DNA of 64,000 bases from Occultella kanbiaonis (GTDB lineage Bacteria; Actinomycetota; Actinomycetes; Actinomycetales; Beutenbergiaceae), in NCBI RefSeq assembly GCF_009708215.1, contig NZ_CP046175.1:3844001-3908000 (forward strand), written 5' to 3'. Of the stretch, positions 1 through 64,000 are shown in pieces (the first letter of the stretch is position 1; each line of letters starts with the position of its first letter). A model generated the notes under the pieces. It saw only the letters and a program-made list of their open reading frames with translations, did no database searches and was not told the origin of the DNA. The translations under genes were made by a program, and so were the position numbers.

Positions 1-888
1 GACGAGCTGCTCGGCCGGATGCGGTGGTCCGCCGGCGGGATCGAACGGCTGCAGCTGATGCCCGGGCACGCGCGCCGGGTCCGCGACGCCGGCGTCCGGT
101 TCGTGTACGTGGTCACCGGCACCGCCGTGCTGCCCGGGCTGCCCGTCGAGGTCGCCGCCGGGTCCTCGACCACGACCACCGGGGAAGTCCGGGTGCAACC
201 GGGTGACTTCGTGCTGCTGCCCCGGGGCGGCGCCTACGAGGTGCGCACCGACCCGGCCGCCTCCGGGGCGAGCCTGGTGACCGGAACACTGGCACTGGAC
301 GCGGCACCGTTCGAACGCATCACCGACCTGATGCCGGCGGTGCTGTTCAGCTGCGGGTTCCGGCTGGCCGAACCTGCCTACGGCGGCCTGCTGGGCATGA
401 TCGACGCCGAGCTCGCCCGGGCCCGCCCCGGTGGCCCGGCCGTGCTCGACCGGCTGATCGACCTGGTGGTGTCCGCGGCGCTCCGGGCCTGGCTGGAGCG
501 TGGGTGTGCGAGCGCGCAGACCTGGCTCACCCAGTTGCGCGACCCGCAGTTGCGCCGCGCCCTCGAGGCCATCCACGCCGAGCCGGGCTCGCCCTGGACG
601 GTGACCGCGCTCGCCAGGGTCGCGAACGCGTCCCGCTCCCAGTTCGCCGAACGCTTCCGGATCAGTGTGGGTGAGTCCCCGGCCCGGTACGTCACCGGTG
701 TCCGGATGCGCCGGGCCGAGGAGTTGCTGCTGGCCGACCGGCCCGTCAGCGAGATCGCGTTCGGGCTCGGTTACGACTCGGACGAGGGCTTCAGTCGGGC
801 GTTCCGCCGGCACAGCGGCAGCGCCCCCAGCGACTGGCGCCGCTCCCGACGGCGCGCCGCGACGGACGCGGTGCTCACCTCGGCCTGA
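1..888 (+). CDS. AraC-family transcriptional regulator (5' end outside window)
   Basis: DNA-binding regulator. The N-terminal half is a cupin-like sensor domain of the AraC/cupin_6 type (GDFVLLPRGG motif). The C-terminal ~100 residues form a double helix-turn-helix, ending in the AraC signature around 'VSEIAFGLGYDSDEGFSRAF'. The frame is open from base 1 (D-E-L-L-G-R before the first Met at 19), so the true start probably lies upstream and the gene is partial. It faces the MFS gene tail-to-tail with a 36-base gap. Cupin-type AraC regulators beside MFS exporters usually control that exporter; the inducer cannot be read from sequence. Confidence 0.9.
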   Translation, partial: DELLGRMRWSAGGIERLQLMPGHARRVRDAGVRFVYVVTGTAVLPGLPVEVAAGSSTTTTGEVRVQPGDFVLLPRGGAYEVRTDPAASGASLVTGTLALDAAPFERITDLMPAVLFSCGFRLAEPAYGGLLGMIDAELARARPGGPAVLDRLIDLVVSAALRAWLERGCASAQTWLTQLRDPQLRRALEAIHAEPGSPWTVTALARVANASRSQFAERFRISVGESPARYVTGVRMRRAEELLLADRPVSEIAFGLGYDSDEGFSRAFRRHSGSAPSDWRRSRRRAATDAVLTSA

Positions 889-924
889 CCGCTCGAGGCA
901 CCCGCCGCCGTCGGGCGTTCGTGC

Positions 925-2118
925 TCAGCTGGTGCGCACCCGGGAGAAGATGATGGCGCCGAGGGCCGCCGCGATGGCCGCGGCCAGGAACACCGCGCGC
1001 ACGTCGAGGGTGTCGAACAGCAGGCCACCGAACGCGGCACCGAGTGCGATCGAGGTCTGGAACGTGGTGACGGTGAGCGCTCCGCCGCTCTCCAGCCGGT
1101 CCGGCGCCACGTGGCCGAGCCAGGTCTGCACCATCGTGGGGACCGCACCGAAACCGATCCCCCAGGCCGCGATCGCGACGATCGTGACCGGCAGGCTGGT
1201 ACCCGCGACGGCGAGCGCCGCGGTGCCGGCGGCCACCATGATCGGCACGACCACCAGCAGCGGTCGCAGGTGCCGGTCGGCGAGCAGCCCGGCGAGCAGG
1301 TTGCCGACGAAGCTTGCCACCCCGTAGCTCGCGAGCAGCACCGCGAGCAGGCCGGTGGTGATCCCGCCGACCTCGTCAAGCATCGGACGCACGTAGGTGA
1401 ACGCCGCGAAGTGCCCGGTCACCAGCAGCGCGAGCGCGGCGAACCCGACGGCGATGATCGGGGTGGACAGCGTGGTGAGCAGCGGCCGGAGCCCGGAACG
1501 CTCGCCGGCCTCGATCCGCGGGAGCGCGGTGAGCTGCAGGACCAACGTCAGCACCCCGGCGAGCGCGGCACCGAGGAACACCGCCTGCCAGCCGAGCTGC
1601 GCGCCGAGGTAGGCACCGATCGGCACGGCCGCGACCGTGGCCAGCGAGACGCCGGTGTTCACGATCATCATCGCCCGGCCCAACCGCTGCGGCGGCACCA
1701 GCTGCGAGACGACGGCCAACGACAGCGCCCAGAACCCGGACAGGGAGATACCCAGCAGGGCACGCCCGAGGAGCATCAGGGCAAGGTTCGGCACCAGCGC
1801 GACGAGCACGTTCGAGGCGATCGACAGGCCGGTCAGGGCGATCATCACCCAGCGCCGGTCGATCGGGGGCAGGAGCGCCACGATCGCCGGTCCGGCGAGG
1901 ATCCCGGCGACCGCGGTGGCGGTCACCAGCTGCCCCGCGACACCCTCGCTGACGCCGAGATCGGCGGCGATCGGGGTGAGCAGGCTGGCCGGGAGGAACT
2001 CGCTCGCGACGAGCGTGAAGATGCCGAGGCCGAGGGTGACGACGGCCCACCACGAGGCGGGACGGGTGCTGCTCGGTGTGGTGGCCGCGGCGGTGCCGAG
2101 GGTGGTGCCGGTGGACAT
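925..2118 (-). CDS. MFS transporter, drug/sugar efflux (DHA1) type
   Basis: Predicted 397-residue inner-membrane exporter with about twelve hydrophobic helices and the MFS pattern of the AraJ/YdhP-like group: an early 'FTLVASEFLPASLLTPIAADLGVSEG'-type helix 1/loop and a loop 2-3 region containing PPIDRR. I start at the ATG at 2118 because AAGGAG lies just upstream, although the frame is open further. The family exports small molecules by proton antiport; the substrate is unknown. It is probably controlled by the neighbouring AraC regulator, since direct repeats lie in its promoter region. Confidence 0.88.
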   Translation of the reverse strand: MSTGTTLGTAAATTPSSTRPASWWAVVTLGLGIFTLVASEFLPASLLTPIAADLGVSEGVAGQLVTATAVAGILAGPAIVALLPPIDRRWVMIALTGLSIASNVLVALVPNLALMLLGRALLGISLSGFWALSLAVVSQLVPPQRLGRAMMIVNTGVSLATVAAVPIGAYLGAQLGWQAVFLGAALAGVLTLVLQLTALPRIEAGERSGLRPLLTTLSTPIIAVGFAALALLVTGHFAAFTYVRPMLDEVGGITTGLLAVLLASYGVASFVGNLLAGLLADRHLRPLLVVVPIMVAAGTAALAVAGTSLPVTIVAIAAWGIGFGAVPTMVQTWLGHVAPDRLESGGALTVTTFQTSIALGAAFGGLLFDTLDVRAVFLAAAIAAALGAIIFSRVRTS

Positions 2119-2172
2119 GGGACTCCTTGGTGTCTGGGAGACCCCAGCCTCGCCGGTGGCCGCGGCGCGCAC

Positions 2173-2203
2173 CCGACCGTTCCTCGCCGGCAGCCGACCG
2201 TTC
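2173..2203. promoter_or_regulatory. 21-bp-spaced direct repeats, candidate AraC operator
   Basis: CCGACCGTTC occurs at 2173-2182 and again at 2194-2203, a centre spacing of exactly 21 bp (two helical turns). The similarity extends into the flanking TC-GCCGG. AraC-family dimers bind direct-repeat half-sites with this spacing. The repeat lies 55-85 bp upstream of the MFS start. No binding data are available; this is inference. Confidence 0.45.
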
Positions 2204-2297
2204 GTCCGCCGGTTGTACACAGGCGGCGGCCAAGCGGTGTGGAGCGTGCCCCACGCAGACCGGCACCGCACGTCCCGCCGAGCGTGACCTCGGGACG

Positions 2298-3146
2298 TCA
2301 GCTACCGGCTTTCGCCGCAGGTCGAGGCCCCGGCCCCGACCGCGCCGCCGGACCGAACGCGGCCCGCCGGGCCGCCCGGCGCAGCGTGGCCAGCACCGGG
2401 TACCCGGCCACGGCGATCCCCACGGCCGTCGTGATCGCCCGCCCCAGGTCCCAGGGCAGCGAGGTGGCCACGCTGTACAGCAGGAACCGGCGCAGGTTCT
2501 CGCCCACCGGGGCGCCCGCCACGAAGGAGATCTCGGTGCCGCTGCCGATCAGGAACGGCCAGAACGAGAGGTTCAGCGCCGTCCCGAACAGCACGGCGGC
2601 CAGGGCTCCGTACCCGGCCAGGACCGCGATCTCCCACCAGCCCCGCAGCCGGCGGGGCAGCATCCCGGCACCCAGGCCCACCCACGAGGCCGCCAGCATC
2701 TGGAACGGCAGCCACGGTCCCACACCCCCGGTCAGCAGTGCCGAGGCGAAGATCGTCGTGGAGCCGAGCAGGAACCCGAAGCCGGGGCCGAAGACCCGCC
2801 CGCCGAGCACGACCAGGATGAACACGGTCTCCACCCCGCCGGTGCCCGCCGCGAGCGGACGCAGGATGGCCCCGACGGCGCTGAGCAGCCCGAGCACCGC
2901 GATCGCCTTCACGTCCAGACCGCCGTCGTTGACCCCCACCAACAGCACCGCGAGCCCGGCGGCCACCACCAGGGCGAGCACCACCGGGGCGGAGGTGGTG
3001 TCGTCGAGCGCGGCGCCGGCATCGACCAGCAGCGGCCACCCGAACGCCAGCACCCCGAGCGCGGAGGCGAGCACCAGGGTCAGGCCCAACCGGCGCCCGA
3101 TCGGAACCGCGGTCACGTCGCTGCCGATGCCTGCGTCCCACCTCAT
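2298..3146 (-). CDS. ECF transporter substrate-binding (S) component
   Basis: A 282-residue membrane protein with about eight hydrophobic segments and no ATPase motif. It is last in an operon with EcfT and a fused EcfA, so it is the natural candidate for the substrate-capturing S subunit. It is larger than typical 180-200 residue S components, with additional N-terminal helices and a short basic, Pro/Ala-rich tail. The start overlaps the ATPase stop by 4 bp (ATGA). The cobalamin riboswitch heading the operon makes cobalamin or a corrinoid precursor the most likely substrate (CbrT-like role). The substrate is inferred from regulation, not from sequence identity. Confidence 0.75.
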   Translation of the reverse strand: MRWDAGIGSDVTAVPIGRRLGLTLVLASALGVLAFGWPLLVDAGAALDDTTSAPVVLALVVAAGLAVLLVGVNDGGLDVKAIAVLGLLSAVGAILRPLAAGTGGVETVFILVVLGGRVFGPGFGFLLGSTTIFASALLTGGVGPWLPFQMLAASWVGLGAGMLPRRLRGWWEIAVLAGYGALAAVLFGTALNLSFWPFLIGSGTEISFVAGAPVGENLRRFLLYSVATSLPWDLGRAITTAVGIAVAGYPVLATLRRAARRAAFGPAARSGPGPRPAAKAGS

Positions 3147-4801
3147 GGCGGTCCCTCGGCGGCTGCGCCCGCGGCCAGCGCCTCGCGCACGTCCGCGACC
3201 GTGAGCACGCCGACCGGAGCGAGGATCTTCGCCACCTGCGGCGCGAACGTGGGCGAGTCCCGCAGGACCTCCTCGGCCGGGGCGTCGGCGACCACCTCCC
3301 CCTCGGCGAGCAGCACCACCCGACCGGCCACCCGCGCCACGAACTCGACGTCATGGCTGGCCACGAGGATCGTGTGCCCGCCGTCGCGCAGCTCTCCGAG
3401 CGCCGCGACCAGGTGTGCCTTCGCGGTGTAGTCCAGCCCACGGGTCGGTTCGTCCAGCAACAGCACCCGCGGCGTCGCCGCCAGCTGGACGGCCACCGCG
3501 AGGGCGAGCCGCTGCCCCTCGGAGAGGTCACGCGGGTGCCGTGCGGCGTCGATGCCGGGCGTCAGCGAGTCGAGGATCGCGGCGGTGGTCCCGGCCCCGG
3601 CCGCGGCCTGTTCATCGGCGGCTGCGCACTCGGCCGCCACGGTTGGCAGATAGAGCAGGTCCGACGGTGCTTGCGGCACCAGGGCGACCTCGCGCCGCGC
3701 CACCGCTGGGGTGAGCTCCGCCGGGTCGGTGCCGTCGGCCAGGGTCACGGTGCCCCCCGACCGGCGGCCGCGCCCGGAAAGCGCCCAGAGCAGGGAGGAC
3801 TTCCCGGACCCGTTGCGCCCCATCAGGGCCACCACCTCGCCCGCGGGCAGGTCCAGGTCCACGCCCCGCACGGCGTGGGTCGCGCCGTACCGCACGTGCA
3901 GTCCGTCCGCCGCCAGCTTGGCCGCATCGCCCGACGGCGGCTGGTCGGCCCGGTCCTTCGGCGCGCCCGTGCGCGCGGTTCCCGCGGCCAGGCCCGTCCG
4001 GACCCGCTCCCGCAGCGGTCCGGCCACCCGACGTGCATCACGCACCGACAGCGGCAACGGATCCCAGGCCGCCAACCGGCCGAGCTCCACCACCGGTGGC
4101 GCCACCGACGAGTGCGCGAGAACCGCCGCCGGCGCCCCCGCCGTCGCCACGCCGTCGGGCGTCAACGAGATGACCGAGTCGGCGAACTGGACCACGCGTT
4201 CGAGCCGGTGCTCGGCGAGCAGCACGGTGATGCCGGAGTCGTGCACGAGCCGGGTGAGCGCGGCGAGCACGTCCTCCGCGGCGCCCGGATCGAGCGCGGA
4301 CGTGGGTTCGTCCAGGACCAGGATCCGTGGCTGGGCGGTGAGCACCGCCCCGATCGCGACGCGTTGCTGCTCCCCGCCGGAGAGGTCCGCGAGGGCGCGG
4401 CCGCGCAGCGGCGCCAGGCCGAGCAGGTCGAGCACCTCCTCCACGCGCTTGCGCATCAGCGCCGGGGCCACCCCGAGCTGCTCCATCGCGAACGCGAGCT
4501 CCTCCTCGACCGAGTCGGTGACGAACGAGGCGAGCGGGTCCTGCCCCACCACCCCGACCACGTCCGCGAGGTCGCGGGGCAGATGGTCGCGGGTGTCCCT
4601 GCCGGCCACCAGCACGGTGCCGGAGAGCAGACCGCCGCTGAAGTGGGGCACACGGGCGCAGGCCGCCCCGAGCAGCGTCGACTTGCCCGATCCCGTGGGC
4701 CCCACGACCAAGCACAGCTCGCCCTCGCCGACGGTGAAGCTGGCCTCGCGCAACGCCGGCGTGCCGGTGTAGCTGACGGTGACGTCCTGGAACTCGATCA
4801 T
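3143..4801 (-). CDS. ECF transporter fused ATPase subunits (EcfA-EcfA')
   Basis: A 552-residue protein with two ABC ATPase domains in one chain. The first has Walker A GPTGSGKST at ~34-42, signature LSGGEQQR and Walker B ILVLDEPTS. The second has Walker A GRNGSGKSS at ~326-334, a divergent signature LSEGQRLAL and Walker B VLLLDEPT. Energy-coupling-factor transporters normally use two separate ATPases; fused forms are common in actinobacteria. I start at the ATG at 4801, which overlaps the EcfT stop by 4 bp, although the frame extends 99 codons upstream into EcfT. It powers vitamin uptake with the EcfT and S subunits on either side. Confidence 0.92.
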   Translation of the reverse strand: MIEFQDVTVSYTGTPALREASFTVGEGELCLVVGPTGSGKSTLLGAACARVPHFSGGLLSGTVLVAGRDTRDHLPRDLADVVGVVGQDPLASFVTDSVEEELAFAMEQLGVAPALMRKRVEEVLDLLGLAPLRGRALADLSGGEQQRVAIGAVLTAQPRILVLDEPTSALDPGAAEDVLAALTRLVHDSGITVLLAEHRLERVVQFADSVISLTPDGVATAGAPAAVLAHSSVAPPVVELGRLAAWDPLPLSVRDARRVAGPLRERVRTGLAAGTARTGAPKDRADQPPSGDAAKLAADGLHVRYGATHAVRGVDLDLPAGEVVALMGRNGSGKSSLLWALSGRGRRSGGTVTLADGTDPAELTPAVARREVALVPQAPSDLLYLPTVAAECAAADEQAAAGAGTTAAILDSLTPGIDAARHPRDLSEGQRLALAVAVQLAATPRVLLLDEPTRGLDYTAKAHLVAALGELRDGGHTILVASHDVEFVARVAGRVVLLAEGEVVADAPAEEVLRDSPTFAPQVAKILAPVGVLTVADVREALAAGAAAEGPP

Positions 4802-5919
4802 CGGGTGCTCCGCCCGGGCAGCACGGCGGGGAGCGCGGCGGCGCCGGCCGCGATCACGCCGCTCAGGGGCAGCGTTGGCCAGGTCAGCGGGCTCAGCGAC
4901 GCCGAGACCGAGGCGGGTTCGAGCGCCGCTCCGAGACCGATCGCCACGGCCGCCACCACGCCACACACCGCAACGAGGCTCTCCGGCAGCCCCCACGGGT
5001 CGGGCCGGTAGCGCGTCCGGCGTACCTGTCGCCCGGCCAGCACCGAGGCCACCACGGCGATGGCCGCGCCGGCCGCCAGCAGCGGCGGGCCGAGCCACTC
5101 CGGCGCGGTGCCGTCCAGCAGGCCGTACGTGCCGATCAGGCCGGCCAGCAGGGCCACGACCAGCAGCGCGCCCACCCGGCGGTCACCGCCGGGCCGATGG
5201 CCGCGGGCATACCCACGGGAATCCATCGAGGCGGCGAGGGCGAGCGCCTGATCGAGGGCGTCCTGCAGCACCGGGATGAGCCGGCCGGCGAACGCCCGCG
5301 GCCCGCGCCCGTCCAGGCCGCGCAGCAGCTGCGCCCGGCGCACCCGAGCGACGGCGGAGAACAGCTGCGGGGTCACGCTCACCGCGATCACGACGGCGGT
5401 GCCGATGTGATGCAGGGAGGCTGGCAGGCTCCGCAGCGCCCGCTTCGGGTTCGCCAGCGCGTTCGCGGCGCCGAACGTGATGATCAGGGCGGCCAGGCGC
5501 AGGCCGGCGTAGATCGCACCGAGCAGCCCGGCGGCGTGCACCGGACCGAGCAGCTCGATGCTGTCCACCCAGCCGGGCAGCGGTATTCGGGGCAGGTCCA
5601 CCAGCACACGGCTGCCGTCGGGCAGCCCGACGAGCAGGTAGAAGGCAACCCGCACGGCGATCACCGCCAGGCCGAGCCACAGGTAGGCGCCGAATGCGCG
5701 CGCCCACGGTGAGTCGTCCCGCCGGGTCACCACCACCAGGATCACGGCGGCGAGCAACAGCGCGATCACCAGCGGATTCAGGGTGCGGCTCAGCGCCACC
5801 GCGATACCCGCACCCCAGGCCCACCAGGCCAGTGGGTGCAGGGATACCGCGGTGTGCCGCTCGGTCGACGCCGGACCCGGGACCGGCGGCGGCCCGGCGC
5901 TGCGCTGCAGGGTGGTCAT
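4798..5919 (-). CDS. ECF transporter transmembrane coupling protein EcfT
   Basis: A 373-residue membrane protein of the CbiQ/EcfT family. It has hydrophobic helices in both halves and the Ala-Arg-Gly-type coupling region 'AASMDSRGYARG', which in this family contacts the grooves of the two ATPases. It is longer than the usual ~260 residues because of additional C-terminal helices. The stop overlaps the ATPase start by 4 bp. It lies 13 bp downstream of the secreted-protein gene and is presumably expressed from the same riboswitch-controlled transcript. Confidence 0.9.
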   Translation of the reverse strand: MTTLQRSAGPPPVPGPASTERHTAVSLHPLAWWAWGAGIAVALSRTLNPLVIALLLAAVILVVVTRRDDSPWARAFGAYLWLGLAVIAVRVAFYLLVGLPDGSRVLVDLPRIPLPGWVDSIELLGPVHAAGLLGAIYAGLRLAALIITFGAANALANPKRALRSLPASLHHIGTAVVIAVSVTPQLFSAVARVRRAQLLRGLDGRGPRAFAGRLIPVLQDALDQALALAASMDSRGYARGHRPGGDRRVGALLVVALLAGLIGTYGLLDGTAPEWLGPPLLAAGAAIAVVASVLAGRQVRRTRYRPDPWGLPESLVAVCGVVAAVAIGLGAALEPASVSASLSPLTWPTLPLSGVIAAGAAALPAVLPGRSTR

Positions 5920-5932
5920 GGCCGGACGGTGC

Positions 5933-6601
5933 TCAGTCCCCCCGCTGGGCGGTGCGGCGGCGCGTCACCAGGACGGCCACCAGGCCGAGGACGATGACCG
6001 CGGCGATCCCGGCGACCACCCCGACCGGCACGCCGGAGCCCGCCTCCTCGGCCTCGGCATCCGTCGTGGACTCGGTCGGCTCGCCCGATCCGTCCGTGGT
6101 CTCGGCAGCAGCCTCGGCCGCGGCCGCAACGTCGGCGGAGGTCACGGTGGGACCGGCGCTGCCGTCGAAGTAGCGCCAGCCCTCGTAGCCGCCCACCGCG
6201 GGGTCGGCCTCGTCCGCACCCACGGTCGCGCTCACCCAGTCGGCGCCCGGTTCGGCGGTCCAGTAGGACCAGAAGTTCCCGTCGAACTCGGTGGGGCAGG
6301 GATCGGGCAGGCTGTCGATCGTGCAGATCAGACCCGGGGTGGAGTCCGCGGGCGTGAAGCCTGCGAGCTCCAGCGCCTCTCGGCCCGACGTCGGGTCACC
6401 CTCGGCGCAGCCCGCCTCCACCTCACCGCCGACGTCGGTGAAGTCGACCACGACGGTGACGCCCTGGTCCGCCGTCAGGCAGGCGCCCGCGGGGGCCGGT
6501 CCGGCCTCCGCGCCGGCGGCGGTCGGCAGGACGGTGAGCAGGCCGAGTCCGATCGCGGCCGCGGCCGCGATACGGGTCACGGGGCGCTTGGGGTGTTTCA
6601 T
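5933..6601 (-). CDS. Secreted, membrane-anchored protein of a B12-transport operon (SCO2322-like)
   Basis: A 222-residue exported protein. It has a basic N-terminus plus hydrophobic signal segment ending near AGAEAG, and a central ~130-residue extracellular domain with two Cys pairs and the motif 'FWSYWTAEPG...GYEGWRYF'. An Ala/Glu/Thr-rich linker follows, then a C-terminal helix and an RRR tail. The WSYW / EG-(W/F)-R-(Y/F) pattern recalls the small exported proteins next to ECF transporters in Streptomyces; I recall these as 'SCO2322 family' and could not check it. The start at 6601 is preceded by GGAAGG. It is the first gene behind the cobalamin riboswitch, so it may capture extracellular corrinoid; that role is inference. 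Confidence 0.7.
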   Translation of the reverse strand: MKHPKRPVTRIAAAAAIGLGLLTVLPTAAGAEAGPAPAGACLTADQGVTVVVDFTDVGGEVEAGCAEGDPTSGREALELAGFTPADSTPGLICTIDSLPDPCPTEFDGNFWSYWTAEPGADWVSATVGADEADPAVGGYEGWRYFDGSAGPTVTSADVAAAAEAAAETTDGSGEPTESTTDAEAEEAGSGVPVGVVAGIAAVIVLGLVAVLVTRRRTAQRGD

Positions 6602-6684
6602 GGTGGAGCCTTCCGGGAGGGGGTCCGCGGGGTGGGCCCGCTCCCCCGGATCCCGGGCATGAGCGCACGGGACGAGGACTCGGG

Positions 6685-6846
6685 CTCCTCCCGCAGTCCA
6701 CGACGGGTCGAGCCTTCGATCCCGAGCAGGTGATCCGGCTCGTCGCCCGCACCGGTGCTGCGGGCGACCCACGGTTGCGGGACAGCGCCGGTTTCGGACC
6801 GGCTTCCCCTGACCTCGAGTCGACTGATTGTGTTGGCTGGAGTCTA
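6685..6846 (-). promoter_or_regulatory. Cobalamin (B12) riboswitch and promoter
   Basis: Read on the minus strand, 6810-6771 contains GGGGAAGCCGGTCCGAAACC followed by GGCGCTGTCCCGCAACCGTG. This is the conserved core of cobalamin riboswitches (GGGAA-CCGGT-AA-CCGG-CTG-CCCGCAAC-GT). A degenerate B12-box, GAGCCGGATCACCTGC, follows at 6741-6726. CTCGGG at 6726-6721 can pair with CCCGAG near 6684-6679, closing or extending the element. A -10-like TAGACT sits at 6846-6841, placing a transcript start near 6834. The element ends ~85 bases before the first ATG at 6601. It should switch off the ECF operon when adenosylcobalamin is plentiful. Confidence 0.88.
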
Positions 6847-6900
6847 CGGCCGTGCGGCGGAGACCGTGCGCAGGTGTGGCGGCGGTGGCATGCTCCAGGG

Positions 6901-7449
6901 ATGGCCAGCATCTCGACCGGCACCGGGGACGACGGCACCACCGGCCTGTTCCTCGGTGGCCGGGTCTCCAAACGGGACGCCCAGGTCGAGGCCGGCGGCG
7001 ACCTCGACGAGACCGTCGCGGTGCTCGGGGTCGCGCGGGCCGCCTGCCAGGACAGCGAACTGGCCGCCCTCGTGCTGCGGCTGCAGCGCGAGCTCTTCGT
7101 CTGTGGCGCCGACCTGTCCACGAATCCGTTCCACCGGGACCGGCTCGAACCGGGGATCTCGCTGGTGACGTCGGAGATGGTGACGGCACTGGAGACCCTC
7201 ATGGACGAGCTCCTGGAGCAGCGCCCGCTCCGGCCCGTGTTCATCGTGCCGGGCTCGAACCAGGTCAGCGCGGCCCTCGACCACGCCCGCACCGTGGTTC
7301 GCCGGGCGGAGCGCCACGTGGTCGCCGCGCGCGCCTCGGGCGTCGAGGTGAACCCGCAGCTGTCCACGTACGTGAACCGGTTCTCGGACCTGCTCTTCGT
7401 CCTGGCCAGGCACGCCGGCGGCGAGGACGAGCCGGCCAGCCACGACTGA
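6901..7449 (+). CDS. Cob(I)yrinic acid a,c-diamide / cob(I)alamin adenosyltransferase, PduO type
   Basis: A 182-residue enzyme that transfers the adenosyl group of ATP to cob(I)alamin to make coenzyme B12. The PduO-type signature is visible: TGDDGTTGLFLGGRVSKRD at the N-terminus (ATP site), then 'EAGGDLDETVAVLG', 'LQRELFVCGADLSTNP' and a C-terminal four-helix-bundle region 'LSTYVNRFSDLLFVLAR'. The length fits the family (~180-190). I start at the ATG at 6901, where homology begins. It is divergent from the riboswitch-controlled ECF operon, which strengthens the case that the operon imports corrinoids. Confidence 0.92.
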   Translation: MASISTGTGDDGTTGLFLGGRVSKRDAQVEAGGDLDETVAVLGVARAACQDSELAALVLRLQRELFVCGADLSTNPFHRDRLEPGISLVTSEMVTALETLMDELLEQRPLRPVFIVPGSNQVSAALDHARTVVRRAERHVVAARASGVEVNPQLSTYVNRFSDLLFVLARHAGGEDEPASHD

Positions 7450-7482
7450 CCCGAGCGGCGCAGGTATCGGTCGGGACGACGA

Positions 7483-7515
7483 GGGGCGCCTCCGGCGGTG
7501 ACCGGAAGGCGCCCC
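7483..7515. terminator. Bidirectional hairpin terminator between convergent genes
   Basis: GGGGCGCCTCCGG (7483-7495) pairs with CCGGAAGGCGCCCC (7502-7515) with a single bulge and a 6-base loop. It sits in the 75-bp gap between the convergent adenosyltransferase and sugar isomerase genes. There is no U-tract, as is common for GC-rich actinobacterial terminators. Confidence 0.7.
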
Positions 7516-7524
7516 TGCTGGGTG

Positions 7525-8529
7525 TCAGCGGGTGCTGAACGCGGCGTCGAACGCGGCCTCGGGCGCGTCGAACGCGAACTTCTTGACGAACTCGAGGGCC
7601 TCCGGCGCGCCCACCAGGCGGTCCATCCCGGCGTCCTCCCACTCCACCGAGATCGGTCCGTCGTAACCGATGTGGTTGAGGGCGCGGAAGGCGTCCTCCC
7701 ACGGCACGTCCCCGTGCCCGGTCGAGACGAAGTCCCAACCGCGGCGCGGGTCCGACCAGGGCAGGTGCGAGGACAGCCGTCCGTTTCGCCCGTTCGTCAT
7801 GCGCAGCTTCGTGTCCTTGCAGTCCACATGGTAGATCCGGTCCGCGAAGTCGACGAGGAACGAGACCGGGTCGATCTGCTGCCAGACCATGTGGCTCGGG
7901 TCCCAGTTCAGGCCGAACGCCTCCCGGTGGCCGATCGCCTCGAGGGTGCGCACCGTGGACCAGTAGTCGTACGCGATCTCGCTGGGGTGCACCTCGTGGG
8001 CGAACCGGACGCCGACCTCGTCGAACACGTCAAGGATCGGGTTCCACCGGTCCGCGAAGTCCTGGTAGCCGGCCTCGATGATCTCGTCGCGCACGGGCGG
8101 GAACATCGCCACGTACTTCCAGATCGCCGAGCCGGTGAAGCCGACCACGGTCTTGACACCGAGCCGGGCGGCGGCGCGCGCGGTGTTCTTCATCTCCTCG
8201 GCGGCCCGTTGCCGGACGCCCTCGGCGTCGCCGTCGCCCCAGATGGAGTCGGGGAGCATCTCACGGTGCCGGATGTCGATGGGATCGTCGCAGACTGCCT
8301 GGCCCTTGAGGTGGTTGGAGATGGCCCACACCTTCAGGTCGTACCGGGCCAGCAGATCCAGCTTCTCCTGGACGTACTCGTCGTCGGTAGCGGCGCGGTT
8401 CGGGTCCAGGTGATCGCCCCAACAGGCGATCTCCAGTCCGTCGTAGCCCCACTCGCTGGCGAGCCGGGCCACCTCCTCGAAGGGGAGGTCCGCCCACTGT
8501 CCGGTGAACAGGGTGATCGGTCGTGCCAT
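7525..8529 (-). CDS. Sugar phosphate isomerase/epimerase family (xylose isomerase-like TIM barrel)
   Basis: A 334-residue TIM-barrel protein of the AP-endonuclease-2 / sugar isomerase superfamily. Likely metal ligands are spread through 'HEVHPSEIA', 'NWDPSHM', 'HVDCKDTK' and 'VEWED'. Members act as hydroxypyruvate, inosose or tagatose-type isomerases/epimerases or as 2-keto-inositol dehydratases; the exact substrate cannot be told here. I chose the ATG at 8529, which has GAGGAG ~12 bases upstream, over the long upstream open frame. It is last in the sugar ABC transporter operon, with a Gfo/Idh dehydrogenase before it, a pairing typical of cyclitol or sugar-acid catabolism. Confidence 0.85.
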
Positions 8530-8603
8530 GGGAATACTGCTCCTCGTTGCGGGTTGTCTTCGGTCGGTTCGTGCTGGTCGGTGGTGTCGCTGGTCGGGCG
8601 TGG

Positions 8604-9785
8604 TCACCCGGCGGTCGGGATGTCCAGCCAGGTGCTCCCACCCTGGGCGCTCTCCTCGACGGCGGCAAGGACCCGCTGCACGGCGAGCCCGTCGGCGAAG
8701 GAGGGCTCGGGCTGCTCGCCGGCGGCGACCGCGGTGACCAGGTCGACGACCTGGTGCGTGAAGGCGTGCTCGTAGCCCAGCCCGTGCCCGGCGGGCCACC
8801 AGGCGGAGATGAACGGGTGCTCCGGTTCGGTGACGAGGATCCGGCGGTAGCCGGCGGTGCGCGCGTCCTCGCCGGCGTCGAAGTACTCGAGGACGTTCAG
8901 ATCCTCGAGGTCGAACGCCAGGGATCCCGCCGACCCGTTGATCTCGAACCGCAGCCCGTTCTTGCGTCCCCAGGCGAACCGCGTGGCCTCGAACGTACCG
9001 ATCGCGCCGCCGGCGAGCCGGGCCAGCCAGATGGACGCGTCATCGACCGTCACCGGTCCGAGCTCGGCTCCCCCGGTGCCGGACAGGCCGGCGAACTCGG
9101 TGGCGACCGGCCGCTCCTTCACGAACGTCTCGGTGAGGCCCACCACGCCGGTGATCGCCTGGCCGGTCACGAACTGGATCAGATCGGTGATGTGTGCGCC
9201 GATGTCCCCGAGCGCGCCCGACCCGGCCCTGGTCTTGTCCAGGCGCCAGGACAGCGGCGCACTGGCGTCCGCGATCCAGTCCTGGAGGTACTGGGCCCGT
9301 ACCTGCCGGATGGTGCCGAGGCGACCTTCGGCGATGAGCTGGCGGGCGAACTGGACGGCGGGCACCCGGCGGTAGGTGAAGCCCACCATGGCGAGGACGC
9401 CGTTGGCCCGGGCAGCCTCCGCGGCGGCGGCCATCTGTTCGGCCTCGGCGACGGTGTTCGCCAGCGGCTTCTCGCAGAGCACGTGCTTGCCGGCCTCGAG
9501 GGCCGCGATCGCGATCTCGGCGTGGGTGTCACCCGGGGTGCACACGTCCACCAGGTCCACGTCGTCGCGGGTGATCGCGGCCTGCCAGTCCGTCTCGGTG
9601 TGCCGCCAGTCCAGCTTCGCCGCCGCCGCGGCCAACGCCTCCGGGTTCCGACCGCAGATCACCTGCTGGACCGGGGTGAGCGGCAGATCGAAGAAGCGGG
9701 GCGCATTGCGCCACGCCTGCGAGTGCGCGGCGCCCATGAAGGCGTACCCGATCATTGCGACGTTCAAGGGTGGACTGGCGGTCAT
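8604..9785 (-). CDS. Gfo/Idh/MocA-family NAD(P)-dependent oxidoreductase
   Basis: A 393-residue dehydrogenase. The N-terminal Rossmann fold begins '[19 protein letters not shown]', a looser variant of the usual GxGxxG loop. The family EKP motif is seen in '[11 protein letters not shown]', and an alpha/beta C-terminal domain carries '[17 protein letters not shown]', with the conserved Asp/His used in catalysis by this family. Such enzymes oxidise inositols, glucose or other sugars. The ATG at 9785 has AGGAGAGAG upstream. It lies between the transporter's binding protein and the isomerase, so it probably performs the first oxidation of the imported substrate. Confidence 0.9.
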
Positions 9786-9891
9786 CGAATTCTCTCTCCT
9801 CAGTGTTGTTCTCATGCGGGGGGCCGTGGCGACCGTTCTGGTCACCACGGCCCCGTTCCGGACGGCCGATCACGGCCGCCGGACGAACAGG

Positions 9892-10956
9892 TCAGGACTG
9901 GAAGGCCGTGGGTAGATACTGCTCCACGTTCTCCGAGGTCACGACCGGGGCGTACAACTGGACCAGTCGCGGCACCTCGACCTCGACGAGGTCGGCGAGG
10001 GCGCGCTGCTGCACGACGAGGCGGGCCAGGGCGATGCCGTCCGCCGCCTGGGTGGCCGGGTAGATGACGGTGGCCTGCACGACGGAGTCGCCCGAGGCGA
10101 TCAGCTCCATCATGTTCGCCGAGCCGGCGCCGCCGACCATGACGAACTCGTCCCTTCCGGCGGCCTCGATGGCCGCGAGCACACCGACGCCCTGGTCGTC
10201 ATCGTGGTTCCAGAGGGCGTCGATCTGCGGCGCCGCCTGGAGCAGGTTCGATGCCGCCGCCTCGCCGCCCTGGATCGTGAAGTCGGCGGCGACCCGGTTG
10301 TCGACGGTCTGGCCGCACTCCGCCAGCGCGTCGGAGAAGCCCTGGCTGCGATCCTGGGTGAGCGGCAGCGAGTCGATCCCGGCGATCTCGGCGACCACGG
10401 CGTCGGGGTTGTCGCCGACCTGCTCGCAGATGTACTGCCCGGCGCTGACCCCCATTCCGTAGTTGTCACCGAGCACCGTCACCCGGGCCGCGTTCGGGTC
10501 GGAGAACTCGCGGTCGACGTTCACCACGACGATGCCCGCCTCCATGGCGCGCAGCGCCACCTCGGTGAGCGCGGCGCCATCGAACGGCAGCAGCACGATC
10601 GCGTCGACGCCGTCGTTGATGAACGTCTCGACCTGGCTGATCTGCAGGTTCACGTCGTTGGTGCCCTCGGCGACGCGGAGCTCGACGTCCGAGTACTCGG
10701 CCGCGTGTTCCTCGGCGGCGCTCGTGATGGCCCCCATCCAGCCGTGGTCGGCGGCCGGTGCGGAGAACCCGATCACCACCGTCTCACCGGCCTCGGCGTT
10801 CGGGTTGCCGCCACCACCGCCGCCGGTGTCCTCGCTGGTCCCACCCTCCTCGGGTGGTGGTTCGTTGCTGGTGCAGCCGGCCGTGAACGTAGCCACGGCG
10901 GCCAGACCCGCGACTCCGACGAGCAGGCGTCGGCGCAACGTCATCGGTGCAGACAT
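9892..10956 (-). CDS. Sugar ABC transporter substrate-binding lipoprotein (ribose/inositol type)
   Basis: A 354-residue exported lipoprotein: a basic N-terminus, hydrophobic core and lipobox TAGC with Cys at ~28, then a Pro/Glu/Gly-rich linker and a periplasmic-binding-protein type 1 (Peripla_BP_4) domain. Family features include 'ISQVETFINDGVDAIVLLPFDG', 'GDNYGMGVSAGQYI' and 'WNHDDDQGVGVLAAIEAAG'. It captures a sugar or cyclitol outside the membrane and hands it to the permease encoded next door. The start is preceded by AAGGAGGAAC. It is third in the operon after the ATPase and permease. Confidence 0.93.
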   Translation of the reverse strand: MSAPMTLRRRLLVGVAGLAAVATFTAGCTSNEPPPEEGGTSEDTGGGGGGNPNAEAGETVVIGFSAPAADHGWMGAITSAAEEHAAEYSDVELRVAEGTNDVNLQISQVETFINDGVDAIVLLPFDGAALTEVALRAMEAGIVVVNVDREFSDPNAARVTVLGDNYGMGVSAGQYICEQVGDNPDAVVAEIAGIDSLPLTQDRSQGFSDALAECGQTVDNRVAADFTIQGGEAAASNLLQAAPQIDALWNHDDDQGVGVLAAIEAAGRDEFVMVGGAGSANMMELIASGDSVVQATVIYPATQAADGIALARLVVQQRALADLVEVEVPRLVQLYAPVVTSENVEQYLPTAFQS

Positions 10957-10998
10957 GTGTTCCTCCTTGTGGGTGGGGTTGAGGCGGGGTGGGTCCGA

Positions 10999-12024
10999 CT
11001 ACGGGGATGAGGAGCCGGGACGGTTCGCGAAGCGCTGCTGGAGCAGCACGGCGATGACGATGATCGCTCCCTTGACGATGGCCTGAGCCGAGATCGAGAG
11101 GTTGTTCAGCGTGAAGATGTTGTTCAGCGTCGAGAAGATCAGGACGCCGAGCACGGTGCCCACGATCGTGCCCCGACCGCCGATGAGCAGGGTGCCCCCG
11201 ACCACGACCGCGGCGATCGCGTCGAGTTCGTACAGCGAGCCGTGCGTGGAACTGCCGACCGTGGTGCGGGCGATCATCATGGCTCCGGCCAGGCCGGAGC
11301 AGAACCCACACAGCACATACAGGGCGACCGTGTGCGTACGCACCCGGATCCCGGCCAGGCGGGCGGCCTCGACGTTCCCGCCGACGGCGATCGTGCGGCG
11401 CCCGAACGTGGTCCGGTTCAGCAGCACCCAGCCCGCGGCGGCCACGATCAGGAAGACCCAGACCAGCGTGGGCAGGCCGAGCGGCCGGGCCTGGAAGAAG
11501 TCCGTGAACGGCGGCACGTCGAGGATCTGCGAGCGCTTCTTGGAGATGATCTCCGCCAGTCCGCGCGCGGCGACCATCATGGCCAGGGTCGCGATGAACG
11601 CGACCACCTTGCCGTACGCGACCAGGATCCCGCTGACCAGGCCGCAGGCCGCCCCGACGGCGCAGGCGGTGAAGACGACGACGAGCCAGTGCACGTCACC
11701 GGCGATCGTCTGGGTGGCGATCGTCGATGCCCAGACCGAGGCGAGACCGAGTACGGATCCGACCGACAGGTCGATGCCGCCGCCGGTGATGACGAACGTC
11801 ATGCCGACGCTGACCACGCCGATGACCGAGGCGAACCGCAGGATCGTGACGAAGTTGTCGCCGTCGAGGAAGCGGACGTCGGCGGTGAACCACCCGACCG
11901 CGCACAGGACGAGCAGCGCGATGACGAGCCCGAGGTTGCGGGCCAGCGAGCCCGGGAGGGTGAATCTGCCGGGGCGTTCATGGATCGTCTCGGCCGGCGG
12001 TGCCGGGTCTGTGAAGGCGCTCAC
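10999..12024 (-). CDS. Sugar ABC transporter permease (RbsC/XylH type)
   Basis: A 341-residue inner-membrane permease of the branched-chain/ribose class. It has roughly ten hydrophobic segments with the family motifs 'VGMTFVITGGGIDLSVGS' and 'ELDAIAAVVVGGTLLIGGRG'. The GTG start at 12024 overlaps the ATPase stop by 4 bp (GTGA), which supports this start over the much longer open frame upstream. It forms the membrane channel for the sugar bound by the lipoprotein encoded at 9892-10956. Confidence 0.92.
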   Translation of the reverse strand: MSAFTDPAPPAETIHERPGRFTLPGSLARNLGLVIALLVLCAVGWFTADVRFLDGDNFVTILRFASVIGVVSVGMTFVITGGGIDLSVGSVLGLASVWASTIATQTIAGDVHWLVVVFTACAVGAACGLVSGILVAYGKVVAFIATLAMMVAARGLAEIISKKRSQILDVPPFTDFFQARPLGLPTLVWVFLIVAAAGWVLLNRTTFGRRTIAVGGNVEAARLAGIRVRTHTVALYVLCGFCSGLAGAMMIARTTVGSSTHGSLYELDAIAAVVVGGTLLIGGRGTIVGTVLGVLIFSTLNNIFTLNNLSISAQAIVKGAIIVIAVLLQQRFANRPGSSSP

Positions 12025-13532
12025 GCGGCTTCTCCTTCCATGACGAGGTCGAGGACGCGGTGTTCGTCGATCTCGTGGGCCGGTCCGGTGTGGACCACCC
12101 GCCCGTCGGCGATGACGTGGATGGTGTCGCTCATGCCGAGCACCTCGGGCAGTTCGCTGGAGACCACGAGGATGGCGGTGCCCGCGGCGGCGAGCGCGGC
12201 GATCAGCTGGTAGATCTCGGCCCGGGCGCCGACGTCCACGCCGCGGGTGGGCTCGTCCAGGACCAGTACCCGGCATCCGTGCTCGAGCCAGCGGCCGAGC
12301 AGGATCTTCTGCTGATTGCCCCCGGAGAGTGTCCTGGTCACCCTGTTCGGGTCCGCCGGGTGGAGCTGGAGCCCGGCGATCTGCCGGTCGGCGGCCCGGC
12401 GCTCGCGCAGTTCGTCCAGGAATCCACCCCGGGCGAACCGGGCGAACGAGGACAGGGTGATATTCCGGTAGACAGGTTCGTCCAGGAGCAGGCCCTGGCT
12501 CTTGCGCTCCTCCGGGCACAGCCCCACGCCGGCGGCCACGGCGGCCGTGACCGAGCCCGGCCGCAGCGGGGCGCCGTCCACCCAGACCCGGCCGGTGCTG
12601 GCGCGTCGTGCGCCGCAGATGGTCTCCAGGATCTCCGAACGACCCGAACCGACCAGGCCGGCGAGCCCGACGATCTCGCCGGCCCGGATCCGCAGAGACA
12701 CGTCCTCGAAGATCCCCGCCGCGGACAGGCCCTCCGCGACCAGGACATCCGGGGCGTCCGGGGCGACCGCCGGACGCGGTGGGAACACGTACTCCTCGGT
12801 GCGGCCCGTCATCAGGGTGATCAGTTCCCTGGTCGATGTCTGCTCGACCGGGATCCCGGTCGCGACGGTCTGCCCGTTCTTCAGCACCGTGATGCGGTCC
12901 CCGATCTGGCGGATCTCCTCGAGGCGGTGCGAGATGTAGATGATCGCCACCCCCGAGGAGGTGACCTCACGCACGACCCGGAACAGGGTGGCGACCTCCT
13001 CGGAGTCGAGCACCGCCGAGGGTTCGTCCATCACGATCAGGCGCGCCTGGCGCGACAGTGCGCGGGCCATCGAGACGATCTGCTTGCCGGCTGCGGACAG
13101 GTTCCCCACCTCGGTCCGCGGCGAGATATCCGGGTGCCCCAGCTGCCCGAGCAGGTCGCGCGTGCGACGCACCATGGCCCCGGAATTGCTCACGCCCGCG
13201 GTGGAGAGCTCGTGGCCGAGGAACACGTTCTCGGCGACCGTGAGGCCGTCGACGACATCCAGTTCCTGGTACATCGTGGCGATCCCCAGCCGCAGGGCGG
13301 CCACGGGGCTCGTGATCGCGACCGGTTGCCCGTCGATCTCGATCTGGCCGGCGTTGGGCTGGTGTGCCCCCGCGAGGACCTTGATGAGGGTCGACTTCCC
13401 GGCCCCGTTCTGGCCGAGGACGCAGTGCACCTCGCCGGTGCGCACCTCGAGGTCCACCCCGTCCAGGGCCCTGGCCCCCGGGAAGTGCTTGACGATGCCA
13501 CGCATTGTCAGGAACGCGTCGTCGCTGACCAT
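12021..13532 (-). CDS. Sugar ABC transporter ATP-binding protein (RbsA/MglA type, two ABC domains)
   Basis: A 503-residue protein with two fused ABC domains, as usual for ribose/galactose-type importers. The first has Walker A 'GQNGAGKSTL', signature-like 'LSAAGKQIVSMARALS' and Walker B 'LIVMDEPSA'. The second has a degenerate P-loop 'GLVGSGRSEI', signature 'LSGGNQQKILLGRWL' and 'VLVLDEPTRGVDVGA'. The degenerate second P-loop is normal for this class. It is the first gene of the five-gene operon. The ATG lacks a Shine-Dalgarno sequence but has a -10 hexamer seven bases away, suggesting a leaderless transcript. Confidence 0.94.
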   Translation of the reverse strand: MVSDDAFLTMRGIVKHFPGARALDGVDLEVRTGEVHCVLGQNGAGKSTLIKVLAGAHQPNAGQIEIDGQPVAITSPVAALRLGIATMYQELDVVDGLTVAENVFLGHELSTAGVSNSGAMVRRTRDLLGQLGHPDISPRTEVGNLSAAGKQIVSMARALSRQARLIVMDEPSAVLDSEEVATLFRVVREVTSSGVAIIYISHRLEEIRQIGDRITVLKNGQTVATGIPVEQTSTRELITLMTGRTEEYVFPPRPAVAPDAPDVLVAEGLSAAGIFEDVSLRIRAGEIVGLAGLVGSGRSEILETICGARRASTGRVWVDGAPLRPGSVTAAVAAGVGLCPEERKSQGLLLDEPVYRNITLSSFARFARGGFLDELRERRAADRQIAGLQLHPADPNRVTRTLSGGNQQKILLGRWLEHGCRVLVLDEPTRGVDVGARAEIYQLIAALAAAGTAILVVSSELPEVLGMSDTIHVIADGRVVHTGPAHEIDEHRVLDLVMEGEAA

Positions 13533-13539
13533 GCCGCCG

Positions 13540-13569
13540 AACCTAGGGCGCCCTTCTGCCTGCCGTCAA
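13540..13569 (-). promoter_or_regulatory. Promoter of the sugar ABC operon, probably leaderless
   Basis: On the minus strand a -35 TTGACG (13569-13564) and a -10 TAGGTT (13545-13540) are separated by 18 bp. Only 7 bases separate the -10 from the ATG at 13532, so transcription should begin at or next to the start codon. Leaderless transcripts are frequent in actinobacteria. Confidence 0.6.
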
Positions 13570-13612
13570 GCAAAAGTCGGCGGCTCGGCCTTCTGTGACC
13601 GATCCGTGACCC

Positions 13613-13618
13613 TATAGT
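13613..13618 (+). promoter_or_regulatory. Candidate -10 element of the ROK regulator gene
   Basis: TATAGT at 13613-13618 lies 24 bases before the GTG start, which has AGGAGG in front. Two copies of (T/C)GTGACC, at ~13594 and ~13605, precede it and might form part of an operator. The 110-bp divergent region controls both the regulator and the sugar operon. Confidence 0.45.
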
Positions 13619-13642
13619 TGTCGTTCGCCGCTAGGAGGACCC

Positions 13643-14824
13643 GTGGGTGAGACCCGCCGACCGACTGCCGCGCCCGCCGGGTTGAGCGCGGTGCTGGCGC
13701 TGCTTCGCGACGGCGTGCCGCGTTCACGTGCCGAGCTGGTGGCACAGACGGGTCACGCCCGCTCGACGATCGCCCAGCGCATCGACCTGCTCCTCGAGAG
13801 CGGACTGTTGGCCCACGGCGGTGCCGCCACCTCCACGGGTGGACGCCCCCCGGAGATCTTCGCGTTCGCCCCCGCCTCACGGATCATCCTCGCGGCGGAC
13901 ATCGGCGCGGCACACCTGCAGGTGGCCGTGACCGACCTCGGCGGGACGATCCTGGCCCAGCGGCGTGAGGTCGCCGCGATCGCCGACGGACCCGAGGCGA
14001 TCCTCGCGCACGTGGGTGCTCTCGGCTTCGAGCTGCTCGAGGAGGTCGGGCGGCCGCGGCGCGACCTCGTGGGGGTCGGTGTCGGCGTGCCGGGGCCGGT
14101 CGAACATGAGACCGGACGCCCGCGCAACCCTCCGATCATGCCGGGCTGGGACGGCGCCGACATCCCCGGCGTGCTGGCTGAGTCGTTCCGGACCCCGGTG
14201 CTGGTCGACAACGATGTGAACCTGATGGCCGCCGGTGAGCACTGGCGCCTGTATGCCGACGTCGACGACCTCGTCTTCGTCAAGGTCGCCACCGGCATCG
14301 GCGCCGGCATCATCACCGACGGCCGGGTCCATCGTGGCGCCCAGGGCGCTGCAGGGGACCTCGGGCACATCGCCGTGCCCGGCGGCGAGCCGGTGCCCTG
14401 CACCTGCGGCAACACCGGCTGCCTGGAGGCCCTTGCGAGCCGTAGCGCGCTTCGCGCGGCCTGGCTCGCCGCGGGCCGCAGCAACGAGGAGGCCGACGAC
14501 GTGTCCACCCTGATCGCCACCGGGGACACGCTGGCGCTTGAGCTCTCCCGGCGGGCCGGTCGGGACATCGGGTCCGTGCTGGCCGGCACCGTGAGCCTGC
14601 TCAACCCCTCGGTGGTGGTCATCGGCGGATCGATGGCGATGGACAACCCGGTCCTCATCGAGGCGATCAGCGACGTCATCCTGAGCCGTTCGCTGGCATT
14701 GGCGACGCGGGACCTCCGTATCGTGCGCACCGGGACCGGCGCCCGGGCGGCGGTGCTCGGCGCGAGTCGGATGGTGGCCGATCACGTGCTCTCGGACGAG
14801 GCCATCGAGTCCCTGCTGGTGTGA
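13643..14824 (+). CDS. ROK-family transcriptional regulator
   Basis: A 393-residue repressor. The N-terminal winged helix 'SRAELVAQTGHARSTIAQRI' precedes a ROK sugar-kinase-like domain with the ATPase-fold pattern 'AADIGAAHLQVAVTDLGG' and 'GVGVPGPVE', plus the zinc motif 'CTCGNTGCLEALAS'. ROK regulators sense sugars and repress neighbouring uptake operons. Divergence from the sugar ABC operon suggests local control. The GTG at 13643 follows AGGAGG. Its 3' end overlaps the convergent histidine-kinase gene by 43 bp. Confidence 0.92.
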   Translation: MGETRRPTAAPAGLSAVLALLRDGVPRSRAELVAQTGHARSTIAQRIDLLLESGLLAHGGAATSTGGRPPEIFAFAPASRIILAADIGAAHLQVAVTDLGGTILAQRREVAAIADGPEAILAHVGALGFELLEEVGRPRRDLVGVGVGVPGPVEHETGRPRNPPIMPGWDGADIPGVLAESFRTPVLVDNDVNLMAAGEHWRLYADVDDLVFVKVATGIGAGIITDGRVHRGAQGAAGDLGHIAVPGGEPVPCTCGNTGCLEALASRSALRAAWLAAGRSNEEADDVSTLIATGDTLALELSRRAGRDIGSVLAGTVSLLNPSVVVIGGSMAMDNPVLIEAISDVILSRSLALATRDLRIVRTGTGARAAVLGASRMVADHVLSDEAIESLLV

Positions 14825-17124
14825 ACCTCCCGGCCGAGACGGTCCAGTTCGGTCCGCTCGTCGCCACCGGGCCCGCTGCACAACACCGTCGCGAACACGG
14901 AGCGCCCTCGCGGCAGCAGCCGCACCGTCACCGAACCCGCTCCGTGTGCGCCCACGAGCTCGGCCAGCGCGGCGGTGAAGCCGTCCTCCAACGGCTCCAC
15001 CCGATCTGAGCGACCCGCCTGACCGGCGCGCTCCCCACGGCCGGCCGGCTCGAGCCGATCAGCACGGTCGTCGAGCAGCAGGACCTCCACGCCCCGGCGG
15101 CGGGCGGCGTCCACGGCCACTGCGACATCCGCCTCTGCCAGCGCCGGCGCCCGCAACCGGTCCCGGATGTGCGCCTCGGCGATGCGGCACTCCATCCGGT
15201 CTGCGGGGCTCAGCGGCTCGGGCGGGTCTACTGCCGCCAGCTCCACGACGCGCCGCAGGGGTGGCCCGGCCACCCGGGCGATGGCCTGCAGTTCCGTCGC
15301 GGTCCGAGCCAGTGCCACCCGCTCGGCGGCGAGCGCCCGTGCGGAGGCGGCATCGGCTCGGCGGTGGGCGGTGAGCCGGGCCGACATCCGTCGAAGCAGG
15401 GCCGACCAGGCGAGCCCCACAGCGGCTGCGGCAACCGGCAGCGAGAGGACAGCGACCACCGTCGCGGAGGGAGCGTCCACCCGTGCGCCCCAGGCGATCA
15501 CCGCGGCCGCCATCGCGCCGACCGAAGCCAGGCCCGGCCAGCGCCGCCCCCGGACCATGAGCAGCGCCGCGAGGTAGGCGCCGGTCTGCAACAACCAGGC
15601 CCGCTCCCCCGGTGCCCCACCCAGCTGGGGCAGGAGCAGGAGCGCGTTCAGTGGGGCCACGGCGGCCACCATCAGCGTCGCCCACCGGGGCAGCGGATCA
15701 TCCGCGGGTGCGCTGAGGGCGAGCGCCCCGGCGAGGCTCACGAGCAGCGCGATACCGATCGCCGCGGGCTGCGGGTACGTGTGCCAGAGCAGCGCGGACT
15801 GGACCGCTCCGGTCGCCCAGACCAGGACGAGCACCACCCGTGCGGCCGGGGTCGCGAGTCCCGAGATGCCACTACCGGCGTGGGGATCCGCGCTAGCGCC
15901 GCCGGTGGCACCACCGGTCCCCGAGCCCGTGCCGCCCATGACCGGCCCGACCCAGCTGAGCTCGACCACCGTGCCGCGGCCCCGCCCGGAACGCACCCGC
16001 GCACCGCCACCCGGCACGCCGCGCATCCGGGCGAGCACGCTGCCACGAAGGCCCAGCCGGTCCGGCGCGACATCGTCGGGGTCGAACCCGGAGCCGTCGT
16101 CCTCGACGGTCACGACCACCCGTCCCGGCTCGGCGGTGAGCCGCAGGCTGCGGCGCACGGTGCTCGCGCCGGCAACCGGCTGGGCGTGACGCAGACTGTT
16201 GTCGATCGCCTGTGCACAGGCTGCGACGAGTGCCCTCGCGGCCTGGTCGGGTGGCGCGATCCGCGTCGCCTCCGGTGGCGCGACGAACAGGAGCCCGTTC
16301 TCGCGTGCGAGCGCCACCAGGTCGGCATGAAGGTGCCCCGGCCGGCCCTCGGTGGGCGCGGCCGCGCCACGCAGGACCGCCAGTGCTCGCCCGGCCTGGG
16401 TGGCGACGGACTCGGGGATGTCCGTGGTGCGCATCCCGAGGGTCAACGCGGTCAGCACGTCGTCGTGGATGAGCGCGGTCAGCCGGGCGCGTGCCCCGGC
16501 ACGAGCGCGAGCGGCGGCGGCGAGCGCCGCATGGCGCTCGACCTCCCGTTCGGAGCTTCGCAGGGCCCGCAACTGGGCGTCGATGGCGAACACGATGACC
16601 ACGAACGCCACATTGCCCAGATGGATGATCGCCCGGAGCAGGATCTGCCCGTCGACGCTCCCGTCGACCAGGAACAGGCTCAACGGCAGGATCGCGGCCG
16701 CGATCAGCGCGTATCCGATCGCCGTCCGCCACGCCCAGGACACGGCCGCGAAGCCGACGGCCGCGGGTTCGAGCACCCACACGGACGGTTCGTCGTCGCC
16801 GCTCGACCGGGCCAGGACCCACGTCGAGACGAGCACCAGGTAGAGGATCGGGAAGCACGCCCAGCCCCGGCGCAGCAGCCGCTGCGGCAGGTGGAACGCG
16901 CCGACTGCGAGGACCACGCCGAGGCCGATCAGGGCGAGGACGCCGAGGCGCCAGCCGACCTGGGCGTGCGACCACCCGATCAGAGCGTCTCCGAGATGGA
17001 CCGCGACCAGGATCAGGGCGCCGATGGACACCATGGCACCCATCCGGCGACGCACACTCATGGCTCGCGCGGTCGCCGGATGAGTGCTCGACCCCTGCCG
17101 CCGGTCGTCGGGAGACTCGTTCAC
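14782..17124 (-). CDS. Two-component sensor histidine kinase, NarL-partner type, with a second degenerate module
   Basis: A 780-residue membrane sensor. Residues ~30-180 hold several transmembrane helices. The DHp helix 'LTALIHDDVLTALTLG' places the phospho-accepting His near 220. A HATPase domain follows with N-box 'AIDNSLRHA' (~307), G1 'EDDGSGFD' (~342) and 'GLRGSVLARMRG'. A second set of hydrophobic helices (~430-560) and a coiled-coil/ATPase-like tail come next, without a recognisable His or complete N/G boxes. The GTG start at 17124 overlaps the response-regulator stop by 4 bp. Typical NarX/DesK-type kinases have 400-500 residues, so the extra half is unusual. Confidence 0.88.
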   Translation of the reverse strand: MNESPDDRRQGSSTHPATARAMSVRRRMGAMVSIGALILVAVHLGDALIGWSHAQVGWRLGVLALIGLGVVLAVGAFHLPQRLLRRGWACFPILYLVLVSTWVLARSSGDDEPSVWVLEPAAVGFAAVSWAWRTAIGYALIAAAILPLSLFLVDGSVDGQILLRAIIHLGNVAFVVIVFAIDAQLRALRSSEREVERHAALAAAARARAGARARLTALIHDDVLTALTLGMRTTDIPESVATQAGRALAVLRGAAAPTEGRPGHLHADLVALARENGLLFVAPPEATRIAPPDQAARALVAACAQAIDNSLRHAQPVAGASTVRRSLRLTAEPGRVVVTVEDDGSGFDPDDVAPDRLGLRGSVLARMRGVPGGGARVRSGRGRGTVVELSWVGPVMGGTGSGTGGATGGASADPHAGSGISGLATPAARVVLVLVWATGAVQSALLWHTYPQPAAIGIALLVSLAGALALSAPADDPLPRWATLMVAAVAPLNALLLLPQLGGAPGERAWLLQTGAYLAALLMVRGRRWPGLASVGAMAAAVIAWGARVDAPSATVVAVLSLPVAAAAVGLAWSALLRRMSARLTAHRRADAASARALAAERVALARTATELQAIARVAGPPLRRVVELAAVDPPEPLSPADRMECRIAEAHIRDRLRAPALAEADVAVAVDAARRRGVEVLLLDDRADRLEPAGRGERAGQAGRSDRVEPLEDGFTAALAELVGAHGAGSVTVRLLPRGRSVFATVLCSGPGGDERTELDRLGREVHTSRDSMASSEST

Positions 17125-17795
17125 CCCGGTCCTGGCAGCACGCCGTCCTCCACGGCGCGCATGTACAACTCCACCTTCGTGTGCGCCGGGCGCTCCACGG
17201 CGGCGTACTTCACGCGGATGCGGCGGATGTGGTCGAGCACCGTCTCCCGGGACACGCCCAACAGCCGGGCCACCCGGTCGGCCTTCTCCCCGGATGCGTA
17301 CAGCTCCAGCACCTGCCGCTCGCGGGGGGACAGCCCAGGGGCGTGCGGGTCACTGTCCACGGCCGCGGCCCACTCCGTGGAGGCGACCACCTCGCCGCGG
17401 CAGACGTGTCGCAGGGCCTCGAGCAGTTGCTCCGAGTCCTCGGACTTGCGGACCATGCCGGCGATCCCGGCGCGTGCCGCCGCGCGCACCAGGTCCACGT
17501 CGTCGCCCGAGGTGAAGGCAAGGACCTCGGCGCCCGTCTGCCGCAGCCGGCTGATGTTCTGCCAGACGGAGGAGCCGTCCGCCAGGCGCAGGTCCAGCAG
17601 CACCACGTCCAGATCCGCGCTACCAGCGAGCAGGTCCGCCACCGTGGGCTCGGCGGCCACGAACTCCAGGTCCGGATGGTCGGCAAGGAGGGCACGCACG
17701 CCGAGGCCGACCACGGCATGATCGTCCACGAGGCCGATCCGGGAGACCGTGCGCGGGTCCGCCGCGGCTTCGACCCGCCTTGAGTCAACCGTCAT
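17121..17795 (-). CDS. Response regulator, NarL/LuxR family
   Basis: A 224-residue two-component regulator. The receiver domain has the acidic pocket 'GLVDDHAVVG', phospho-acceptor Asp in 'VVLLDLRLADG' and the conserved Lys in 'GMVRKSED'. The C-terminal LuxR helix-turn-helix is 'LSPRERQVLELYASGEKADR' onward. I start at the ATG at 17795 (AGAGGGA upstream); an in-frame upstream start at 17831 is possible. It is coupled to the histidine kinase by a GTGA overlap and divergent from the AbgT/aminopeptidase genes, which it may control through the palindrome at 17918-17950. Confidence 0.92.
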   Translation of the reverse strand: MTVDSRRVEAAADPRTVSRIGLVDDHAVVGLGVRALLADHPDLEFVAAEPTVADLLAGSADLDVVLLDLRLADGSSVWQNISRLRQTGAEVLAFTSGDDVDLVRAAARAGIAGMVRKSEDSEQLLEALRHVCRGEVVASTEWAAAVDSDPHAPGLSPRERQVLELYASGEKADRVARLLGVSRETVLDHIRRIRVKYAAVERPAHTKVELYMRAVEDGVLPGPG

Positions 17796-17917
17796 CGAGT
17801 CGTCCCTCTTGTCATCTTGCGTTCGAGCCACCGGCTGGGCGCCCCGCCCGCCCCCGGTCCCGTGCGCCCACCCTAGCCATATCTGGGCGCTCGCAGTCGG
17901 CGGGTCGATCGACGCGA

Positions 17918-17950
17918 CCCCTAGTTCTGGGGAGCCCCCAGGACTAGGGG
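17918..17950. promoter_or_regulatory. Large palindrome, candidate response-regulator operator
   Basis: CCCCTAGTTCTGGGG (17918-17932) and CCCCAGGACTAGGGG (17936-17950) are inverted copies with one mismatch in 15 and a 3-base spacer. CCTAG-type half-sites recur nearby (ACCCTAG at ~17870, ACTAGGGT at ~17978). The cluster sits between the divergent response-regulator and AbgT genes. LuxR-type regulators bind such dyads as dimers. In RNA it could also fold as a strong hairpin. Confidence 0.55.
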
Positions 17951-18053
17951 AAGTCTGTTGCCGATGTGGGGCCGCTCACTAGGGTCGTCAGTGACCGACT
18001 CCGTGCGCCGCACGCCGGTCGGCCTGCAGCGCAGTCTCGGGAGAGGAATTCGG

Positions 18054-18155
18054 ATGAGCACTCGGACCAAGATCTTCCAGACGACGATGACGTCCAGGTC
18101 GGTGCGTGTCATCACGACCGGCGCGACTGCGATGGGGGCCGACCGTGGCCGCTGA
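18054..18155 (+). CDS. Possible 33-codon leader ORF ahead of abgT
   Basis: ATG at 18054 with GGAGAGG 7-13 bases upstream opens a 33-codon frame (MSTRTKIFQTTM...) that ends in TGA at 18155, overlapping the AbgT GTG start at 18145 by 11 bp. It is Thr/Arg-rich, with no recognisable domain. It has the better ribosome site of the two, so it may couple translation to AbgT or be a genuine small gene. It could equally be chance. Confidence 0.3.
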   Translation: MSTRTKIFQTTMTSRSVRVITTGATAMGADRGR

Positions 18156-19806
18156 GTCGGTGGAACTGTCGCCGCCGGACGACAAGAAGGGCTTCCTGAA
18201 CTGGATCGAGCGGGTCGGCAACAAGGTGCCGAATCCGACGATCATGTTCGTGTATCTGATCGGCATCATCGCTGTGCTCTCCGCAATCCTGTCCTGGGTC
18301 GGAGTATCGGTCACCGACGAGGTGGTCACCCCGGTCCCCCGTGACGAGTTCTCACAGATCAACGAACACCTCGGCGGCACCTGGTCGGTCTACGACTCCG
18401 TCACGGGCGAGCCGGCCGAGATCCCGGACTACATCGTCGAGGAGCAGACCTTCGAGGTCCGCAGCCTCATCTCGATCGACGGTATCCGCTTCTTCTTCTC
18501 GTCCTTCGTCGACAACTTCGCGGGCTTCGGCGTCGTCGCCGTGGTGCTCATCGCGATGGCAGGCGTCGGCGTGGCCGAGCACGCCGGCCTCATGGGCGCC
18601 CTGATCCGCCGCACGGTGAAGGTCGCCCCCAAGCGGTGGCTCGCCTTCATCCTGATCTTCGTCGGTGTGTTGTCCTCGGTGGCGACGGACGCCGGCTACC
18701 TCATCCTGGTCCCGCTCGCCGCGGCCGCGTTCCTCACCGTCGGACGGCATCCACTCGCCGGCCTCGCGGCTGCGTTCGCGGGAGTGGGGGCCGTGTTCGG
18801 GGTGAACCTGCTGATCACCCCGTCGGACAGCATGTTGACCGAGATCACGAACGAGGTGCTCGCGACGGCGGGCATGGAGACGCTCGAGGTCACCCAGAAC
18901 TTCTACTTCGCGGTGGTCTCGTCGATCCTGATGGCGGTGGTCGTGCTGCTGGTCACGCTCTTCGTGACCGAGAAGCGGCTGGGGAGCTACAACCGCAACG
19001 ACCTGGTGGTCGGCATCGAGGGCGACGAGGACGTCGACCACGCTGCCGAGGCACGTGGCCTGAGGTTCTCGTTCTGGGCGCTGATCGGTTTCGTGGTGTT
19101 CATCGCGCTGCTGACGGCTCCTCCGGGAGCCCCGCTGCGCGACCCGGAGACCGGGGCGGTCATCGGCACCACCCCGTTCATGGCGAGCCTCGTCTTCATC
19201 ATCTCGCTCGCGTTCCTCGTCTGCGGCATGGCGTACGGCGCCGGCGCGAAGACGCTGGTCGGAGGGAATGCAGCCGTCGGCGCGATCACCAAGACCTTCG
19301 CGAGCCTGGGCGGCCTGCTGCTGATGTTCCTGATGATCGCCCAGTTCATCGCACTGTTCAACTGGTCGAACCTGCCCACGGTGGCCGCCGTCTCGGCTGC
19401 CGAACTGCTGGAGACGGCGGACGTCCCGGCGCTCGTGCTGCTGCTGGCGTTCATCCTGGTGATCGTCATCCTCGACTTCATCCTCCCGGGCCTGGTGCCC
19501 AAGTGGGTGATCTTCGCGCCGGTGTTCATCCCGATCTTCGCCTCGCTCGACGTCGCCCCGCAGACGCTGCTGGCCGCCTACCGCGTCGGCGACTCCCCCG
19601 TGAACGTGCTCACGCCGCTCATGGTGTACCTGCCGTTCATGGTCACCGTGGCGCAGCGTTACAAGAAGGACGCCGGCATCGGCACGATCATCGCCCTGAT
19701 GATCCCCTACGCCGTGGCGGTACTCGTCACCTGGACCGTGCTGTTCGCGGTCTGGTTCCTGCTGGGCATCCCGTGGGGCCCCGGCGCGCCGGTGGACATG
19801 GGCTGA
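18145..19806 (+). CDS. AbgT-family transporter (p-aminobenzoyl-glutamate type)
   Basis: A 553-residue membrane protein with about eleven helices. Family features seen are 'FLNWIERVGNKVPNPTIMF' at the N-terminus, 'ATDAGYLILVPLAAAAF' and the C-terminal 'GDSPVNVLTPLMVYLPF' signature. AbgT proteins import p-aminobenzoyl-glutamate in E. coli; several others export sulfonamides. I prefer the GTG at 18145, preceded by a G-rich stretch, over the in-frame GTG at 18106. An aminopeptidase gene follows 61 bp downstream, so import of a dipeptide-like compound and its cleavage is plausible. Confidence 0.9.
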   Translation: MAAESVELSPPDDKKGFLNWIERVGNKVPNPTIMFVYLIGIIAVLSAILSWVGVSVTDEVVTPVPRDEFSQINEHLGGTWSVYDSVTGEPAEIPDYIVEEQTFEVRSLISIDGIRFFFSSFVDNFAGFGVVAVVLIAMAGVGVAEHAGLMGALIRRTVKVAPKRWLAFILIFVGVLSSVATDAGYLILVPLAAAAFLTVGRHPLAGLAAAFAGVGAVFGVNLLITPSDSMLTEITNEVLATAGMETLEVTQNFYFAVVSSILMAVVVLLVTLFVTEKRLGSYNRNDLVVGIEGDEDVDHAAEARGLRFSFWALIGFVVFIALLTAPPGAPLRDPETGAVIGTTPFMASLVFIISLAFLVCGMAYGAGAKTLVGGNAAVGAITKTFASLGGLLLMFLMIAQFIALFNWSNLPTVAAVSAAELLETADVPALVLLLAFILVIVILDFILPGLVPKWVIFAPVFIPIFASLDVAPQTLLAAYRVGDSPVNVLTPLMVYLPFMVTVAQRYKKDAGIGTIIALMIPYAVAVLVTWTVLFAVWFLLGIPWGPGAPVDMG

Positions 19807-19867
19807 GCACCGCATGACCTCCACCGACCCGACCACGAAGCCGGCTGAACGCAAGGGAGCAGCGACC

Positions 19868-21388
19868 ATGACCACACGCAGCCCGAACAAGGTGATCCCG
19901 GCGGACTTCGCCACCCTCCCGGGCCTCGATGCTCTCGACGCGGCCCGAGTCGTGCTCGGCACGGACGCCGGTGACGCCGAGACCGTCGGGATCGGGGTGT
20001 TCTCCGACGGCGACGTGCCGGCCGCGCTCGGCTTCAACCGTGATGCGCTCGCAGACGCGGGATTCGAGGCCGCCGCGGGCTCGACGCTGGTGCTGCCGCA
20101 GGCGGACGGGCCCGATCTCGTGGCCGTCGGCCTCGGCGCGCGGACGGAGGCCACGGTCGCCACGCTGCGCGATGCGGCCGCCGCCCTCACCCGCGCCGCG
20201 TCCCGCCGCTCCAGGCTGGCGCTGCGCCTGGACGATCTCGCCGGCGTTGAGGTCTCCGACGCCGTCCGCGGACTCACCGAAGGTGCGCTGCTCGCGCGCT
20301 ACCGGTACACGGTCCTCGTGCGCGAGTCGAAGCACGTCGCGCTCGCCTCCCTCGTCCTGGATGTGCCCGCCGGCGGGGAGGCCGAGGGGGCCGTGGCCGA
20401 GGCGTTCATCGGAGCTCGCGCCGCCATCGTCGCGCGTGATCTCGCAAACACTCCCCCCGGTCACCTCACCGCGACGAACATGGGCGATATCGCCGTCGAC
20501 CTCGGTGCCCGCTTCGGGTTCGAGGTCGAGGTGTTCGACAAGCAGGCGCTGATCGACCTCGGCTGCGGCGGGCTCCTCGGCGTCAACCAGGGCTCCACCG
20601 AGGAGCCGCGCATGCTCAAGCTCACCTACGTGCCCGAGGGGCCGTCGACGGGTCACCTCGGCCTGGTCGGCAAGGGCATCATGTTCGACTCGGGCGGCAT
20701 CAGCCTCAAGCCCAGCGACCCGATGCACCTGCTGATGAAGATGGACATGGGCGGCGCGGCGGCCGTGCTCGGCGCCTTCACCGCCCTGCGCGACGCCGGC
20801 GTGGCCGCCACGGTCACCGGCTGGTTGATGTGCACGGACAACATGCCGTCCGGGACCGCCATGAAGCTCGGCGACGTGCTCACCACTCGCCGTGGCACCA
20901 CGATCGAGGTGAAGAACACCGATGCGGAGGGACGCCTCGTGATGAGTGACGCCCTCGACCTCGCGAACGAGGCCGGCGTCGATGCGATCATCGACATCGC
21001 CACCCTCACGGGCGCGGCGCTCGTCTCGCTCGGGCCGTCCACGGCACCGGTGCTGGGCAACGACCAGACCATGATCGACCTGGTCCGTGCGGCGTCCGCA
21101 GTCGTCGACGAGCCGGTCTGGCAGCTGCCGCTCGAGCAGAAGTACCGCAAGCAGCTCGACTCCGAGATCGCCGACATCGCCAACCTCGGCGGTCCGTTCG
21201 CGGGCGCGACCACCGCGGCGCTGTTCCTCCAGCACTTCGTCGGGGAGACGCCGTGGGCGCACCTCGACATCGCGGGGACGATGCAGTCCGACAAGGACGA
21301 CTCCTGGCGCACCAGCGGGGCCACCGGATTCGGTGCCCGCATCCTGCTCGAGGCGTCCCGCACCTTCGCCCCGGACGTGTCCGCCTGA
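19868..21388 (+). CDS. pepA: Leucyl aminopeptidase, M17 family
   Basis: A 506-residue cytosolic metallo-exopeptidase that removes N-terminal residues from peptides. The C-terminal catalytic domain is well conserved: 'LANTPPGHLT', 'GKGIMFDSGGISLKP', 'MKMDMGGAA' and the family signature NTDAEGRL, which together supply the two-metal site and catalytic Lys/Arg. I choose the ATG at 19868 with AAGGGAG upstream; a start at 19814 is also open. It probably forms an operon with abgT, which suggests processing of an imported peptide or aminobenzoyl-glutamate-like substrate. Confidence 0.93.
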   Translation: MTTRSPNKVIPADFATLPGLDALDAARVVLGTDAGDAETVGIGVFSDGDVPAALGFNRDALADAGFEAAAGSTLVLPQADGPDLVAVGLGARTEATVATLRDAAAALTRAASRRSRLALRLDDLAGVEVSDAVRGLTEGALLARYRYTVLVRESKHVALASLVLDVPAGGEAEGAVAEAFIGARAAIVARDLANTPPGHLTATNMGDIAVDLGARFGFEVEVFDKQALIDLGCGGLLGVNQGSTEEPRMLKLTYVPEGPSTGHLGLVGKGIMFDSGGISLKPSDPMHLLMKMDMGGAAAVLGAFTALRDAGVAATVTGWLMCTDNMPSGTAMKLGDVLTTRRGTTIEVKNTDAEGRLVMSDALDLANEAGVDAIIDIATLTGAALVSLGPSTAPVLGNDQTMIDLVRAASAVVDEPVWQLPLEQKYRKQLDSEIADIANLGGPFAGATTAALFLQHFVGETPWAHLDIAGTMQSDKDDSWRTSGATGFGARILLEASRTFAPDVSA

Positions 21389-21442
21389 GACGCCCCTGGC
21401 ACGACAACCCATCGATCGAGGAGGAGTCGTACCTTGAGACAT

Positions 21443-21461
21443 CTCACGCGACGCGCGTGAG
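21443..21461 (+). terminator. Hairpin in the gap after the aminopeptidase gene
   Basis: CTCACGCG (21443-21450) and CGCGTGAG (21454-21461) are perfect inverted repeats with a 3-base loop, 55 bases after the aminopeptidase stop. It could end that transcript or stabilise the 5' end of the following mRNA. It is short and lacks a T-tract. Confidence 0.4.
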
Positions 21462-21515
21462 GAGCAGCACCCTCGACCCAGGTGGGTCGGGTCCGATCCA
21501 TTCGAAGGAGACGGC

Positions 21516-22001
21516 ATGTCGGAATTGATCATCATCGGCTACGACGACCACGAGAAGGCCAAGGGCGCCTACGAGCAGGTCCTGGTGGCCCAGCGGGACT
21601 TCATCGTGACCCTCAACGGCCTCGCCCTGGTCACCGTCGAGGCCGACGGCAAGCAGCACGTGGAGACTCCCGCGAAGATCGTGGGTGTCTCGGCCGCCTC
21701 CGGCGCCCTGTGGGGCACCCTGATCGGACTGCTGTTCCTGGTGCCCGGCTTCGGTCTGCTGTTCGGCGGCGCACTCGGTGCCATCACCGGCAAACTCGGC
21801 AAGGTCGGCATCAACAACTCGTTCAAGGAACGCGTCCAGGGCTTGCTGACCCCGGGCAAGGCGGCCGTGGTGGTGCTGGCCTCGAAGATCACCGAGGACA
21901 AGTTCGCGGACGCGATCAAGCCGTTCGGGGGCACCGTGCTGCAGACCTCGCTCTCCGACGAGGACGAGGCGGAGCTCGCCACAGAGCTGTCCGGCTCCTG
22001 A
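21516..22001 (+). CDS. DUF1269-domain membrane protein
   Basis: A 161-residue protein of the DUF1269 family (function unknown). It opens with a ferredoxin-like segment 'SELIIIGYDDHEKAKGAYEQ' and contains a glycine-rich hydrophobic hairpin 'GTLIGLLFLVPGFGLLFGGA' that could insert in the membrane. The C-terminal alpha/beta segment ends in an acidic tail. GAAGGAGA precedes the ATG. It lies 46 bp upstream of the SLC13-type permease and may be cotranscribed. Related proteins are often found with stress or ion-transport genes. Confidence 0.85.
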   Translation: MSELIIIGYDDHEKAKGAYEQVLVAQRDFIVTLNGLALVTVEADGKQHVETPAKIVGVSAASGALWGTLIGLLFLVPGFGLLFGGALGAITGKLGKVGINNSFKERVQGLLTPGKAAVVVLASKITEDKFADAIKPFGGTVLQTSLSDEDEAELATELSGS

Positions 22002-22047
22002 CCGAACGCGACATGACGGCCGGTCCGAGGAGAGGAGTGCGACCATC

Positions 22048-23856
22048 GTGGATCCCGCGACGATCACACTGATCATCCTCGGGCTGGCCGTCGTCGCGTT
22101 CATCACGAACAAGCTCCCGGTCGGGGTGGTCGCCCTCCTCGTGGCCCTCGCCCTGTGGGCCACCGGCGTGATGGACCTGGGCGAGGCCGTCGGCGGCTTC
22201 GGCGATCCGGTGGTGGTCTTCCTGGCCGCCCTGTTCGTGGTGAGCGAGGGCCTCGACTCCTCCGGGGTGACGGCCTGGGCCGGGCAGGCGCTCGCGCGGC
22301 GCGCCGGCACGGCACCCCGGCGGATCCTGATCGCGGTGATGGTGCTCTGCGCCCTGCTGACCACGTTGCTCACCCCGAACGGTTCGGTGGCCGCGCTGCT
22401 GCCGATGGTGGTCATGCTCGCGGTGCGGGCGAAGGCATCCCCGTCGCAGTTCCTGATGCCACTGGCATTCGCCGCCCATGCGGGATCGCTGCTGGCGCTG
22501 ACCGGCACCGTGGTGAACGTGATCGTGGCCGATGCCTCCACCGACGCCGGCGGCGGCGGGTTCGGCTTCTTCGAGTTCGCCCTGATCGGGCTTCCGTTGC
22601 TCGCCGCCACCATCGCGGCCTGCGTGATCCTCGGTCCCAGGACGCTCCCCACCTCCGTGCCGAAGAACGTCAGCCCCGATCTCAGCCGGCACGCGGAGAC
22701 CCTTTCCCGCCAGTACGACCTCACCGGCGGCTTCTACCGGCTCCGCCTCCGGGACCAGTCCACCCTGGTGGGCACCGTGCTCCGGGACCTCGACCTCGGC
22801 GCGGAACATCCCGGGGTACGGCTGATGGGCGCGCAGCGGCCGGACCGCAGCCGCGCACCGGCGCTGCACGTGCTCGGCCCGGACGACGTCCTCGTCATCG
22901 CCGGACCGCCCGAGCAGGTGAGCACACTCGTCCTGGACTCCGGGCTCGCGGTGGCGATGCGTCCGCTCGGCACGCAAGCTGCCGGCGGCCTCGTGACCCG
23001 CGAGGCAGGTGTGGTGGAGGTCGTGGTGCCACCTCGATCACCGCTCCTCAGCGAGCGGGTGTTCGCGGGCATGCAGAGGGGCTCGGACCTGGTCATCCTC
23101 GCCGTCCGCCGGCGGGGCAAGGAGGTCGACGGCGAGACGGACGTGGTCGAGGGCGACGTCCTCCTGCTGCACGGCGCCTGGCCCGCCATCGACACCCTGA
23201 TCGACGACCGGGACGTGCTGCTGGTGGACTCCCCGGACCTGCTCCGCCGGCAGGCCGTGCCGATGGGCAGCAAGGCCCCGCGGGCGCTTGCCGTCACGCT
23301 GGTGATGGTGCTGCTGCTCGCGTTCGGGCTCGTCCCGGCCGCCGTCGCCGGGCTGATCGGCGCGATCGGCATGGTGCTGCTACGGGTGGTGAGCGTGCCC
23401 CAGGCGTACCGGGCCGTGTCCTGGCAGGTCATCGTGCTGATCGGTGGTCTGATCCCGCTCTCGGTCGCCATCACCGATTCCGGGGCGGCCGATCTGATCG
23501 CCGACGGCATCGTGGCTCTGGTCGGCGACGCGCCGCCCTTCGTGCTGCTCGTGGCCCTGTTCGTGCTCACCGGCACGCTCGGGCAGGTCGTCTCCAACAC
23601 CGCCACCGTGCTGATCGTGGTCCCGATCGCGCTGGCCGCGGCCGCGGAGACCGGCTACTCGGTCCAGCCGGTGCTGATGTTGGTGGCGGTGGCCGGCGCG
23701 GCCTCGTTCCTCACCCCGATCGCCACCGCGTCGAACATGATGGTGATGGGCCCCGGTGGGTACCGGTTCGGCAGCTACTGGCGGCTGGGTCTGCCCGTCA
23801 TGGGAGTGTGGCTCGTGCTGGCGGTGTTGATCATCCCGCTGATCTGGCCGCTGTAG
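22048..23856 (+). CDS. SLC13-type anion permease with central RCK/TrkA-C-like domains
   Basis: A 602-residue membrane protein. N-terminal helices ('LPVGVVALLVALALWATGVM', 'LTTLLTPNGSVAALLPMVVM') and C-terminal helices ('QVVSNTATVLIVVPIALAAA', 'ATASNMMVMGPGGY') form two inverted-repeat transporter halves. The family's SNT/TPNG-type substrate motifs are seen in both. Between them (~200-400) lie two soluble TrkA-C-like modules ('LRDQSTLVGTVLRDLDLGAE', 'SPLLSERVFAGMQRGSDLVI'). Such proteins carry sulfate, dicarboxylates or other anions; the substrate is not resolved. GTG start with GAGGAGAGGAG upstream. Confidence 0.88.
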   Translation: MDPATITLIILGLAVVAFITNKLPVGVVALLVALALWATGVMDLGEAVGGFGDPVVVFLAALFVVSEGLDSSGVTAWAGQALARRAGTAPRRILIAVMVLCALLTTLLTPNGSVAALLPMVVMLAVRAKASPSQFLMPLAFAAHAGSLLALTGTVVNVIVADASTDAGGGGFGFFEFALIGLPLLAATIAACVILGPRTLPTSVPKNVSPDLSRHAETLSRQYDLTGGFYRLRLRDQSTLVGTVLRDLDLGAEHPGVRLMGAQRPDRSRAPALHVLGPDDVLVIAGPPEQVSTLVLDSGLAVAMRPLGTQAAGGLVTREAGVVEVVVPPRSPLLSERVFAGMQRGSDLVILAVRRRGKEVDGETDVVEGDVLLLHGAWPAIDTLIDDRDVLLVDSPDLLRRQAVPMGSKAPRALAVTLVMVLLLAFGLVPAAVAGLIGAIGMVLLRVVSVPQAYRAVSWQVIVLIGGLIPLSVAITDSGAADLIADGIVALVGDAPPFVLLVALFVLTGTLGQVVSNTATVLIVVPIALAAAAETGYSVQPVLMLVAVAGAASFLTPIATASNMMVMGPGGYRFGSYWRLGLPVMGVWLVLAVLIIPLIWPL

Positions 23857-23872
23857 CCGCACCCGGCAGACC

Positions 23873-24637
23873 TCACCGCAGCCCGAGCTCGGCGTGCCGG
23901 CCACGGTAGACGGCGGTCCGCAGTTCGACGGCGTACGCCTCCAGGTCCGGCATGCCGAGCCGGCGGGCCACCTCGATCTCACCTTCGACGTCATAGGCGA
24001 GCCGGACGAACTGGACGCCGAACGGATCGGCCGCGACGCCGTCGGGCACGCCCTCGAGGATCACGTAGCAGGCGGTGGGTTCGTCCAGGGGGTTGCCCAC
24101 GCTGCCGACGTTGAACAGCGTGCGCCCGCCGCGCGTCTCCAGGTAGCCGTCGTGGATGTCGCCGTAGCCCACCACGGTGGGCTCGGGGCCGGAACCGGTC
24201 AACTCGGTGCTCGCGAACATGCCGTCGAACTGCTCGGCCGTGTGGTGGAAGTGGACCCGGGTGTAGACGCTCTCGGCGGAGGCGTGGAAGAGCCGGATCC
24301 GGCGTCCGCTGAGGAACAGATCGTGGACCAGGGGCAGGGTGCGCAACCAGTCCCGGTCCCGGGCGGTGAGCTCGTGGTGCCACCACCGGAGCGCCTCGCT
24401 CCGTTCGGGTTCGTCCTCGCGGGGCAGGAAGTCGTCCCAGTTGCCACGCACGGTCACGGCGCACCGTTCGCGGCTGAGCCGCACCGCCTCCGAGCCCCGC
24501 GGACCCTTGCCCGCCACGTCCCCCAGGTTCACGATCGTGCTGATGCCACGGGCGTCGATGTCGGCCAGCACGGCCTCCAGGGCGGTGACGTTGCCGTGGA
24601 TGTCGGAGATGATCGCCAGCCGCCGCGGGGTGCCCAT
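23873..24637 (-). CDS. Metallophosphoesterase (calcineurin-like)
   Basis: A 254-residue soluble phosphoesterase. It shows the five-block dinuclear-metal signature: DIHGN (~12), 'NLGDVAGKGP', 'VRGNWDD', 'LFHAS' and a late 'GYGDIHDGYLE', where GDIH replaces the more usual GHTH. It resembles the YfcE/diadenosine-tetraphosphatase-like group but is somewhat longer. Its 3' end lies 16 bp from the convergent permease. The substrate is unknown; family members cleave phosphodiesters or dinucleoside polyphosphates. Confidence 0.87.
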   Translation of the reverse strand: MGTPRRLAIISDIHGNVTALEAVLADIDARGISTIVNLGDVAGKGPRGSEAVRLSRERCAVTVRGNWDDFLPREDEPERSEALRWWHHELTARDRDWLRTLPLVHDLFLSGRRIRLFHASAESVYTRVHFHHTAEQFDGMFASTELTGSGPEPTVVGYGDIHDGYLETRGGRTLFNVGSVGNPLDEPTACYVILEGVPDGVAADPFGVQFVRLAYDVEGEIEVARRLGMPDLEAYAVELRTAVYRGRHAELGLR

Positions 24638-24672
24638 CGGCTCAGGTTAGCGACGTGGACGCACGCCCGGGT

Positions 24673-25083
24673 TCAGGCGTCGATCGCGTGGTGCACCAGC
24701 GCGAGCAGCGCGCCCGCGTAGGCGTCCTCCACGACGGCGGCCCGGTAGGTCGCGGGCCCGTCGGGTCCCTTGGTGGTCACCGCGTAGACGTCGCCGTCGC
24801 GCTCGAGGGAGCGGAACGTGCCACCCAGGAGTGCGCGAAGCTGGTCCTCGCGGGGCAGCCAGAGCGTGTCGTCCTGGGCGATGCTGTCCAGCGCCCACTC
24901 GGTGGTGCCGTTGAAGTGCAGGACAGTGCCGGTGTCATAGGTGCGTGGCTCGATGACCATGTGCGAGAGCGTGAACACGTCCTCGCTGAGTGCCTCGGCG
25001 GAGATCCGGAACTGGTCCCCGGGCCTGGGTTCCCACCGCAGCCCCGCCAGGGCCAGTTGCTGGGCAAGTTCATCGCTGATCAT
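24673..25083 (-). CDS. Conserved actinobacterial protein often labelled 'CpaE-like'
   Basis: A 136-residue soluble protein beginning 'MISDELAQQLALAGLRWEPR'. It has no ATPase motif and no signal. Similar short proteins in actinobacteria carry the database label 'pilus assembly protein CpaE', which the sequence does not support because no P-loop is visible. The ATG at 25083 is preferred over an upstream in-frame start at 25137 because the conserved part begins there. It precedes the phosphoesterase gene by 35 bp on the same strand. Function unknown. Confidence 0.7.
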   Translation of the reverse strand: MISDELAQQLALAGLRWEPRPGDQFRISAEALSEDVFTLSHMVIEPRTYDTGTVLHFNGTTEWALDSIAQDDTLWLPREDQLRALLGGTFRSLERDGDVYAVTTKGPDGPATYRAAVVEDAYAGALLALVHHAIDA

Positions 25084-25143
25084 CGCCCCAGTATCCCTCC
25101 ACCCGCGGGGATGAGCCGCTCCCGCGCGGGGAGTCACCGGGCC

Positions 25144-25165
25144 GCGGGACTTCTCGAGGTCCCGC
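25144..25165 (-). terminator. Hairpin downstream of the lipoprotein gene
   Basis: GCGGGAC (25144-25150) and GTCCCGC (25159-25165) form a 7-bp stem with an 8-base loop, about 30 bases past the stop of the minus-strand lipoprotein gene. It has no T-run; likely a GC-rich terminator. Confidence 0.45.
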
Positions 25166-25197
25166 TGCCCGGCGACCGTGCCGCGATCAGGCGGCGA

Positions 25198-25731
25198 TCA
25201 GAGCGTCGCGGCCGAGAGGATCCAGGACCCGGCGTCCTGCGGGAGCAGGGTCCAGGTCGCGTCGCCCAGCGTCCCGGTCACGATGCCGGAGATCTCGGCG
25301 ACGTCGGTCATGCCCTGCTCGGTGAACCACGCCTGGTAGAACGCGCTCAGCGCCGTCGGGTCGGCCGGAGCCGGGAAGTCGAGCTGCAGCGAGTTCGCGG
25401 TGGTGGTGGTCACCTCGTACTCCACGCCGGACGGGACGCTCACCTCGGTCACGAACGTGCCCTCGAGGGGAACCACCTCGGCGTCGGCCGTGTCGCCCGC
25501 CCCGGCGTCATCGGCGGCGTCGTCATCGGCGGTGTCGGTCGCGTCGTCGTTCTCGGTCGCGTCGTCGGCACCCTCGTCGGAGTCGCCAGTGTCGGCTCCG
25601 GCGCCCTCCTCGCTCGAGGTGCCGGTGTCGGAGTCCCGGTCGTCGTCCCCGGCGGAGCATGCCCCGAGTCCGAGGGCGGTGGCGAGCACAAGGGCGGTGA
25701 CGGGGGCGGCGTAGCGTCGAACAGGTCGCAT
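25198..25731 (-). CDS. Small lipoprotein with an acidic Asp/Thr/Ser-rich linker
   Basis: A 177-residue exported lipoprotein: RPVRRY basic start, hydrophobic segment and lipobox LGAC near residue 25. About 60 residues dominated by Asp, Glu, Ala, Thr and Gly follow (an extended acidic tether), then a ~90-residue globular domain containing 'ANSLQLDFPAPADPTALSAF' and 'GTLGDATWTLLPQDAG'. The C-terminal domain is not recognised. It is a single-gene unit with its own upstream region, probably displayed on the outer face of the membrane. Confidence 0.8.
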   Translation of the reverse strand: MRPVRRYAAPVTALVLATALGLGACSAGDDDRDSDTGTSSEEGAGADTGDSDEGADDATENDDATDTADDDAADDAGAGDTADAEVVPLEGTFVTEVSVPSGVEYEVTTTTANSLQLDFPAPADPTALSAFYQAWFTEQGMTDVAEISGIVTGTLGDATWTLLPQDAGSWILSAATL

Positions 25732-25817
25732 GGGTATGTGTGTCCCTCAGGTCGGTATCGGATCGTGCACAGTGAACCTAAGCCGACCCGACCGCCGCTA
25801 CCGCCCCGGGCGCGGGG

Positions 25818-25881
25818 CAGAACTACCCAGGCACCCGTGTCCGTGCCGGATCTGCGGGGATCCGGACAGAACTACCCAGGC
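25818..25881. repeat. Two 15-bp direct repeats flanking a hairpin in an intergenic region
   Basis: CAGAACTACCCAGGC occurs at 25818-25832 and again at 25867-25881 (49-bp period). Between them CCGGATC (25846-25852) and GATCCGG (25859-25865) form an inverted repeat. The block lies between the ligA 3' end and the lipoprotein 5' region. It may be a ligA terminator embedded in a dispersed intergenic repeat. Confidence 0.6.
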
Positions 25882-25912
25882 TCGTCCGGGTGCGGGTCCG
25901 CCCGCCGGCCGC

Positions 25913-28576
<2,664 letters not shown>

Positions 28577-28618
28577 CTACCGGCCCCGCGCGCGCCCCCG
28601 ATGTGATGGGATGGGGAG

Positions 28619-29344
28619 GTGAGTTGGTTCCCGGAGCAGTCCGCGCCGGTGCCGCAGCCCCCGGCGCCGGTCTCCGGCGCGACCGGAGGGGGCCCGATCG
28701 ACCCGCTCGAGCGAGCCCGCCGGCAGCTCGCCGACCAGTTGGCCCAGCACAAGAGGCTCCTCGAGCAGAACGTGGCCGCGCAGCGCCAGACCCTCGGCGC
28801 GAACCTCGCCGAGCGCACCGAGGCCGTGACCCAGCCCTGGCAGCGGCCACCGCAGCAGGGTCAGAACGCGTACGCGGCGCCGAGGCAACCGGGCTCCCAG
28901 AGCGGGGCCAACCCGGCCGGCCGGACGCACGCCGGCCAGAACCAGGCAGCGTCGAACCAGGCCGCCCGGCCCGGCCAGAACGCGCCGTCCGCGCCGAACT
29001 CGGCGAGCGCCGCTCAGGCCGCTCCCGCGATGCCGGGCCTCGTCCTGACCAACGTGGTCCTCGTGCTGGCCACGCTCGCCTTCATCGTCTGGCATGTGGT
29101 GACCTGGACCGGCCCGCTCGTGGACGCCGTCGCGGCCTGCGGGGACGCGGGCGGCACCCTCGACTGCTTCACCGGTGACGCCGTGCGCACCTGGGTGTTC
29201 CTTCCACTGATCGCGGCGATCGGCGCGTTCGGGGCCAGCGCCGGTACCCGGATCGAGACCCGCCAGGGTCGCCAGCGCGGCTTCCTCATCGCCCTGGCCG
29301 GCTTCGCCCTGCTTGTTCTCAGCATCTCGACGAGCTACTCATGA
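28619..29344 (+). CDS. Membrane protein with Gln/Pro/Ala-rich cytoplasmic region
   Basis: A 241-residue protein. Residues ~25-60 look helical or coiled ('DPLERARRQLADQLAQHKRL'). Residues ~75-135 are low-complexity Gln/Asn/Pro/Ala, and three hydrophobic helices follow. 'CGDAGGTLDC' in the first extracytoplasmic loop could form a disulfide. The GTG start at 28619 directly follows GGGGAG, so the precise start is uncertain. The stop overlaps the next gene by 4 bp, so the two proteins probably work together; function unknown. Confidence 0.75.
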   Translation: MSWFPEQSAPVPQPPAPVSGATGGGPIDPLERARRQLADQLAQHKRLLEQNVAAQRQTLGANLAERTEAVTQPWQRPPQQGQNAYAAPRQPGSQSGANPAGRTHAGQNQAASNQAARPGQNAPSAPNSASAAQAAPAMPGLVLTNVVLVLATLAFIVWHVVTWTGPLVDAVAACGDAGGTLDCFTGDAVRTWVFLPLIAAIGAFGASAGTRIETRQGRQRGFLIALAGFALLVLSISTSYS

Positions 29345-29799
29345 GCATCTTCGACCCCTACAAGGTGGCGGCCACGGACCCGACGGCAGTGCACCTCGGC
29401 CGTGCCACGGTCTCACCCACGCTGGCCGGAGCCGACCTCGGACGCATCGACCAGGGCCGCCCGCAGGCCTCGGGTGCGCTCTACGCCGTCGGGTTCATGC
29501 TCGGCTGGGGGGCGATCCTGCTGCCGCTGATCCTCGCCTCCCTCGTGTACCTGACGCCGTTCGCCGTGGACGAGGGCTGGCAGACCCCGGAGCCGGTGGA
29601 CGCGGGCGTGGTGGTGCTCGCCGGGACCATCGTGCCGATCGTCACCGCCGTCCTCGCCTCCATCTTCGCCGGGATCGGGCGGCGGCAGATCAGGGCCACC
29701 CACAACGGCGTCGGCGCCGGGTGGCTGGCCCTGGCCTTCGGGGTGCTGGCGTTGGCGACCGTGTGGATCGGTGAGACGACCGGGATCCCGTTTCCCTAG
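29341..29799 (+). CDS. Small membrane protein coupled to the preceding gene
   Basis: A 152-residue protein with three hydrophobic helices ('ALYAVGFMLGWGAILLPLIL', 'AGVVVLAGTIVPIVTAVLA' and a C-terminal one). Its ATG overlaps the previous stop by 4 bp. No known domain is recognised. Its stop codon lies at the exact edge of the insertion-sequence remnant that follows, so the original 3' end may have been altered. Confidence 0.75.
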   Translation: MSIFDPYKVAATDPTAVHLGRATVSPTLAGADLGRIDQGRPQASGALYAVGFMLGWGAILLPLILASLVYLTPFAVDEGWQTPEPVDAGVVVLAGTIVPIVTAVLASIFAGIGRRQIRATHNGVGAGWLALAFGVLALATVWIGETTGIPFP

Positions 29800-29928
29800 G
29801 GCGTGTCTAACAGGTGTTCGGTGAGGTCTACCAGGTCGCGGTTTCAGGCACTCACGGATGAGCAGTGGGAACGTGTCGAGCCCTTGCTGCGTTCGAACCT
29901 TGGATGGGGGTGCGCGCTCGTTGAGTGA
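29800..29928 (+). mobile_element. Remnant of an IS5-family insertion sequence (left end and transposase N-terminus)
   Basis: GGGCGTGTCTAACAGGTGTT directly after the preceding stop looks like the terminal inverted repeat of IS5-family (IS427-like) elements. The frame from GTG 29821 reads 'RFQALTDEQWERVEPLLRSN', a typical IS5-type transposase N-terminus, then degenerates and stops at 29928. No catalytic DDE region or right end is seen. The rest of the gap to 30111 holds nothing I can assign. Confidence 0.75.
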
Positions 29929-30111
29929 TTGCCGGTAGATCGTGGACGGCGTCGCGTAACGGCTCCGAACCGGGATCGCCTGGCACGACCTGCCTCAGCA
30001 ACTAGTTCGGACGGTCGGTGCGGCGCGAGAATCGCCAGAGCCATCTGTCGACACGCGACAACACGACGCGACCGCGTCACCGGGCAGGTTCGAGTGCCAC
30101 CAGAGTCCGCC

Positions 30112-30615
30112 TCAGTCGTTCTGCTGAGACTGGACCCCGAGGTCGGGTCGGTCGCCCCGGTCGGCCGGTCGCGGCGGCTGTGTGAGGTTGTCGGAGAGTT
30201 CGCCGCCCTGCCTGCCCCCGAACGGCCGACCGTGGTCGGCGTACTCAGCCCGTTGGAAGGTCATCTCCCACGGTCCGGCTACGAGCCTGGTGCCGGTTCG
30301 AAGGACGCGATGTGCCTCTTCGGCGACGGACCCTCCCCCGATGGGGCCGTTGGGCAGGACGCGGTACTCGTCGCGCTCGTCGTGGTAGATCGTGAAGTGG
30401 TGGGGCTCCAGCCCTTCGAGGCGCACATCCTGATCGGCTCCGGAGCCGACCGTGACCTCTTCCTTCTCCAGCGGGTAGGTCAGACGTTCCGCGCCTGTCC
30501 CACCAGCGTCGGTCCGTGACATCACCAACTCGGGGTGCCCGGAACCGGGAGCGGCGTGGGTCGTACCCGGTCGCGGCTGCGGTTCCGGAACGTCGGATGG
30601 GACGTCGGTAGCCAT
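30112..30615 (-). CDS. FHA-domain protein
   Basis: A 167-residue cytosolic protein. After a Pro-rich N-terminus, residues ~45-130 fit a forkhead-associated phosphothreonine-binding fold: 'EVTVGSGADQDVRLEGLEPH' gives a GS-type first strand and the H of the H-x-x-(I/F) motif, with 'HHFTIYHDERDEYRVLPNG' following. Some core residues (GR, SRxH) are replaced, so phosphopeptide binding may be altered. CAGGAGG precedes the ATG. It is isolated between the IS remnant and an unassigned stretch. Confidence 0.72.
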   Translation of the reverse strand: MATDVPSDVPEPQPRPGTTHAAPGSGHPELVMSRTDAGGTGAERLTYPLEKEEVTVGSGADQDVRLEGLEPHHFTIYHDERDEYRVLPNGPIGGGSVAEEAHRVLRTGTRLVAGPWEMTFQRAEYADHGRPFGGRQGGELSDNLTQPPRPADRGDRPDLGVQSQQND

Positions 30616-31175
30616 GTGCGCCTCCTGATCGGGAGCATCCCCCGCTCGTCGCAGCCTACGCCGCGAGTCTGAAGTCGCAACGGGACAATCGAGCCGTTCT
30701 CAATTCTTCGATGGCTCGCCGGCCGTCCCCATCGGCCCGTACGAGTCCGATTGCGCCTGCCGATGGCAGCCAGCTCCGTCCGCGCGGATGCGCGCGGACG
30801 CTCGGCGAGCGATAGTGGTCGGATCCGACGAGGAGAAGTGATGGTCGAGGTGGGACGACGTACAGGTCGCCGTGGTGAGGCAAGCGGCAACGCGGGAACC
30901 GCGGTGTTGCGCCTCCAAGGCTCAAGGTGAACGAAGGTGTCCGGTGTACGTCGCCACTGACGCCGCTCCAGGAGATCGAGTTGACTCGCGGGGCGGTGAC
31001 CGGCAAGGAAGGGGCTTGGCAATCACTGGGGACATCGCCCCTGAGTTCGGACTGCGACCAGCGGCCCTCGCCGACCTGGCTGAGGACGCGCTACCGCACG
31101 TGGCGACCTTGGACTGGCTACAGGCACCCGAGGCCGGGCCGCCCACCTGCGCGCTCCTCACATGCCCTGACCGAC
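30616..31175. other. 560-bp stretch without a convincing gene; one tiny ORF and possible gene relics
   Basis: No frame looks like an intact protein. An ATG at 30841 with GAGGAGAAG just upstream opens only 29 codons to a TGA at 30930. A second frame (~31020-31180) encodes a plausible protein fragment, 'ITGDIAPEFGLRPAALADLA', without a start of its own. Together with the adjacent IS remnant this suggests decayed genes. Nothing more can be assigned. Confidence 0.4.
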
Positions 31176-31808
31176 GTGGGTGACCCAACGCGGAGCGCAC
31201 CGCAGACCGGGCGGCGTGCCGGATTGCGGACTCGTGCCCCGCTGCGGGGCGTGGGCGTCGCCTATGTACTCGTGATCACCATCGCCACGGTCAGCGTGGC
31301 TGTCGCAACGCTGTTCGGTCCGATTTCGGTGGCCGTCACGGCACTCGTACTCCTCGCCCTCGTCCTCGCACGGTTGGTCGGGACACCGATCGGGCTGGTC
31401 TCCGTCTCGGGCGCGGTGCTGCTCGGGGCCGCCTGGGCGAGCGTTTTCGACCTGTACGCCCGGATCGACTGGCTCGACGTCGTGGTCCATGCCGTCGCCA
31501 CCGGATCGCTTGCTGCCATGTGCACCGGCGCACTCCTGCGCGCTGGCATTGTCACGGTGGGCGTCGGCCCCCGCAAGCCAGCGCTCGTGTGCGTGGCCAC
31601 CGCCCTGGCGGTGGGACTGGCGCTCGGAGTGCTCTGGGAACTGGGCGAGTGGTTCGGGCACACATACCTCGATGACCGAATCGCCGTCGGCTACGACGAC
31701 ACGATCGGCGATCTGGTCGCCGGAGGGTTCGGCGCGGCAATCGCGGGTGCCCTGTTATCGCGCGGACATCGCAGCGCTCCCACGTCGACTCTCAGAAGTC
31801 GCGGATGA
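31176..31808 (+). CDS. Multi-helix membrane protein, YjdF/DUF2238-like
   Basis: About 210 residues with five to six hydrophobic helices. The motif 'DLYARIDWLDVVVHAVATGS' and the C-terminal 'WELGEWFGHTYLDDRIAVGY' followed by 'DDTIGDLVAGGFGA' recall the YjdF/DUF2238 family (conserved WE, YDDT-x-x-DL). Function unknown. The GTG at 31176 is a guess: no ribosome site is visible, and the frame is open further upstream without coding character. The stop overlaps the glycosyltransferase start by 4 bp. Confidence 0.7.
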   Translation: MGDPTRSAPQTGRRAGLRTRAPLRGVGVAYVLVITIATVSVAVATLFGPISVAVTALVLLALVLARLVGTPIGLVSVSGAVLLGAAWASVFDLYARIDWLDVVVHAVATGSLAAMCTGALLRAGIVTVGVGPRKPALVCVATALAVGLALGVLWELGEWFGHTYLDDRIAVGYDDTIGDLVAGGFGAAIAGALLSRGHRSAPTSTLRSRG

Positions 31809-32581
31809 GCCCGCCGATCCAGTCGTGGCAGACGGGCTCCCGTGGTGGTGAGCACGGTGGCCTCAGTGTCGTGATCCCGGCGCTGGACGATGCGTCGGCC
31901 CTCGACCGATGTCTGAACGCCCTCGAGCGCCAGACACTCGCGCCGCTGGAGATCATCGTTGTGGACAACGGGTCCCGCGACGCGACCGCTGCCGTCGCCC
32001 GGCGGCATGGCGCGCGACTGCTGACCGAACCCCGTCGCGGCATCGGGCCGGCCGCCGCTCTGGGGTATGACAATGCCCGGGGCCAGCTCATCGGTCGGTT
32101 GGACGCGGACTCCGTGCCCGCGCCGGATTGGGTGGCGCGCGTGAGCACCGCAGCGCAACAACCGGGTGTGGACGCCGTGACCGGCACGGGCTGGTTCTAC
32201 GACGGCGGTCTGTGGGCCCGCCCTGTTGCGCACCTGTACCTCGGGACCTACTACGTGCTCTGCGGAGCGGCACTGGGACACCCACCGTTGTGGGGTTCGA
32301 ACATGGTGCTGCGGCGTTCGGCCTGGAACGCCGTGCGTGCGCGTGTGCACGTCGAGGACCCGGAGGTGCACGATGACCTCGATCTCGCGTTCGCCCTCGG
32401 ACCGCGGGCGCGCATCCTTGTCGCCAGGGACGTGCGTGTCGGTGTGTCGGCGCGTTCGGTGAGGGGATCCGCGCAGTGGCGACGTCGGCTGCGCCGCGCC
32501 TGGCACACGCTGGACGTGAACTGGCGCGTGCAGGCACCGTGGGAGCGATGGCAGGCACGGCTGCAACCTGCGGAGAGCTGA
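31805..32581 (+). CDS. Glycosyltransferase family 2
   Basis: A 258-residue GT-A glycosyltransferase. 'GLSVVIPALDDASALDRCLN' opens the nucleotide-sugar fold, 'IIVVDNGSRDAT' and the DXD-like 'GRLDADSVPAPDW' mark the active site, and 'LWGSNMVLRRSAW' with 'EDPEVHDDLDLAFAL' forms the acceptor side. No membrane helix is obvious in the C-terminus. The acceptor is unknown. Coupled by ATGA to the membrane protein before it, it might modify a lipid or a carotenoid end group; the crt operon converges from the other side. Confidence 0.85.
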   Translation: MSPPIQSWQTGSRGGEHGGLSVVIPALDDASALDRCLNALERQTLAPLEIIVVDNGSRDATAAVARRHGARLLTEPRRGIGPAAALGYDNARGQLIGRLDADSVPAPDWVARVSTAAQQPGVDAVTGTGWFYDGGLWARPVAHLYLGTYYVLCGAALGHPPLWGSNMVLRRSAWNAVRARVHVEDPEVHDDLDLAFALGPRARILVARDVRVGVSARSVRGSAQWRRRLRRAWHTLDVNWRVQAPWERWQARLQPAES

Positions 32582-32672
32582 CGGCGAGGGCTCGCCGATG
32601 GCGATGCCGCTTCGGTGGGCGAAGGACCGCTTGGCGTCCCGGGCGCCACTCCCGGCGTGACATGATCGTCGG

Positions 32673-33116
32673 ATGCGGATCTGGTCGTTGCGGTCGAGCT
32701 ACCTCGATCGGCAGGGTCTGACGGCCTGCTGGCGTGAGGCGCTGCTCGCTCAGGCCGTCCTCGCCGGGCGTACCCGTGGGTATACCAACCACAGCCAGCT
32801 CATCCGGTTCCGGGACAGCCCGGAACCGCTCAAGGCCATTGGTGGTTACCTGTGGGCGGTGGCCGACGAGGCCTCTGCGCGAAGCTATTCCTTCGACCGC
32901 ACCCGCATCGTCGAGGCACCCAGCACGCACGGGGCGGATCTGCCGCCGATCCCGGTGACCGAGGGCCAAGTCGCGCACGAGTGGTCCCACCTCATGGCGA
33001 AGTTGCGCCTGCGTAGTCCGGACCAGGCGACGAGGTGGGAGTCCGTCACCTCGCCGGCGGTGCATCCGAGTTTCCTCGTGGTTCCTGGACCGGTTGCACC
33101 GTGGGAGCGGGTCTGA
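32673..33116 (+). CDS. Pyrimidine-dimer DNA glycosylase / endonuclease V-like
   Basis: A 147-residue protein of the Pyr_excise family, related in fold to T4 endonuclease V. The family blocks are clear: 'MRIWSLRSSYLDRQGLTACW' at the N-terminus, 'LAGRTRGYTNHSQLIRFR' and 'VTEGQVAHEWSHLMAKLRLR'. Such enzymes excise UV-induced pyrimidine dimers, with an N-terminal amine and a Glu as catalysts in the T4 enzyme. It ends 3 bp from the convergent crt operon, a setting that fits light protection. Confidence 0.85.
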   Translation: MRIWSLRSSYLDRQGLTACWREALLAQAVLAGRTRGYTNHSQLIRFRDSPEPLKAIGGYLWAVADEASARSYSFDRTRIVEAPSTHGADLPPIPVTEGQVAHEWSHLMAKLRLRSPDQATRWESVTSPAVHPSFLVVPGPVAPWERV

Positions 33117-33119
33117 GCC

Positions 33120-34031
33120 TCAGAGCCAGCCGAGCGCGATCACGATCAAGAGTTGGGTGATCAGGAAGCCGCTGATCAGGTTGAGCCAGAGGAATCTGCG
33201 CCAGCCGGATCGGGCCCTCTCGCAGTCCTCGTCGACGAGGTGCCGGAAGGGTGCGACGCTCGCCAGGTACAGGACTGGAACCACGGCGGCGAGGGCGCCC
33301 GGCCAGCCGGCCGTGAGCATCACCGCACCGGACAAGGCGTACCCGACCATCGCCGCGCGGACCGTCGCCCGTGCGCCGAGCCAGGTGCCCACCGAGGCGA
33401 TCCCGGCCTGCCGGTCGGCGTCGATGTCTTGCACAGCGCCGAATGCTTGTGACGCCATCCCCCAGAGGAAGAAGGCCACGATCGCGGCCACCACCGGCCA
33501 GGAGGGCTGCGCGCCGGCCAGTGCGAGCCCGAACACGGCTGGACTGACGAAGTGGGTGCTGGAGGTGATCGAGTCGAGGACGGGGCGTTCCTTGAAGCGA
33601 AGCCACGGCGCGGAGTACGCCACCACCGCGAACACGCTCACGCCGAGCACGGCCGTCGATGTCGGCGTACCGACCATCGCCAGGTAGGCGAGGAACGGGA
33701 CATTCGTCAGCGCCGCGGCCCACAGCACCAGCCGGTGCCACCGGCGGTCGAGGACGACACCCTCGATGCCGCCCTTGCGCGGATTGCGCAGGTCGGACTC
33801 GTAGTCGAAGACGTCGTTGATGCCGTACATCAGCAGGTTGTACGGGATGAGGAAGTACAGGGTGCCGATGACGAGCACGACGTCGACGCTCCCGGCTGTG
33901 AGTAGGTAGGCGGCAGCGAACGGGTAGGCAGTGTTGATCCAGCTGATTGGACGGGATGCGCCGACGAGCTGGCGTATCGGTCCGCCCGGCTGGGATTGCG
34001 ACCGCGCTGGCAGTGCAGCCGGCCCGCTCAC
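33120..34031 (-). CDS. crtEb: Lycopene elongase / UbiA-type prenyltransferase (C50 carotenoid)
   Basis: A 303-residue UbiA-family membrane prenyltransferase with about eight helices and the two Asp-rich motifs 'NDVFDYESD' and 'QDIDADRQAG'. In C50-carotenoid operons this enzyme adds two C5 units (from DMAPP) to the ends of lycopene, giving flavuxanthin-type C50 precursors. The GTG at 34031 overlaps the preceding cyclase-subunit stop by 4 bp. Last gene of the crt operon. Confidence 0.9.
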   Translation of the reverse strand: MSGPAALPARSQSQPGGPIRQLVGASRPISWINTAYPFAAAYLLTAGSVDVVLVIGTLYFLIPYNLLMYGINDVFDYESDLRNPRKGGIEGVVLDRRWHRLVLWAAALTNVPFLAYLAMVGTPTSTAVLGVSVFAVVAYSAPWLRFKERPVLDSITSSTHFVSPAVFGLALAGAQPSWPVVAAIVAFFLWGMASQAFGAVQDIDADRQAGIASVGTWLGARATVRAAMVGYALSGAVMLTAGWPGALAAVVPVLYLASVAPFRHLVDEDCERARSGWRRFLWLNLISGFLITQLLIVIALGWL

Positions 34032-34366
34032 GGTGATCCTCCTGTACCCGGGTCCGCCTGCGGTGGTCTGCGTGAGCCGAGCAACTCCCACGTGGCGGGT
34101 AGCAACAACGCTGCGGCGAGCGGCCAGGCGAAGTCCTCCACGGGGGCGACCCCGATCCGGAGTCCGCTGAGGGCCGCCTCCTCGTACCGGTACAGGTCGG
34201 CGGCGATCATCACGGAGTCGAACACCGCCGTCAGGACGATGAGGATGAGCGCCACGAGTGCGACACCTGTCCACCATCGCCACGATGGTCGGACGCGCAC
34301 GGCGCATGCCACCGCCACGACCGCGGCTACGGCCACCACGACCAGGGCGAGCGCACCGTAGGTCAT
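34028..34366 (-). CDS. crtYf: C50 carotenoid cyclase subunit (CrtYf-like)
   Basis: A 112-residue membrane protein with three helices and the lycopene-cyclase-domain motif 'GVAPVEDFAWPL' (a variant of the usual PxE(E/D)). It works as a heterodimer with the subunit encoded just upstream to cyclise the ends of the C50 chain. Whether the ring is of epsilon, gamma or beta type cannot be told from sequence. It overlaps both neighbours by 4 bp. The Ye/Yf labels follow operon order. Confidence 0.85.
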   Translation of the reverse strand: MTYGALALVVVAVAAVVAVACAVRVRPSWRWWTGVALVALILIVLTAVFDSVMIAADLYRYEEAALSGLRIGVAPVEDFAWPLAAALLLPATWELLGSRRPPQADPGTGGSP

Positions 34367-34689
34367 GACCGGCCCTCCCGACCGAGGCTGAACCTACGGA
34401 GAAGTCCGCACAGCACCATCGTGAGGTAACACAGGAACGTCACGAACACGATTTCCTCGATGGGCAGGTGAGGGAGTACCTCGAGGCCGCTGAGCGCGGC
34501 GCTCTGCCCGCGTCCGTAGAACCCGAGCAGGATCGCGGCCACGTCGGCGAGCAGGAAGAACAGGACCCCAACCAGCAGGGTGAGTGCACCACGTCGGGCG
34601 TCGGCGAACAGGAACAACCGCCACCGATGATCCATCAGCACCATGCAGGCCAGCGACACGAGCAGGCAGATCAGGTAGAGCCATCTCAT
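34363..34689 (-). CDS. crtYe: C50 carotenoid cyclase subunit (CrtYe-like)
   Basis: A 108-residue membrane protein with three helices and the cyclase motif 'LPHLPIEEIVFVTFLCYLTM', where the PIEE residues are conserved in this family. It is the partner of the CrtYf-like subunit. The start at 34689 overlaps the crtI stop by 4 bp; the long upstream open frame lies within crtI and is not coding. Confidence 0.87.
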   Translation of the reverse strand: MRWLYLICLLVSLACMVLMDHRWRLFLFADARRGALTLLVGVLFFLLADVAAILLGFYGRGQSAALSGLEVLPHLPIEEIVFVTFLCYLTMVLCGLLRRFSLGREGRS

Positions 34690-36260
34690 GCGGGCTCCGG
34701 GAGAGGCTCGGTGGACCGGTCGCCGCGCAGTCGCTTGAGCAAGATCTCGGCGCTGATCAGGCACATCGGCAATCCGATCCCGGGGATCGTGCTCGAACCG
34801 GCGTAGTACAGTCCGTCCACCTTACGGGAGGCGTTCCGTCCGCGCAGGAACGCGCTCTGGCGCCAGGTATGGGCCGGGCCGAGGGCTCCCCCCGACCAGG
34901 CGTTCAGATCCGCGACGAAGTCCGCGGGCCCGACGGTACGGCGGAGCACGATCCGCTCCTGCAGATCAGTGATGCCGGACCACGTGGCGACCTGGTCGAT
35001 CGCGGCGTCTGCGATCCGCTCCACCGTAGGGTCGCCGCCGCCGCTCATGCCGCCGCCGCCGATGCTCGGGTCCGGGGGCACCGGGATCAGCACGAAGAGG
35101 TTCTCCATACCCGGTGGCGCAACCGTCGTATCGGTCGCGGAAGGTCGGCACACGTAGCACGAGGCCGGGTCCGGCACACGCGGGTTGTCGCCGAAGATGT
35201 CGTCGAAGTTCCCGGTCCAGTCACGAGTGAAGAACAGCGAGTGGTGTGCCAGCTCGGGTAGCTCGCCACGCACGCCGAGGTACACCAGGACGGCGCCGGG
35301 GCCGGATTCACGCCGGTCCCACCACCGCTGCGGGTACGTCTGCAACGACAGGGGTAGCAGGTCGGTCTCCGTGTGGTGCAGGTCGGCCGCCCCGATGACG
35401 ACGTCCGCCGCGATGGTCCGTTCGGACCCGTCCGAAGCCTGGTACCGCACGCCGGTTGCTCGGGCGCGCCCCCGGTGCGGAGTGGTGGTGCTGATAGCCG
35501 TGACCACCACGTTGGTGTGCAGGCGCGCACCCTCTTTCTCCGCGAGCGTCGCGATCACCTCGATGAGGCGAGTGAAGCCCCCGTGGGGATAACTGACGCC
35601 ATCGGCCAGGTCGAGGTGGCTCATCAGGTGGTACATGCTCGGAGCTCGATCGGGTGAGGAGCCGAGGAACACGGCAGCGTAGCCAAGGATCTGCCGGAGC
35701 CGATGGTCGGTGAAGGACTTCGCCACGAATGTCTCGAGCGGCGTGCCGAGCAGGGTCAGCAACCGGCCGGCGCGGGCCAGCACATCCCTGCGCAGCAAGG
35801 GGACCAGGGACTGGAATGAGGAATAGAGAAACCGGCGGGTCGCGACGTCGTGGGTGTCCCGTGCCGACGCGAGATAGGCCCGGAGGCCGGCGCCGGCGCC
35901 AGGTTCGATGGCTTCGAAGGATGCGACGTTGTGCGCCAGGTCGGCGCGGATGTCCATCGGTTCGTCGAAGCCCTCGAAGAAGACGCGATAGGCGGGGTCG
36001 AGGGTTTCGAGGTCGAGCTCAGCACGTGCCGTGGTACCGAGGAGGCGGAAGAAGTGGTCGAACACCTCTGGCATGAGGTACCAGGACGGCCCGGTATCGA
36101 ACCGGAAGCCGTCCTGCGCCCAAGATCCAGCCCGACCTCCAAGAGTCTCCTGCTGTTCGAGCAGATCCACGTCGTAGCCGTTGCGGGCGAGCAGCGCCGC
36201 GGATGCCAGGCCGGCGATACCGCCGCCGATGATCACCGCGCGCTGACCTGCTGAGGTCAC
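34686..36260 (-). CDS. crtI: Phytoene desaturase
   Basis: A 524-residue FAD-dependent desaturase that converts phytoene to lycopene. The N-terminal dinucleotide-binding fold is 'AVIIGGGIAGLASAALLARN', followed by 'GGRAGSWAQDGFRFDTGPSW'. The C-terminal CrtI signature region reads 'GLYYAGSSTIPGIGLPMCLI'. The GTG at 36260 overlaps the crtB stop by 4 bp, which fixes the start in spite of a long upstream open frame. Confidence 0.95.
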   Translation of the reverse strand: MTSAGQRAVIIGGGIAGLASAALLARNGYDVDLLEQQETLGGRAGSWAQDGFRFDTGPSWYLMPEVFDHFFRLLGTTARAELDLETLDPAYRVFFEGFDEPMDIRADLAHNVASFEAIEPGAGAGLRAYLASARDTHDVATRRFLYSSFQSLVPLLRRDVLARAGRLLTLLGTPLETFVAKSFTDHRLRQILGYAAVFLGSSPDRAPSMYHLMSHLDLADGVSYPHGGFTRLIEVIATLAEKEGARLHTNVVVTAISTTTPHRGRARATGVRYQASDGSERTIAADVVIGAADLHHTETDLLPLSLQTYPQRWWDRRESGPGAVLVYLGVRGELPELAHHSLFFTRDWTGNFDDIFGDNPRVPDPASCYVCRPSATDTTVAPPGMENLFVLIPVPPDPSIGGGGMSGGGDPTVERIADAAIDQVATWSGITDLQERIVLRRTVGPADFVADLNAWSGGALGPAHTWRQSAFLRGRNASRKVDGLYYAGSSTIPGIGLPMCLISAEILLKRLRGDRSTEPLPEPA

Positions 36261-37141
36261 GATCGGCCACGCACGGCGTACGCGTGGACGAGGATCCATC
36301 CCTTGCCCATCGCCGGTACCCGGACCCTGGAGCGGCGCAATTGAGTGGCCGGGGTAGCACGCAGTCGCTTGGAGAGGGCCGCGAACAGGTCGTGCGCGGC
36401 TCGAACCGCCCGCCGGCTGCTCCGGGGTAGGCGTGCGATTGCGACGGCCGCGGCATCGAGGTCGGCATCGATCTCGTCCAGGAGGGCGTCTCTGTGCGCG
36501 TCCGTGAAGTGGTCCACGTCCAGGTCCGGGAAGTAGATCCGGCCGCGCAGATCGACGTCGGCGCCGAGGTCGCGAAGGAAGTTCACCTTCTGGAAGGCCG
36601 CGCCGAGTCGCTTCGCGCCCGGCGCGAGGTGGCTGTAACTGGGTGCGCGAGCCGCGTCCGGTGCGGCGAGGAAAGCCCGCAGGCACATCAGTCCGACCAC
36701 CTCCGCGGAGCCGTAGACGTACTCCCGCAGGCTCTGCTCGTCATGGCCGGTGACAGACAGATCGGTTCGCATCGATGCGAAGAAGGGCGCGATCAGGTCT
36801 GCGCCGATGCCGCAGGACCGAGCCGTCAGCGCGAATGCGTGCACCAGCAGATTCGTGCTGTGACCGGTCCGCACGGCGTCAAGGGTCTGTGCCTCGAGGG
36901 CGTCCAGCAGCACGGCGGCTCGCGCAGGGTCCGCCGATGTGGGTCCGTCCACCAGTTCATCCGCGACGCGTACCAGTGCGTAGATGCTGCGCACCTGGGT
37001 GCGCACCGGCTCCGCCAGCAGCCGGCACGCCCAGGAGAAGGACGTGGAGTACCCCGAGATCACGACACCCGCGCTACGTTGGGCGACCCGGTCGTAGAGC
37101 GGGTCGGCCGAGCCTGCGATGGTGCCCGCTCGGACGCTCAT
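36257..37141 (-). CDS. crtB: Phytoene synthase
   Basis: A 294-residue enzyme that joins two geranylgeranyl diphosphates to phytoene. It has the squalene/phytoene-synthase hallmarks 'YALVRVADELVDG' (first Asp-rich motif DELVD) and 'AAFQKVNFLRDLGADVDLRG' (second Asp-rich region RDLGAD). The ATG at 37141 overlaps the crtE stop by 4 bp. Confidence 0.95.
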   Translation of the reverse strand: MSVRAGTIAGSADPLYDRVAQRSAGVVISGYSTSFSWACRLLAEPVRTQVRSIYALVRVADELVDGPTSADPARAAVLLDALEAQTLDAVRTGHSTNLLVHAFALTARSCGIGADLIAPFFASMRTDLSVTGHDEQSLREYVYGSAEVVGLMCLRAFLAAPDAARAPSYSHLAPGAKRLGAAFQKVNFLRDLGADVDLRGRIYFPDLDVDHFTDAHRDALLDEIDADLDAAAVAIARLPRSSRRAVRAAHDLFAALSKRLRATPATQLRRSRVRVPAMGKGWILVHAYAVRGRS

Positions 37142-38187
37142 GCCGCGCTCCGGAGCAGACCCTTGGTCAGCGTGGAGACCCAGCCCAGAAACTCGCGCGG
37201 CAGCCCGATCTCGTCGGCGATGACGAGTGCCGCCTCCAGGTAGCTGTGTGCGAGATCCTCGATGAACTGGCGCGAACCGCACTCCTCGAGCAGGGCGCAG
37301 GCCCGGTCTGCCTGTTCCTGGGTCAGGTCCGCCTTTCCGTGGAACGGCGCGATCGACGGCCACTGGGCTGTCGTGCGTGCGTGCGCGATCAGCGGCGTCT
37401 GCTTTGCCTCGCGCAGGTCGCTCAGGCAGCTCTTTCCGGTCTGTTCCTCGTCGCCGAAGACACCGAGAACGTCGTCCTGGAGCTGGAATGCGATGCCCAC
37501 CAGGCGGCCGAGCTCGCCCAACCGGTCCACCACGGGTGCAGCTGCCCCGGCGAGGATGGCACCGGCCTGGAGCGGGAGGACGAACGAGTACACCGCCGTC
37601 TTGAGCTCGGCCATGGTGAGCACCTCGCCGAGCGTGGCGCTACCGATGCCGACCGAGAGCCCGACGTCGGCCAACTCCCCCGCGGCACTGGCGTGCACGG
37701 CCTGGTCCACGAGGTCGAGGACGCGGGAGACGGTCGCCGGTGGGGCGCCGCACAGTGCGACGGTGCGCACCGCGCCCACGAGTGCCAGGTCCCCGGCGAG
37801 GATGCCTGCGGTCTGCGCGTAGGCGTTGGCGTGGGCCTTGTCGACCCCGGCCGCGCGTGCTCGACCGGCTGCGGCGCCGGATACATTGGGCAGGCCGCGT
37901 CGGGTCTGATCACCGTCGATCACGTCGTCGTGGATCACGAATGCGGTGTGCAGCAGTTCTACCCCGGCGGCGACGGTGGCGGCCATGTGGCGGTCCGTGC
38001 CGCCGTGAGCCTGATAGACGCCGACCAGCAGGGCCGGCCGGAACCGTTTGCCACCGGATGTGGCACCGGCGAGGTCGGACCACAACTGCTGGTACGGCCC
38101 ACCGAGGGGGCCGGAGCTGGCGGTGCCGCGGTCGATGAAGTCCTGCAGCACGGCGTCACGTTCGAGGTCACGGTCCGTCGGGTTCAT
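37138..38187 (-). CDS. crtE: Geranylgeranyl diphosphate synthase
   Basis: A 349-residue trans-prenyl diphosphate synthase. The first Asp-rich motif is 'FVIHDDVIDGDQTRRG' and the second 'FQLQDDVLGVFGDEEQTGKS'; both chelate magnesium. The length and N-terminal 'GGKRFRPAL' suit long-chain GGPP synthases. The ATG at 38187 overlaps the idi stop by 4 bp. It supplies C20 diphosphate to CrtB and perhaps to other pathways. Confidence 0.95.
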   Translation of the reverse strand: MNPTDRDLERDAVLQDFIDRGTASSGPLGGPYQQLWSDLAGATSGGKRFRPALLVGVYQAHGGTDRHMAATVAAGVELLHTAFVIHDDVIDGDQTRRGLPNVSGAAAGRARAAGVDKAHANAYAQTAGILAGDLALVGAVRTVALCGAPPATVSRVLDLVDQAVHASAAGELADVGLSVGIGSATLGEVLTMAELKTAVYSFVLPLQAGAILAGAAAPVVDRLGELGRLVGIAFQLQDDVLGVFGDEEQTGKSCLSDLREAKQTPLIAHARTTAQWPSIAPFHGKADLTQEQADRACALLEECGSRQFIEDLAHSYLEAALVIADEIGLPREFLGWVSTLTKGLLRSAA

Positions 38188-38747
38188 CGGACGTACTCCG
38201 GTCGCGAGGTGACTCGATCGCCGGTGGCGGCCAGTTCGTTGAGTTGCTGCACCATCCACGGGCTGAGCGCCCAGGGGGCCACCCGGATCAGATTCCCGAC
38301 GTCCTCCATCCGCACCCATTGTGTCTCCATGACGGCGTCGGGGTTCGGCGTCGGGATCTGGTCCGAGTAGGCGAACAGCACCGGGCAGACCTCATCCTCG
38401 ACCATGCCGCCAGCGCCAACGGCGCGGAAGCGGAACTCCGGCAGCACCACGTCGATGCCGTCGATTGTCAGGCCCAACTCCTGGTCGGCAAACCGTCCGA
38501 CCGCGTCCGGGAGGTTCTCGTCGAGATGGGGGCGTCCGCAGAAGGAATTCGTCCAGACTCCCGGCCAGGTCGTCGTCGTGAGCGCTCGCCGGGTGAGCAG
38601 GACGTGACCGTCGGCGCGGAAGAGGTAGCAGGAAAAGCCAAGGTGGAGTGAGGTATCACGGTTTGGCACGGTCGCTCGCGGCGGAGCACCCAGCCCGTGG
38701 CCTGCGTCATCGAGCAGGATCACATCGTTGACGTCTTCTCGAGGCAT
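38184..38747 (-). CDS. idi: Isopentenyl-diphosphate delta-isomerase, type 1
   Basis: A 187-residue Nudix-fold enzyme interconverting IPP and DMAPP. The catalytic Cys lies in 'WTNSFCGRPHLDENL' and the Nudix region in 'AVGRFADQELGL'. Most type 1 enzymes read CGHP here; this one has CGRPHLDE, so a metal-binding His may be shifted by two positions. First gene of the crt operon. DMAPP is both the GGPP starter and the donor for lycopene elongation, which explains its place here. Confidence 0.9.
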   Translation of the reverse strand: MPREDVNDVILLDDAGHGLGAPPRATVPNRDTSLHLGFSCYLFRADGHVLLTRRALTTTTWPGVWTNSFCGRPHLDENLPDAVGRFADQELGLTIDGIDVVLPEFRFRAVGAGGMVEDEVCPVLFAYSDQIPTPNPDAVMETQWVRMEDVGNLIRVAPWALSPWMVQQLNELAATGDRVTSRPEYVR

Positions 38748-38767
38748 CCGCTGCTCCTTCCCGAATG

Positions 38768-38790
38768 TTGTTAGCCTATCTAGTAGTAAC
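38768..38790. promoter_or_regulatory. Candidate MarR (CrtR-like) operator between idi/crt operon and marR
   Basis: TTGTTAGCCTATCTAGTA with an imperfect dyad (TAG-N5-CTA) lies in the 62-bp divergent gap. It matches, with four differences over the same length, the palindrome TTGCTAGCCTGGCTAGTA at 40246. The position would let one bound repressor control both directions. Downstream, TAGCAT (38797-38802) lies 7 bases before the marR ATG and could be a leaderless -10 element. Confidence 0.6.
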
Positions 38791-38809
38791 TCACGGTAGC
38801 ATCACCGCT

Positions 38810-39340
38810 ATGGAACCGACCACCCCGTCGACGGGGGCCTACTGGTACGACGACGACGATGACCTCGTGGTGTCGATGTTGGAGGCGTTGCGGGCGTTTC
38901 GCCGGTCGGACCAGGAGATGCGTCAGCGGGTCAGTGCGAACATGCGGATGAACGTCAGGGACATGCAGGCCCTCCAGTTCGTCATCGCGGCGCAGAACCT
39001 GAACGAGGTGACCACACCCCGCGACCTCGCCGCCCATCTCCACATCTCAACGGCGTCGACCACCAAACTGCTGGACCGCCTGACGAGGTCGGGGCACCTC
39101 AACCGCGGGCCACACCCCAGCGACAGGCGCTCGCTTGTGATCACCGCCACCCACCACGCGCACGAGGAGGTGCGCGAGCGCTTGGCGAGGATGCACGCGC
39201 GAATGGCCGAGATTGCCCGCGCAGTACCGTCACAGGCCCGACCCTCCGTGGTCGAGTTCCTGCGGAGCATGGCGGCCCAATTGGATCACGAGGCCGAGAT
39301 CGTGCCCCTACGTCCCGATCCGGGTCTGGATCGGAGCTGA
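38810..39340 (+). CDS. MarR-family regulator of the carotenoid genes (CrtR-like)
   Basis: A 176-residue winged-helix regulator. The DNA-binding part runs through 'TPRDLAAHLHISTASTTKLL' and the wing 'LNRGPHPSDRRSLVITAT'. In Corynebacterium a divergent MarR protein (CrtR) represses the crt operon and is relieved by isoprenoid diphosphates such as GGPP; the same divergent layout here suggests the same role. The ATG at 38810 fits a possible leaderless start; an upstream in-frame start at 38765 would read through the operator. Confidence 0.88.
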   Translation: MEPTTPSTGAYWYDDDDDLVVSMLEALRAFRRSDQEMRQRVSANMRMNVRDMQALQFVIAAQNLNEVTTPRDLAAHLHISTASTTKLLDRLTRSGHLNRGPHPSDRRSLVITATHHAHEEVRERLARMHARMAEIARAVPSQARPSVVEFLRSMAAQLDHEAEIVPLRPDPGLDRS

Positions 39341-39355
39341 ATCGGACCCTGGCAC

Positions 39356-40171
39356 TCATCCGACCATCTGTGCGTCCGAGTTTCGAGGCGGTGTAGCCAG
39401 ACGACGGATCACGGTCGAACCAAGGACGACGAGGGCCGCCAGCCCTGCAGCGACGGCCGTCGGCAGGGAGTAGGGGTCGCCGCCCGCTCTGGCCACGGCG
39501 ATCCAGGCCAGTCCCCAGGCAAGTGTGGCGGCCACCGCGAGGCGGCCTCCGCCCTTGATCGCAAGCGCCACTCCGACGCCGGCGGTGATCGTCAACATCG
39601 CGACGGCCCACCAGTTCGGAGCGATCCCCCCGCCGTCGAACCCGTTGGCAGCCAAAGCAGCGGCCACGTTCGCGACGGTGGCGACGCAGACCCAGCCGAA
39701 GTAGAGGCCAAGCACGCCGTCGACGAGTATCCGCTCCAGTAGGCCGTGCGGGCGAGTCCGCACCAGGATCACGAAGGTGTAGGCCAGCAGTGTCAGCAAT
39801 GCCGCGATGACCAGGACGCTCAGCCACAGCCAGCCGGCCTGGACGACCAGGATCCACGCAGCGTTCAGGAGCATCGTGCCGGCTACCGGCAGTCGAAGCC
39901 TGCGCTGCCGCGGGTCAGCCGTACGCGCCGGCAGCCACTGGAACACCGTGTAGCCGGCCAACCCGAGATAGATCACGGTCCAGACCGAGAACGCACCCGA
40001 GGCCGGCGCCAGCAGGGTGGCATCGGCGGAGAGCGCACCCCCGGCAGCCGAGGAGATCGGCGTGCCGCCGAACACTCCGACGCCGACCATCGAGCCGATC
40101 AGGCAGATCAGGAAGCTTGCGGTGACGGCGACCTGACGCCATCGGTCGCCCACGGTATGCGGCAGTGCCAC
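39356..40171 (-). CDS. TspO/MBR-like tryptophan-rich membrane protein (long form)
   Basis: A 271-residue protein with about eight helices. 'PASGAFSVWTVIYLGLAGYT' and 'VDGVLGLYFGWVCVATVANV' match the TspO/MBR core, but the protein is ~100 residues longer than classical TspO (~160), with additional C-terminal helices. TspO proteins bind tetrapyrroles and influence pigment synthesis in some bacteria. The GTG at 40171 follows AGGAGGAG. It is tail-to-tail with marR (15 bp) and divergent from the MMPL gene. Confidence 0.78.
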   Translation of the reverse strand: MALPHTVGDRWRQVAVTASFLICLIGSMVGVGVFGGTPISSAAGGALSADATLLAPASGAFSVWTVIYLGLAGYTVFQWLPARTADPRQRRLRLPVAGTMLLNAAWILVVQAGWLWLSVLVIAALLTLLAYTFVILVRTRPHGLLERILVDGVLGLYFGWVCVATVANVAAALAANGFDGGGIAPNWWAVAMLTITAGVGVALAIKGGGRLAVAATLAWGLAWIAVARAGGDPYSLPTAVAAGLAALVVLGSTVIRRLATPPRNSDAQMVG

Positions 40172-40245
40172 GGTGGCTCCTCCTCGAGCGGTTCGGCTGG
40201 GACACGAGCCTGTCATGGCTCCTGGCGCGACACCACCGGGGGACA

Positions 40246-40275
40246 TTGCTAGCCTGGCTAGTAATCGATTAGGCT
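40246..40275. promoter_or_regulatory. Palindromic operator and promoter upstream of the MMPL gene
   Basis: TTGCTAGCCTGGCTAGTAA (40246-40264) contains the perfect dyad CTAGCC-T-GGCTAG. TTGCTA can serve as -35 and TAGGCT (40270-40275) as -10 with an 18-bp spacer, so a bound repressor would block the plus-strand promoter. The sequence closely matches the site at 38768 between crt and marR. Confidence 0.65.
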
Positions 40276-40325
40276 CAGCCGAGCCATACGGCACCCACCA
40301 TCAAGCCCTGGACCAGAGGAACACG

Positions 40326-42617
40326 ATGACCTCAGTTGAACCGTCGACCACGCAGGCCCACGGTCGACGCCGTCGCAGCCGGGGACCAGTGCTCCGATCC
40401 GTGCTGATCGCGGTGTCACTGCTGGCCTGGCTTGGGATCGCCGCGTTCGGTGGCATGGCCCAAGGCACCCTCTCCGAGGTGCAGCAGAACGATCAGGCCG
40501 CGTTCCTGCCCGATAGCGCCGAGTCCACCCAGGCCGCCGAGCTCGCCCGAGAGTTCTCCGAGACCACAACACTGCCGGCCCTGCTGGTCCTGCAAAGCAG
40601 CGACGGCGCACAGGTCACCGAGGAGCAGCTCGCTGCCGCCCAGGAGTTCGCCGAGCAGATCCAGGACCTTGAGATCGGCGAAGGGATGACCGTCGGCGAC
40701 TACCTCACGGGTGCGGTGGTCGCGGTCCCCTCGGAGGACGGCGAGGCAATCCTCCTGCCGATCCCACTCGACGCCGATCAGGTGAACGAGACCGTAGGCG
40801 AAGAACGCGTGGTCAATCTGGTGGTGGACTCCGTCCGCACCGCGGCCGCCGAGGACCTGTCGGAAGCCGGGCTGAACGCGTGGGTCACCGGACCCGCAGG
40901 TGCGGTGGCCGACCTCGTCACCGCGTTCGGTGGCATCGACGGGATCCTGCTCCTGGTGGCCCTGGTCGTCGTCCTCGTCATCCTGTTCATCGTCTACCGC
41001 TCCCCCACGCTGCCGTTCACCGTGCTTCTGACCGCAGTGTTCGCGCTCTGCCTCGCAGCCCTCGTCATCAAGCCCCTCGCCGCCAGCGGCGCCCTGCTCC
41101 TGAACGGGCAGAGCCAGGGCATCCTCTCGATCCTGGTGGTCGGTGCGGCGACGGACTACTCGCTGCTACTCGTTGCGCGTTACCGGGAGGAACTCACCCG
41201 CTACGAGCGTCCCGCCGATGCCATGCGCGTTGCCTGGAGGGCGTCCCTGGAACCGATCCTGGCGAGCTCGGGCACGGTGATCGTTGGCCTGCTCTGCCTG
41301 CTGCTCTCGGACCTGGGCTCGAACGCGAGCCTCGGACCGGTGGCCGCGATCGGCATCGCGTCCGCGGTGATCGCGGCGTTGACCCTGCTGCCAGCGATCC
41401 TCCTCGTGGCCGGTCGTCGATCGCGGTTCTTCTTCTGGCCACGCAGTCCGCGCTATGTCGACCCCCACGCCGCGGAGGACCCTCACCACCACGCGGCCAC
41501 CACCCTGGGCCTGTGGCAGCGGGTCGCGGACTTCGTTGCCCGTCGGGACCGCAGCGTTTGGATCGTGACCGCGGCCGTGTTGCTGGTGGGGGTCGCTTTC
41601 GTGCCGACGCTGCGGGCCGAGGGCACCAGTGATTCCGACGTGTTCCTCAACGAGGTCGAGTCGGTGGCCGGGGAGGAGATTCTGGCCGCGCACTTCGACG
41701 CCGGTCAGGTCCAGCCGGTCACGATCATCGCCGACGAGTCCTACGGCGCGGATCTGGTCAGTGCGGCCGAGGACGTCGACGGTGTCCAGAGTGCGAGCCT
41801 GTTCACCGGAGAGACGACGACCGGCCGCCCGGCCGATCCAGGCGCCGAACCGGTGGTCGTCGATGGCCGGGTCCAGGTGCAGGTCATCACTGAGGATGCC
41901 GCGGAGACGCAGGAAGCGCTCGTCACCGTCGCGTCATTGCGCGACGCGGCGCATGCGGTTGATCCCGAGGCACTGGTCGGAGGCGCGGCCGCGCAGCGCC
42001 TGGATACCCAGGTCACGGCCGCGAACGACCTCCGCACCATCATCCCCGTCGTGCTGCTGGTCATCTTCGTGATGCTCGTGCTGCTGCTGCGCGCCGTGGT
42101 GGCGCCGTTGATCGTGCTGGTGGCGAACCTGCTGTCGTTCGGCTTCACGATGGGCCTGGCCGCAGTGGTCTTCAACCATGTGTTCAAGTTCCCGGGCGCG
42201 GATGCAACGGTGCCGCTGTACGGGTTCGTCTTCCTGGTGGCCCTCGGGATCGACTACTCGATCTTCCTGATGACCCGAGTGCGCGAGGAGTCGCTTCAGT
42301 TCGGCACCCGGGAAGGGGTGCGCCGCGGCCTGGCCGTCACCGGCGGGGTCATCACCTCCGCCGGACTCGTCCTGGCCGCCACGTTCAGCGCACTCAGTGT
42401 CATTCCGCTGCTGTTCCTCGCTCAGCTCGCGTTCATCGTGGCTGCCGGCGTGCTGGTGGACACGTTCATCGTCCGATCGCTGCTCGTCCCGGCCCTCGTG
42501 CATGACGTGGGGCGCCCATCGTGGTGGCCGTGGACCCGACGGATCCCCCGCGACCATCAGAACACGACTCCACCCGCCGCCTCCGAGGCAGATGCCGACC
42601 AAAGGAAGCAGACCTGA
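40326..42617 (+). CDS. MMPL/RND-family membrane transporter
   Basis: A 763-residue exporter with twelve predicted helices in two repeats, each with a large extracytoplasmic loop. Family motifs include 'GAATDYSLLLVARYREEL' in the first half and 'VALGIDYSIFLMTRVREE' in the second; the D-Y pairs in the helices carry the proton relay. Corynebacterium crt operons include a gene of this family. Here it is separate but has a matching operator, so export of a lipid or pigment-related compound is plausible. AGAGGAA precedes the ATG at 40326. Confidence 0.92.
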   Translation: MTSVEPSTTQAHGRRRRSRGPVLRSVLIAVSLLAWLGIAAFGGMAQGTLSEVQQNDQAAFLPDSAESTQAAELAREFSETTTLPALLVLQSSDGAQVTEEQLAAAQEFAEQIQDLEIGEGMTVGDYLTGAVVAVPSEDGEAILLPIPLDADQVNETVGEERVVNLVVDSVRTAAAEDLSEAGLNAWVTGPAGAVADLVTAFGGIDGILLLVALVVVLVILFIVYRSPTLPFTVLLTAVFALCLAALVIKPLAASGALLLNGQSQGILSILVVGAATDYSLLLVARYREELTRYERPADAMRVAWRASLEPILASSGTVIVGLLCLLLSDLGSNASLGPVAAIGIASAVIAALTLLPAILLVAGRRSRFFFWPRSPRYVDPHAAEDPHHHAATTLGLWQRVADFVARRDRSVWIVTAAVLLVGVAFVPTLRAEGTSDSDVFLNEVESVAGEEILAAHFDAGQVQPVTIIADESYGADLVSAAEDVDGVQSASLFTGETTTGRPADPGAEPVVVDGRVQVQVITEDAAETQEALVTVASLRDAAHAVDPEALVGGAAAQRLDTQVTAANDLRTIIPVVLLVIFVMLVLLLRAVVAPLIVLVANLLSFGFTMGLAAVVFNHVFKFPGADATVPLYGFVFLVALGIDYSIFLMTRVREESLQFGTREGVRRGLAVTGGVITSAGLVLAATFSALSVIPLLFLAQLAFIVAAGVLVDTFIVRSLLVPALVHDVGRPSWWPWTRRIPRDHQNTTPPAASEADADQRKQT

Positions 42618-44122
42618 TGAGCAGCATGCCCCTTGTCCTCGTCACCGGGGCCACCGGCTACATCGGTGGCCGACTGGTTCCCGAGCTCCTCACCGCCGGC
42701 TACGCCGTGCGGGTCATGGCTCGGCACCCCGAACGACTCAACGCCCGCGACTGGGTCGATGACGTGGAGGTGGTCACCGCCGATGCCACCTCGCGCGCCG
42801 ACCTACGCTTGGCACTAGAGGGCGTGGAGGTCGCCTACTACCTGATCCACGCATTAGGTACGGGGAGTGGATTCGCCGATCGTGACCGGCGCACAGCCCG
42901 CGGATTCGCCGTGATGGCACGGGAGGCGGGAGTCCGGCGGGTCATCTATCTCGGTGGCATCCATCCCCAGGGTGAGCGGCTCTCCCCGCATCTGGAGTCC
43001 CGCAGGGAGGTCGGCGAGATCCTGCTCGACAGTGGCGTTCCCACGACCGTGCTGCGGGCGGCCGTGATCCTCGGTTCCGGGAGCGCATCGTTCGAGATGA
43101 TGCGCTACCTCACCGAGCGGTTGCCGGCGATGGTCGCTCCGCGCTGGATCAACAATCACATCCAGCCGATCGCGGTACGGGATGTGCTGCGCTACCTCGT
43201 GGGAGCCGCCAGCATGCCGCCCACTGTGAACCGAGGGTTCGACATCGGCGGTCCCGAGGTGCTGACCTACCGCGCGATGATGCAACGCTACGCCGCCGTG
43301 GCAGGGCTGCGACCCCGCATCATCCGGGCGGTTCCGGTCCTCACTCCACGCCTGGCCAGCCTGTGGGTCGGACTGGTCACCCCCGTGCCCCCGGCGATCG
43401 CACGACCCCTGGTTGGCTCCCTGGTGCACGAGGTGGTGGCGAAGGAACACGACATCGAGGAGTACGTGCCCGATCCACCTGAAGGCCTCATCGGTTTCGA
43501 CCGAGCCATCGAGCTGGCGCTGGCGAAGATCCGCAACGTGGACGTCCGCACCAACTGGGCATCCGCCTCGACACACGGAGCACCCTCGGAGCCGCTCCCC
43601 GAAGATCCTGACTGGGCAGGCGGCAGCCTGCAGGTCGACGACCGTTCGTGCGAGGTGAACTGCACCCCGGAGGCGCTCTGGTCTGTGATCGAGGGTATTG
43701 GTGGCGCGCACGGCTGGTACTCGTGGCGCCTGGGCTGGGTGGCGCGCGGCCTCATGGACCGCCTGTTCGGCGGGCCGGGGCTACGGCGTGGACGACGCGA
43801 CCCACACCGCCTCACTCCTGGCGACGCACTCGACTGGTGGCGGGTGGAGGCAGTCGTGCCAGGACGCCTGCTGCGGTTGCGCGCCGAGATGCGACTTCCG
43901 GGTCTCGCTTGGCTGGAACTCTCCGTGGAGGACGCAGCGGGTGAGGGCGCCACGTTTCGACAGCGCGCGATCTTCTACCCCCGCGGGTTGTTCGGCCAGG
44001 CGTATTGGTGGGCAATCCTGCCGTTCCACGGCATCGTCTTCGGCGGCATGCAGCGCAACATCGCCCGCGCGGCCGAACGTGCCACCGGCCATGTGGTCTC
44101 GGCCGAGCAGCGCCGTCGATAA
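42617..44122 (+). CDS. SDR-family protein with C-terminal DUF2867 domain
   Basis: A 501-residue fusion. The N-terminal ~300 residues form an atypical short-chain dehydrogenase/NmrA-like Rossmann fold ('VLVTGATGYIGGRLVPELLT', 'YLGGIHPQG'). The C-terminal ~150 residues are a DUF2867 domain ('WYSWRLGWVARGLMDRLFGG', 'GRLLRLRAEMRLPGLAWLEL'), a START-like fold that may bind a hydrophobic ligand. The ATG shares one base with the MMPL stop (TGATG), so the two are cotranscribed. A role in modifying a lipid or isoprenoid is inference. Confidence 0.88.
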   Translation: MSSMPLVLVTGATGYIGGRLVPELLTAGYAVRVMARHPERLNARDWVDDVEVVTADATSRADLRLALEGVEVAYYLIHALGTGSGFADRDRRTARGFAVMAREAGVRRVIYLGGIHPQGERLSPHLESRREVGEILLDSGVPTTVLRAAVILGSGSASFEMMRYLTERLPAMVAPRWINNHIQPIAVRDVLRYLVGAASMPPTVNRGFDIGGPEVLTYRAMMQRYAAVAGLRPRIIRAVPVLTPRLASLWVGLVTPVPPAIARPLVGSLVHEVVAKEHDIEEYVPDPPEGLIGFDRAIELALAKIRNVDVRTNWASASTHGAPSEPLPEDPDWAGGSLQVDDRSCEVNCTPEALWSVIEGIGGAHGWYSWRLGWVARGLMDRLFGGPGLRRGRRDPHRLTPGDALDWWRVEAVVPGRLLRLRAEMRLPGLAWLELSVEDAAGEGATFRQRAIFYPRGLFGQAYWWAILPFHGIVFGGMQRNIARAAERATGHVVSAEQRRR

Positions 44123-44171
44123 CCGCGACCCGTCGAGATCCGGACCTGCAGAACCTGCGAATCCGCGGGGG

Positions 44172-44690
44172 TCAGCCGGCCTCGATGGTCACCTTGCCCA
44201 CCGAGGTGATCGGCGTGACCCGGCCGTCTTCGAGTTGATGTTGGCAGCCGACGATGCTGAGTCTGCCGGTGGCGACCGCATCGCTGATGACGCGCGAACT
44301 GCGCATGAGCGAGTTGATCGTCTCCACGAGATGACGCCGCCCGACCGCATCCTCGTCGATCGCGGTCGGGTCGACATAGGGAGTGTCCCGGTGCTTGCCG
44401 AACCATCCTGATGGACGGCAGGCTGGATAGCCTCCAGCTCGTGCTTGATCGCCGCCGTCACCCGGTTGGGACTGGCACTGGTCTGGTTGATGGCTGCAGC
44501 CACCGCACCACACGAGCGATGCGCGAGCACGACGATCAAGGCGAGGTCGAGCTCGGCGACAGCGAACTCCATGGTTGCGGTCGTATTCTCGTTGGCGATC
44601 TGCCCGATGTCGCGCACGACGAAAAGGTCGCCCAAACCACAGTCGAACTGGATCTCAAGTCAGCAACGTCATCGGGATGCTTCGCACTCA
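44172..44690 (-). pseudogene. Broken beta-carbonic anhydrase
   Basis: Two minus-strand frames together encode most of a beta-carbonic anhydrase. 'GDLFVVRDIGQIANENTTAT' and 'VVLAHRSCGAVAAAI' (the zinc H-x2-C) are in one frame. 'GRRHLVETINSLMRSSRVIS' and 'ATGRLSIVGCQHQLEDGRV' are in the next, with a frameshift near 44400. The N-terminal part with the first zinc Cys (C-x-DSR) is missing, and a stop precedes the homology. It therefore cannot make an active enzyme. Confidence 0.82.
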
Positions 44691-44711
44691 TACCCGGGCG
44701 CGATCGGGTTG

Positions 44712-45668
44712 CTAACGGGTGAGGGTCGGGAAACTCCACCGGCCATCGGTGATCTCGGAGCGAGGCCGGTAGAGCCTGACGAGGTAGTTCCATCCCTGCG
44801 TGGTCGGAAGCGCGTTCGGAACATCACTCGGATAATCGCCGAACCGGACGGTGATCGTGCCGTCATCGTTGCGCGCTCCGGTGATGCTGTTGATCGTGTA
44901 CGCGCCGCGCTCGTTCGGCTCGAAGAACCCGGCAGCGTTATAGACGGAGATGGACCAGAACCCATCAACGGGGACCCGCCCGACGGTCAACTCGTACCGT
45001 CCCACCGGAAGGCGCGGGTCGACGCCGATGTAACTCGCCTCAGACGAGGGCAGCCCTCCCCACCCAGCCGCTGTGCCGATGAGGTGGCGGACGGGGTCGA
45101 CCTGATCCTTCGAGCCGAACATGCGGTCGAAGCCGCTCAGGTTGCGCGCGAGCGAGAGCAGCGCGTCCCGGGTCTCGTCGAGGCTGGTCACGTCATAGAC
45201 GGGCATCTCAAACGGGCTCGATGAGGCGCATTCGAGTCGGATCTGATCCTGCAGTGCCGACACGTCGGCGACATCGGCCGCATCTGCGGGATCCACCAGG
45301 ATGCGGATCGCCAACACGACGTGTGATGTGCCGAACTGCTCGACCGACAGGTGGTGCTCGCCCGCGTCGTGGAAGATGGCGTCGACGTAGTGGTGCTCGT
45401 TGACGACCATCGCCGACAGGTACCGTTCGGCATGCTCGGGAATGCTGAACCTCGCACCGGCGCTGATGTCCACGACGGCAAAACTGTAGAGCGTATCCCG
45501 GTTCAGTCGAATGACCGTCTGCTTGTCGATCGCCGCAGGCTCACGGTTGTGAAGAAATCTGTTCACGCCTCCCGCGTTCCGTTGGAGGTCACGCATCATC
45601 CGGTGGGTCTCAGCGAGTGCGAAGTTGTCGGCATTGACGAGGCTGGTCACAACGGGATCATCGCACAA
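44712..45668 (-). CDS. DUF1254/DUF1214-domain protein
   Basis: A 318-residue protein. The N-terminal half fits DUF1254 ('NFALAETHRMM', 'VIRLNRDTLYSFAVVDIS') and the C-terminal half DUF1214 ('VDGFWSISVYNAAGFFEPNE', 'NALPTTQGWNYLVRLYRP'). Family members are mostly exported, but no signal peptide is visible here, so this one looks cytosolic or N-terminally shortened. The start is uncertain: TTG at 45668 or GTG at 45650, neither with a good ribosome site. It lies beside the carbonic anhydrase pseudogene. Function unknown. Confidence 0.8.
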   Translation of the reverse strand: MCDDPVVTSLVNADNFALAETHRMMRDLQRNAGGVNRFLHNREPAAIDKQTVIRLNRDTLYSFAVVDISAGARFSIPEHAERYLSAMVVNEHHYVDAIFHDAGEHHLSVEQFGTSHVVLAIRILVDPADAADVADVSALQDQIRLECASSSPFEMPVYDVTSLDETRDALLSLARNLSGFDRMFGSKDQVDPVRHLIGTAAGWGGLPSSEASYIGVDPRLPVGRYELTVGRVPVDGFWSISVYNAAGFFEPNERGAYTINSITGARNDDGTITVRFGDYPSDVPNALPTTQGWNYLVRLYRPRSEITDGRWSFPTLTR

Positions 45669-45718
45669 CGGAGAAGATCATCCACGGAACTGTCGCCACG
45701 AGGTTTAGCAAACACGTC

Positions 45719-46432
45719 CTAGGTGAGTTCACCACGCACGATGCTGTCTCCGCTGTGCGCTGGATCGCCGTCGAACGGCTCGTCGGAGACGTCGACGATC
45801 GGGAACTCTGCGACATCCACTCCGGCAGGCACGGCGAACTCCCCGCTCTCGCCGACGAGGATGCCGAGGCTGATCAGGCGTTGAAGTTCGACATCGATGA
45901 GCCAAACCTCACGAAACCCGTCGGATCCATCGCCGGTCACCTCGACGGACAGCACTTGCTGACCGTCGACCTCCCGCAGTGCCGCGGTGCCGCCATCCTG
46001 CCAACCGGGCAGAGCCTCCAGGTCCGCGGTAGCGATCGTGCGCGCGGTCGGAGGGGCTGGTTCGAGAAGGCGATCGACGGCGACGGAGACGCCGACACCG
46101 GCCACGAACGACGCCGCAACGATCCACGCGGTGCGGCGGCGCCAACGATGCGACGCGGGCTTGACCGTCGGTTCGGCTGCCTCCGCCGTGGCCTGCGCGG
46201 GCCCAGGTTCCGGCAGGCCCAACTCCAGGGCGACGCGCTCCCAGACTCGGGCCGCAGGAACGTCCAGTTCGTCAGGGTCCGAGGCATTGCGGCCGGCGCG
46301 GGTGACGCGCTCGAACGCAGCGAGTTCACCCTGGCAGCGCGAACACTCGGCCAGGTGCTCCCGTGCACCCGTCCCACCAGCCTGCTCGCCGAGTGCCAGG
46401 AGAGCCAACGTCTCGTCATCCAGGTGCGCCAT
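45719..46432 (-). CDS. Anti-sigma factor, RskA-like
   Basis: A 237-residue membrane anti-sigma factor. The N-terminal zinc-binding anti-sigma domain shows HLAECSRC (H-x3-C-x2-C). One transmembrane helix, 'TAWIVAASFVAGVGVSVAV', precedes an extracytoplasmic RskA domain ending 'VDVSDEPFDGDPAHSGDSIV'. It should hold the neighbouring sigma factor at the membrane until regulated proteolysis frees it. It overlaps the sigma gene by 17 bp. Confidence 0.92.
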   Translation of the reverse strand: MAHLDDETLALLALGEQAGGTGAREHLAECSRCQGELAAFERVTRAGRNASDPDELDVPAARVWERVALELGLPEPGPAQATAEAAEPTVKPASHRWRRRTAWIVAASFVAGVGVSVAVDRLLEPAPPTARTIATADLEALPGWQDGGTAALREVDGQQVLSVEVTGDGSDGFREVWLIDVELQRLISLGILVGESGEFAVPAGVDVAEFPIVDVSDEPFDGDPAHSGDSIVRGELT

Positions 46433-47051
46433 CTGACACCTCCAGCCCTGAGCGCATGCGTCGAAGACTACGTTTGATGTGGGACTTGACCGTGCCGAGC
46501 GGCAGATCGACCCGCGACGCGATCTGACTGTGGGTGAGGTCCTCGTAGAACGCAAGTCTGAGGATCTGCGCCTGCGGTTCGGGAAGTTCGCGCAGCGCGT
46601 CCGCGACGACGACCCGGTCCACGACTCCGGAGACCGCGTCCTGGTCCGTCGTCGGCGCCGGCAGGGCGGCGGTTGCGGCCTCCTGTGCGCGACGTTCACG
46701 GGCGCGCCGAGCGTGCATGTCCGCGACCGTGTGCCGGGTGATGCCGACGAGCCAGGCTTGCAGTCCGGAGCGCTCGGGGTCGAACCCGCTCCTGCCGCGC
46801 CACGCTGCGACGAAGACCTGCTGGGTGACGTCTTCGGCGTCGGCAACCGAGCCGAGCGACCGCAGGGCCACGGTGTAGACCAACGGCGACCATCGCTGGA
46901 ACGCGAACTGGATCGCGTCGCGCTGGCCCTCCCGGAAGGCGCGATCGAGGTCGCTGCCTTGCGCATGTTCCTCGACGTTGATCAACTCCCCGCGTGCATC
47001 GGTGCAGTGCGTAGAACGGCCGCCTCGCGCGGCGGCACCGTCAATCTGCAC
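46416..47051 (-). CDS. ECF RNA polymerase sigma factor, SigK-like
   Basis: About 211 residues. Region 2 reads 'RWSPLVYTVALRSLGSVADA' then 'EDVTQQVFVAAWRGRSGFDP'; region 4 reads 'LRELPEPQAQILRLAFYEDL' with helix-turn-helix 'SQIASRVDLPLGTVKSHIKR'. Pairing with an RskA-type anti-sigma factor indicates the SigK class. The start is unclear: GTG 47051 overlaps the sortase stop by 11 bp; ATG 47099 and TTG 46985 are alternatives, with homology beginning near the last. Confidence 0.9.
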   Translation of the reverse strand: MQIDGAAARGGRSTHCTDARGELINVEEHAQGSDLDRAFREGQRDAIQFAFQRWSPLVYTVALRSLGSVADAEDVTQQVFVAAWRGRSGFDPERSGLQAWLVGITRHTVADMHARRARERRAQEAATAALPAPTTDQDAVSGVVDRVVVADALRELPEPQAQILRLAFYEDLTHSQIASRVDLPLGTVKSHIKRSLRRMRSGLEVSDGAPG

Positions 47052-47697
47052 TGAGCGTAGCGGTGACGACGATGTTGTCGTCGTAGCTCTGTCGGTCATC
47101 GTCCCACCGTCCGCCGCACGTGATGAGTACCAGGCTCGGCTCGCCGTCCCAGCGGAAGTGCTCGGACAGGTCGATCGTCGCCTTGGACAGGGCCGCAACG
47201 CTCGTGACCACGTAGTCGACGGTGGCGCCGGTCGCGCTCGTCGCCGTGACGAGGTCGCCCACCTCGGCCTCGCGCAGGTCGTAGAAGGGTCCCCTGGGAG
47301 TGATGAGCGACCCTGCGTGCGCCGCGACCACCACACTCCCGGCGACGGCGTCCAGGCCAGGGCCGAACCGGTACCAGCCGGCACGATTCGCGTCGTCGGG
47401 GATCTCCATCTCCGTGCCCGTGACCCCGACCGGATCGACGGGGACATCGATGCCCAGTTCCTCGTAGACGACGCGGACGGGCGCGACGCTCGCCGCCGGC
47501 CTCGTGGCCGCGAGGTCCGCGGACCGGACCGTGACCGCCGGGGCCACGGCCGGGGTTGAACTCGGCGCAGAGGTGGTTGTCGCCGGCTCGGGAGCCGGGA
47601 CGTCCCTCGGTGGTTGCGCGACGGGGGATGCGCAACCACCGAGAGCGGCCAGCCCAAGAACCAGGACGCAGGCCCACACTCGTGGGTTGGTCCTCAT
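47041..47697 (-). CDS. Class F sortase, with lipobox-like N-terminus
   Basis: A 218-residue exported cysteine transpeptidase. 'VWACVLVLGLAALGGCASP' is a signal segment ending in a lipobox (LGGC), so the enzyme may be lipid-anchored. A Pro/Ala/Thr linker follows, then a sortase barrel with catalytic His in 'VVVAAHAGSLITPRGPFYDL', Cys in 'LVLITCGGR' and the downstream Arg. Sortases join surface proteins to the envelope. It lies 20 bp after the DUF4397 gene, its likely partner. Confidence 0.88.
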   Translation of the reverse strand: MRTNPRVWACVLVLGLAALGGCASPVAQPPRDVPAPEPATTTSAPSSTPAVAPAVTVRSADLAATRPAASVAPVRVVYEELGIDVPVDPVGVTGTEMEIPDDANRAGWYRFGPGLDAVAGSVVVAAHAGSLITPRGPFYDLREAEVGDLVTATSATGATVDYVVTSVAALSKATIDLSEHFRWDGEPSLVLITCGGRWDDDRQSYDDNIVVTATLSAD

Positions 47698-47717
47698 CCT
47701 CGAACTCAAGTCGCGAC

Positions 47718-48539
47718 TCAGCGCCGGGAGGTGGCCAGGCGACGCGTACCCACGAAGCCCAGCGTGGCGACCAGGAGAGTCAGCGCGATCCAGAGCGCGG
47801 GCGAGGTTCCCGACTCCTGGACCTCGACCATTCCGGTGGGCACCCCGCCCGGGGCGGAGTGCAGGCCCTCGATGGTCTGGGTGGCAAGGGCCAGGTTGCC
47901 GTCCTCGAGACTGCCCCAGGCGTAGACGATGGTGTTCGCACCCTCGGCGACGGCAACGTCGGCCGGGCCGATGACCGGCTCAGTGGTACCTGCTGCGGCA
48001 ACGGCGGCCGAGACCGTTCCGGCCGGGAGATCCAACATCGCCTCGTCCGGGTTGGACAGGCCGGAGATCACGGCCTCGCCACCGGCGAGCACATCCACGG
48101 CGGGAGCGGCTGCCGTGTGGCGGACGGTCAAGCGACCCTCACCGGCGGCTGTCGCCGAGATGTCGTTCGTGAACAACGTGGCCGTCGGTGCACCCTCCGG
48201 ATCCAGGTGAGCAGCCGCGGTGTAGCTCATCCCCGCCTCGAGCGGCAGATCGATCGGCCCGATCGCCGGCTCACTGTCGTCAGCGGCATCGGAGGCGGTG
48301 ATGGCGACCGTGTAGGTGCCCGGCGCGAGGTCCAAGGGACCGGCGAGATCGCCGGGCTGGAAGTTGTCGAGTGTGAGTTCCCCGTTGACGTAGACGTCGA
48401 CGGGCAGATCGGGCACCGCGTGAAGCACGGACAGCGAGGCGATGTCCGGGCCGGGTGCGGGTGCGGCCGCCGCCGGCGCGGCAGCCAGCCCCAGGGCCGC
48501 CAGACCGATGACTCCACCTACTGCTAGGCGATGACGCAT
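47718..48539 (-). CDS. DUF4397-domain surface protein
   Basis: A 273-residue exported protein: signal peptide ending APAAAAP, then two tandem DUF4397-like repeats ('LSVLHAVPDLPVDVYVNGEL' and 'LTVRHTAAAPAVDVLAGGEA'), a linker, and a C-terminal helix with an RRLATSRR tail. A canonical LPXTG is not seen before the helix; 'QESGTSPALW' stands in its place. GGAGG precedes the ATG at 48539. First gene of the DUF4397-sortase-sigma-anti-sigma operon, so it is probably the sortase substrate or a co-displayed sensor. Confidence 0.87.
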   Translation of the reverse strand: MRHRLAVGGVIGLAALGLAAAPAAAAPAPGPDIASLSVLHAVPDLPVDVYVNGELTLDNFQPGDLAGPLDLAPGTYTVAITASDAADDSEPAIGPIDLPLEAGMSYTAAAHLDPEGAPTATLFTNDISATAAGEGRLTVRHTAAAPAVDVLAGGEAVISGLSNPDEAMLDLPAGTVSAAVAAAGTTEPVIGPADVAVAEGANTIVYAWGSLEDGNLALATQTIEGLHSAPGGVPTGMVEVQESGTSPALWIALTLLVATLGFVGTRRLATSRR

Positions 48540-48776
48540 GAGGACCTCCGTTGGTACGCCCGAGGGCATCGTGTGTGACGTACCGGTATTCATCCCCTCC
48601 CCCCGGTTTGGATGCAGTCCAGGCCGGTTTTCTTTCCGTGCGGGTTTCACGCACATCCGGGGTGCGACGGCGCACGGCTAGGTGTACTTCCCGGCAGATT
48701 GTGAACGGGTGAGGTAGGCGAAGGCCTCCGGGCAGGCTGTGGGCCACCACACTCGCACCCGACCACGGAGGTCTTC

Positions 48777-48892
48777 GTGACTCAACGATGACGCGCCTTT
48801 GACGCCTTAGGGGTCGTCGTCGTCTTACTGTTCTGATCGTCGAGGAGCGCTTGGGTTTGCGCAGGGCCGCGGAGCGGTTCCAATGGTGCTGA
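48777..48892 (+). mobile_element. Remnant of an IS481-family transposase gene
   Basis: Three short frames together spell the N-terminus of an IS481-type transposase: 'DDAPLTP' then 'RRLTVLIVEERLGLRRAAER', separated by frameshifts and ending at TGA 48892. No catalytic core is present. The remaining gap (48540-48946) holds the promoter region of the DUF4397 gene and small inverted repeats such as GTGCG/CGCAC near 48640; I see no other gene in it. Confidence 0.65.
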
Positions 48893-48946
48893 GCCACTGC
48901 GATCGCGTTCTGGAGATGACCGACGGTCGCCTGAAGGAGTTGTGAC

Positions 48947-49924
48947 ATGACCACCCGCGAAAAGCAAGGCAAGACCGAAGGCTCGGTCAGACCCGCCTGG
49001 CTGGCCTGGACGGTGCGCGCAGTCGCGGCCGCGGGCCTGATCGTCGTCGCCTGGGTCTTCCTTACCGAGTGGGGCGCTGTCACGCACGGCCACCCGCTCT
49101 ACCCCGTCCTGCTCGGCCTCACAGTGCTGGGCGCCGCGCTTGCGATGTGGCGCAGCTGGCGTCCCCGTGCTGCGCAGTCGGGGTGGCGCTGGGCCGCGGA
49201 CCTCGTGCTCGTCGTCGCCGCGATCGGGTGGGTCGCGACGATTGCCTGGCTGCGACCGTTCACCGCGGTCGAGCCGGCCCTCGCCGCGATGAACTCGGAC
49301 GCCCAGGTCACGGTCACCGAGACCGCCACACAGATCGAGCTGAACCCCACGGGCGACGTCAGCGGCACGGCGGTGTTCTTCCAGCCGGGCGCCAGGGTCG
49401 AGGCCCGCGCCTACGCTGCGATCCTGCGACCCCTGGCCGAAGCCGGGTACACGGTCGTCATCGCCAAACAGCCCCTCGGCATCGCGTTCCTCGCTGCCGG
49501 AGCGTTCGACGACGCCCGGGCCGCCTACCCCGACGCAATGCGCTGGGTCGTCGGCGGCCACTCCCTCGGCGGGGTCGTCGCGTCCTCCGAGGCAGACGCC
49601 GCGGACTCCGACACCACCGCGCCCGTCGCTGGACTCCTGCTCTACGCCTCCTACCCTGCGAACGACGAAAGCACCACCCTCACCGCGCAGGTCGAATCCA
49701 TCTCAGGCTCGCGAGACGGACTGTGCACCCCCGAGATGATCGACGCCGCCAAGGCCGACCTGCCCCAAGAGACCAACTACACCGTGATCGACGGAGGCGT
49801 CCACGCCTACTTCGCCGACTACGGCCCACAACCCGGCGACGGCACCCCCACGATCTCCCAAGACGACGCCCGGCAACAGATCTCCGACGCCACCGTCCGG
49901 TTCGTCAACAGCCTTACGCCTTAG
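48947..49924 (+). CDS. Membrane-anchored alpha/beta hydrolase
   Basis: A 325-residue protein with three N-terminal hydrophobic helices (~20-110) followed by an extracytoplasmic or membrane-facing alpha/beta-hydrolase domain. The nucleophile elbow is GGHSLGG (~195-201), and a late 'DGGVHAYFADYG' offers the catalytic His. Substrate unknown. It sits between an IS481 and an IS3 remnant, so it may have arrived with mobile DNA. The ATG at 48947 follows GGAGTTG. Confidence 0.85.
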   Translation: MTTREKQGKTEGSVRPAWLAWTVRAVAAAGLIVVAWVFLTEWGAVTHGHPLYPVLLGLTVLGAALAMWRSWRPRAAQSGWRWAADLVLVVAAIGWVATIAWLRPFTAVEPALAAMNSDAQVTVTETATQIELNPTGDVSGTAVFFQPGARVEARAYAAILRPLAEAGYTVVIAKQPLGIAFLAAGAFDDARAAYPDAMRWVVGGHSLGGVVASSEADAADSDTTAPVAGLLLYASYPANDESTTLTAQVESISGSRDGLCTPEMIDAAKADLPQETNYTVIDGGVHAYFADYGPQPGDGTPTISQDDARQQISDATVRFVNSLTP

Positions 49925-49931
49925 CCCGGCC

Positions 49932-50050
49932 TACGATCGGGCGTTCCGTGAGGGTGCTGTCCGGATCGTCGAGGAGACTGGGGAAGCCGATCGCCCAGAT
50001 TGCAGGTGACCTTGGCGTGAACACTCTGCCCGCGCACACAACGTCACGGG
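49932..50050 (+). mobile_element. Remnant of an IS3-family orfA
   Basis: 'YDRAFREGAVRIVEETG' in one frame and, after a one-base shift, 'KPIAQIAGDLGVNTL' in the next match the helix-turn-helix start of IS3-family OrfA proteins (YDPEFREGAVRIV...KPIAQVARDLGVN). The rest of the element is gone. It starts 8 bp after the hydrolase stop. Confidence 0.75.
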
Positions 50051-50059
50051 GAAGCACGG

Positions 50060-51100
50060 CTAGCGAGCGAGCCGCTCCACGATCGCTCCGTACAACCACG
50101 GGAGTCCCGCGGCCGCCGGCATGATCGCGGCCCGCGCGGGTGAGGTGGCCAAGCCCACGAGGCCGCTGGTCAGGACACGGTAGTCACGGGTGGCCTCGGT
50201 CCAGGCACGTTCATAGGCTCGTGGGTCGTCGTCGAGCGTGGCCACGGCCGCGCGTGCCTGGGCGAAGCCCACGCGCAGGCCCTCACCGGTCAGCGCGTCG
50301 ACATAGCCGGACGCGTCACCGACGAGCCGGATCCGGCCCAGGGCCCGGCGACGGGAGCGCTGCCGCAGCGGGCCCGCGCCGCGAACCGGACCGAGCGGCT
50401 CCGCCTCGCGCACCCGCTCCCAGACCTCGGGGAACGTGGCGAGCGCGGCGGTGTAGTCGATGCCCGCCGGGCCGAGCAACGCCACTCCTACGACGTCATC
50501 GGCGACGGGCGTCACGTACGCCTCCACACCGGCGCCCCAGTGCACCTCGACGAGGTCGGTCCAAGCCTCCACCCTGAAGTGCCGGCGCAGTCCGAACCGG
50601 CGGCGGTCTCGCCGTCCTCGGGACACGACTGCCAGTCCCGACGCGCGCCGGGCGGTCGAGTGCAGGCCGTCGCACGCGATCAGGAACCGCGCCTCGATGC
50701 CGGCCGCCCGTACGCCGTCGGGCGACTGGGCGATCCGATCGACCCGGGCCCGAACATGCGTCGCACCGAGTTCGATGCAGCGGGCGTACAGGTCTGCGTG
50801 CAGGGTGGTCCGTCGAACGCCCCGACCGGGACCGGTCACGAAGAGGTGGTCGACATGCCGGTGGCTGTCCCGGTAGCTGATCCCGGTCAGAGGATGCCCG
50901 GCCGGATCGACTCCGAGTCGGCGCAGCCCGGCCAGGGCGCCGGGCATCAGACCCTCGCCGCACGCCTTGTCGACGGGGCCGCTACGTGGCTCCACCACGA
51001 CGACCTCGCGGCCGGCGAGCCGGGCCTCGATCGCGGTGGCAAGTCCGACTGGCCCACCCCCGACGACGAGGATCTCCGTGCGGGTTCCCGGCTCGCTCAC
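50060..51100 (-). CDS. FAD-dependent oxidoreductase, geranylgeranyl-reductase/phenolic-lipid hydroxylase type
   Basis: A 346-residue flavoprotein. N-terminal FAD loop 'ILVVGGGPVGLATAIEARLA', a conserved 'KACGEGLMPGAL' segment, 'FLIACDGLHSTARRA' and the second FAD motif 'RIRLVGDASGYVDALTGEGL' place it in the class A monooxygenase / geranylgeranyl-reductase superfamily. The GTG at 51100 overlaps the methyltransferase stop by 4 bp. In Streptomyces the comparable third gene (SrsC) hydroxylates alkylresorcinols; the same role is possible here. Confidence 0.85.
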   Translation of the reverse strand: MSEPGTRTEILVVGGGPVGLATAIEARLAGREVVVVEPRSGPVDKACGEGLMPGALAGLRRLGVDPAGHPLTGISYRDSHRHVDHLFVTGPGRGVRRTTLHADLYARCIELGATHVRARVDRIAQSPDGVRAAGIEARFLIACDGLHSTARRASGLAVVSRGRRDRRRFGLRRHFRVEAWTDLVEVHWGAGVEAYVTPVADDVVGVALLGPAGIDYTAALATFPEVWERVREAEPLGPVRGAGPLRQRSRRRALGRIRLVGDASGYVDALTGEGLRVGFAQARAAVATLDDDPRAYERAWTEATRDYRVLTSGLVGLATSPARAAIMPAAAGLPWLYGAIVERLAR

Positions 51101-51657
51101 GGACCCGCTCGCCCCGTCGCCGCTCCGTCTGTCCGGGTCGCGCCGGCGAGCGCTCTTTCCTCGGCCGGGATCCGGAACCCCAGCAGCAGCAACGCATTGA
51201 GCACGGTGAAGACCGCGGCTGTGACCCACGCGGTGTGGATCAGCGGGAGCGCAAGGCCCTCCACGACCACCGCCACGTAGTTCGGGTGACGCAGCCAGCG
51301 GTATGGCCCGACGACGACGAGTGGAAGCCCGGGCACGACGATGATTCGGGTGTTCCACCGCTCGCCCAGCGTGGCGATGCACCACCAGCGCAGAGCCTGG
51401 CTCGCCAGCACCGCCACCAGTGCCGTCCACCCGAGGGCCGGCAGGAACGGACGGTCCGCGAACCACACCTCGGCCACGCACGCGATCAGCAACCCGGTGT
51501 GCAGGGCGACCATGGCCGGGAAGTGGCCGCGACCGCTCTCCACCCCGCCGCGACCGAACGCCCAGCTCGCGTGCCGGGCCGAGACAACCAACTCCAGGAG
51601 TCTTTCCAGGGCTGTCGCGGCGACCACCACGACGAACAGGATGAACGCCGGGCTCAC
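51097..51657 (-). CDS. Isoprenylcysteine carboxyl methyltransferase-like membrane methyltransferase
   Basis: A 186-residue membrane protein with four to five helices. The ICMT/PEMT signature is present: 'GPYRWLRHPNYVAVVVEGLA' (RHPNY binds S-adenosylmethionine), with a downstream Glu-Glu in 'RIPAEERAL'. The GTG at 51657 overlaps the polyketide-synthase stop by 4 bp. In the srs pathway the second gene is such a methyltransferase that O-methylates the phenolic ring. Since bacteria rarely carry CaaX proteins, a small-molecule substrate is likelier than a protein. Confidence 0.87.
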   Translation of the reverse strand: MSPAFILFVVVVAATALERLLELVVSARHASWAFGRGGVESGRGHFPAMVALHTGLLIACVAEVWFADRPFLPALGWTALVAVLASQALRWWCIATLGERWNTRIIVVPGLPLVVVGPYRWLRHPNYVAVVVEGLALPLIHTAWVTAAVFTVLNALLLLGFRIPAEERALAGATRTDGAATGRAGP

Positions 51658-52733
51658 TCCGGCACCCCCCACCGCAACAGCACCAGTTCCGCGCACACGC
51701 CCGGCCCGAACGCCAACAGCACCCCGTAGGAGCCGGGAGCGGGACGATCCAGTTTGAGTGTCTCGTCCAAGACGTGCAGCACCGACGAGGAGGACAGGTT
51801 ACCGACCGCCGCGAGCGACGAGCGGCTCACCTGCAGGTCACCCTCGTGCAGGTCGAGCGCGGCGGCGACCGCGTCGAAGATGCGCGGCCCACCCGCGTGC
51901 ACGATCCACGTGGTCACATCCTCACGGGCGAGCGAGTGCTCGGCGAGCAGGATCGACACGTCGCCGGCGAGATTCTCGGAGATCACCTGCGGCAGCCCGG
52001 CGGAGAGCATGATGGCGAAGCCGGTGTCCTTGATGTGCCAGCCGAGGTCGTCCGCGGTATCCGGGTAGAGGCAGCTGCGACTGCCCAGCACGTCCGGCCC
52101 ACCCTGACCGACCCGACCGGCCGGGTGGTTCTGCCCTGTCAGCACCACGGCGGCGGCACCATCCCCGAAGAGAGCGCTCGAGACGAGGTTCGCCGTCGAG
52201 TCGTCGCCCCGCTGGAACGTGAGCGAGCACAACTCGACCGACACCAACAGGGCGACGTGGTCCGGGTGACCGGCCAGGTAGTCATGCACACGCGCGATCC
52301 CGGCGGCCCCGGCCACGCAGCCCAGACCGAACGACGGCATCCGCCGGACGTCGTTGCGCAGCCCGAGCCGGCCGACCAGCGCGGCATCGATGGACGGTGC
52401 CGAGATGCCGGTGACCGATGTGAACAGGAGGAAGTCGACGTCGGCGGCCGCGATCCCGGCGCGGCTCAGCGCCGTCCGGCACGCCTCCTCGGCGAGCGTC
52501 GTGCCCTCGGAGATGAACAGATCGTTGGCGCGGCCGAACGATGTCAGTTCGGCGTACTGCTCGAGCGGGAGCGCCAAGTGTCGGGTGCGAACCCCACTGG
52601 AGCGCTGCAGCCGGGTCAGCGCGGCACGCCGCACCGGGTCACTGGTGAGCAGCGGACCGATCGTGTCGATGATCTCCTGCTGGGGGTGCGCGCGACCGGG
52701 AAGCGCGGGACCGACGGCAACGAGGCGCGACAT
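51654..52733 (-). CDS. Type III polyketide synthase
   Basis: A 359-residue chalcone/stilbene-synthase-fold enzyme, length typical. The catalytic triad is visible: Cys in 'MPSFGLGCVAGAAGIARVHD', His in 'TWIVHAGGPRIFDAV' and Asn in 'SLAAVGNLSSSSVLHVL'. The C-terminal 'GSYGVLLAFGPGVCAELVLL' is the family signature. Such enzymes extend a fatty acyl starter with malonyl-CoA to alkylresorcinols or alkylpyrones. First gene of a three-gene coupled operon and divergent from a UbiA prenyltransferase. Confidence 0.94.
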   Translation of the reverse strand: MSRLVAVGPALPGRAHPQQEIIDTIGPLLTSDPVRRAALTRLQRSSGVRTRHLALPLEQYAELTSFGRANDLFISEGTTLAEEACRTALSRAGIAAADVDFLLFTSVTGISAPSIDAALVGRLGLRNDVRRMPSFGLGCVAGAAGIARVHDYLAGHPDHVALLVSVELCSLTFQRGDDSTANLVSSALFGDGAAAVVLTGQNHPAGRVGQGGPDVLGSRSCLYPDTADDLGWHIKDTGFAIMLSAGLPQVISENLAGDVSILLAEHSLAREDVTTWIVHAGGPRIFDAVAAALDLHEGDLQVSRSSLAAVGNLSSSSVLHVLDETLKLDRPAPGSYGVLLAFGPGVCAELVLLRWGVPE

Positions 52734-52812
52734 CGTGGCATCGTGTCACGCAGTTCACTCGTCGGCACCACCAACCGACGCCGCACCGAGCCGGCTCTAC
52801 GGAGGAGAACGC

Positions 52813-53661
52813 GTGAGGTCTTGGACCCGCATCGCCCGTGGACTGGGCTCCGCCAGCCATCCGGGCCCGACTGTGGTCGTGACCCTGCTCGCCGCGGCGT
52901 TCGCCGTCGGTGTCGGGGCGGATCCAGCACGGGCCGTCCTGGTCACCCTGGCCGTGCTCACCGGGCAGCTCTCGGTCGGATGGTCCAATGACTGGATCGA
53001 TGCCGAGCGCGACACCGCGGTCGCCCGTGATGACAAGCCCGTCGTCGCGGGCCTGGTGTCGGTCAGGACCCTTCGCCGCGCCGCGCTGCTGGCGGTGTCC
53101 GCGTGTGTCGTCCTGTCCTTGGCCACAGGCTGGGTCGCCGGCGCGGTGCACCTGGCCGCGGTGGCCAGTGCGTGGTCGTACAACCTCGTCCTCAAGGCCA
53201 CCCTGCTCTCCTGGGTGCCCTACGCCGTCTCGTTCGGCCTGCTGCCCGTCTTCGTCGTGCTGGCCTCAATCCCTGGCGCATCGACCGCCCCGTGGGCGGT
53301 CATCGCGACGTCCTTGCTCGGTGTCGGCGCGCACGTGGCGAACACGCTGCCCGATCTGGAGGACGACCGCCGAACCGGTATCCGCGGCCTGCCGCACCGG
53401 GTCGGGCGAGCCGCGGCGAGTCTGCTGGCGCCGATGGTGCTCATGCTGGCGACGGTCATCGTCGTCCTGGGACCCGACCGACCACCCGGACCGGCCGTCT
53501 GGATCGGAGGCATCATCGCCCTCGTCCTGGCCGCCTCCGCCGGGGTCGTGGCCAGGAGCCGGACGCGCAGCCGGCTGCCGTTCGCGCTGAGCATGGCGGT
53601 GGCTGCGGTCTGCGTCGTGCTGCTCGTGCTGGCCGCACCCGAAGTCGCGGTGCCCGGGTGA
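52813..53661 (+). CDS. UbiA-family prenyltransferase
   Basis: A 282-residue membrane prenyltransferase with about nine helices. The Asp-rich motifs are 'SNDWIDAERDTAVARDDKPV' (NDxxDxxxD) and 'DLEDDRRTGIRGLP'. UbiA enzymes attach an isoprenoid chain to an aromatic ring or polar acceptor. GGAGGAG precedes the GTG at 52813. It is divergent from the type III polyketide synthase (79-bp gap), so prenylation of a polyketide-derived phenol or quinone is the obvious hypothesis; the donor could be GGPP, which CrtE can make. Confidence 0.9.
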   Translation: MRSWTRIARGLGSASHPGPTVVVTLLAAAFAVGVGADPARAVLVTLAVLTGQLSVGWSNDWIDAERDTAVARDDKPVVAGLVSVRTLRRAALLAVSACVVLSLATGWVAGAVHLAAVASAWSYNLVLKATLLSWVPYAVSFGLLPVFVVLASIPGASTAPWAVIATSLLGVGAHVANTLPDLEDDRRTGIRGLPHRVGRAAASLLAPMVLMLATVIVVLGPDRPPGPAVWIGGIIALVLAASAGVVARSRTRSRLPFALSMAVAAVCVVLLVLAAPEVAVPG

Positions 53662-53677
53662 TGCTCGGAGCAAGGTC

Positions 53678-54799
53678 CTAGGACCGGGCCGCCTGCTCCA
53701 CCCGGTCGAGGGCGCCGCGTCCGGCCGCCGAGATGCTCGCCTGGCCGAGCACCCGGGTGCCGTCGTAGACGACGATCGACTGCCCGGGTGCGATGCCCCG
53801 CAGCGGCGTGCCCAGCCGGGTGGCCAGGCCTGCGCCGTCGACACGGACCCGGGCCGGCACCGGGTCGCCGTGCGCGCGCACCTGCACGGTCACGTCGGTC
53901 CAGTCGGCCGGGTCGACGTCGTCGGCGAGCCACACCACGTCCCCGGCGGCGATCTCGGTGACGGACAGCAGCTCGCTCGGTCCGACGACGACCCGGTTCG
54001 CCGTCGAGTCCACCTCGAGCACGTAGCGGGGCTTGCCGTCCGCCGCCGGGGCGCCGATGCCCAGGCCCTTGCGCTGTCCGACGGTGAAGCCGTAGGACCC
54101 CTCGTGGCTGCCGACCACCTGCCCGTCGGTGTCGACGACCTCACCCGGCTGCGCGCCGAGGCGAGAACGTAGGAAGCCCCGGGTGTCGCCGTCGGCCACG
54201 AAGCAGATGTCGTAGGAGTCCGGCTTGGCCGACACGCTCAGCCCGCGGCGGGCGGCCTCGGCGCGCACGTCGTCCTTCGACGGGGCGTCCCCGAGCGGGA
54301 AGATCGACCTGCCCAGCCGCTCGGACCCCATCACCGCGAGCACGTAGGACTGGTCCTTGAGCGGGTCAGCGGCGCGGTGCAGCTCGCGCACCCCGCCCGG
54401 TCCCTCGGCGATCCGGGCGTAATGCCCGGTCGCGACGGCGTCGAAGCCCAGCGCGAGTCCGCGGTCCAACAGGGCGGAGAACTTGATGTGCTCGTTGCAG
54501 CGCACGCACGGGTTCGGGGTGCGGCCGGCCGAGTACTCGGACAGGAAGTCCGCGACCACGGTGTCCTCGAACTCCTCGGACAGGTCCCACACGTAGTACG
54601 GGATGCCGAGCACGTCGGCGGCACGGCGGGCGTCGGAGGCATCCTCGATGGAGCAGCACCCGCGGGAGCCGTTGCGGTGCTGGGCGCGGGACCGGGACAG
54701 CGCCATGTGCACACCGACGACGTCGTGCCCGGCGTCCACGGCACGAGCGGCGGCGACGGCGGAGTCCACGCCGCCGGACAGCGCGGCCAGGACGCGCAT
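53678..54799 (-). CDS. mnmA: tRNA-specific 2-thiouridylase
   Basis: A 373-residue enzyme that thiolates uridine-34 of Lys, Glu and Gln tRNAs. The PP-loop ATP motif is '[15 protein letters not shown]' near residue 8. Catalytic cysteines are in '[12 protein letters not shown]' and in '[10 protein letters not shown]'. The C-terminal beta-barrel is present ('[16 protein letters not shown]'). The start codon overlaps the cysteine-desulfurase stop by one base (TGATG), linking sulfur supply with its use. Confidence 0.95.
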
Positions 54800-56043
54800 C
54801 AGCGGCTCCCCCCGGTCATGGTGCCGGTCGCCGCGGCGGTGGGTGCCGCCGTCGGGGTCCGACGCGGGGCGTGCGCCGCTCGGGCCCGCTCGACCACGTC
54901 GGGCAGGACCGCGAGCAGCGTGTCCACGTCCGAGTCGGTGGACGTGTGCCCGAGGGTGAGGCGCACGGCGGAGCGGGCGCGCTCGTCGTCGTCACCCATC
55001 GCGGCCAGCACGTGCGAGGGCTGCTGGACGCCGGCCTGGCACGCGGACCCGGACGAGGCACAGACCCCGACCATGTCCAGCCCGAACAGCAGCGCATCCG
55101 CGTCGGTGCCCTCGATGGTGAAGTGCGCGTTGCCGGGCAGCCGGCGCTCACCCGACGGGGTGCCGCGCAGGGTGGCGCCCGGCACCGCCTCGAGCACGCC
55201 GGCCACGAGCCGGTCCCGCAGGGCCGTCAGCCGGGCGGTCTCCTCGGTCAGGTCGGCGACGGCGGCCCGCACCGCGACCGCGAGCGCGCGGATCCCCGGG
55301 GTGTTGACGGTGCCCGAACGCACGCCGCGCTCCTGCCCGCCACCGTGCAGCACCGGCGTCATGGTCAGGTCACGCCGGGCCAGGAGGGCGCCGACCCCGA
55401 TCGGAGCACCGAGCTTGTGCCCGGACAGCGCGAGCGCGGCAAGCCCGCTCGCCGCGAAGTCGATCGGGACGTGCCCGACGGCCTGGACGGCGTCGGAGTG
55501 CACCGGCACCCCGTGCGCGGCCGCGAGCGCAGCCACCTCGGCGACCGGCTGGATCGAACCGACCTCGTTGTTCGCCCACATCACGGAGATCACCGCTGTG
55601 CGCGGGCCGGCCACCTGGAGAAGGTGGGCGACCTCGTCGAGGCGGATGACGCCGTCGGGTCCCACCGCGAGCACGGTCAGGTGCGCGCCCTCGCGTTCGG
55701 CGAGCCAGTGCGCCGCGTCGAGCACCGCATGATGTTCGACGGCGGAGATCGCCACCCCGGTCGCCTCCGGTCGCGCTTCGGTCGTCGCGAACCACGCGCC
55801 CTTGACAGCGAGGTTGTCCGCCTCGGAGCCGCCCGCGGTGAAGATCACCTCGGTCGGGTGGGCGCCGAGGTCGGCCGCGATGGACTCCCGGGACTCCTCG
55901 ACCACACGCCGGGCGGCGCGGCCGCGAGCGTGCAGCGAGGAGGGGTTGCCCAGTTCGAGGGCGGCCTCGGCGAAGGCGGCCGCCACCTCCGGGCGCACGG
56001 GGGTCGTGGCGGCGTGGTCGAGGTAGACGGGAGGCGTGGTCAC
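54799..56043 (-). CDS. Cysteine desulfurase (NifS/IscS class)
   Basis: A 414-residue PLP enzyme releasing sulfur from cysteine as a persulfide. It begins '[19 protein letters not shown]', the PLP Lys lies in '[16 protein letters not shown]', and the mobile loop with the active Cys is '[10 protein letters not shown]'. An Ala/Thr/Pro-rich tail follows the conserved domain. I use the GTG at 56043, six codons before the first conserved block; the open frame continues far upstream without coding sense. It probably feeds MnmA. Confidence 0.94.
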
Positions 56044-56220
56044 GGTCCACCAGTCTACGTTCCGCGGCGCGGGGCCTCCGTGGGCGGGTTCGGACGGCGG
56101 CGGAGTGCCGTGCCGCTCCCGGGCCGCCCGCTCGCCGCATGCGCGAGGTCGGACCCGAGGCCGATGGGCAGTTCTGCACGGGCCCCGGTGCGGCGCCGTC
56201 CGTGCGAGCCCATACGCTCT

Positions 56221-56232
56221 GGGCACGTGCCC
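56221..56232. promoter_or_regulatory. Perfect palindrome upstream of the beta-propeller gene
   Basis: GGGCACGTGCCC is a perfect 12-bp palindrome 40 bp before the GTG at 56272, just downstream of a -10-like CATACGCT. It could be an operator for the following operon; it may also be chance in GC-rich DNA. The 228-bp gap holds no gene I can support. Confidence 0.3.
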
Positions 56233-56271
56233 GAGCACCGAGGGCGGCGGGATCGACGAGCAGGGGGCGGC

Positions 56272-57999
56272 GTGAGCGAGACGAACGATCCGGGCAGGCA
56301 GACCTCCTCGGGCGCCGGGTCGGGTTCGGGTGGCGGGCCGGGCTACGGCGTCGGTGAGAACTACGGTGGCGCACCCTCCCCGTACGGCGCGGCGGCGCCC
56401 GATCCGTATGCGGGTGCCGGGGCGGGTGGCTCGGGGCCGACGCCGGCTGCCGGCTCCCCCGACCCCTTCGGTGGCGGGCCGGCGCCCTGGGATCAACCCA
56501 CGGTCGGCAGCGGCGGCGGCGCGAACCCATCCCCGTACGGCATGGACCCCGCCCAAGCGCACGGCTCGCCCTACCTGCAGCCGGGCGGTTACGTCCCACC
56601 GAGCACCCGCTCCACCGGGCGCACTGGCTGCCTCGTCGCCGCCGTGATCGTCGGTGCGGTCATGGTGCTCGTCGTCGGCCTGATCGTCGCCTTCGTCGTG
56701 GCGCTGGGCCGGACGAGCGGCTCGGAGCCCACGCCCGACCCGCCGGCGACCACGGACCACCTGACCGAGACCTGGCTCGCGACGCCGCAGGACCTCTCCC
56801 CCGGCGTCGGCGCCGACACCCAGCTCGGCATCGGCGTCGACGGTGCGTTCACCGGCCCGTCCTTCATCGGTGGTGAGAGCGCGTGGATCGTGACCCTCGA
56901 CGACGCCGGCAGCGCGCCGTTCGCGGTCGCCGGACTCGACCCGGCCACCGGGGCGCCGCTCTGGGAGCACGACCTGCCCGGGGTGCTCTGCGGCGACGCC
57001 GAACTCGACGCCGTGATCATGTGCGTCAGCCGCGACGGCGGCGCCTGGCAGGGGCACGTGATCGACGCGGCCACCGGGGAGATCCGGCTCACCTGGGCGA
57101 CCGACCTGACCAGTGCCGCGACCGTGCACCACACCGCCGCCGGGCTGATCGTGGTCGGGGACAACGGGCCACAGGCCCCGCACGCGCGGATCAGCTTGCT
57201 CACCCGGGAGGGCGCCACGGCCTGGAGCGTGGACCTCGCCGACATCCCCGGCGGCGAGTCGCTGTTCAGCGACTTCCTGGCCAGCGACCTGGGCAACTCG
57301 GACTCCGACGACGCCGAGGCGACCCTGGAGCGACCGCGCTGGCGCCAGCTCGACGGCGGCCTGATCATGCTGTGGTCCACGCCGGGCGCCGCGATCATCG
57401 ACCCCGCCACCGGAACCGTGTTCGCCCACGAGTGCCGCCGCGCCACTGTCGCAGGCTCGGCCTACTACTGCGTCACCGACGCCGGCATCACCCGGCACGA
57501 CCTCGACGGCAAGGTGGTGTGGACGCTGCCTGGCCTGACCCTGACCCACCCGTCGGACATCTCGCCGGGCCGGCCGGTCGCCTACGACGAGTCGAACCAC
57601 GCCATCGTCGGCGTCGACTGGGACACCGGCACGGTCACCAACACCGTGGCCACCCTGGCGCCGTCGTCGGGCGGCTTCGTGCCCGGTGTCAGCCCGCTCA
57701 GCAGCTCCGGCAGCCCGGAGCATCTGGTCGTTGCCGGCGGCGCGTCCATGATCGCGCTGGCACCGGACTCCGACACGCTCGCCTGGACGTGGGAGCCGGA
57801 GGACGGCGGCTACATCGGTGACGTGTACGTGGTCGGGGACCTGCTCGTGCTCGACGGCTTCGACCAGGTCGGGTTCGATCCACTCACGGGCGACGAACTC
57901 TGGACCGCACGGGTGGACACCGGGATCTACCGGCAGGTGGTCGGCGACCGGGTCGCCACGATCGGGTTCGAGGGCATCGCGCTGTTGGAGCTGCCGTGA
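56272..57999 (+). CDS. Membrane-anchored PQQ-like beta-propeller protein (first of pair)
   Basis: A 575-residue protein. Residues ~1-115 are Gly/Pro/Tyr-rich and disordered, and one helix ('LVAAVIVGAVMVLVVGLIVA') crosses the membrane. The extracytoplasmic ~430 residues form a PQQ-like beta-propeller with repeated 'GLDPATGAPLWEHDLPG', 'VIDAATGEIRLTW' and 'GFDPLTGDELWTARVDTG' blades. No cofactor site is evident; such propellers usually serve as binding platforms. GTG start. Its stop overlaps the next small frame by 4 bp. Confidence 0.85.
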   Translation: MSETNDPGRQTSSGAGSGSGGGPGYGVGENYGGAPSPYGAAAPDPYAGAGAGGSGPTPAAGSPDPFGGGPAPWDQPTVGSGGGANPSPYGMDPAQAHGSPYLQPGGYVPPSTRSTGRTGCLVAAVIVGAVMVLVVGLIVAFVVALGRTSGSEPTPDPPATTDHLTETWLATPQDLSPGVGADTQLGIGVDGAFTGPSFIGGESAWIVTLDDAGSAPFAVAGLDPATGAPLWEHDLPGVLCGDAELDAVIMCVSRDGGAWQGHVIDAATGEIRLTWATDLTSAATVHHTAAGLIVVGDNGPQAPHARISLLTREGATAWSVDLADIPGGESLFSDFLASDLGNSDSDDAEATLERPRWRQLDGGLIMLWSTPGAAIIDPATGTVFAHECRRATVAGSAYYCVTDAGITRHDLDGKVVWTLPGLTLTHPSDISPGRPVAYDESNHAIVGVDWDTGTVTNTVATLAPSSGGFVPGVSPLSSSGSPEHLVVAGGASMIALAPDSDTLAWTWEPEDGGYIGDVYVVGDLLVLDGFDQVGFDPLTGDELWTARVDTGIYRQVVGDRVATIGFEGIALLELP

Positions 58000-58148
58000 G
58001 CACCGTGAACCACGCCGCGGTGGTCGGCGGGATCGCCGCGGACCGGGAGAATGTCAGCGTGATGCATGCACTCACCACCGCTGGATCACCGGCTCGCGCC
58101 GCCTACCCGATCGTGACCGGGGGCATCGCGCCGGTGGAGGTCTCGTGA
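57996..58148 (+). CDS. 50-codon ORF coupled on both sides between two beta-propeller genes
   Basis: GTG at 57996 overlaps the upstream stop (GTGA) and TGA at 58148 overlaps the downstream GTG start at 58145 (GTGA again), so the frame fits the gap exactly. The product (VSTVNHAAVVGGIAADREN...) has no known domain and no membrane helix. It may be a real small protein, a translational bridge that keeps ribosomes moving, or a coincidence. Confidence 0.4.
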   Translation: MSTVNHAAVVGGIAADRENVSVMHALTTAGSPARAAYPIVTGGIAPVEVS

Positions 58149-60085
58149 CCGACCAGACCGACGACGGCGACGACGAGTTCCGCGGCAGCGCACGGTTCCA
58201 GGGCGGGGCCCGCTTCGGTGAGGCCCCGGCGGGCACCGACGCCGATGACCCGGCCACTGCGTCGGAGGACGACGAAGCGCCCGGCAGCACCGGCTACACA
58301 CCCTCCTACGGCACGACGGGCTACACGCCCTCGTACGGGACCACGGACTACTCGCCACCCGCCTACGGCACGTCCGGCTACCAGCCGCCGAACTACAACG
58401 CCCCCGCGAACCCCTACGTCGGGCTCGGCGACCCCTCCGAAACCGCCACCGACCCCGTCACGGTCGATCCGCCGTCGACCGTGCAGCCCTGGGCCGCGGC
58501 GGGCTCCACCGGCATCGACCCCTCGACGGTGACCACCGGCCCGGCCGAGGACACCCGGGTGGCGCTCGGCCGGATCGAGCCGAAGCGGATCGAGGTGACT
58601 CGCGTCGCACCACCCGCCGCCGGTGCGCCGACCCGGCCGGTCACACCCGCGGCCACCGAACCGGTCGTGGTCCGGATGCCGCCCCGCACCGATCGCGTCC
58701 ACCCTGTCGTCCGCAGACGGAACCAGCGCCGGACCCGCCGCTTCATCGCGGTCGCGTCGGCCGTGGGCGTCATCGGGATCGCCCTGCTGATCGTTTTCCG
58801 GCTCGCCGGCGGCCCGTCCGGGGCGTTCGACAGCCGCCCGGACATCGAGGGCGACGCCGACCCGTTCGACACCCGCTGGGAGGTGACCGCGGACACGCTC
58901 CTGCCCGGGGCGTCGGAGTTCCTGCCGGTGAACTCCGCCGACTGGTTCGAGTACCGCGCCCCGTACCTGATCCCCGGCGACGACGCCTGGGCCGCCATCG
59001 TCAACGACGCCACCATCAGTGTCGCGGACGACGCCGACGTCGTGGCCGCGGACGTGGTCGCGTTCGACCCCGAGACCGGGGCCCTGCTCTGGGACGCGCC
59101 GCTGCCCGGCGGCCTGTGCGCGGAACGTCTCACGGATGCCCAGGGACTCGTCTGCCTGGGTCGCACAGACGACGACGGATGGGCGATCACCCTGTTCTCG
59201 ATGGACGACGGAGCGATCATCGCCACGCACCCGGTGGCCGATATCGGCCAGCCGTGGAACGTGCACCTGAGTTCGGCCGGGCTGCTCGTCATCACAGAGG
59301 GCTCCCCTGGGGAGTTCACGACGCTGAACCTGCTCTCGGTCGCCGACGGCACGCTGACCTGGTCCCATGACCTGGCCGACCTGCCGGACACCGAGGACCT
59401 GTTCCGGGAGGACGACTCCACCGGCCGAATCCGGGTGGTCCCGTATCTGCCGATCTGGCGGGACGTGGGCGCGAACACGTTGCTGTGGGCCTCCTCCGTG
59501 ACGCTCCACATCGACCCGCTCACCGGCGAGCTGACCCCCCGCCAGTGCTACGAGCTCGCCGTGGTCGAGGACACCTTCGCGTGTGACTCGATCGACGGGA
59601 CCACCCGCTTCGCGGCCGACGGCACCGAGCTGTGGCACTCCGAGCAGATCCGTCTGGAGGGGTCGGCGTTCCTGCCGGCCCCGGCGCTGGTGAACACCGG
59701 CACCCCGGGCGTCGTGCGGGCCACCGACTGGGACCGCGGCGGCGTGGGCGACCCCCTGCTCGAGTACTCGCTGCCGCAGTCCACGAACCTCTCCGGCACC
59801 GCGCAGTACCCCTTCTTCAACACCGAGTCCGAGCTCGTACTGCTGAGCGAGGACGGCGGGTCGACGCGCTGGATCACGCAGATCCGGAACATGAACTCCA
59901 TCACGGACGTCGTCGTCGTCGAGGACGTCGCGATCGTCACCGGCTACATCTCCTTCGGCCTGGACCTCGGCACCGGGGAGATGCTCTGGTCCCGGGACAC
60001 CAACGGCGACATCCACCTCGTCGACGGCCGGCCCGTCTCGTTCAGCTACAGCGGGTTCGCGCTGCTCGAGCTCCCGGAGGCGTGA
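58145..60085 (+). CDS. Membrane-anchored PQQ-like beta-propeller protein (second of pair)
   Basis: A 646-residue paralogue of the gene before it. It has an acidic N-terminus, a tandem Tyr-Gly-Thr repeat region (~50-80, units like SYGTTGYTP), further Pro/Thr-rich sequence, a basic RRRNQRRTRR stretch and one membrane helix near ~205-220. The extracytoplasmic propeller contains 'AFDPETGALLWDAPLPGGLC', 'LDLGTGEMLWSRDTNGD' and the same C-terminal GFALLELP-type ending as the first protein (EGIALLELP). The shared architecture indicates duplication. Confidence 0.84.
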   Translation: MTDQTDDGDDEFRGSARFQGGARFGEAPAGTDADDPATASEDDEAPGSTGYTPSYGTTGYTPSYGTTDYSPPAYGTSGYQPPNYNAPANPYVGLGDPSETATDPVTVDPPSTVQPWAAAGSTGIDPSTVTTGPAEDTRVALGRIEPKRIEVTRVAPPAAGAPTRPVTPAATEPVVVRMPPRTDRVHPVVRRRNQRRTRRFIAVASAVGVIGIALLIVFRLAGGPSGAFDSRPDIEGDADPFDTRWEVTADTLLPGASEFLPVNSADWFEYRAPYLIPGDDAWAAIVNDATISVADDADVVAADVVAFDPETGALLWDAPLPGGLCAERLTDAQGLVCLGRTDDDGWAITLFSMDDGAIIATHPVADIGQPWNVHLSSAGLLVITEGSPGEFTTLNLLSVADGTLTWSHDLADLPDTEDLFREDDSTGRIRVVPYLPIWRDVGANTLLWASSVTLHIDPLTGELTPRQCYELAVVEDTFACDSIDGTTRFAADGTELWHSEQIRLEGSAFLPAPALVNTGTPGVVRATDWDRGGVGDPLLEYSLPQSTNLSGTAQYPFFNTESELVLLSEDGGSTRWITQIRNMNSITDVVVVEDVAIVTGYISFGLDLGTGEMLWSRDTNGDIHLVDGRPVSFSYSGFALLELPEA

Positions 60086-60091
60086 GCGGAC

Positions 60092-61333
60092 TCAGCCGCC
60101 GAGGAACGCCAGGGCGCCGCTGACCGCCTCGCGGCCGGCCCGGTTCGCACCGATCGTGGATGCCGACGGGCCGTAGCCGACCAGATGCAGGCGCGGTTCG
60201 GCCGCCACCTGGGTGCCGGCCATCTCGATGCCGCCGCCATGGCCGCGCAGGCGCAGCGGGGCCAGGTGGTCCAGCTGCGAACGGAACCCGGTGGCCCAGA
60301 GGATGGCGTCGGCACGCTGTTCGGAGCCGTCCGCCCAGCGCACGCCGGTCGGGGTGATCTCGGTGAACATGGGCCTGCGGTCCATGACCCCGCGCTCGGC
60401 GGCGGCGCGCAGTGTCGGGGTCCAGATCAGACCGGTCACGCTGACCACGCTGCGCGGCGGCAGGCCCGCTCGGACCCGCTCCTCGACGAGCGCGACGGCC
60501 CTTCGCCCGGCGTCGGGGTCGAACTCGTCGTCGCGCCAGACCGGCTCCCGGCGGGTCACCCAGGTGGTGGCGGCGACGTGGGAGATCTCCTCCAGCAACT
60601 GCACCGCCGAGATGCCGCCGCCGACGACGATCACGTGCCGGCCGGCGAACTCGTCGGCGCTCACGTAGTCGGCGGTGTGGAGCTGGCGGCCCCGGAACGT
60701 CTCCTGGCCGGGGTAGATCGGCCAGAACGGCTTCGTCCAGGTCCCGGTCGCGTTGATCACGACCCGGGCGGACACCCCGCCGCGGTCGGTCGACGCGAGC
60801 AGCCGGCCGCGCGGGTCGTCGTCGGTGCGGGCGACCCGGTGCACGTGCACCGGCCGCAGGATCGGCAGGTCGAAGTCGCGCTCGTAGTCCCCGTAGTAGG
60901 AGGGCACCACCTCCCGCGACGGCGCGCACGGGTCCACCTCGGGCAGCTCCCGCCCGGGCAGGTCGTGCACCTTGTTCACCGTGGCCATCCGCAGGGTGCG
61001 CCACCGGTGCCGCCAGGCACCGCCCGGCCCCGCCTCGCCGTCGAGCACCACGAACGTGCCCGACGGCGGCCGGTCGCCGTCAGCGGTCGGCGTCGCCGTC
61101 GCGGGGGTGAGTCCGCGACGGCGCAGGTGGTACGCGGCGGACAGCCCGGCCTGACCGGCGCCGATCACGACGACGTCGGCGCTGCTCGGCAGCGGCTGGG
61201 CCGCATCGAACGCGCCCTCATCGATGGTCGACGGCGGAGCGTGCGTGGGCTGCGCGGTCGCCGCGGTCTCGGGTCGGGTAGCGACCGAGCGGCCGGCGAC
61301 TCCTGGATGCTCGCGGGTCAGGTCGGTGGTCAC
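60092..61333 (-). CDS. NAD(P)/FAD-dependent oxidoreductase, flavin-monooxygenase-like (CzcO type)
   Basis: A 413-residue flavoprotein. After ~50 disordered residues the FAD loop is 'VVVIGAGQAGLSAAYHLRRR', then 'GGAWRHRWRTLRMATVNKVH' (a monooxygenase-like motif), the NADP loop 'VIVVGGGISAVQLLEEIS' and 'ADAILWATGFRSQLDHLAPL'. Members include flavin monooxygenases and proteins annotated as putative K+-transport flavoproteins; the substrate is unknown. GTG start at 61333 without a strong ribosome site. It converges on the propeller gene with a 6-bp gap. Confidence 0.88.
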   Translation of the reverse strand: MTTDLTREHPGVAGRSVATRPETAATAQPTHAPPSTIDEGAFDAAQPLPSSADVVVIGAGQAGLSAAYHLRRRGLTPATATPTADGDRPPSGTFVVLDGEAGPGGAWRHRWRTLRMATVNKVHDLPGRELPEVDPCAPSREVVPSYYGDYERDFDLPILRPVHVHRVARTDDDPRGRLLASTDRGGVSARVVINATGTWTKPFWPIYPGQETFRGRQLHTADYVSADEFAGRHVIVVGGGISAVQLLEEISHVAATTWVTRREPVWRDDEFDPDAGRRAVALVEERVRAGLPPRSVVSVTGLIWTPTLRAAAERGVMDRRPMFTEITPTGVRWADGSEQRADAILWATGFRSQLDHLAPLRLRGHGGGIEMAGTQVAAEPRLHLVGYGPSASTIGANRAGREAVSGALAFLGG

Positions 61334-61340
61334 GTCCGTC

Positions 61341-62189
61341 TCAACCAGTCCGCCACGGCGGATCTTCCGGACCCCAGGTCTGCCCGGCCGACTCGATCCG
61401 GACGCAGTGCCCGGCACCGGCACGCTCACCGCCCAGTTCTTCGGTGAACACGCAGATCCCGGTGCCGACGTCCAGGCGCACCCGGTAGGCGTCGGCGTAG
61501 TCGCCCTCGCGCTTGCGCCAGTTGTCGGCGAGATCGGTCGTCTCGTTCGGGAGCAGGGCGCAACAGGAGCATCGCGGGTCGTAGGCAGGGGTGGTGCGGA
61601 GCACGGCCTCCCAAGCGGGGCGGCCCTCGTGCTCGACGGCACGGACCTCCTCGATCGCGGTGCCCGGCACCACCTCGCCGGCCACCAGTGCCGCGAGGGC
61701 GTCGGGATCGTCCTGGTCGTGCTGCCCGTCGGTGAGTTCGATCGGATCGAGCATCGCGACCCAGTGGTAGTTCTGGTACATCGGCGCGTCGTGGTCGAAG
61801 CGGTCGGTGCGGCGTCGCCGGACGAGACCTGCGCCGTCGATGACCGTCTCGGCCAGGCGGCGGGACTGCTGCTCGCGGTACCGCTCGCCGGCAGTCCTCG
61901 CGCGGTGGGCGGGATCGGCGAGCTCGGGTTCCCGCGCGAGAGCCTCCGCATCGAACGCGATCAGGAAGCCATTGGACGACCCGACGACCTGCCTCTCGTC
62001 GAGGAGCTCCCGGCCGTCAAGGGTCTCGACCCGGATCCGGTTCGGGCGCTCCATCCAGGCGCGGACGGGCCCATCGGAGTACAGCCCGGTCCAGCGCGCT
62101 GTGAGTGTCACGGTGCGCCAGCGCCACGGCGAGGACCGCGCCAGGGCACGGAAATCCTCGACGTCCGGGACCGTGGGTGCGAGCGACAT
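61341..62189 (-). CDS. Conserved protein of unknown function
   Basis: A 282-residue soluble protein, unrecognised. Visible features are 'SPWRWRTVTLTARWTG', 'RVETLDGRELLDER', a central Arg/Asp-rich part, 'YDPRCSCCALLPNE' with three clustered Cys that could bind metal, and 'YRVRLDVGTGICVFTEELGG'. No signal or helix. The start at 62189 (MSLAPTVPD) is the first Met with coding character. It lies 7 bp upstream of the flavoprotein on the same strand and is probably cotranscribed. Confidence 0.7.
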   Translation of the reverse strand: MSLAPTVPDVEDFRALARSSPWRWRTVTLTARWTGLYSDGPVRAWMERPNRIRVETLDGRELLDERQVVGSSNGFLIAFDAEALAREPELADPAHRARTAGERYREQQSRRLAETVIDGAGLVRRRRTDRFDHDAPMYQNYHWVAMLDPIELTDGQHDQDDPDALAALVAGEVVPGTAIEEVRAVEHEGRPAWEAVLRTTPAYDPRCSCCALLPNETTDLADNWRKREGDYADAYRVRLDVGTGICVFTEELGGERAGAGHCVRIESAGQTWGPEDPPWRTG

Positions 62190-62324
62190 CGGACCATTGT
62201 GGGTGGTCCGCGGGACGATTGCAGCAGCAATTCCGGCGGCCACACCGCCGTGGCTGCGGCGCGCGAGAGGCCCACCTCTACCGCGCGGATCCACTCGAAC
62301 CGCAGCGGCGCATCTATTGCGTAT

Positions 62325-62339
62325 CCGCAGTAACTGCGG
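62325..62339. promoter_or_regulatory. Inverted repeat in a divergent promoter region
   Basis: CCGCAG-TAA-CTGCGG is a perfect dyad with 6-bp arms, between the divergent genes starting at 62189 and 62385. A plus-strand -10-like GGATACGT follows at ~62347. Candidate operator; no regulator is assigned. Confidence 0.4.
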
Positions 62340-62384
62340 CAGACTGGATACGTCCCCACGAGCCGTAATCACCCGGAGGTCGCC

Positions 62385-62774
62385 GTGTCCACCGAGAACC
62401 GCCTGCAGACCGCACTCGAGCAGGCACGCGCCGAGCTCGACGCGTGCGACCCCTCGTCGGCGGCCGGCTCCCTGCCCCACCTGCGTGCCGCCGTCGGGCA
62501 TCTCGCCGACGCCGTCGACGAGGCGATGGCGATGGCCGTCCTCGAGGAGGGCACCTCACTACGTGCGGCCGGCGCGATGGCCGGCCTGTCCGAGAACGCG
62601 GTCCCGCCCCGCCTTGGCCGCACGGCCGCGCTCGCCTCGTACCGCGACGCCAGCGGGCGGGTCTCCGCCCGGGGCGTCGAGCGGGCCCGGTATGACGTGG
62701 AGCGCGGCGACTACTCCCCCGCCCCCGAGGCCGACCGCGAGCCCATGCGGTTCCGGCCGCGCCGCCCCGATTGA
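62385..62774 (+). CDS. Small protein with helix-turn-helix-like segment
   Basis: A 129-residue protein starting at GTG 62385 with CGGAGG nearby. The N-terminal half is helical ('LQTALEQARAELDACDPSSA'). The stretch 'EEGTSLRAAGAMAGLSENAV' resembles a helix-turn-helix of the kind found in small actinobacterial regulators. A basic 'RFRPRRPD' tail ends the protein. Function unknown. It precedes the VWA gene by 89 bp on the same strand. Confidence 0.6.
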   Translation: MSTENRLQTALEQARAELDACDPSSAAGSLPHLRAAVGHLADAVDEAMAMAVLEEGTSLRAAGAMAGLSENAVPPRLGRTAALASYRDASGRVSARGVERARYDVERGDYSPAPEADREPMRFRPRRPD

Positions 62775-62863
62775 GCCGCACCCGACCCGGGCCGCCACCG
62801 GCGCCGACCGCAACCACCCGACACCAGCCACCGATACCACCCCCACCGACGAAGGGACCCGTC

Positions 62864-63523
62864 ATGACCGACCAGAACTTCACCCACATCGCGTTCCTGC
62901 TCGACCGCTCCGGCTCGATGCAGTCCATCAAGTCCGACACCGTCGGAGGCTTCGACGCGTTCATCGCCGAGCAGCGTGGCGAGCCGGGCCGGTGCACGGT
63001 CTCCCTGGCCCAGTTCGACAACGAGTACCAGGAGGTCTATGCGGATCGACCGATCGCCGACGTGCCCTCCCTCGAGCTGGTCCCGCGCGGAAGCACGGCC
63101 ATGCTCGATGCCATCGGACGCCTCATCAACGCCACCGGCGCCCGGCTCGCCGCCCTGCCCGAGGCGGAGCGGCCGGGCACCGTGATCGTCGGCATCATGA
63201 CCGACGGCCTCGAGAACGCCTCGAAGGAGTTCAGCCGCGCCCAGATCAAGGCGATGATCGGCGAGCAGACCGACCGCTACGGCTGGCAGTTCCTGTACAT
63301 GGGCGCCAACCAGGACGCGATCGAGGTCGGCACCGGGCTTGGCGTGGACCCGGGCCTGGCGGTCACCTACTCCTCGACCAAGGTCGACGCGGCGATGCGC
63401 ATGACCAGCAGGAAGGTCGCCGGGGTGCGCGCCGCCATGGCCGCAGGCATGGCCGCACCGGCCGCGCGTGCCGCGCACGGCTACACCGAGGCGGAGCGCG
63501 CCGAGGTGGGCGAGGACGGCTGA
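62864..63523 (+). CDS. VWA-domain protein
   Basis: A 219-residue soluble von Willebrand A protein. The metal-ion-dependent adhesion site is complete: DRSGSM (DxSxS), Thr in 'PRGSTAMLDAIG' and Asp in 'VGIMTDGLENAS'. The C-terminus is Ala-rich. Similar stand-alone cytosolic VWA proteins occur in phages and bacteria, sometimes with stress or tellurium-resistance genes; none are visible here. GAAGGGA precedes the ATG. The 3' end overlaps the convergent EamA gene by 43 bp. Confidence 0.87.
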   Translation: MTDQNFTHIAFLLDRSGSMQSIKSDTVGGFDAFIAEQRGEPGRCTVSLAQFDNEYQEVYADRPIADVPSLELVPRGSTAMLDAIGRLINATGARLAALPEAERPGTVIVGIMTDGLENASKEFSRAQIKAMIGEQTDRYGWQFLYMGANQDAIEVGTGLGVDPGLAVTYSSTKVDAAMRMTSRKVAGVRAAMAAGMAAPAARAAHGYTEAERAEVGEDG

Positions 63524-64000
63524 GCACTCGACGCGGCTTGGGCCACCGAGTCGCCGGCCGCGGCCAGGGGCTCGGTCACGCGACGCTCCGTCGGGACGTC
63601 CTGTGGTCCGGGCGCCGATCGCGACACCGCGGAGCCGGTTCGCAACTGCCCGGCGACGATCGCACTGAGCGCCAGCGCGAACCCGAGGAGCTGTGCGGGT
63701 TCGAACCGCTCCCCCAGGACCAGCGCACCCAGCGCCGCGGCAACGACCGGGGAGAGCAGCGCGAGCATCGCGGCCGATGTCACCGGGATCCGCCCGATCC
63801 CGGTGAACCACAGTGTGTACGCGAGCAGGCCGCCCACAAGTCCCAGCCACACGTAGCCCGCCACGGCGGTCGCGTCGATGCCGGTCGGCACGCCCTCAAC
63901 GATCAGCGTCAGCGGGAGCAGTGCCAACCCGCCGGCAGTGAGCTGCCAGCCGGCGAACGCGAGCGCCCCGGCCGGCCTGCCCCAACGCTTCGTCAACGTG
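63481..64000 (-). CDS. EamA/DMT-family transporter (partial, continues beyond window)
   Basis: The C-terminal ~172 residues of a drug/metabolite exporter: about five helices with the EamA repeat pattern 'LGLVGGLLAYTLWFTGIGRI' and 'AAMLALLSPVVAAALGALVL' followed by GERF. The frame is open to the window edge, so the N-terminal half lies outside. An unusual ~50-residue soluble tail rich in Ser, Ala and Pro extends past the last helix and overlaps the VWA gene. Confidence 0.85.
   Translation of the reverse strand, partial: TLTKRWGRPAGALAFAGWQLTAGGLALLPLTLIVEGVPTGIDATAVAGYVWLGLVGGLLAYTLWFTGIGRIPVTSAAMLALLSPVVAAALGALVLGERFEPAQLLGFALALSAIVAGQLRTGSAVSRSAPGPQDVPTERRVTEPLAAAGDSVAQAASSAQPSSPTSARSASV

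Follow-up and report, generated by a model that had tools for sequence, protein, structure and literature searches.

The genome of Occultella kanbiaonis (5.65 Mb) harbors a four-gene block at positions 50060..53661 of the 64,000-nt stretch of DNA analysed here (the window), in which a type III polyketide synthase (PKS), an ICMT-family methyltransferase and an FAD-dependent oxidoreductase are encoded divergently from a UbiA-family prenyltransferase (Table 1). With moderate confidence, we interpret this block as a divergent phenolic-lipid locus, whose trio would make an alkyl-methoxyhydroquinone that UbiA prenylates, most likely through an O-linkage. What we observe in its support are the classes and motifs of the genes, their operon structure, and their repeated linkage and co-occurrence. 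In the proposed pathway, which for its first three steps is modelled on characterised relatives, the PKS would use a fatty acyl starter and malonyl (or methylmalonyl) units to form a cyclised 5-alkylresorcinol, the ICMT-type enzyme would O-methylate one phenol, and the FAD enzyme would hydroxylate the ring to yield a 6-alkyl-2-methoxy-1,4-hydroquinone that could be oxidised to the quinone. With a prenyl diphosphate as donor, UbiA would then prenylate the hydroquinone with a short chain, which by analogy with AgqD would most likely be attached to a ring oxygen; acceptor and O-linkage are suggested by the agq precedent described below, together with the gene linkage. For the resulting O-prenylated alkyl-methoxyhydroquinone, simple quinone cycling would no longer be possible.

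Table 1. Features of the candidate phenolic-lipid locus and its surroundings (positions in the window)
Feature	Position	Strand	Remarks
Type III PKS, SrsA/PkqA type	51654..52733	-	ATG start, 359 aa
ICMT-family membrane methyltransferase, SrsB/PkqB class	51097..51657	-	GTG start, 186 aa
FAD-dependent oxidoreductase, predicted SrsC/PkqC-class ring hydroxylase	50060..51100	-	GTG start, 346 aa
UbiA-family membrane prenyltransferase, divergent	52813..53661	+	GTG start, 282 aa
PKS/UbiA intergenic region, 79 bp	52734..52812	.	between divergent start codons
GGPP/FPP-synthase-like gene, nearby carotenoid cluster	37138..38319	-	NCBIfam isoprenyl diphosphate synthase models

The trio is joined by two GTGA overlaps, in which the GTG start of the methyltransferase lies over the PKS stop (51654-51657) and that of the FAD protein over the methyltransferase stop (51097-51100). 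The UbiA start is preceded by GGAGGAG, and the intergenic region, whose PKS-start end is conserved in Ruaniaceae relatives, presumably contains both promoters. An earlier note on this DNA had described this arrangement, with a UbiA carrying both Asp-rich motifs 79 bp away, and the coordinates bear it out, as do Pfam matches above cut-off for the PKS (PF00195, 8.5e-25; PF02797, 2e-22), the methyltransferase (PF04140, 2.6e-28), the FAD protein (PF01494, 1.7e-11) and UbiA (PF01040, 3.5e-28). The PKS triad that it had called intact, C139/H279/N312, does not vary across an alignment of 23 PKSs, and the same Cys/His/Asn triad is invariant in 91 PKS sequences from fetched loci, some of which overlap. 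Likewise, the HPNY of the RHPNY motif noted in the methyltransferase is invariant in 21 aligned sequences, and the residues of the UbiA motifs NDxxDxxxD (N59, D60, D63, D67) and DxxxD (D181, D185) are invariant in 18. Alignment A1 was made without L008, L009, L016 and L028-L030, A3 without L005, L009, L012, L016 and L026, and A4 without L008, L009, L012, L016 and L020.

The best PDB relative of the window PKS is Pks11 (336 bits), and this closest solved relative is a pyrone synthase. A Trp at the ArsB-281 position has been cited for resorcinol formation; W276 of the window PKS, taken as its putative equivalent, corresponds to a Trp in 86 of the 91 fetched PKS sequences (some overlapping). Since Pks11 likewise has a Trp at this position, we dropped the residue as proof of resorcinol formation, and the window PKS could make pyrones instead.

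The block recurs across actinobacterial families, and we therefore regard the four-gene arrangement as more than chance. In a scan of genome contigs, 17 of 25 loci have UbiA next to the PKS, and for six of the remaining eight it occurs elsewhere in the genome. Among 393 genomes of the class, at least 70 of 140 SrsA-type PKS copies have a UbiA within 6 kb, in four different orientations. As SrsA-type we counted copies of at least 395 bits (140 copies in 120 genomes), since the listed scores leave a gap from 395 down to 261 bits. In the Streptomyces group (150 genomes), a label that rests on one member with almost the coordinates of Streptomyces sp. NBC_01237, UbiA lies within 6 kb of at least 62 of 71 copies and is found in 63 of 68 genomes with the PKS versus 1 of 82 without it. 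The window PKS, methyltransferase, FAD protein and UbiA are 56, 66, 49 and 51% identical to those of the NBC_01237 block. When a Mycobacterium-like family is set aside, UbiA matches occur in 91 of 99 genomes with the PKS, counted anywhere in the genome, linked or unlinked, at E <= 1e-25 and with weak members included. These linkage counts are probably lower bounds, given that they draw on the best 150 UbiA matches (down to about 183 bits) and on PKS matches down to about 245 bits, that many genomes are in pieces and that few first-look candidates were scored per genome. The idea that UbiA is a chance neighbor is weakened by this linkage, the co-occurrence and the unlinked presence in six of eight genomes.

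The earlier note had tied its proposal to conservation of UbiA with the PKS operon in relatives, and the counts (at least 70/140 and 62/71, and 91/99) do not refute it. Such conservation does not extend to the Mycobacterium-like family (f11, labelled after the Pks11 match of one member), which has the trio, with an FAD gene near 15 PKS copies, but this UbiA in none of 21 PKS-bearing genomes (E <= 1e-25). In one genome of this family, the PKS matches M. tuberculosis Pks11 with 544 bits, and PKS, methyltransferase and FAD protein are 49, 60 and 51% identical to those of the window. Furthermore, nine families (f3, f15, f16, f23, f26, f28, f29, f31 and f32) with 20 PKS-FAD copies have no UbiA among the matches listed within 6 kb.

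The UbiA subfamily is wider than the srs/pkq-type pathway. It is also found next to los-like type III PKS clusters of different build, and of the 273 class genomes that lack an SrsA-type PKS, 106 have a match (E <= 1e-25). Of 80 listed UbiA matches away from an SrsA-type PKS, 28 have another type III PKS within 6 kb, including one locus whose genes are ordered as in the los cluster, and 52 have none, some of these lying beside carD. Six compared UbiAs beside other type III PKSs are 47-59% identical to that of the window. Of 20 loci (L080-L099), each fetched around an unlinked UbiA, seven have another type III PKS; the others have mixed neighbors, a few of them identified. We also considered whether this type of UbiA might mark an ebo-type cluster. 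In a UbiA tree of 68 rows, including one outgroup on a very long branch and omitting 18 duplicate or overlapping loci, the SrsA-linked UbiAs do not form one clade (seven changes); the T3 pair alone does. UbiA and PKS distances correlate (r = 0.72 for 47 loci; largest of 2000 permutations 0.16), which is weak support, because a species history common to both would by itself give such a correlation.

The trio corresponds in its gene classes, as the earlier note had recognized for the Streptomyces operon, and in its single-strand arrangement to srsABC of Streptomyces griseus and to pkqABC, a phenolic-lipid/polyketide-quinone operon known from Mycobacterium smegmatis and Streptomyces sp. MNU77; the window differs by its additional divergent UbiA. 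The note had placed UbiA outside srsABC, but with at least 62 of 71 Streptomyces PKS copies linked to one, it is no local addition. Polyketide quinones (PkQs), the products of the three-gene set, have been proposed as alternative electron carriers of actinobacteria (PMC9927152), and neither 'prenyl' nor 'UbiA' occurs in the main text of that paper. The terms 'polyketide quinone' and 'prenyltransferase' occur together in PMC6305584. In the openly accessible literature searched, we found no treatment of UbiA as a member of the srs/pkq pathway.

The main competing explanation is that the trio alone makes an alkyl-methoxybenzoquinone as an alternative respiratory carrier, with UbiA as a neighbor serving an unrelated membrane-lipid role. 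It accords with accounts of this trio type as the PkQ machinery of M. smegmatis and of strain MNU77, whose spores reportedly contain unprenylated quinones, with the trio lacking UbiA in the Mycobacterium-like family, and with the many UbiAs that occur without any type III PKS within 6 kb (52/80) or in genomes without the PKS (106/273). Nevertheless, we consider it unlikely, as UbiA presence tracks the PKS in Streptomyces (63/68 versus 1/82) and in 91 of 99 genomes outside the Mycobacterium-like family, stays near it despite four orientations and persists unlinked in six of eight genomes lacking adjacency. Linkage proves no shared substrate. Still, since the PKS-UbiA pairing recurs in so many relatives, the final lipid is probably isoprenoid-capped, as a close variant of the pathway known from Actinoplanes. 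Because MNU77 reportedly makes unprenylated quinones with the same operon type, prenylation may depend on conditions, be minor or not occur at all.

A precedent for a prenylated end product, absent from the earlier note, comes from Actinoplanes missouriensis, whose agq cluster combines a type III PKS, such as the window also has, with further modifying genes and the UbiA-like AgqD. AgqD O-prenylates an alkyl-methoxyhydroquinone, and the product is 6-alkyl-4-O-dihydrogeranyl-2-methoxyhydroquinone; agq-type products have been assigned to some Streptomyces and Micromonospora clusters (PMC7093587, PMC8698034). The gene tags of Phytohabitans orthologs run from the PKS to agqB-agqD, whereas the window UbiA is divergent. 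A kinship of the window UbiA with AgqD is suggested via los-like loci. In Table 1 of the publication on the loseolamycin (los) locus of Micromonospora endolithica, UbiA, a methyltransferase, an acyl-CoA dehydrogenase and a type III PKS adjoin. In L087, a locus that matches los, UbiA shares 50% identity with that of the window, but the PKS just 37%, and the places of the ICMT and FAD_binding_3 proteins are taken by a SAM methyltransferase of class I and a member of the acyl-CoA dehydrogenase family. A further comparable block is that of Gephyromycinifex aptenodytis, where UbiA, a stilbene-synthase-type PKS, an ICMT and an FAD oxygenase adjoin (PMC8779670); in the text available, this block is described as an alkylresorcinol-cluster match and discussed for angucyclines, and a prenylated phenolic lipid is not proposed. 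Further background was drawn from PMC6669644, PMC4573997, PMC7587189, PMC6274091, PMC3227686, PMC4044012, PMC3569393, PMC10896814, PMC7692728, PMC8086630 and PMC12680188.

The earlier idea of a methylated, oxidised and prenylated phenolic lipid is partly supported, but the agq precedent points to a methoxyhydroquinone acceptor and an O-prenyl ether, not to a prenylated quinone. That UbiA instead attaches the prenyl group to a ring carbon, yielding an alkyl-prenyl-benzoquinone active in respiration, appears improbable to us: the aromatic prenyltransferases of lipoquinone pathways do form C-C bonds and the trio type gives a respiratory quinone in relatives, but AgqD, the UbiA-like enzyme reported on such an acceptor, makes an O-ether. 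For the prenyl donor, where the earlier note had suggested GGPP, a possible source is the GGPP/FPP-synthase-like gene of the carotenoid cluster, which scores 124 bits (6.7e-36) with GGPP_syn, although all isoprenyl diphosphate synthase models remain under their cut-offs.

Lastly, the FAD protein is probably not a geranylgeranyl reductase, to judge from its score, its occurrence without this UbiA and the presence of a separate reductase in four relatives. Such reductases, above the TIGR02032 cut-off (166-175 bits), were found in a search of the fetched loci; they adjoin UbiA in L104, L110 and L114 and the PKS in L115, and all four loci also keep an SrsC-like gene. Their presence suggests a prenyl chain undergoing reduction. 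Of 117 FAD-protein matches listed in the class genome sample, 109 have an SrsA-type PKS within 6 kb. The alternative raised in the earlier note, in which this protein would not hydroxylate the ring but act as a reductase on the double bonds of the prenyl chain and saturate it, is highly improbable: the geranylgeranyl-reductase superfamily TIGR02032 is the best NCBIfam match and the protein has a CGEG motif of the kind found in these enzymes, but the match reaches 78 bits against a curated cut-off of 158.8, the FAD gene accompanies 15 PKS copies in the Mycobacterium-like family, where UbiA was found in 0/21 PKS-bearing genomes, and the four relatives hold a distinct reductase.

The trio chemistry class (srs/pkq), the O-prenylation precedent (agq) and the adjacency of such a block (PMC8779670) were already known. 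Beyond this, we tentatively suggest that the srs/pkq machinery is a four-gene pathway in most non-mycobacterial actinomycetes, in which an overlooked UbiA converts the respiratory-type hydroquinone to a prenylated polyketide-isoprenoid lipid; this could be a storage or membrane form capped by an O-prenyl group, or else a hybrid lipoquinone of a new kind. In that case, the quinones that have been described from such operons in Streptomyces would be intermediates. Likewise, if the PkQ genes include this UbiA in Streptomyces, Cellulomonas, Oerskovia, Ruaniaceae and other groups, the final lipid of the set would need re-examination, as would its redox behavior and role, and a search for UbiA-PKS blocks would point to prenylated phenolic lipids in many little-studied genera.

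The four neighboring genes described in the earlier note, coordinates included, were all borne out by gene reading of the window sequence (see table). GTGA is shared by the stop of the PKS gene and the start of the methyltransferase gene, and likewise by the methyltransferase stop and the FAD start, while UbiA begins with a GTG at 52813, 79 bp from the ATG of the PKS. Pfam upholds all four families; NCBIfam returns related models alone, each under its own cut-off. The window spans C1:3844001-3908000 of a single-contig genome of 5.65 Mb. This genome contains two PF00195 matches, the window PKS with 91 bits and another with 29 bits, and four UbiA-family genes, namely heme o synthase, MenA, a member of the carotenoid cluster in the window, which we take to be of the lycopene-elongase type, and the PKS-linked member. 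The 17 bases abutting the PKS start, CGTGACACGATGCCACG (window 52734-52750), are identical in four aligned Ruaniaceae sequences and are possibly a promoter or leader element.

Coordinates of the four-gene block and of related features in the window and in fetched loci (L handles)
Sequence	Position (strand)	Feature	Remark
Window	50060-51100 (-)	FAD protein
Window	51097-51657 (-)	ICMT-type methyltransferase
Window	51654-52733 (-)	Type III PKS
Window	52813-53661 (+)	UbiA
Window	33120-38747	Carotenoid cluster: UbiA-family gene, phytoene desaturase, phytoene-synthase-like, GGPP-synthase-like, IPP isomerase	UbiA-family gene: NCBIfam PRK13105
L085	5990-6823	UbiA beside carD	No type III PKS in reach
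L088	5512-6342	UbiA beside carD	No type III PKS in reach
L104	5446-6609	Second flavoprotein adjoining UbiA	Above TIGR02032 cut-off
L110	2972-4153	Second flavoprotein adjoining UbiA	Above TIGR02032 cut-off
L114	4241-5431	Second flavoprotein adjoining UbiA	Above TIGR02032 cut-off
L115	906-2108	Second flavoprotein adjoining PKS	Above TIGR02032 cut-off

Judged by the PKS, the nearest named relatives are Occultella gossypii and O. glacieicola, with 86% identity each. A scan of genome contigs with this protein yielded 28 loci: 25 of a close type (L003-L027), two from Cohnella and one distant fragment. The methyltransferase follows the PKS in all 25 close-type loci, with its start alone visible at the contig end of L012. 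The FAD gene comes next in 22 of them and sits roughly 6 kb farther along in L022; among the 25, it was not seen in L012, where the contig ends, or in L026. A divergent UbiA is found in 17, and six of the eight genomes without an adjacent copy hold a UbiA of the same subfamily elsewhere (206-302 bits). One contig with a complete actinobacterial four-gene block (L011) is labelled as a Proteobacteria MAG and is perhaps mis-binned. In the two Cohnella loci (L028, L029; Bacillota), a flavoprotein gene that matches weakly lies some 0.8 kb downstream of the type III PKS.

Co-occurrence of the four genes in other genomes, one of the checks proposed in the earlier note, was surveyed across the class, and the linkage between UbiA and PKS proved strong and recurrent. 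Among 393 class genomes, a threshold of 395 bits defined 140 SrsA-type PKS copies in 120 genomes. At least 70 of these copies have a UbiA within 6 kb, and these 70 are arranged in diverse ways (46 divergent and 4 convergent; on the strand of the PKS, 18 upstream and 2 downstream). As the linkage survived repeated re-orientation, it suggests that a functional bond, not a frozen gene order, keeps the genes together. FAD-protein matches lie within 6 kb of an SrsA-type PKS in 109 of 117 cases; of the 109 PKS copies with an FAD gene, at least 69 have a UbiA nearby and 40 have none among the matches listed. Fifteen of these 40 belong to f11, a Mycobacterium-like family, one PKS of which matches M. 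tuberculosis Pks11 with 544 bits. In nine further families (f3, f15, f16, f23, f26, f28, f29, f31 and f32), no UbiA was found within 6 kb of the PKS-FAD pair among the matches listed.

Counted genome-wide (E <= 1e-25), UbiA occurs in 91 of 120 PKS-bearing genomes versus 106 of 273 others (p = 1e-11, shared descent ignored); given these 106, the subfamily is wider than the PKS pathway. The 29 PKS-bearing genomes without UbiA include all 21 of f11, and outside this family UbiA is present in 91 of 99. In the genus taken to be Streptomyces, where 68 of 150 genomes carry an SrsA-type PKS (71 copies), UbiA lies near 62 copies, 56 times divergently and six times on the same strand, and occurs in 63 of 68 genomes with the PKS versus 1 of 82 without (p = 5e-35, shared descent ignored). 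The full block is also found on a 1.6-Mb linear record labelled as a plasmid in Streptomyces sp. NBC_01237 (L120).

Among the matches listed, 80 UbiA lie away from SrsA-type PKS. Of these, 28 have another type III PKS within 6 kb, and 52 have none. Two loci with another type III PKS, L084 and L087, feature a methyltransferase of class I together with a member of the acyl-CoA-dehydrogenase family. The gene order of L087 (disA, radA-like, unknown, UbiA, methyltransferase, acyl-CoA dehydrogenase, PKS, two others, carD) agrees with that given for the loseolamycin (los) cluster in Table 1 of the paper describing it. L091 combines UbiA with a type III PKS, an FAD_binding_3 protein and a nitroreductase; together with L092, it represents a third architecture, in genomes from the taxonomic order of the window, with PKSs 30-33% identical to that of the window. 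Over the aligned parts, the identity between the window UbiA and the UbiAs of six loci with other type III PKSs is in the range of 47-59%. In the tree, UbiAs from such loci are placed among the SrsA-linked ones, which form more than one clade. The carD-adjacent UbiAs of L085 and L088, which belong to the same subfamily, suggest another substrate or an ancestral site.

The earlier note had proposed a prenylated phenolic lipid as the product of the block. For the srs/pkq-type trio, PMC9927152 describes a series from alkylresorcinol via methoxyphenol to methoxyhydroquinone and quinone, in a respiratory polyketide-quinone system of M. smegmatis and Streptomyces sp. MNU77. AgqD, encoded in the agq cluster of Actinoplanes missouriensis, is described as a UbiA-like O-prenyltransferase with an acceptor of the methoxyhydroquinone class (PMC3227686), the same class as the trio product; its own product, which carries a dihydrogeranyl group, is named in PMC3569393. 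The simplest reading would join the two: SrsABC-type chemistry would come first, and the resulting hydroquinone would then undergo AgqD-type prenylation.

The alternative role once considered for the flavoprotein, that of a geranylgeranyl reductase, fares poorly. The window protein scores 78 bits against TIGR02032 (cut-off 158.8), and four relatives (L104, L110, L114 and L115) encode distinct second flavoproteins of the geranylgeranyl-reductase family (166-175 bits). Each of the four also keeps an SrsC-like gene. With reduction falling to a separate enzyme in these relatives, the FAD protein of the window would be left as the hydroxylase, a part ascribed to srsC/pkqC. Among the fetched loci, a model of the four reductases matched one further actinobacterial candidate only (L072), and at most UbiA-bearing loci no separate reductase gene is in reach. 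Where present, such a reductase suggests a reduced prenyl chain, comparable to the dihydrogeranyl group of the agq product.

The idea of a prenylated phenolic lipid thus appears plausible for the window block: the linkage is recurrent and agq offers a close precedent, although unprenylated quinones are reported to accumulate in Streptomyces sp. MNU77 (PMC9927152). Given this precedent, it would be a variant of an already known kind of pathway. In the main text of PMC9927152, the words 'UbiA' and 'prenyl' are both absent. The surprise lies in how regularly, the Mycobacterium-like family aside, a UbiA gene is found with operons of the srs/pkq type.
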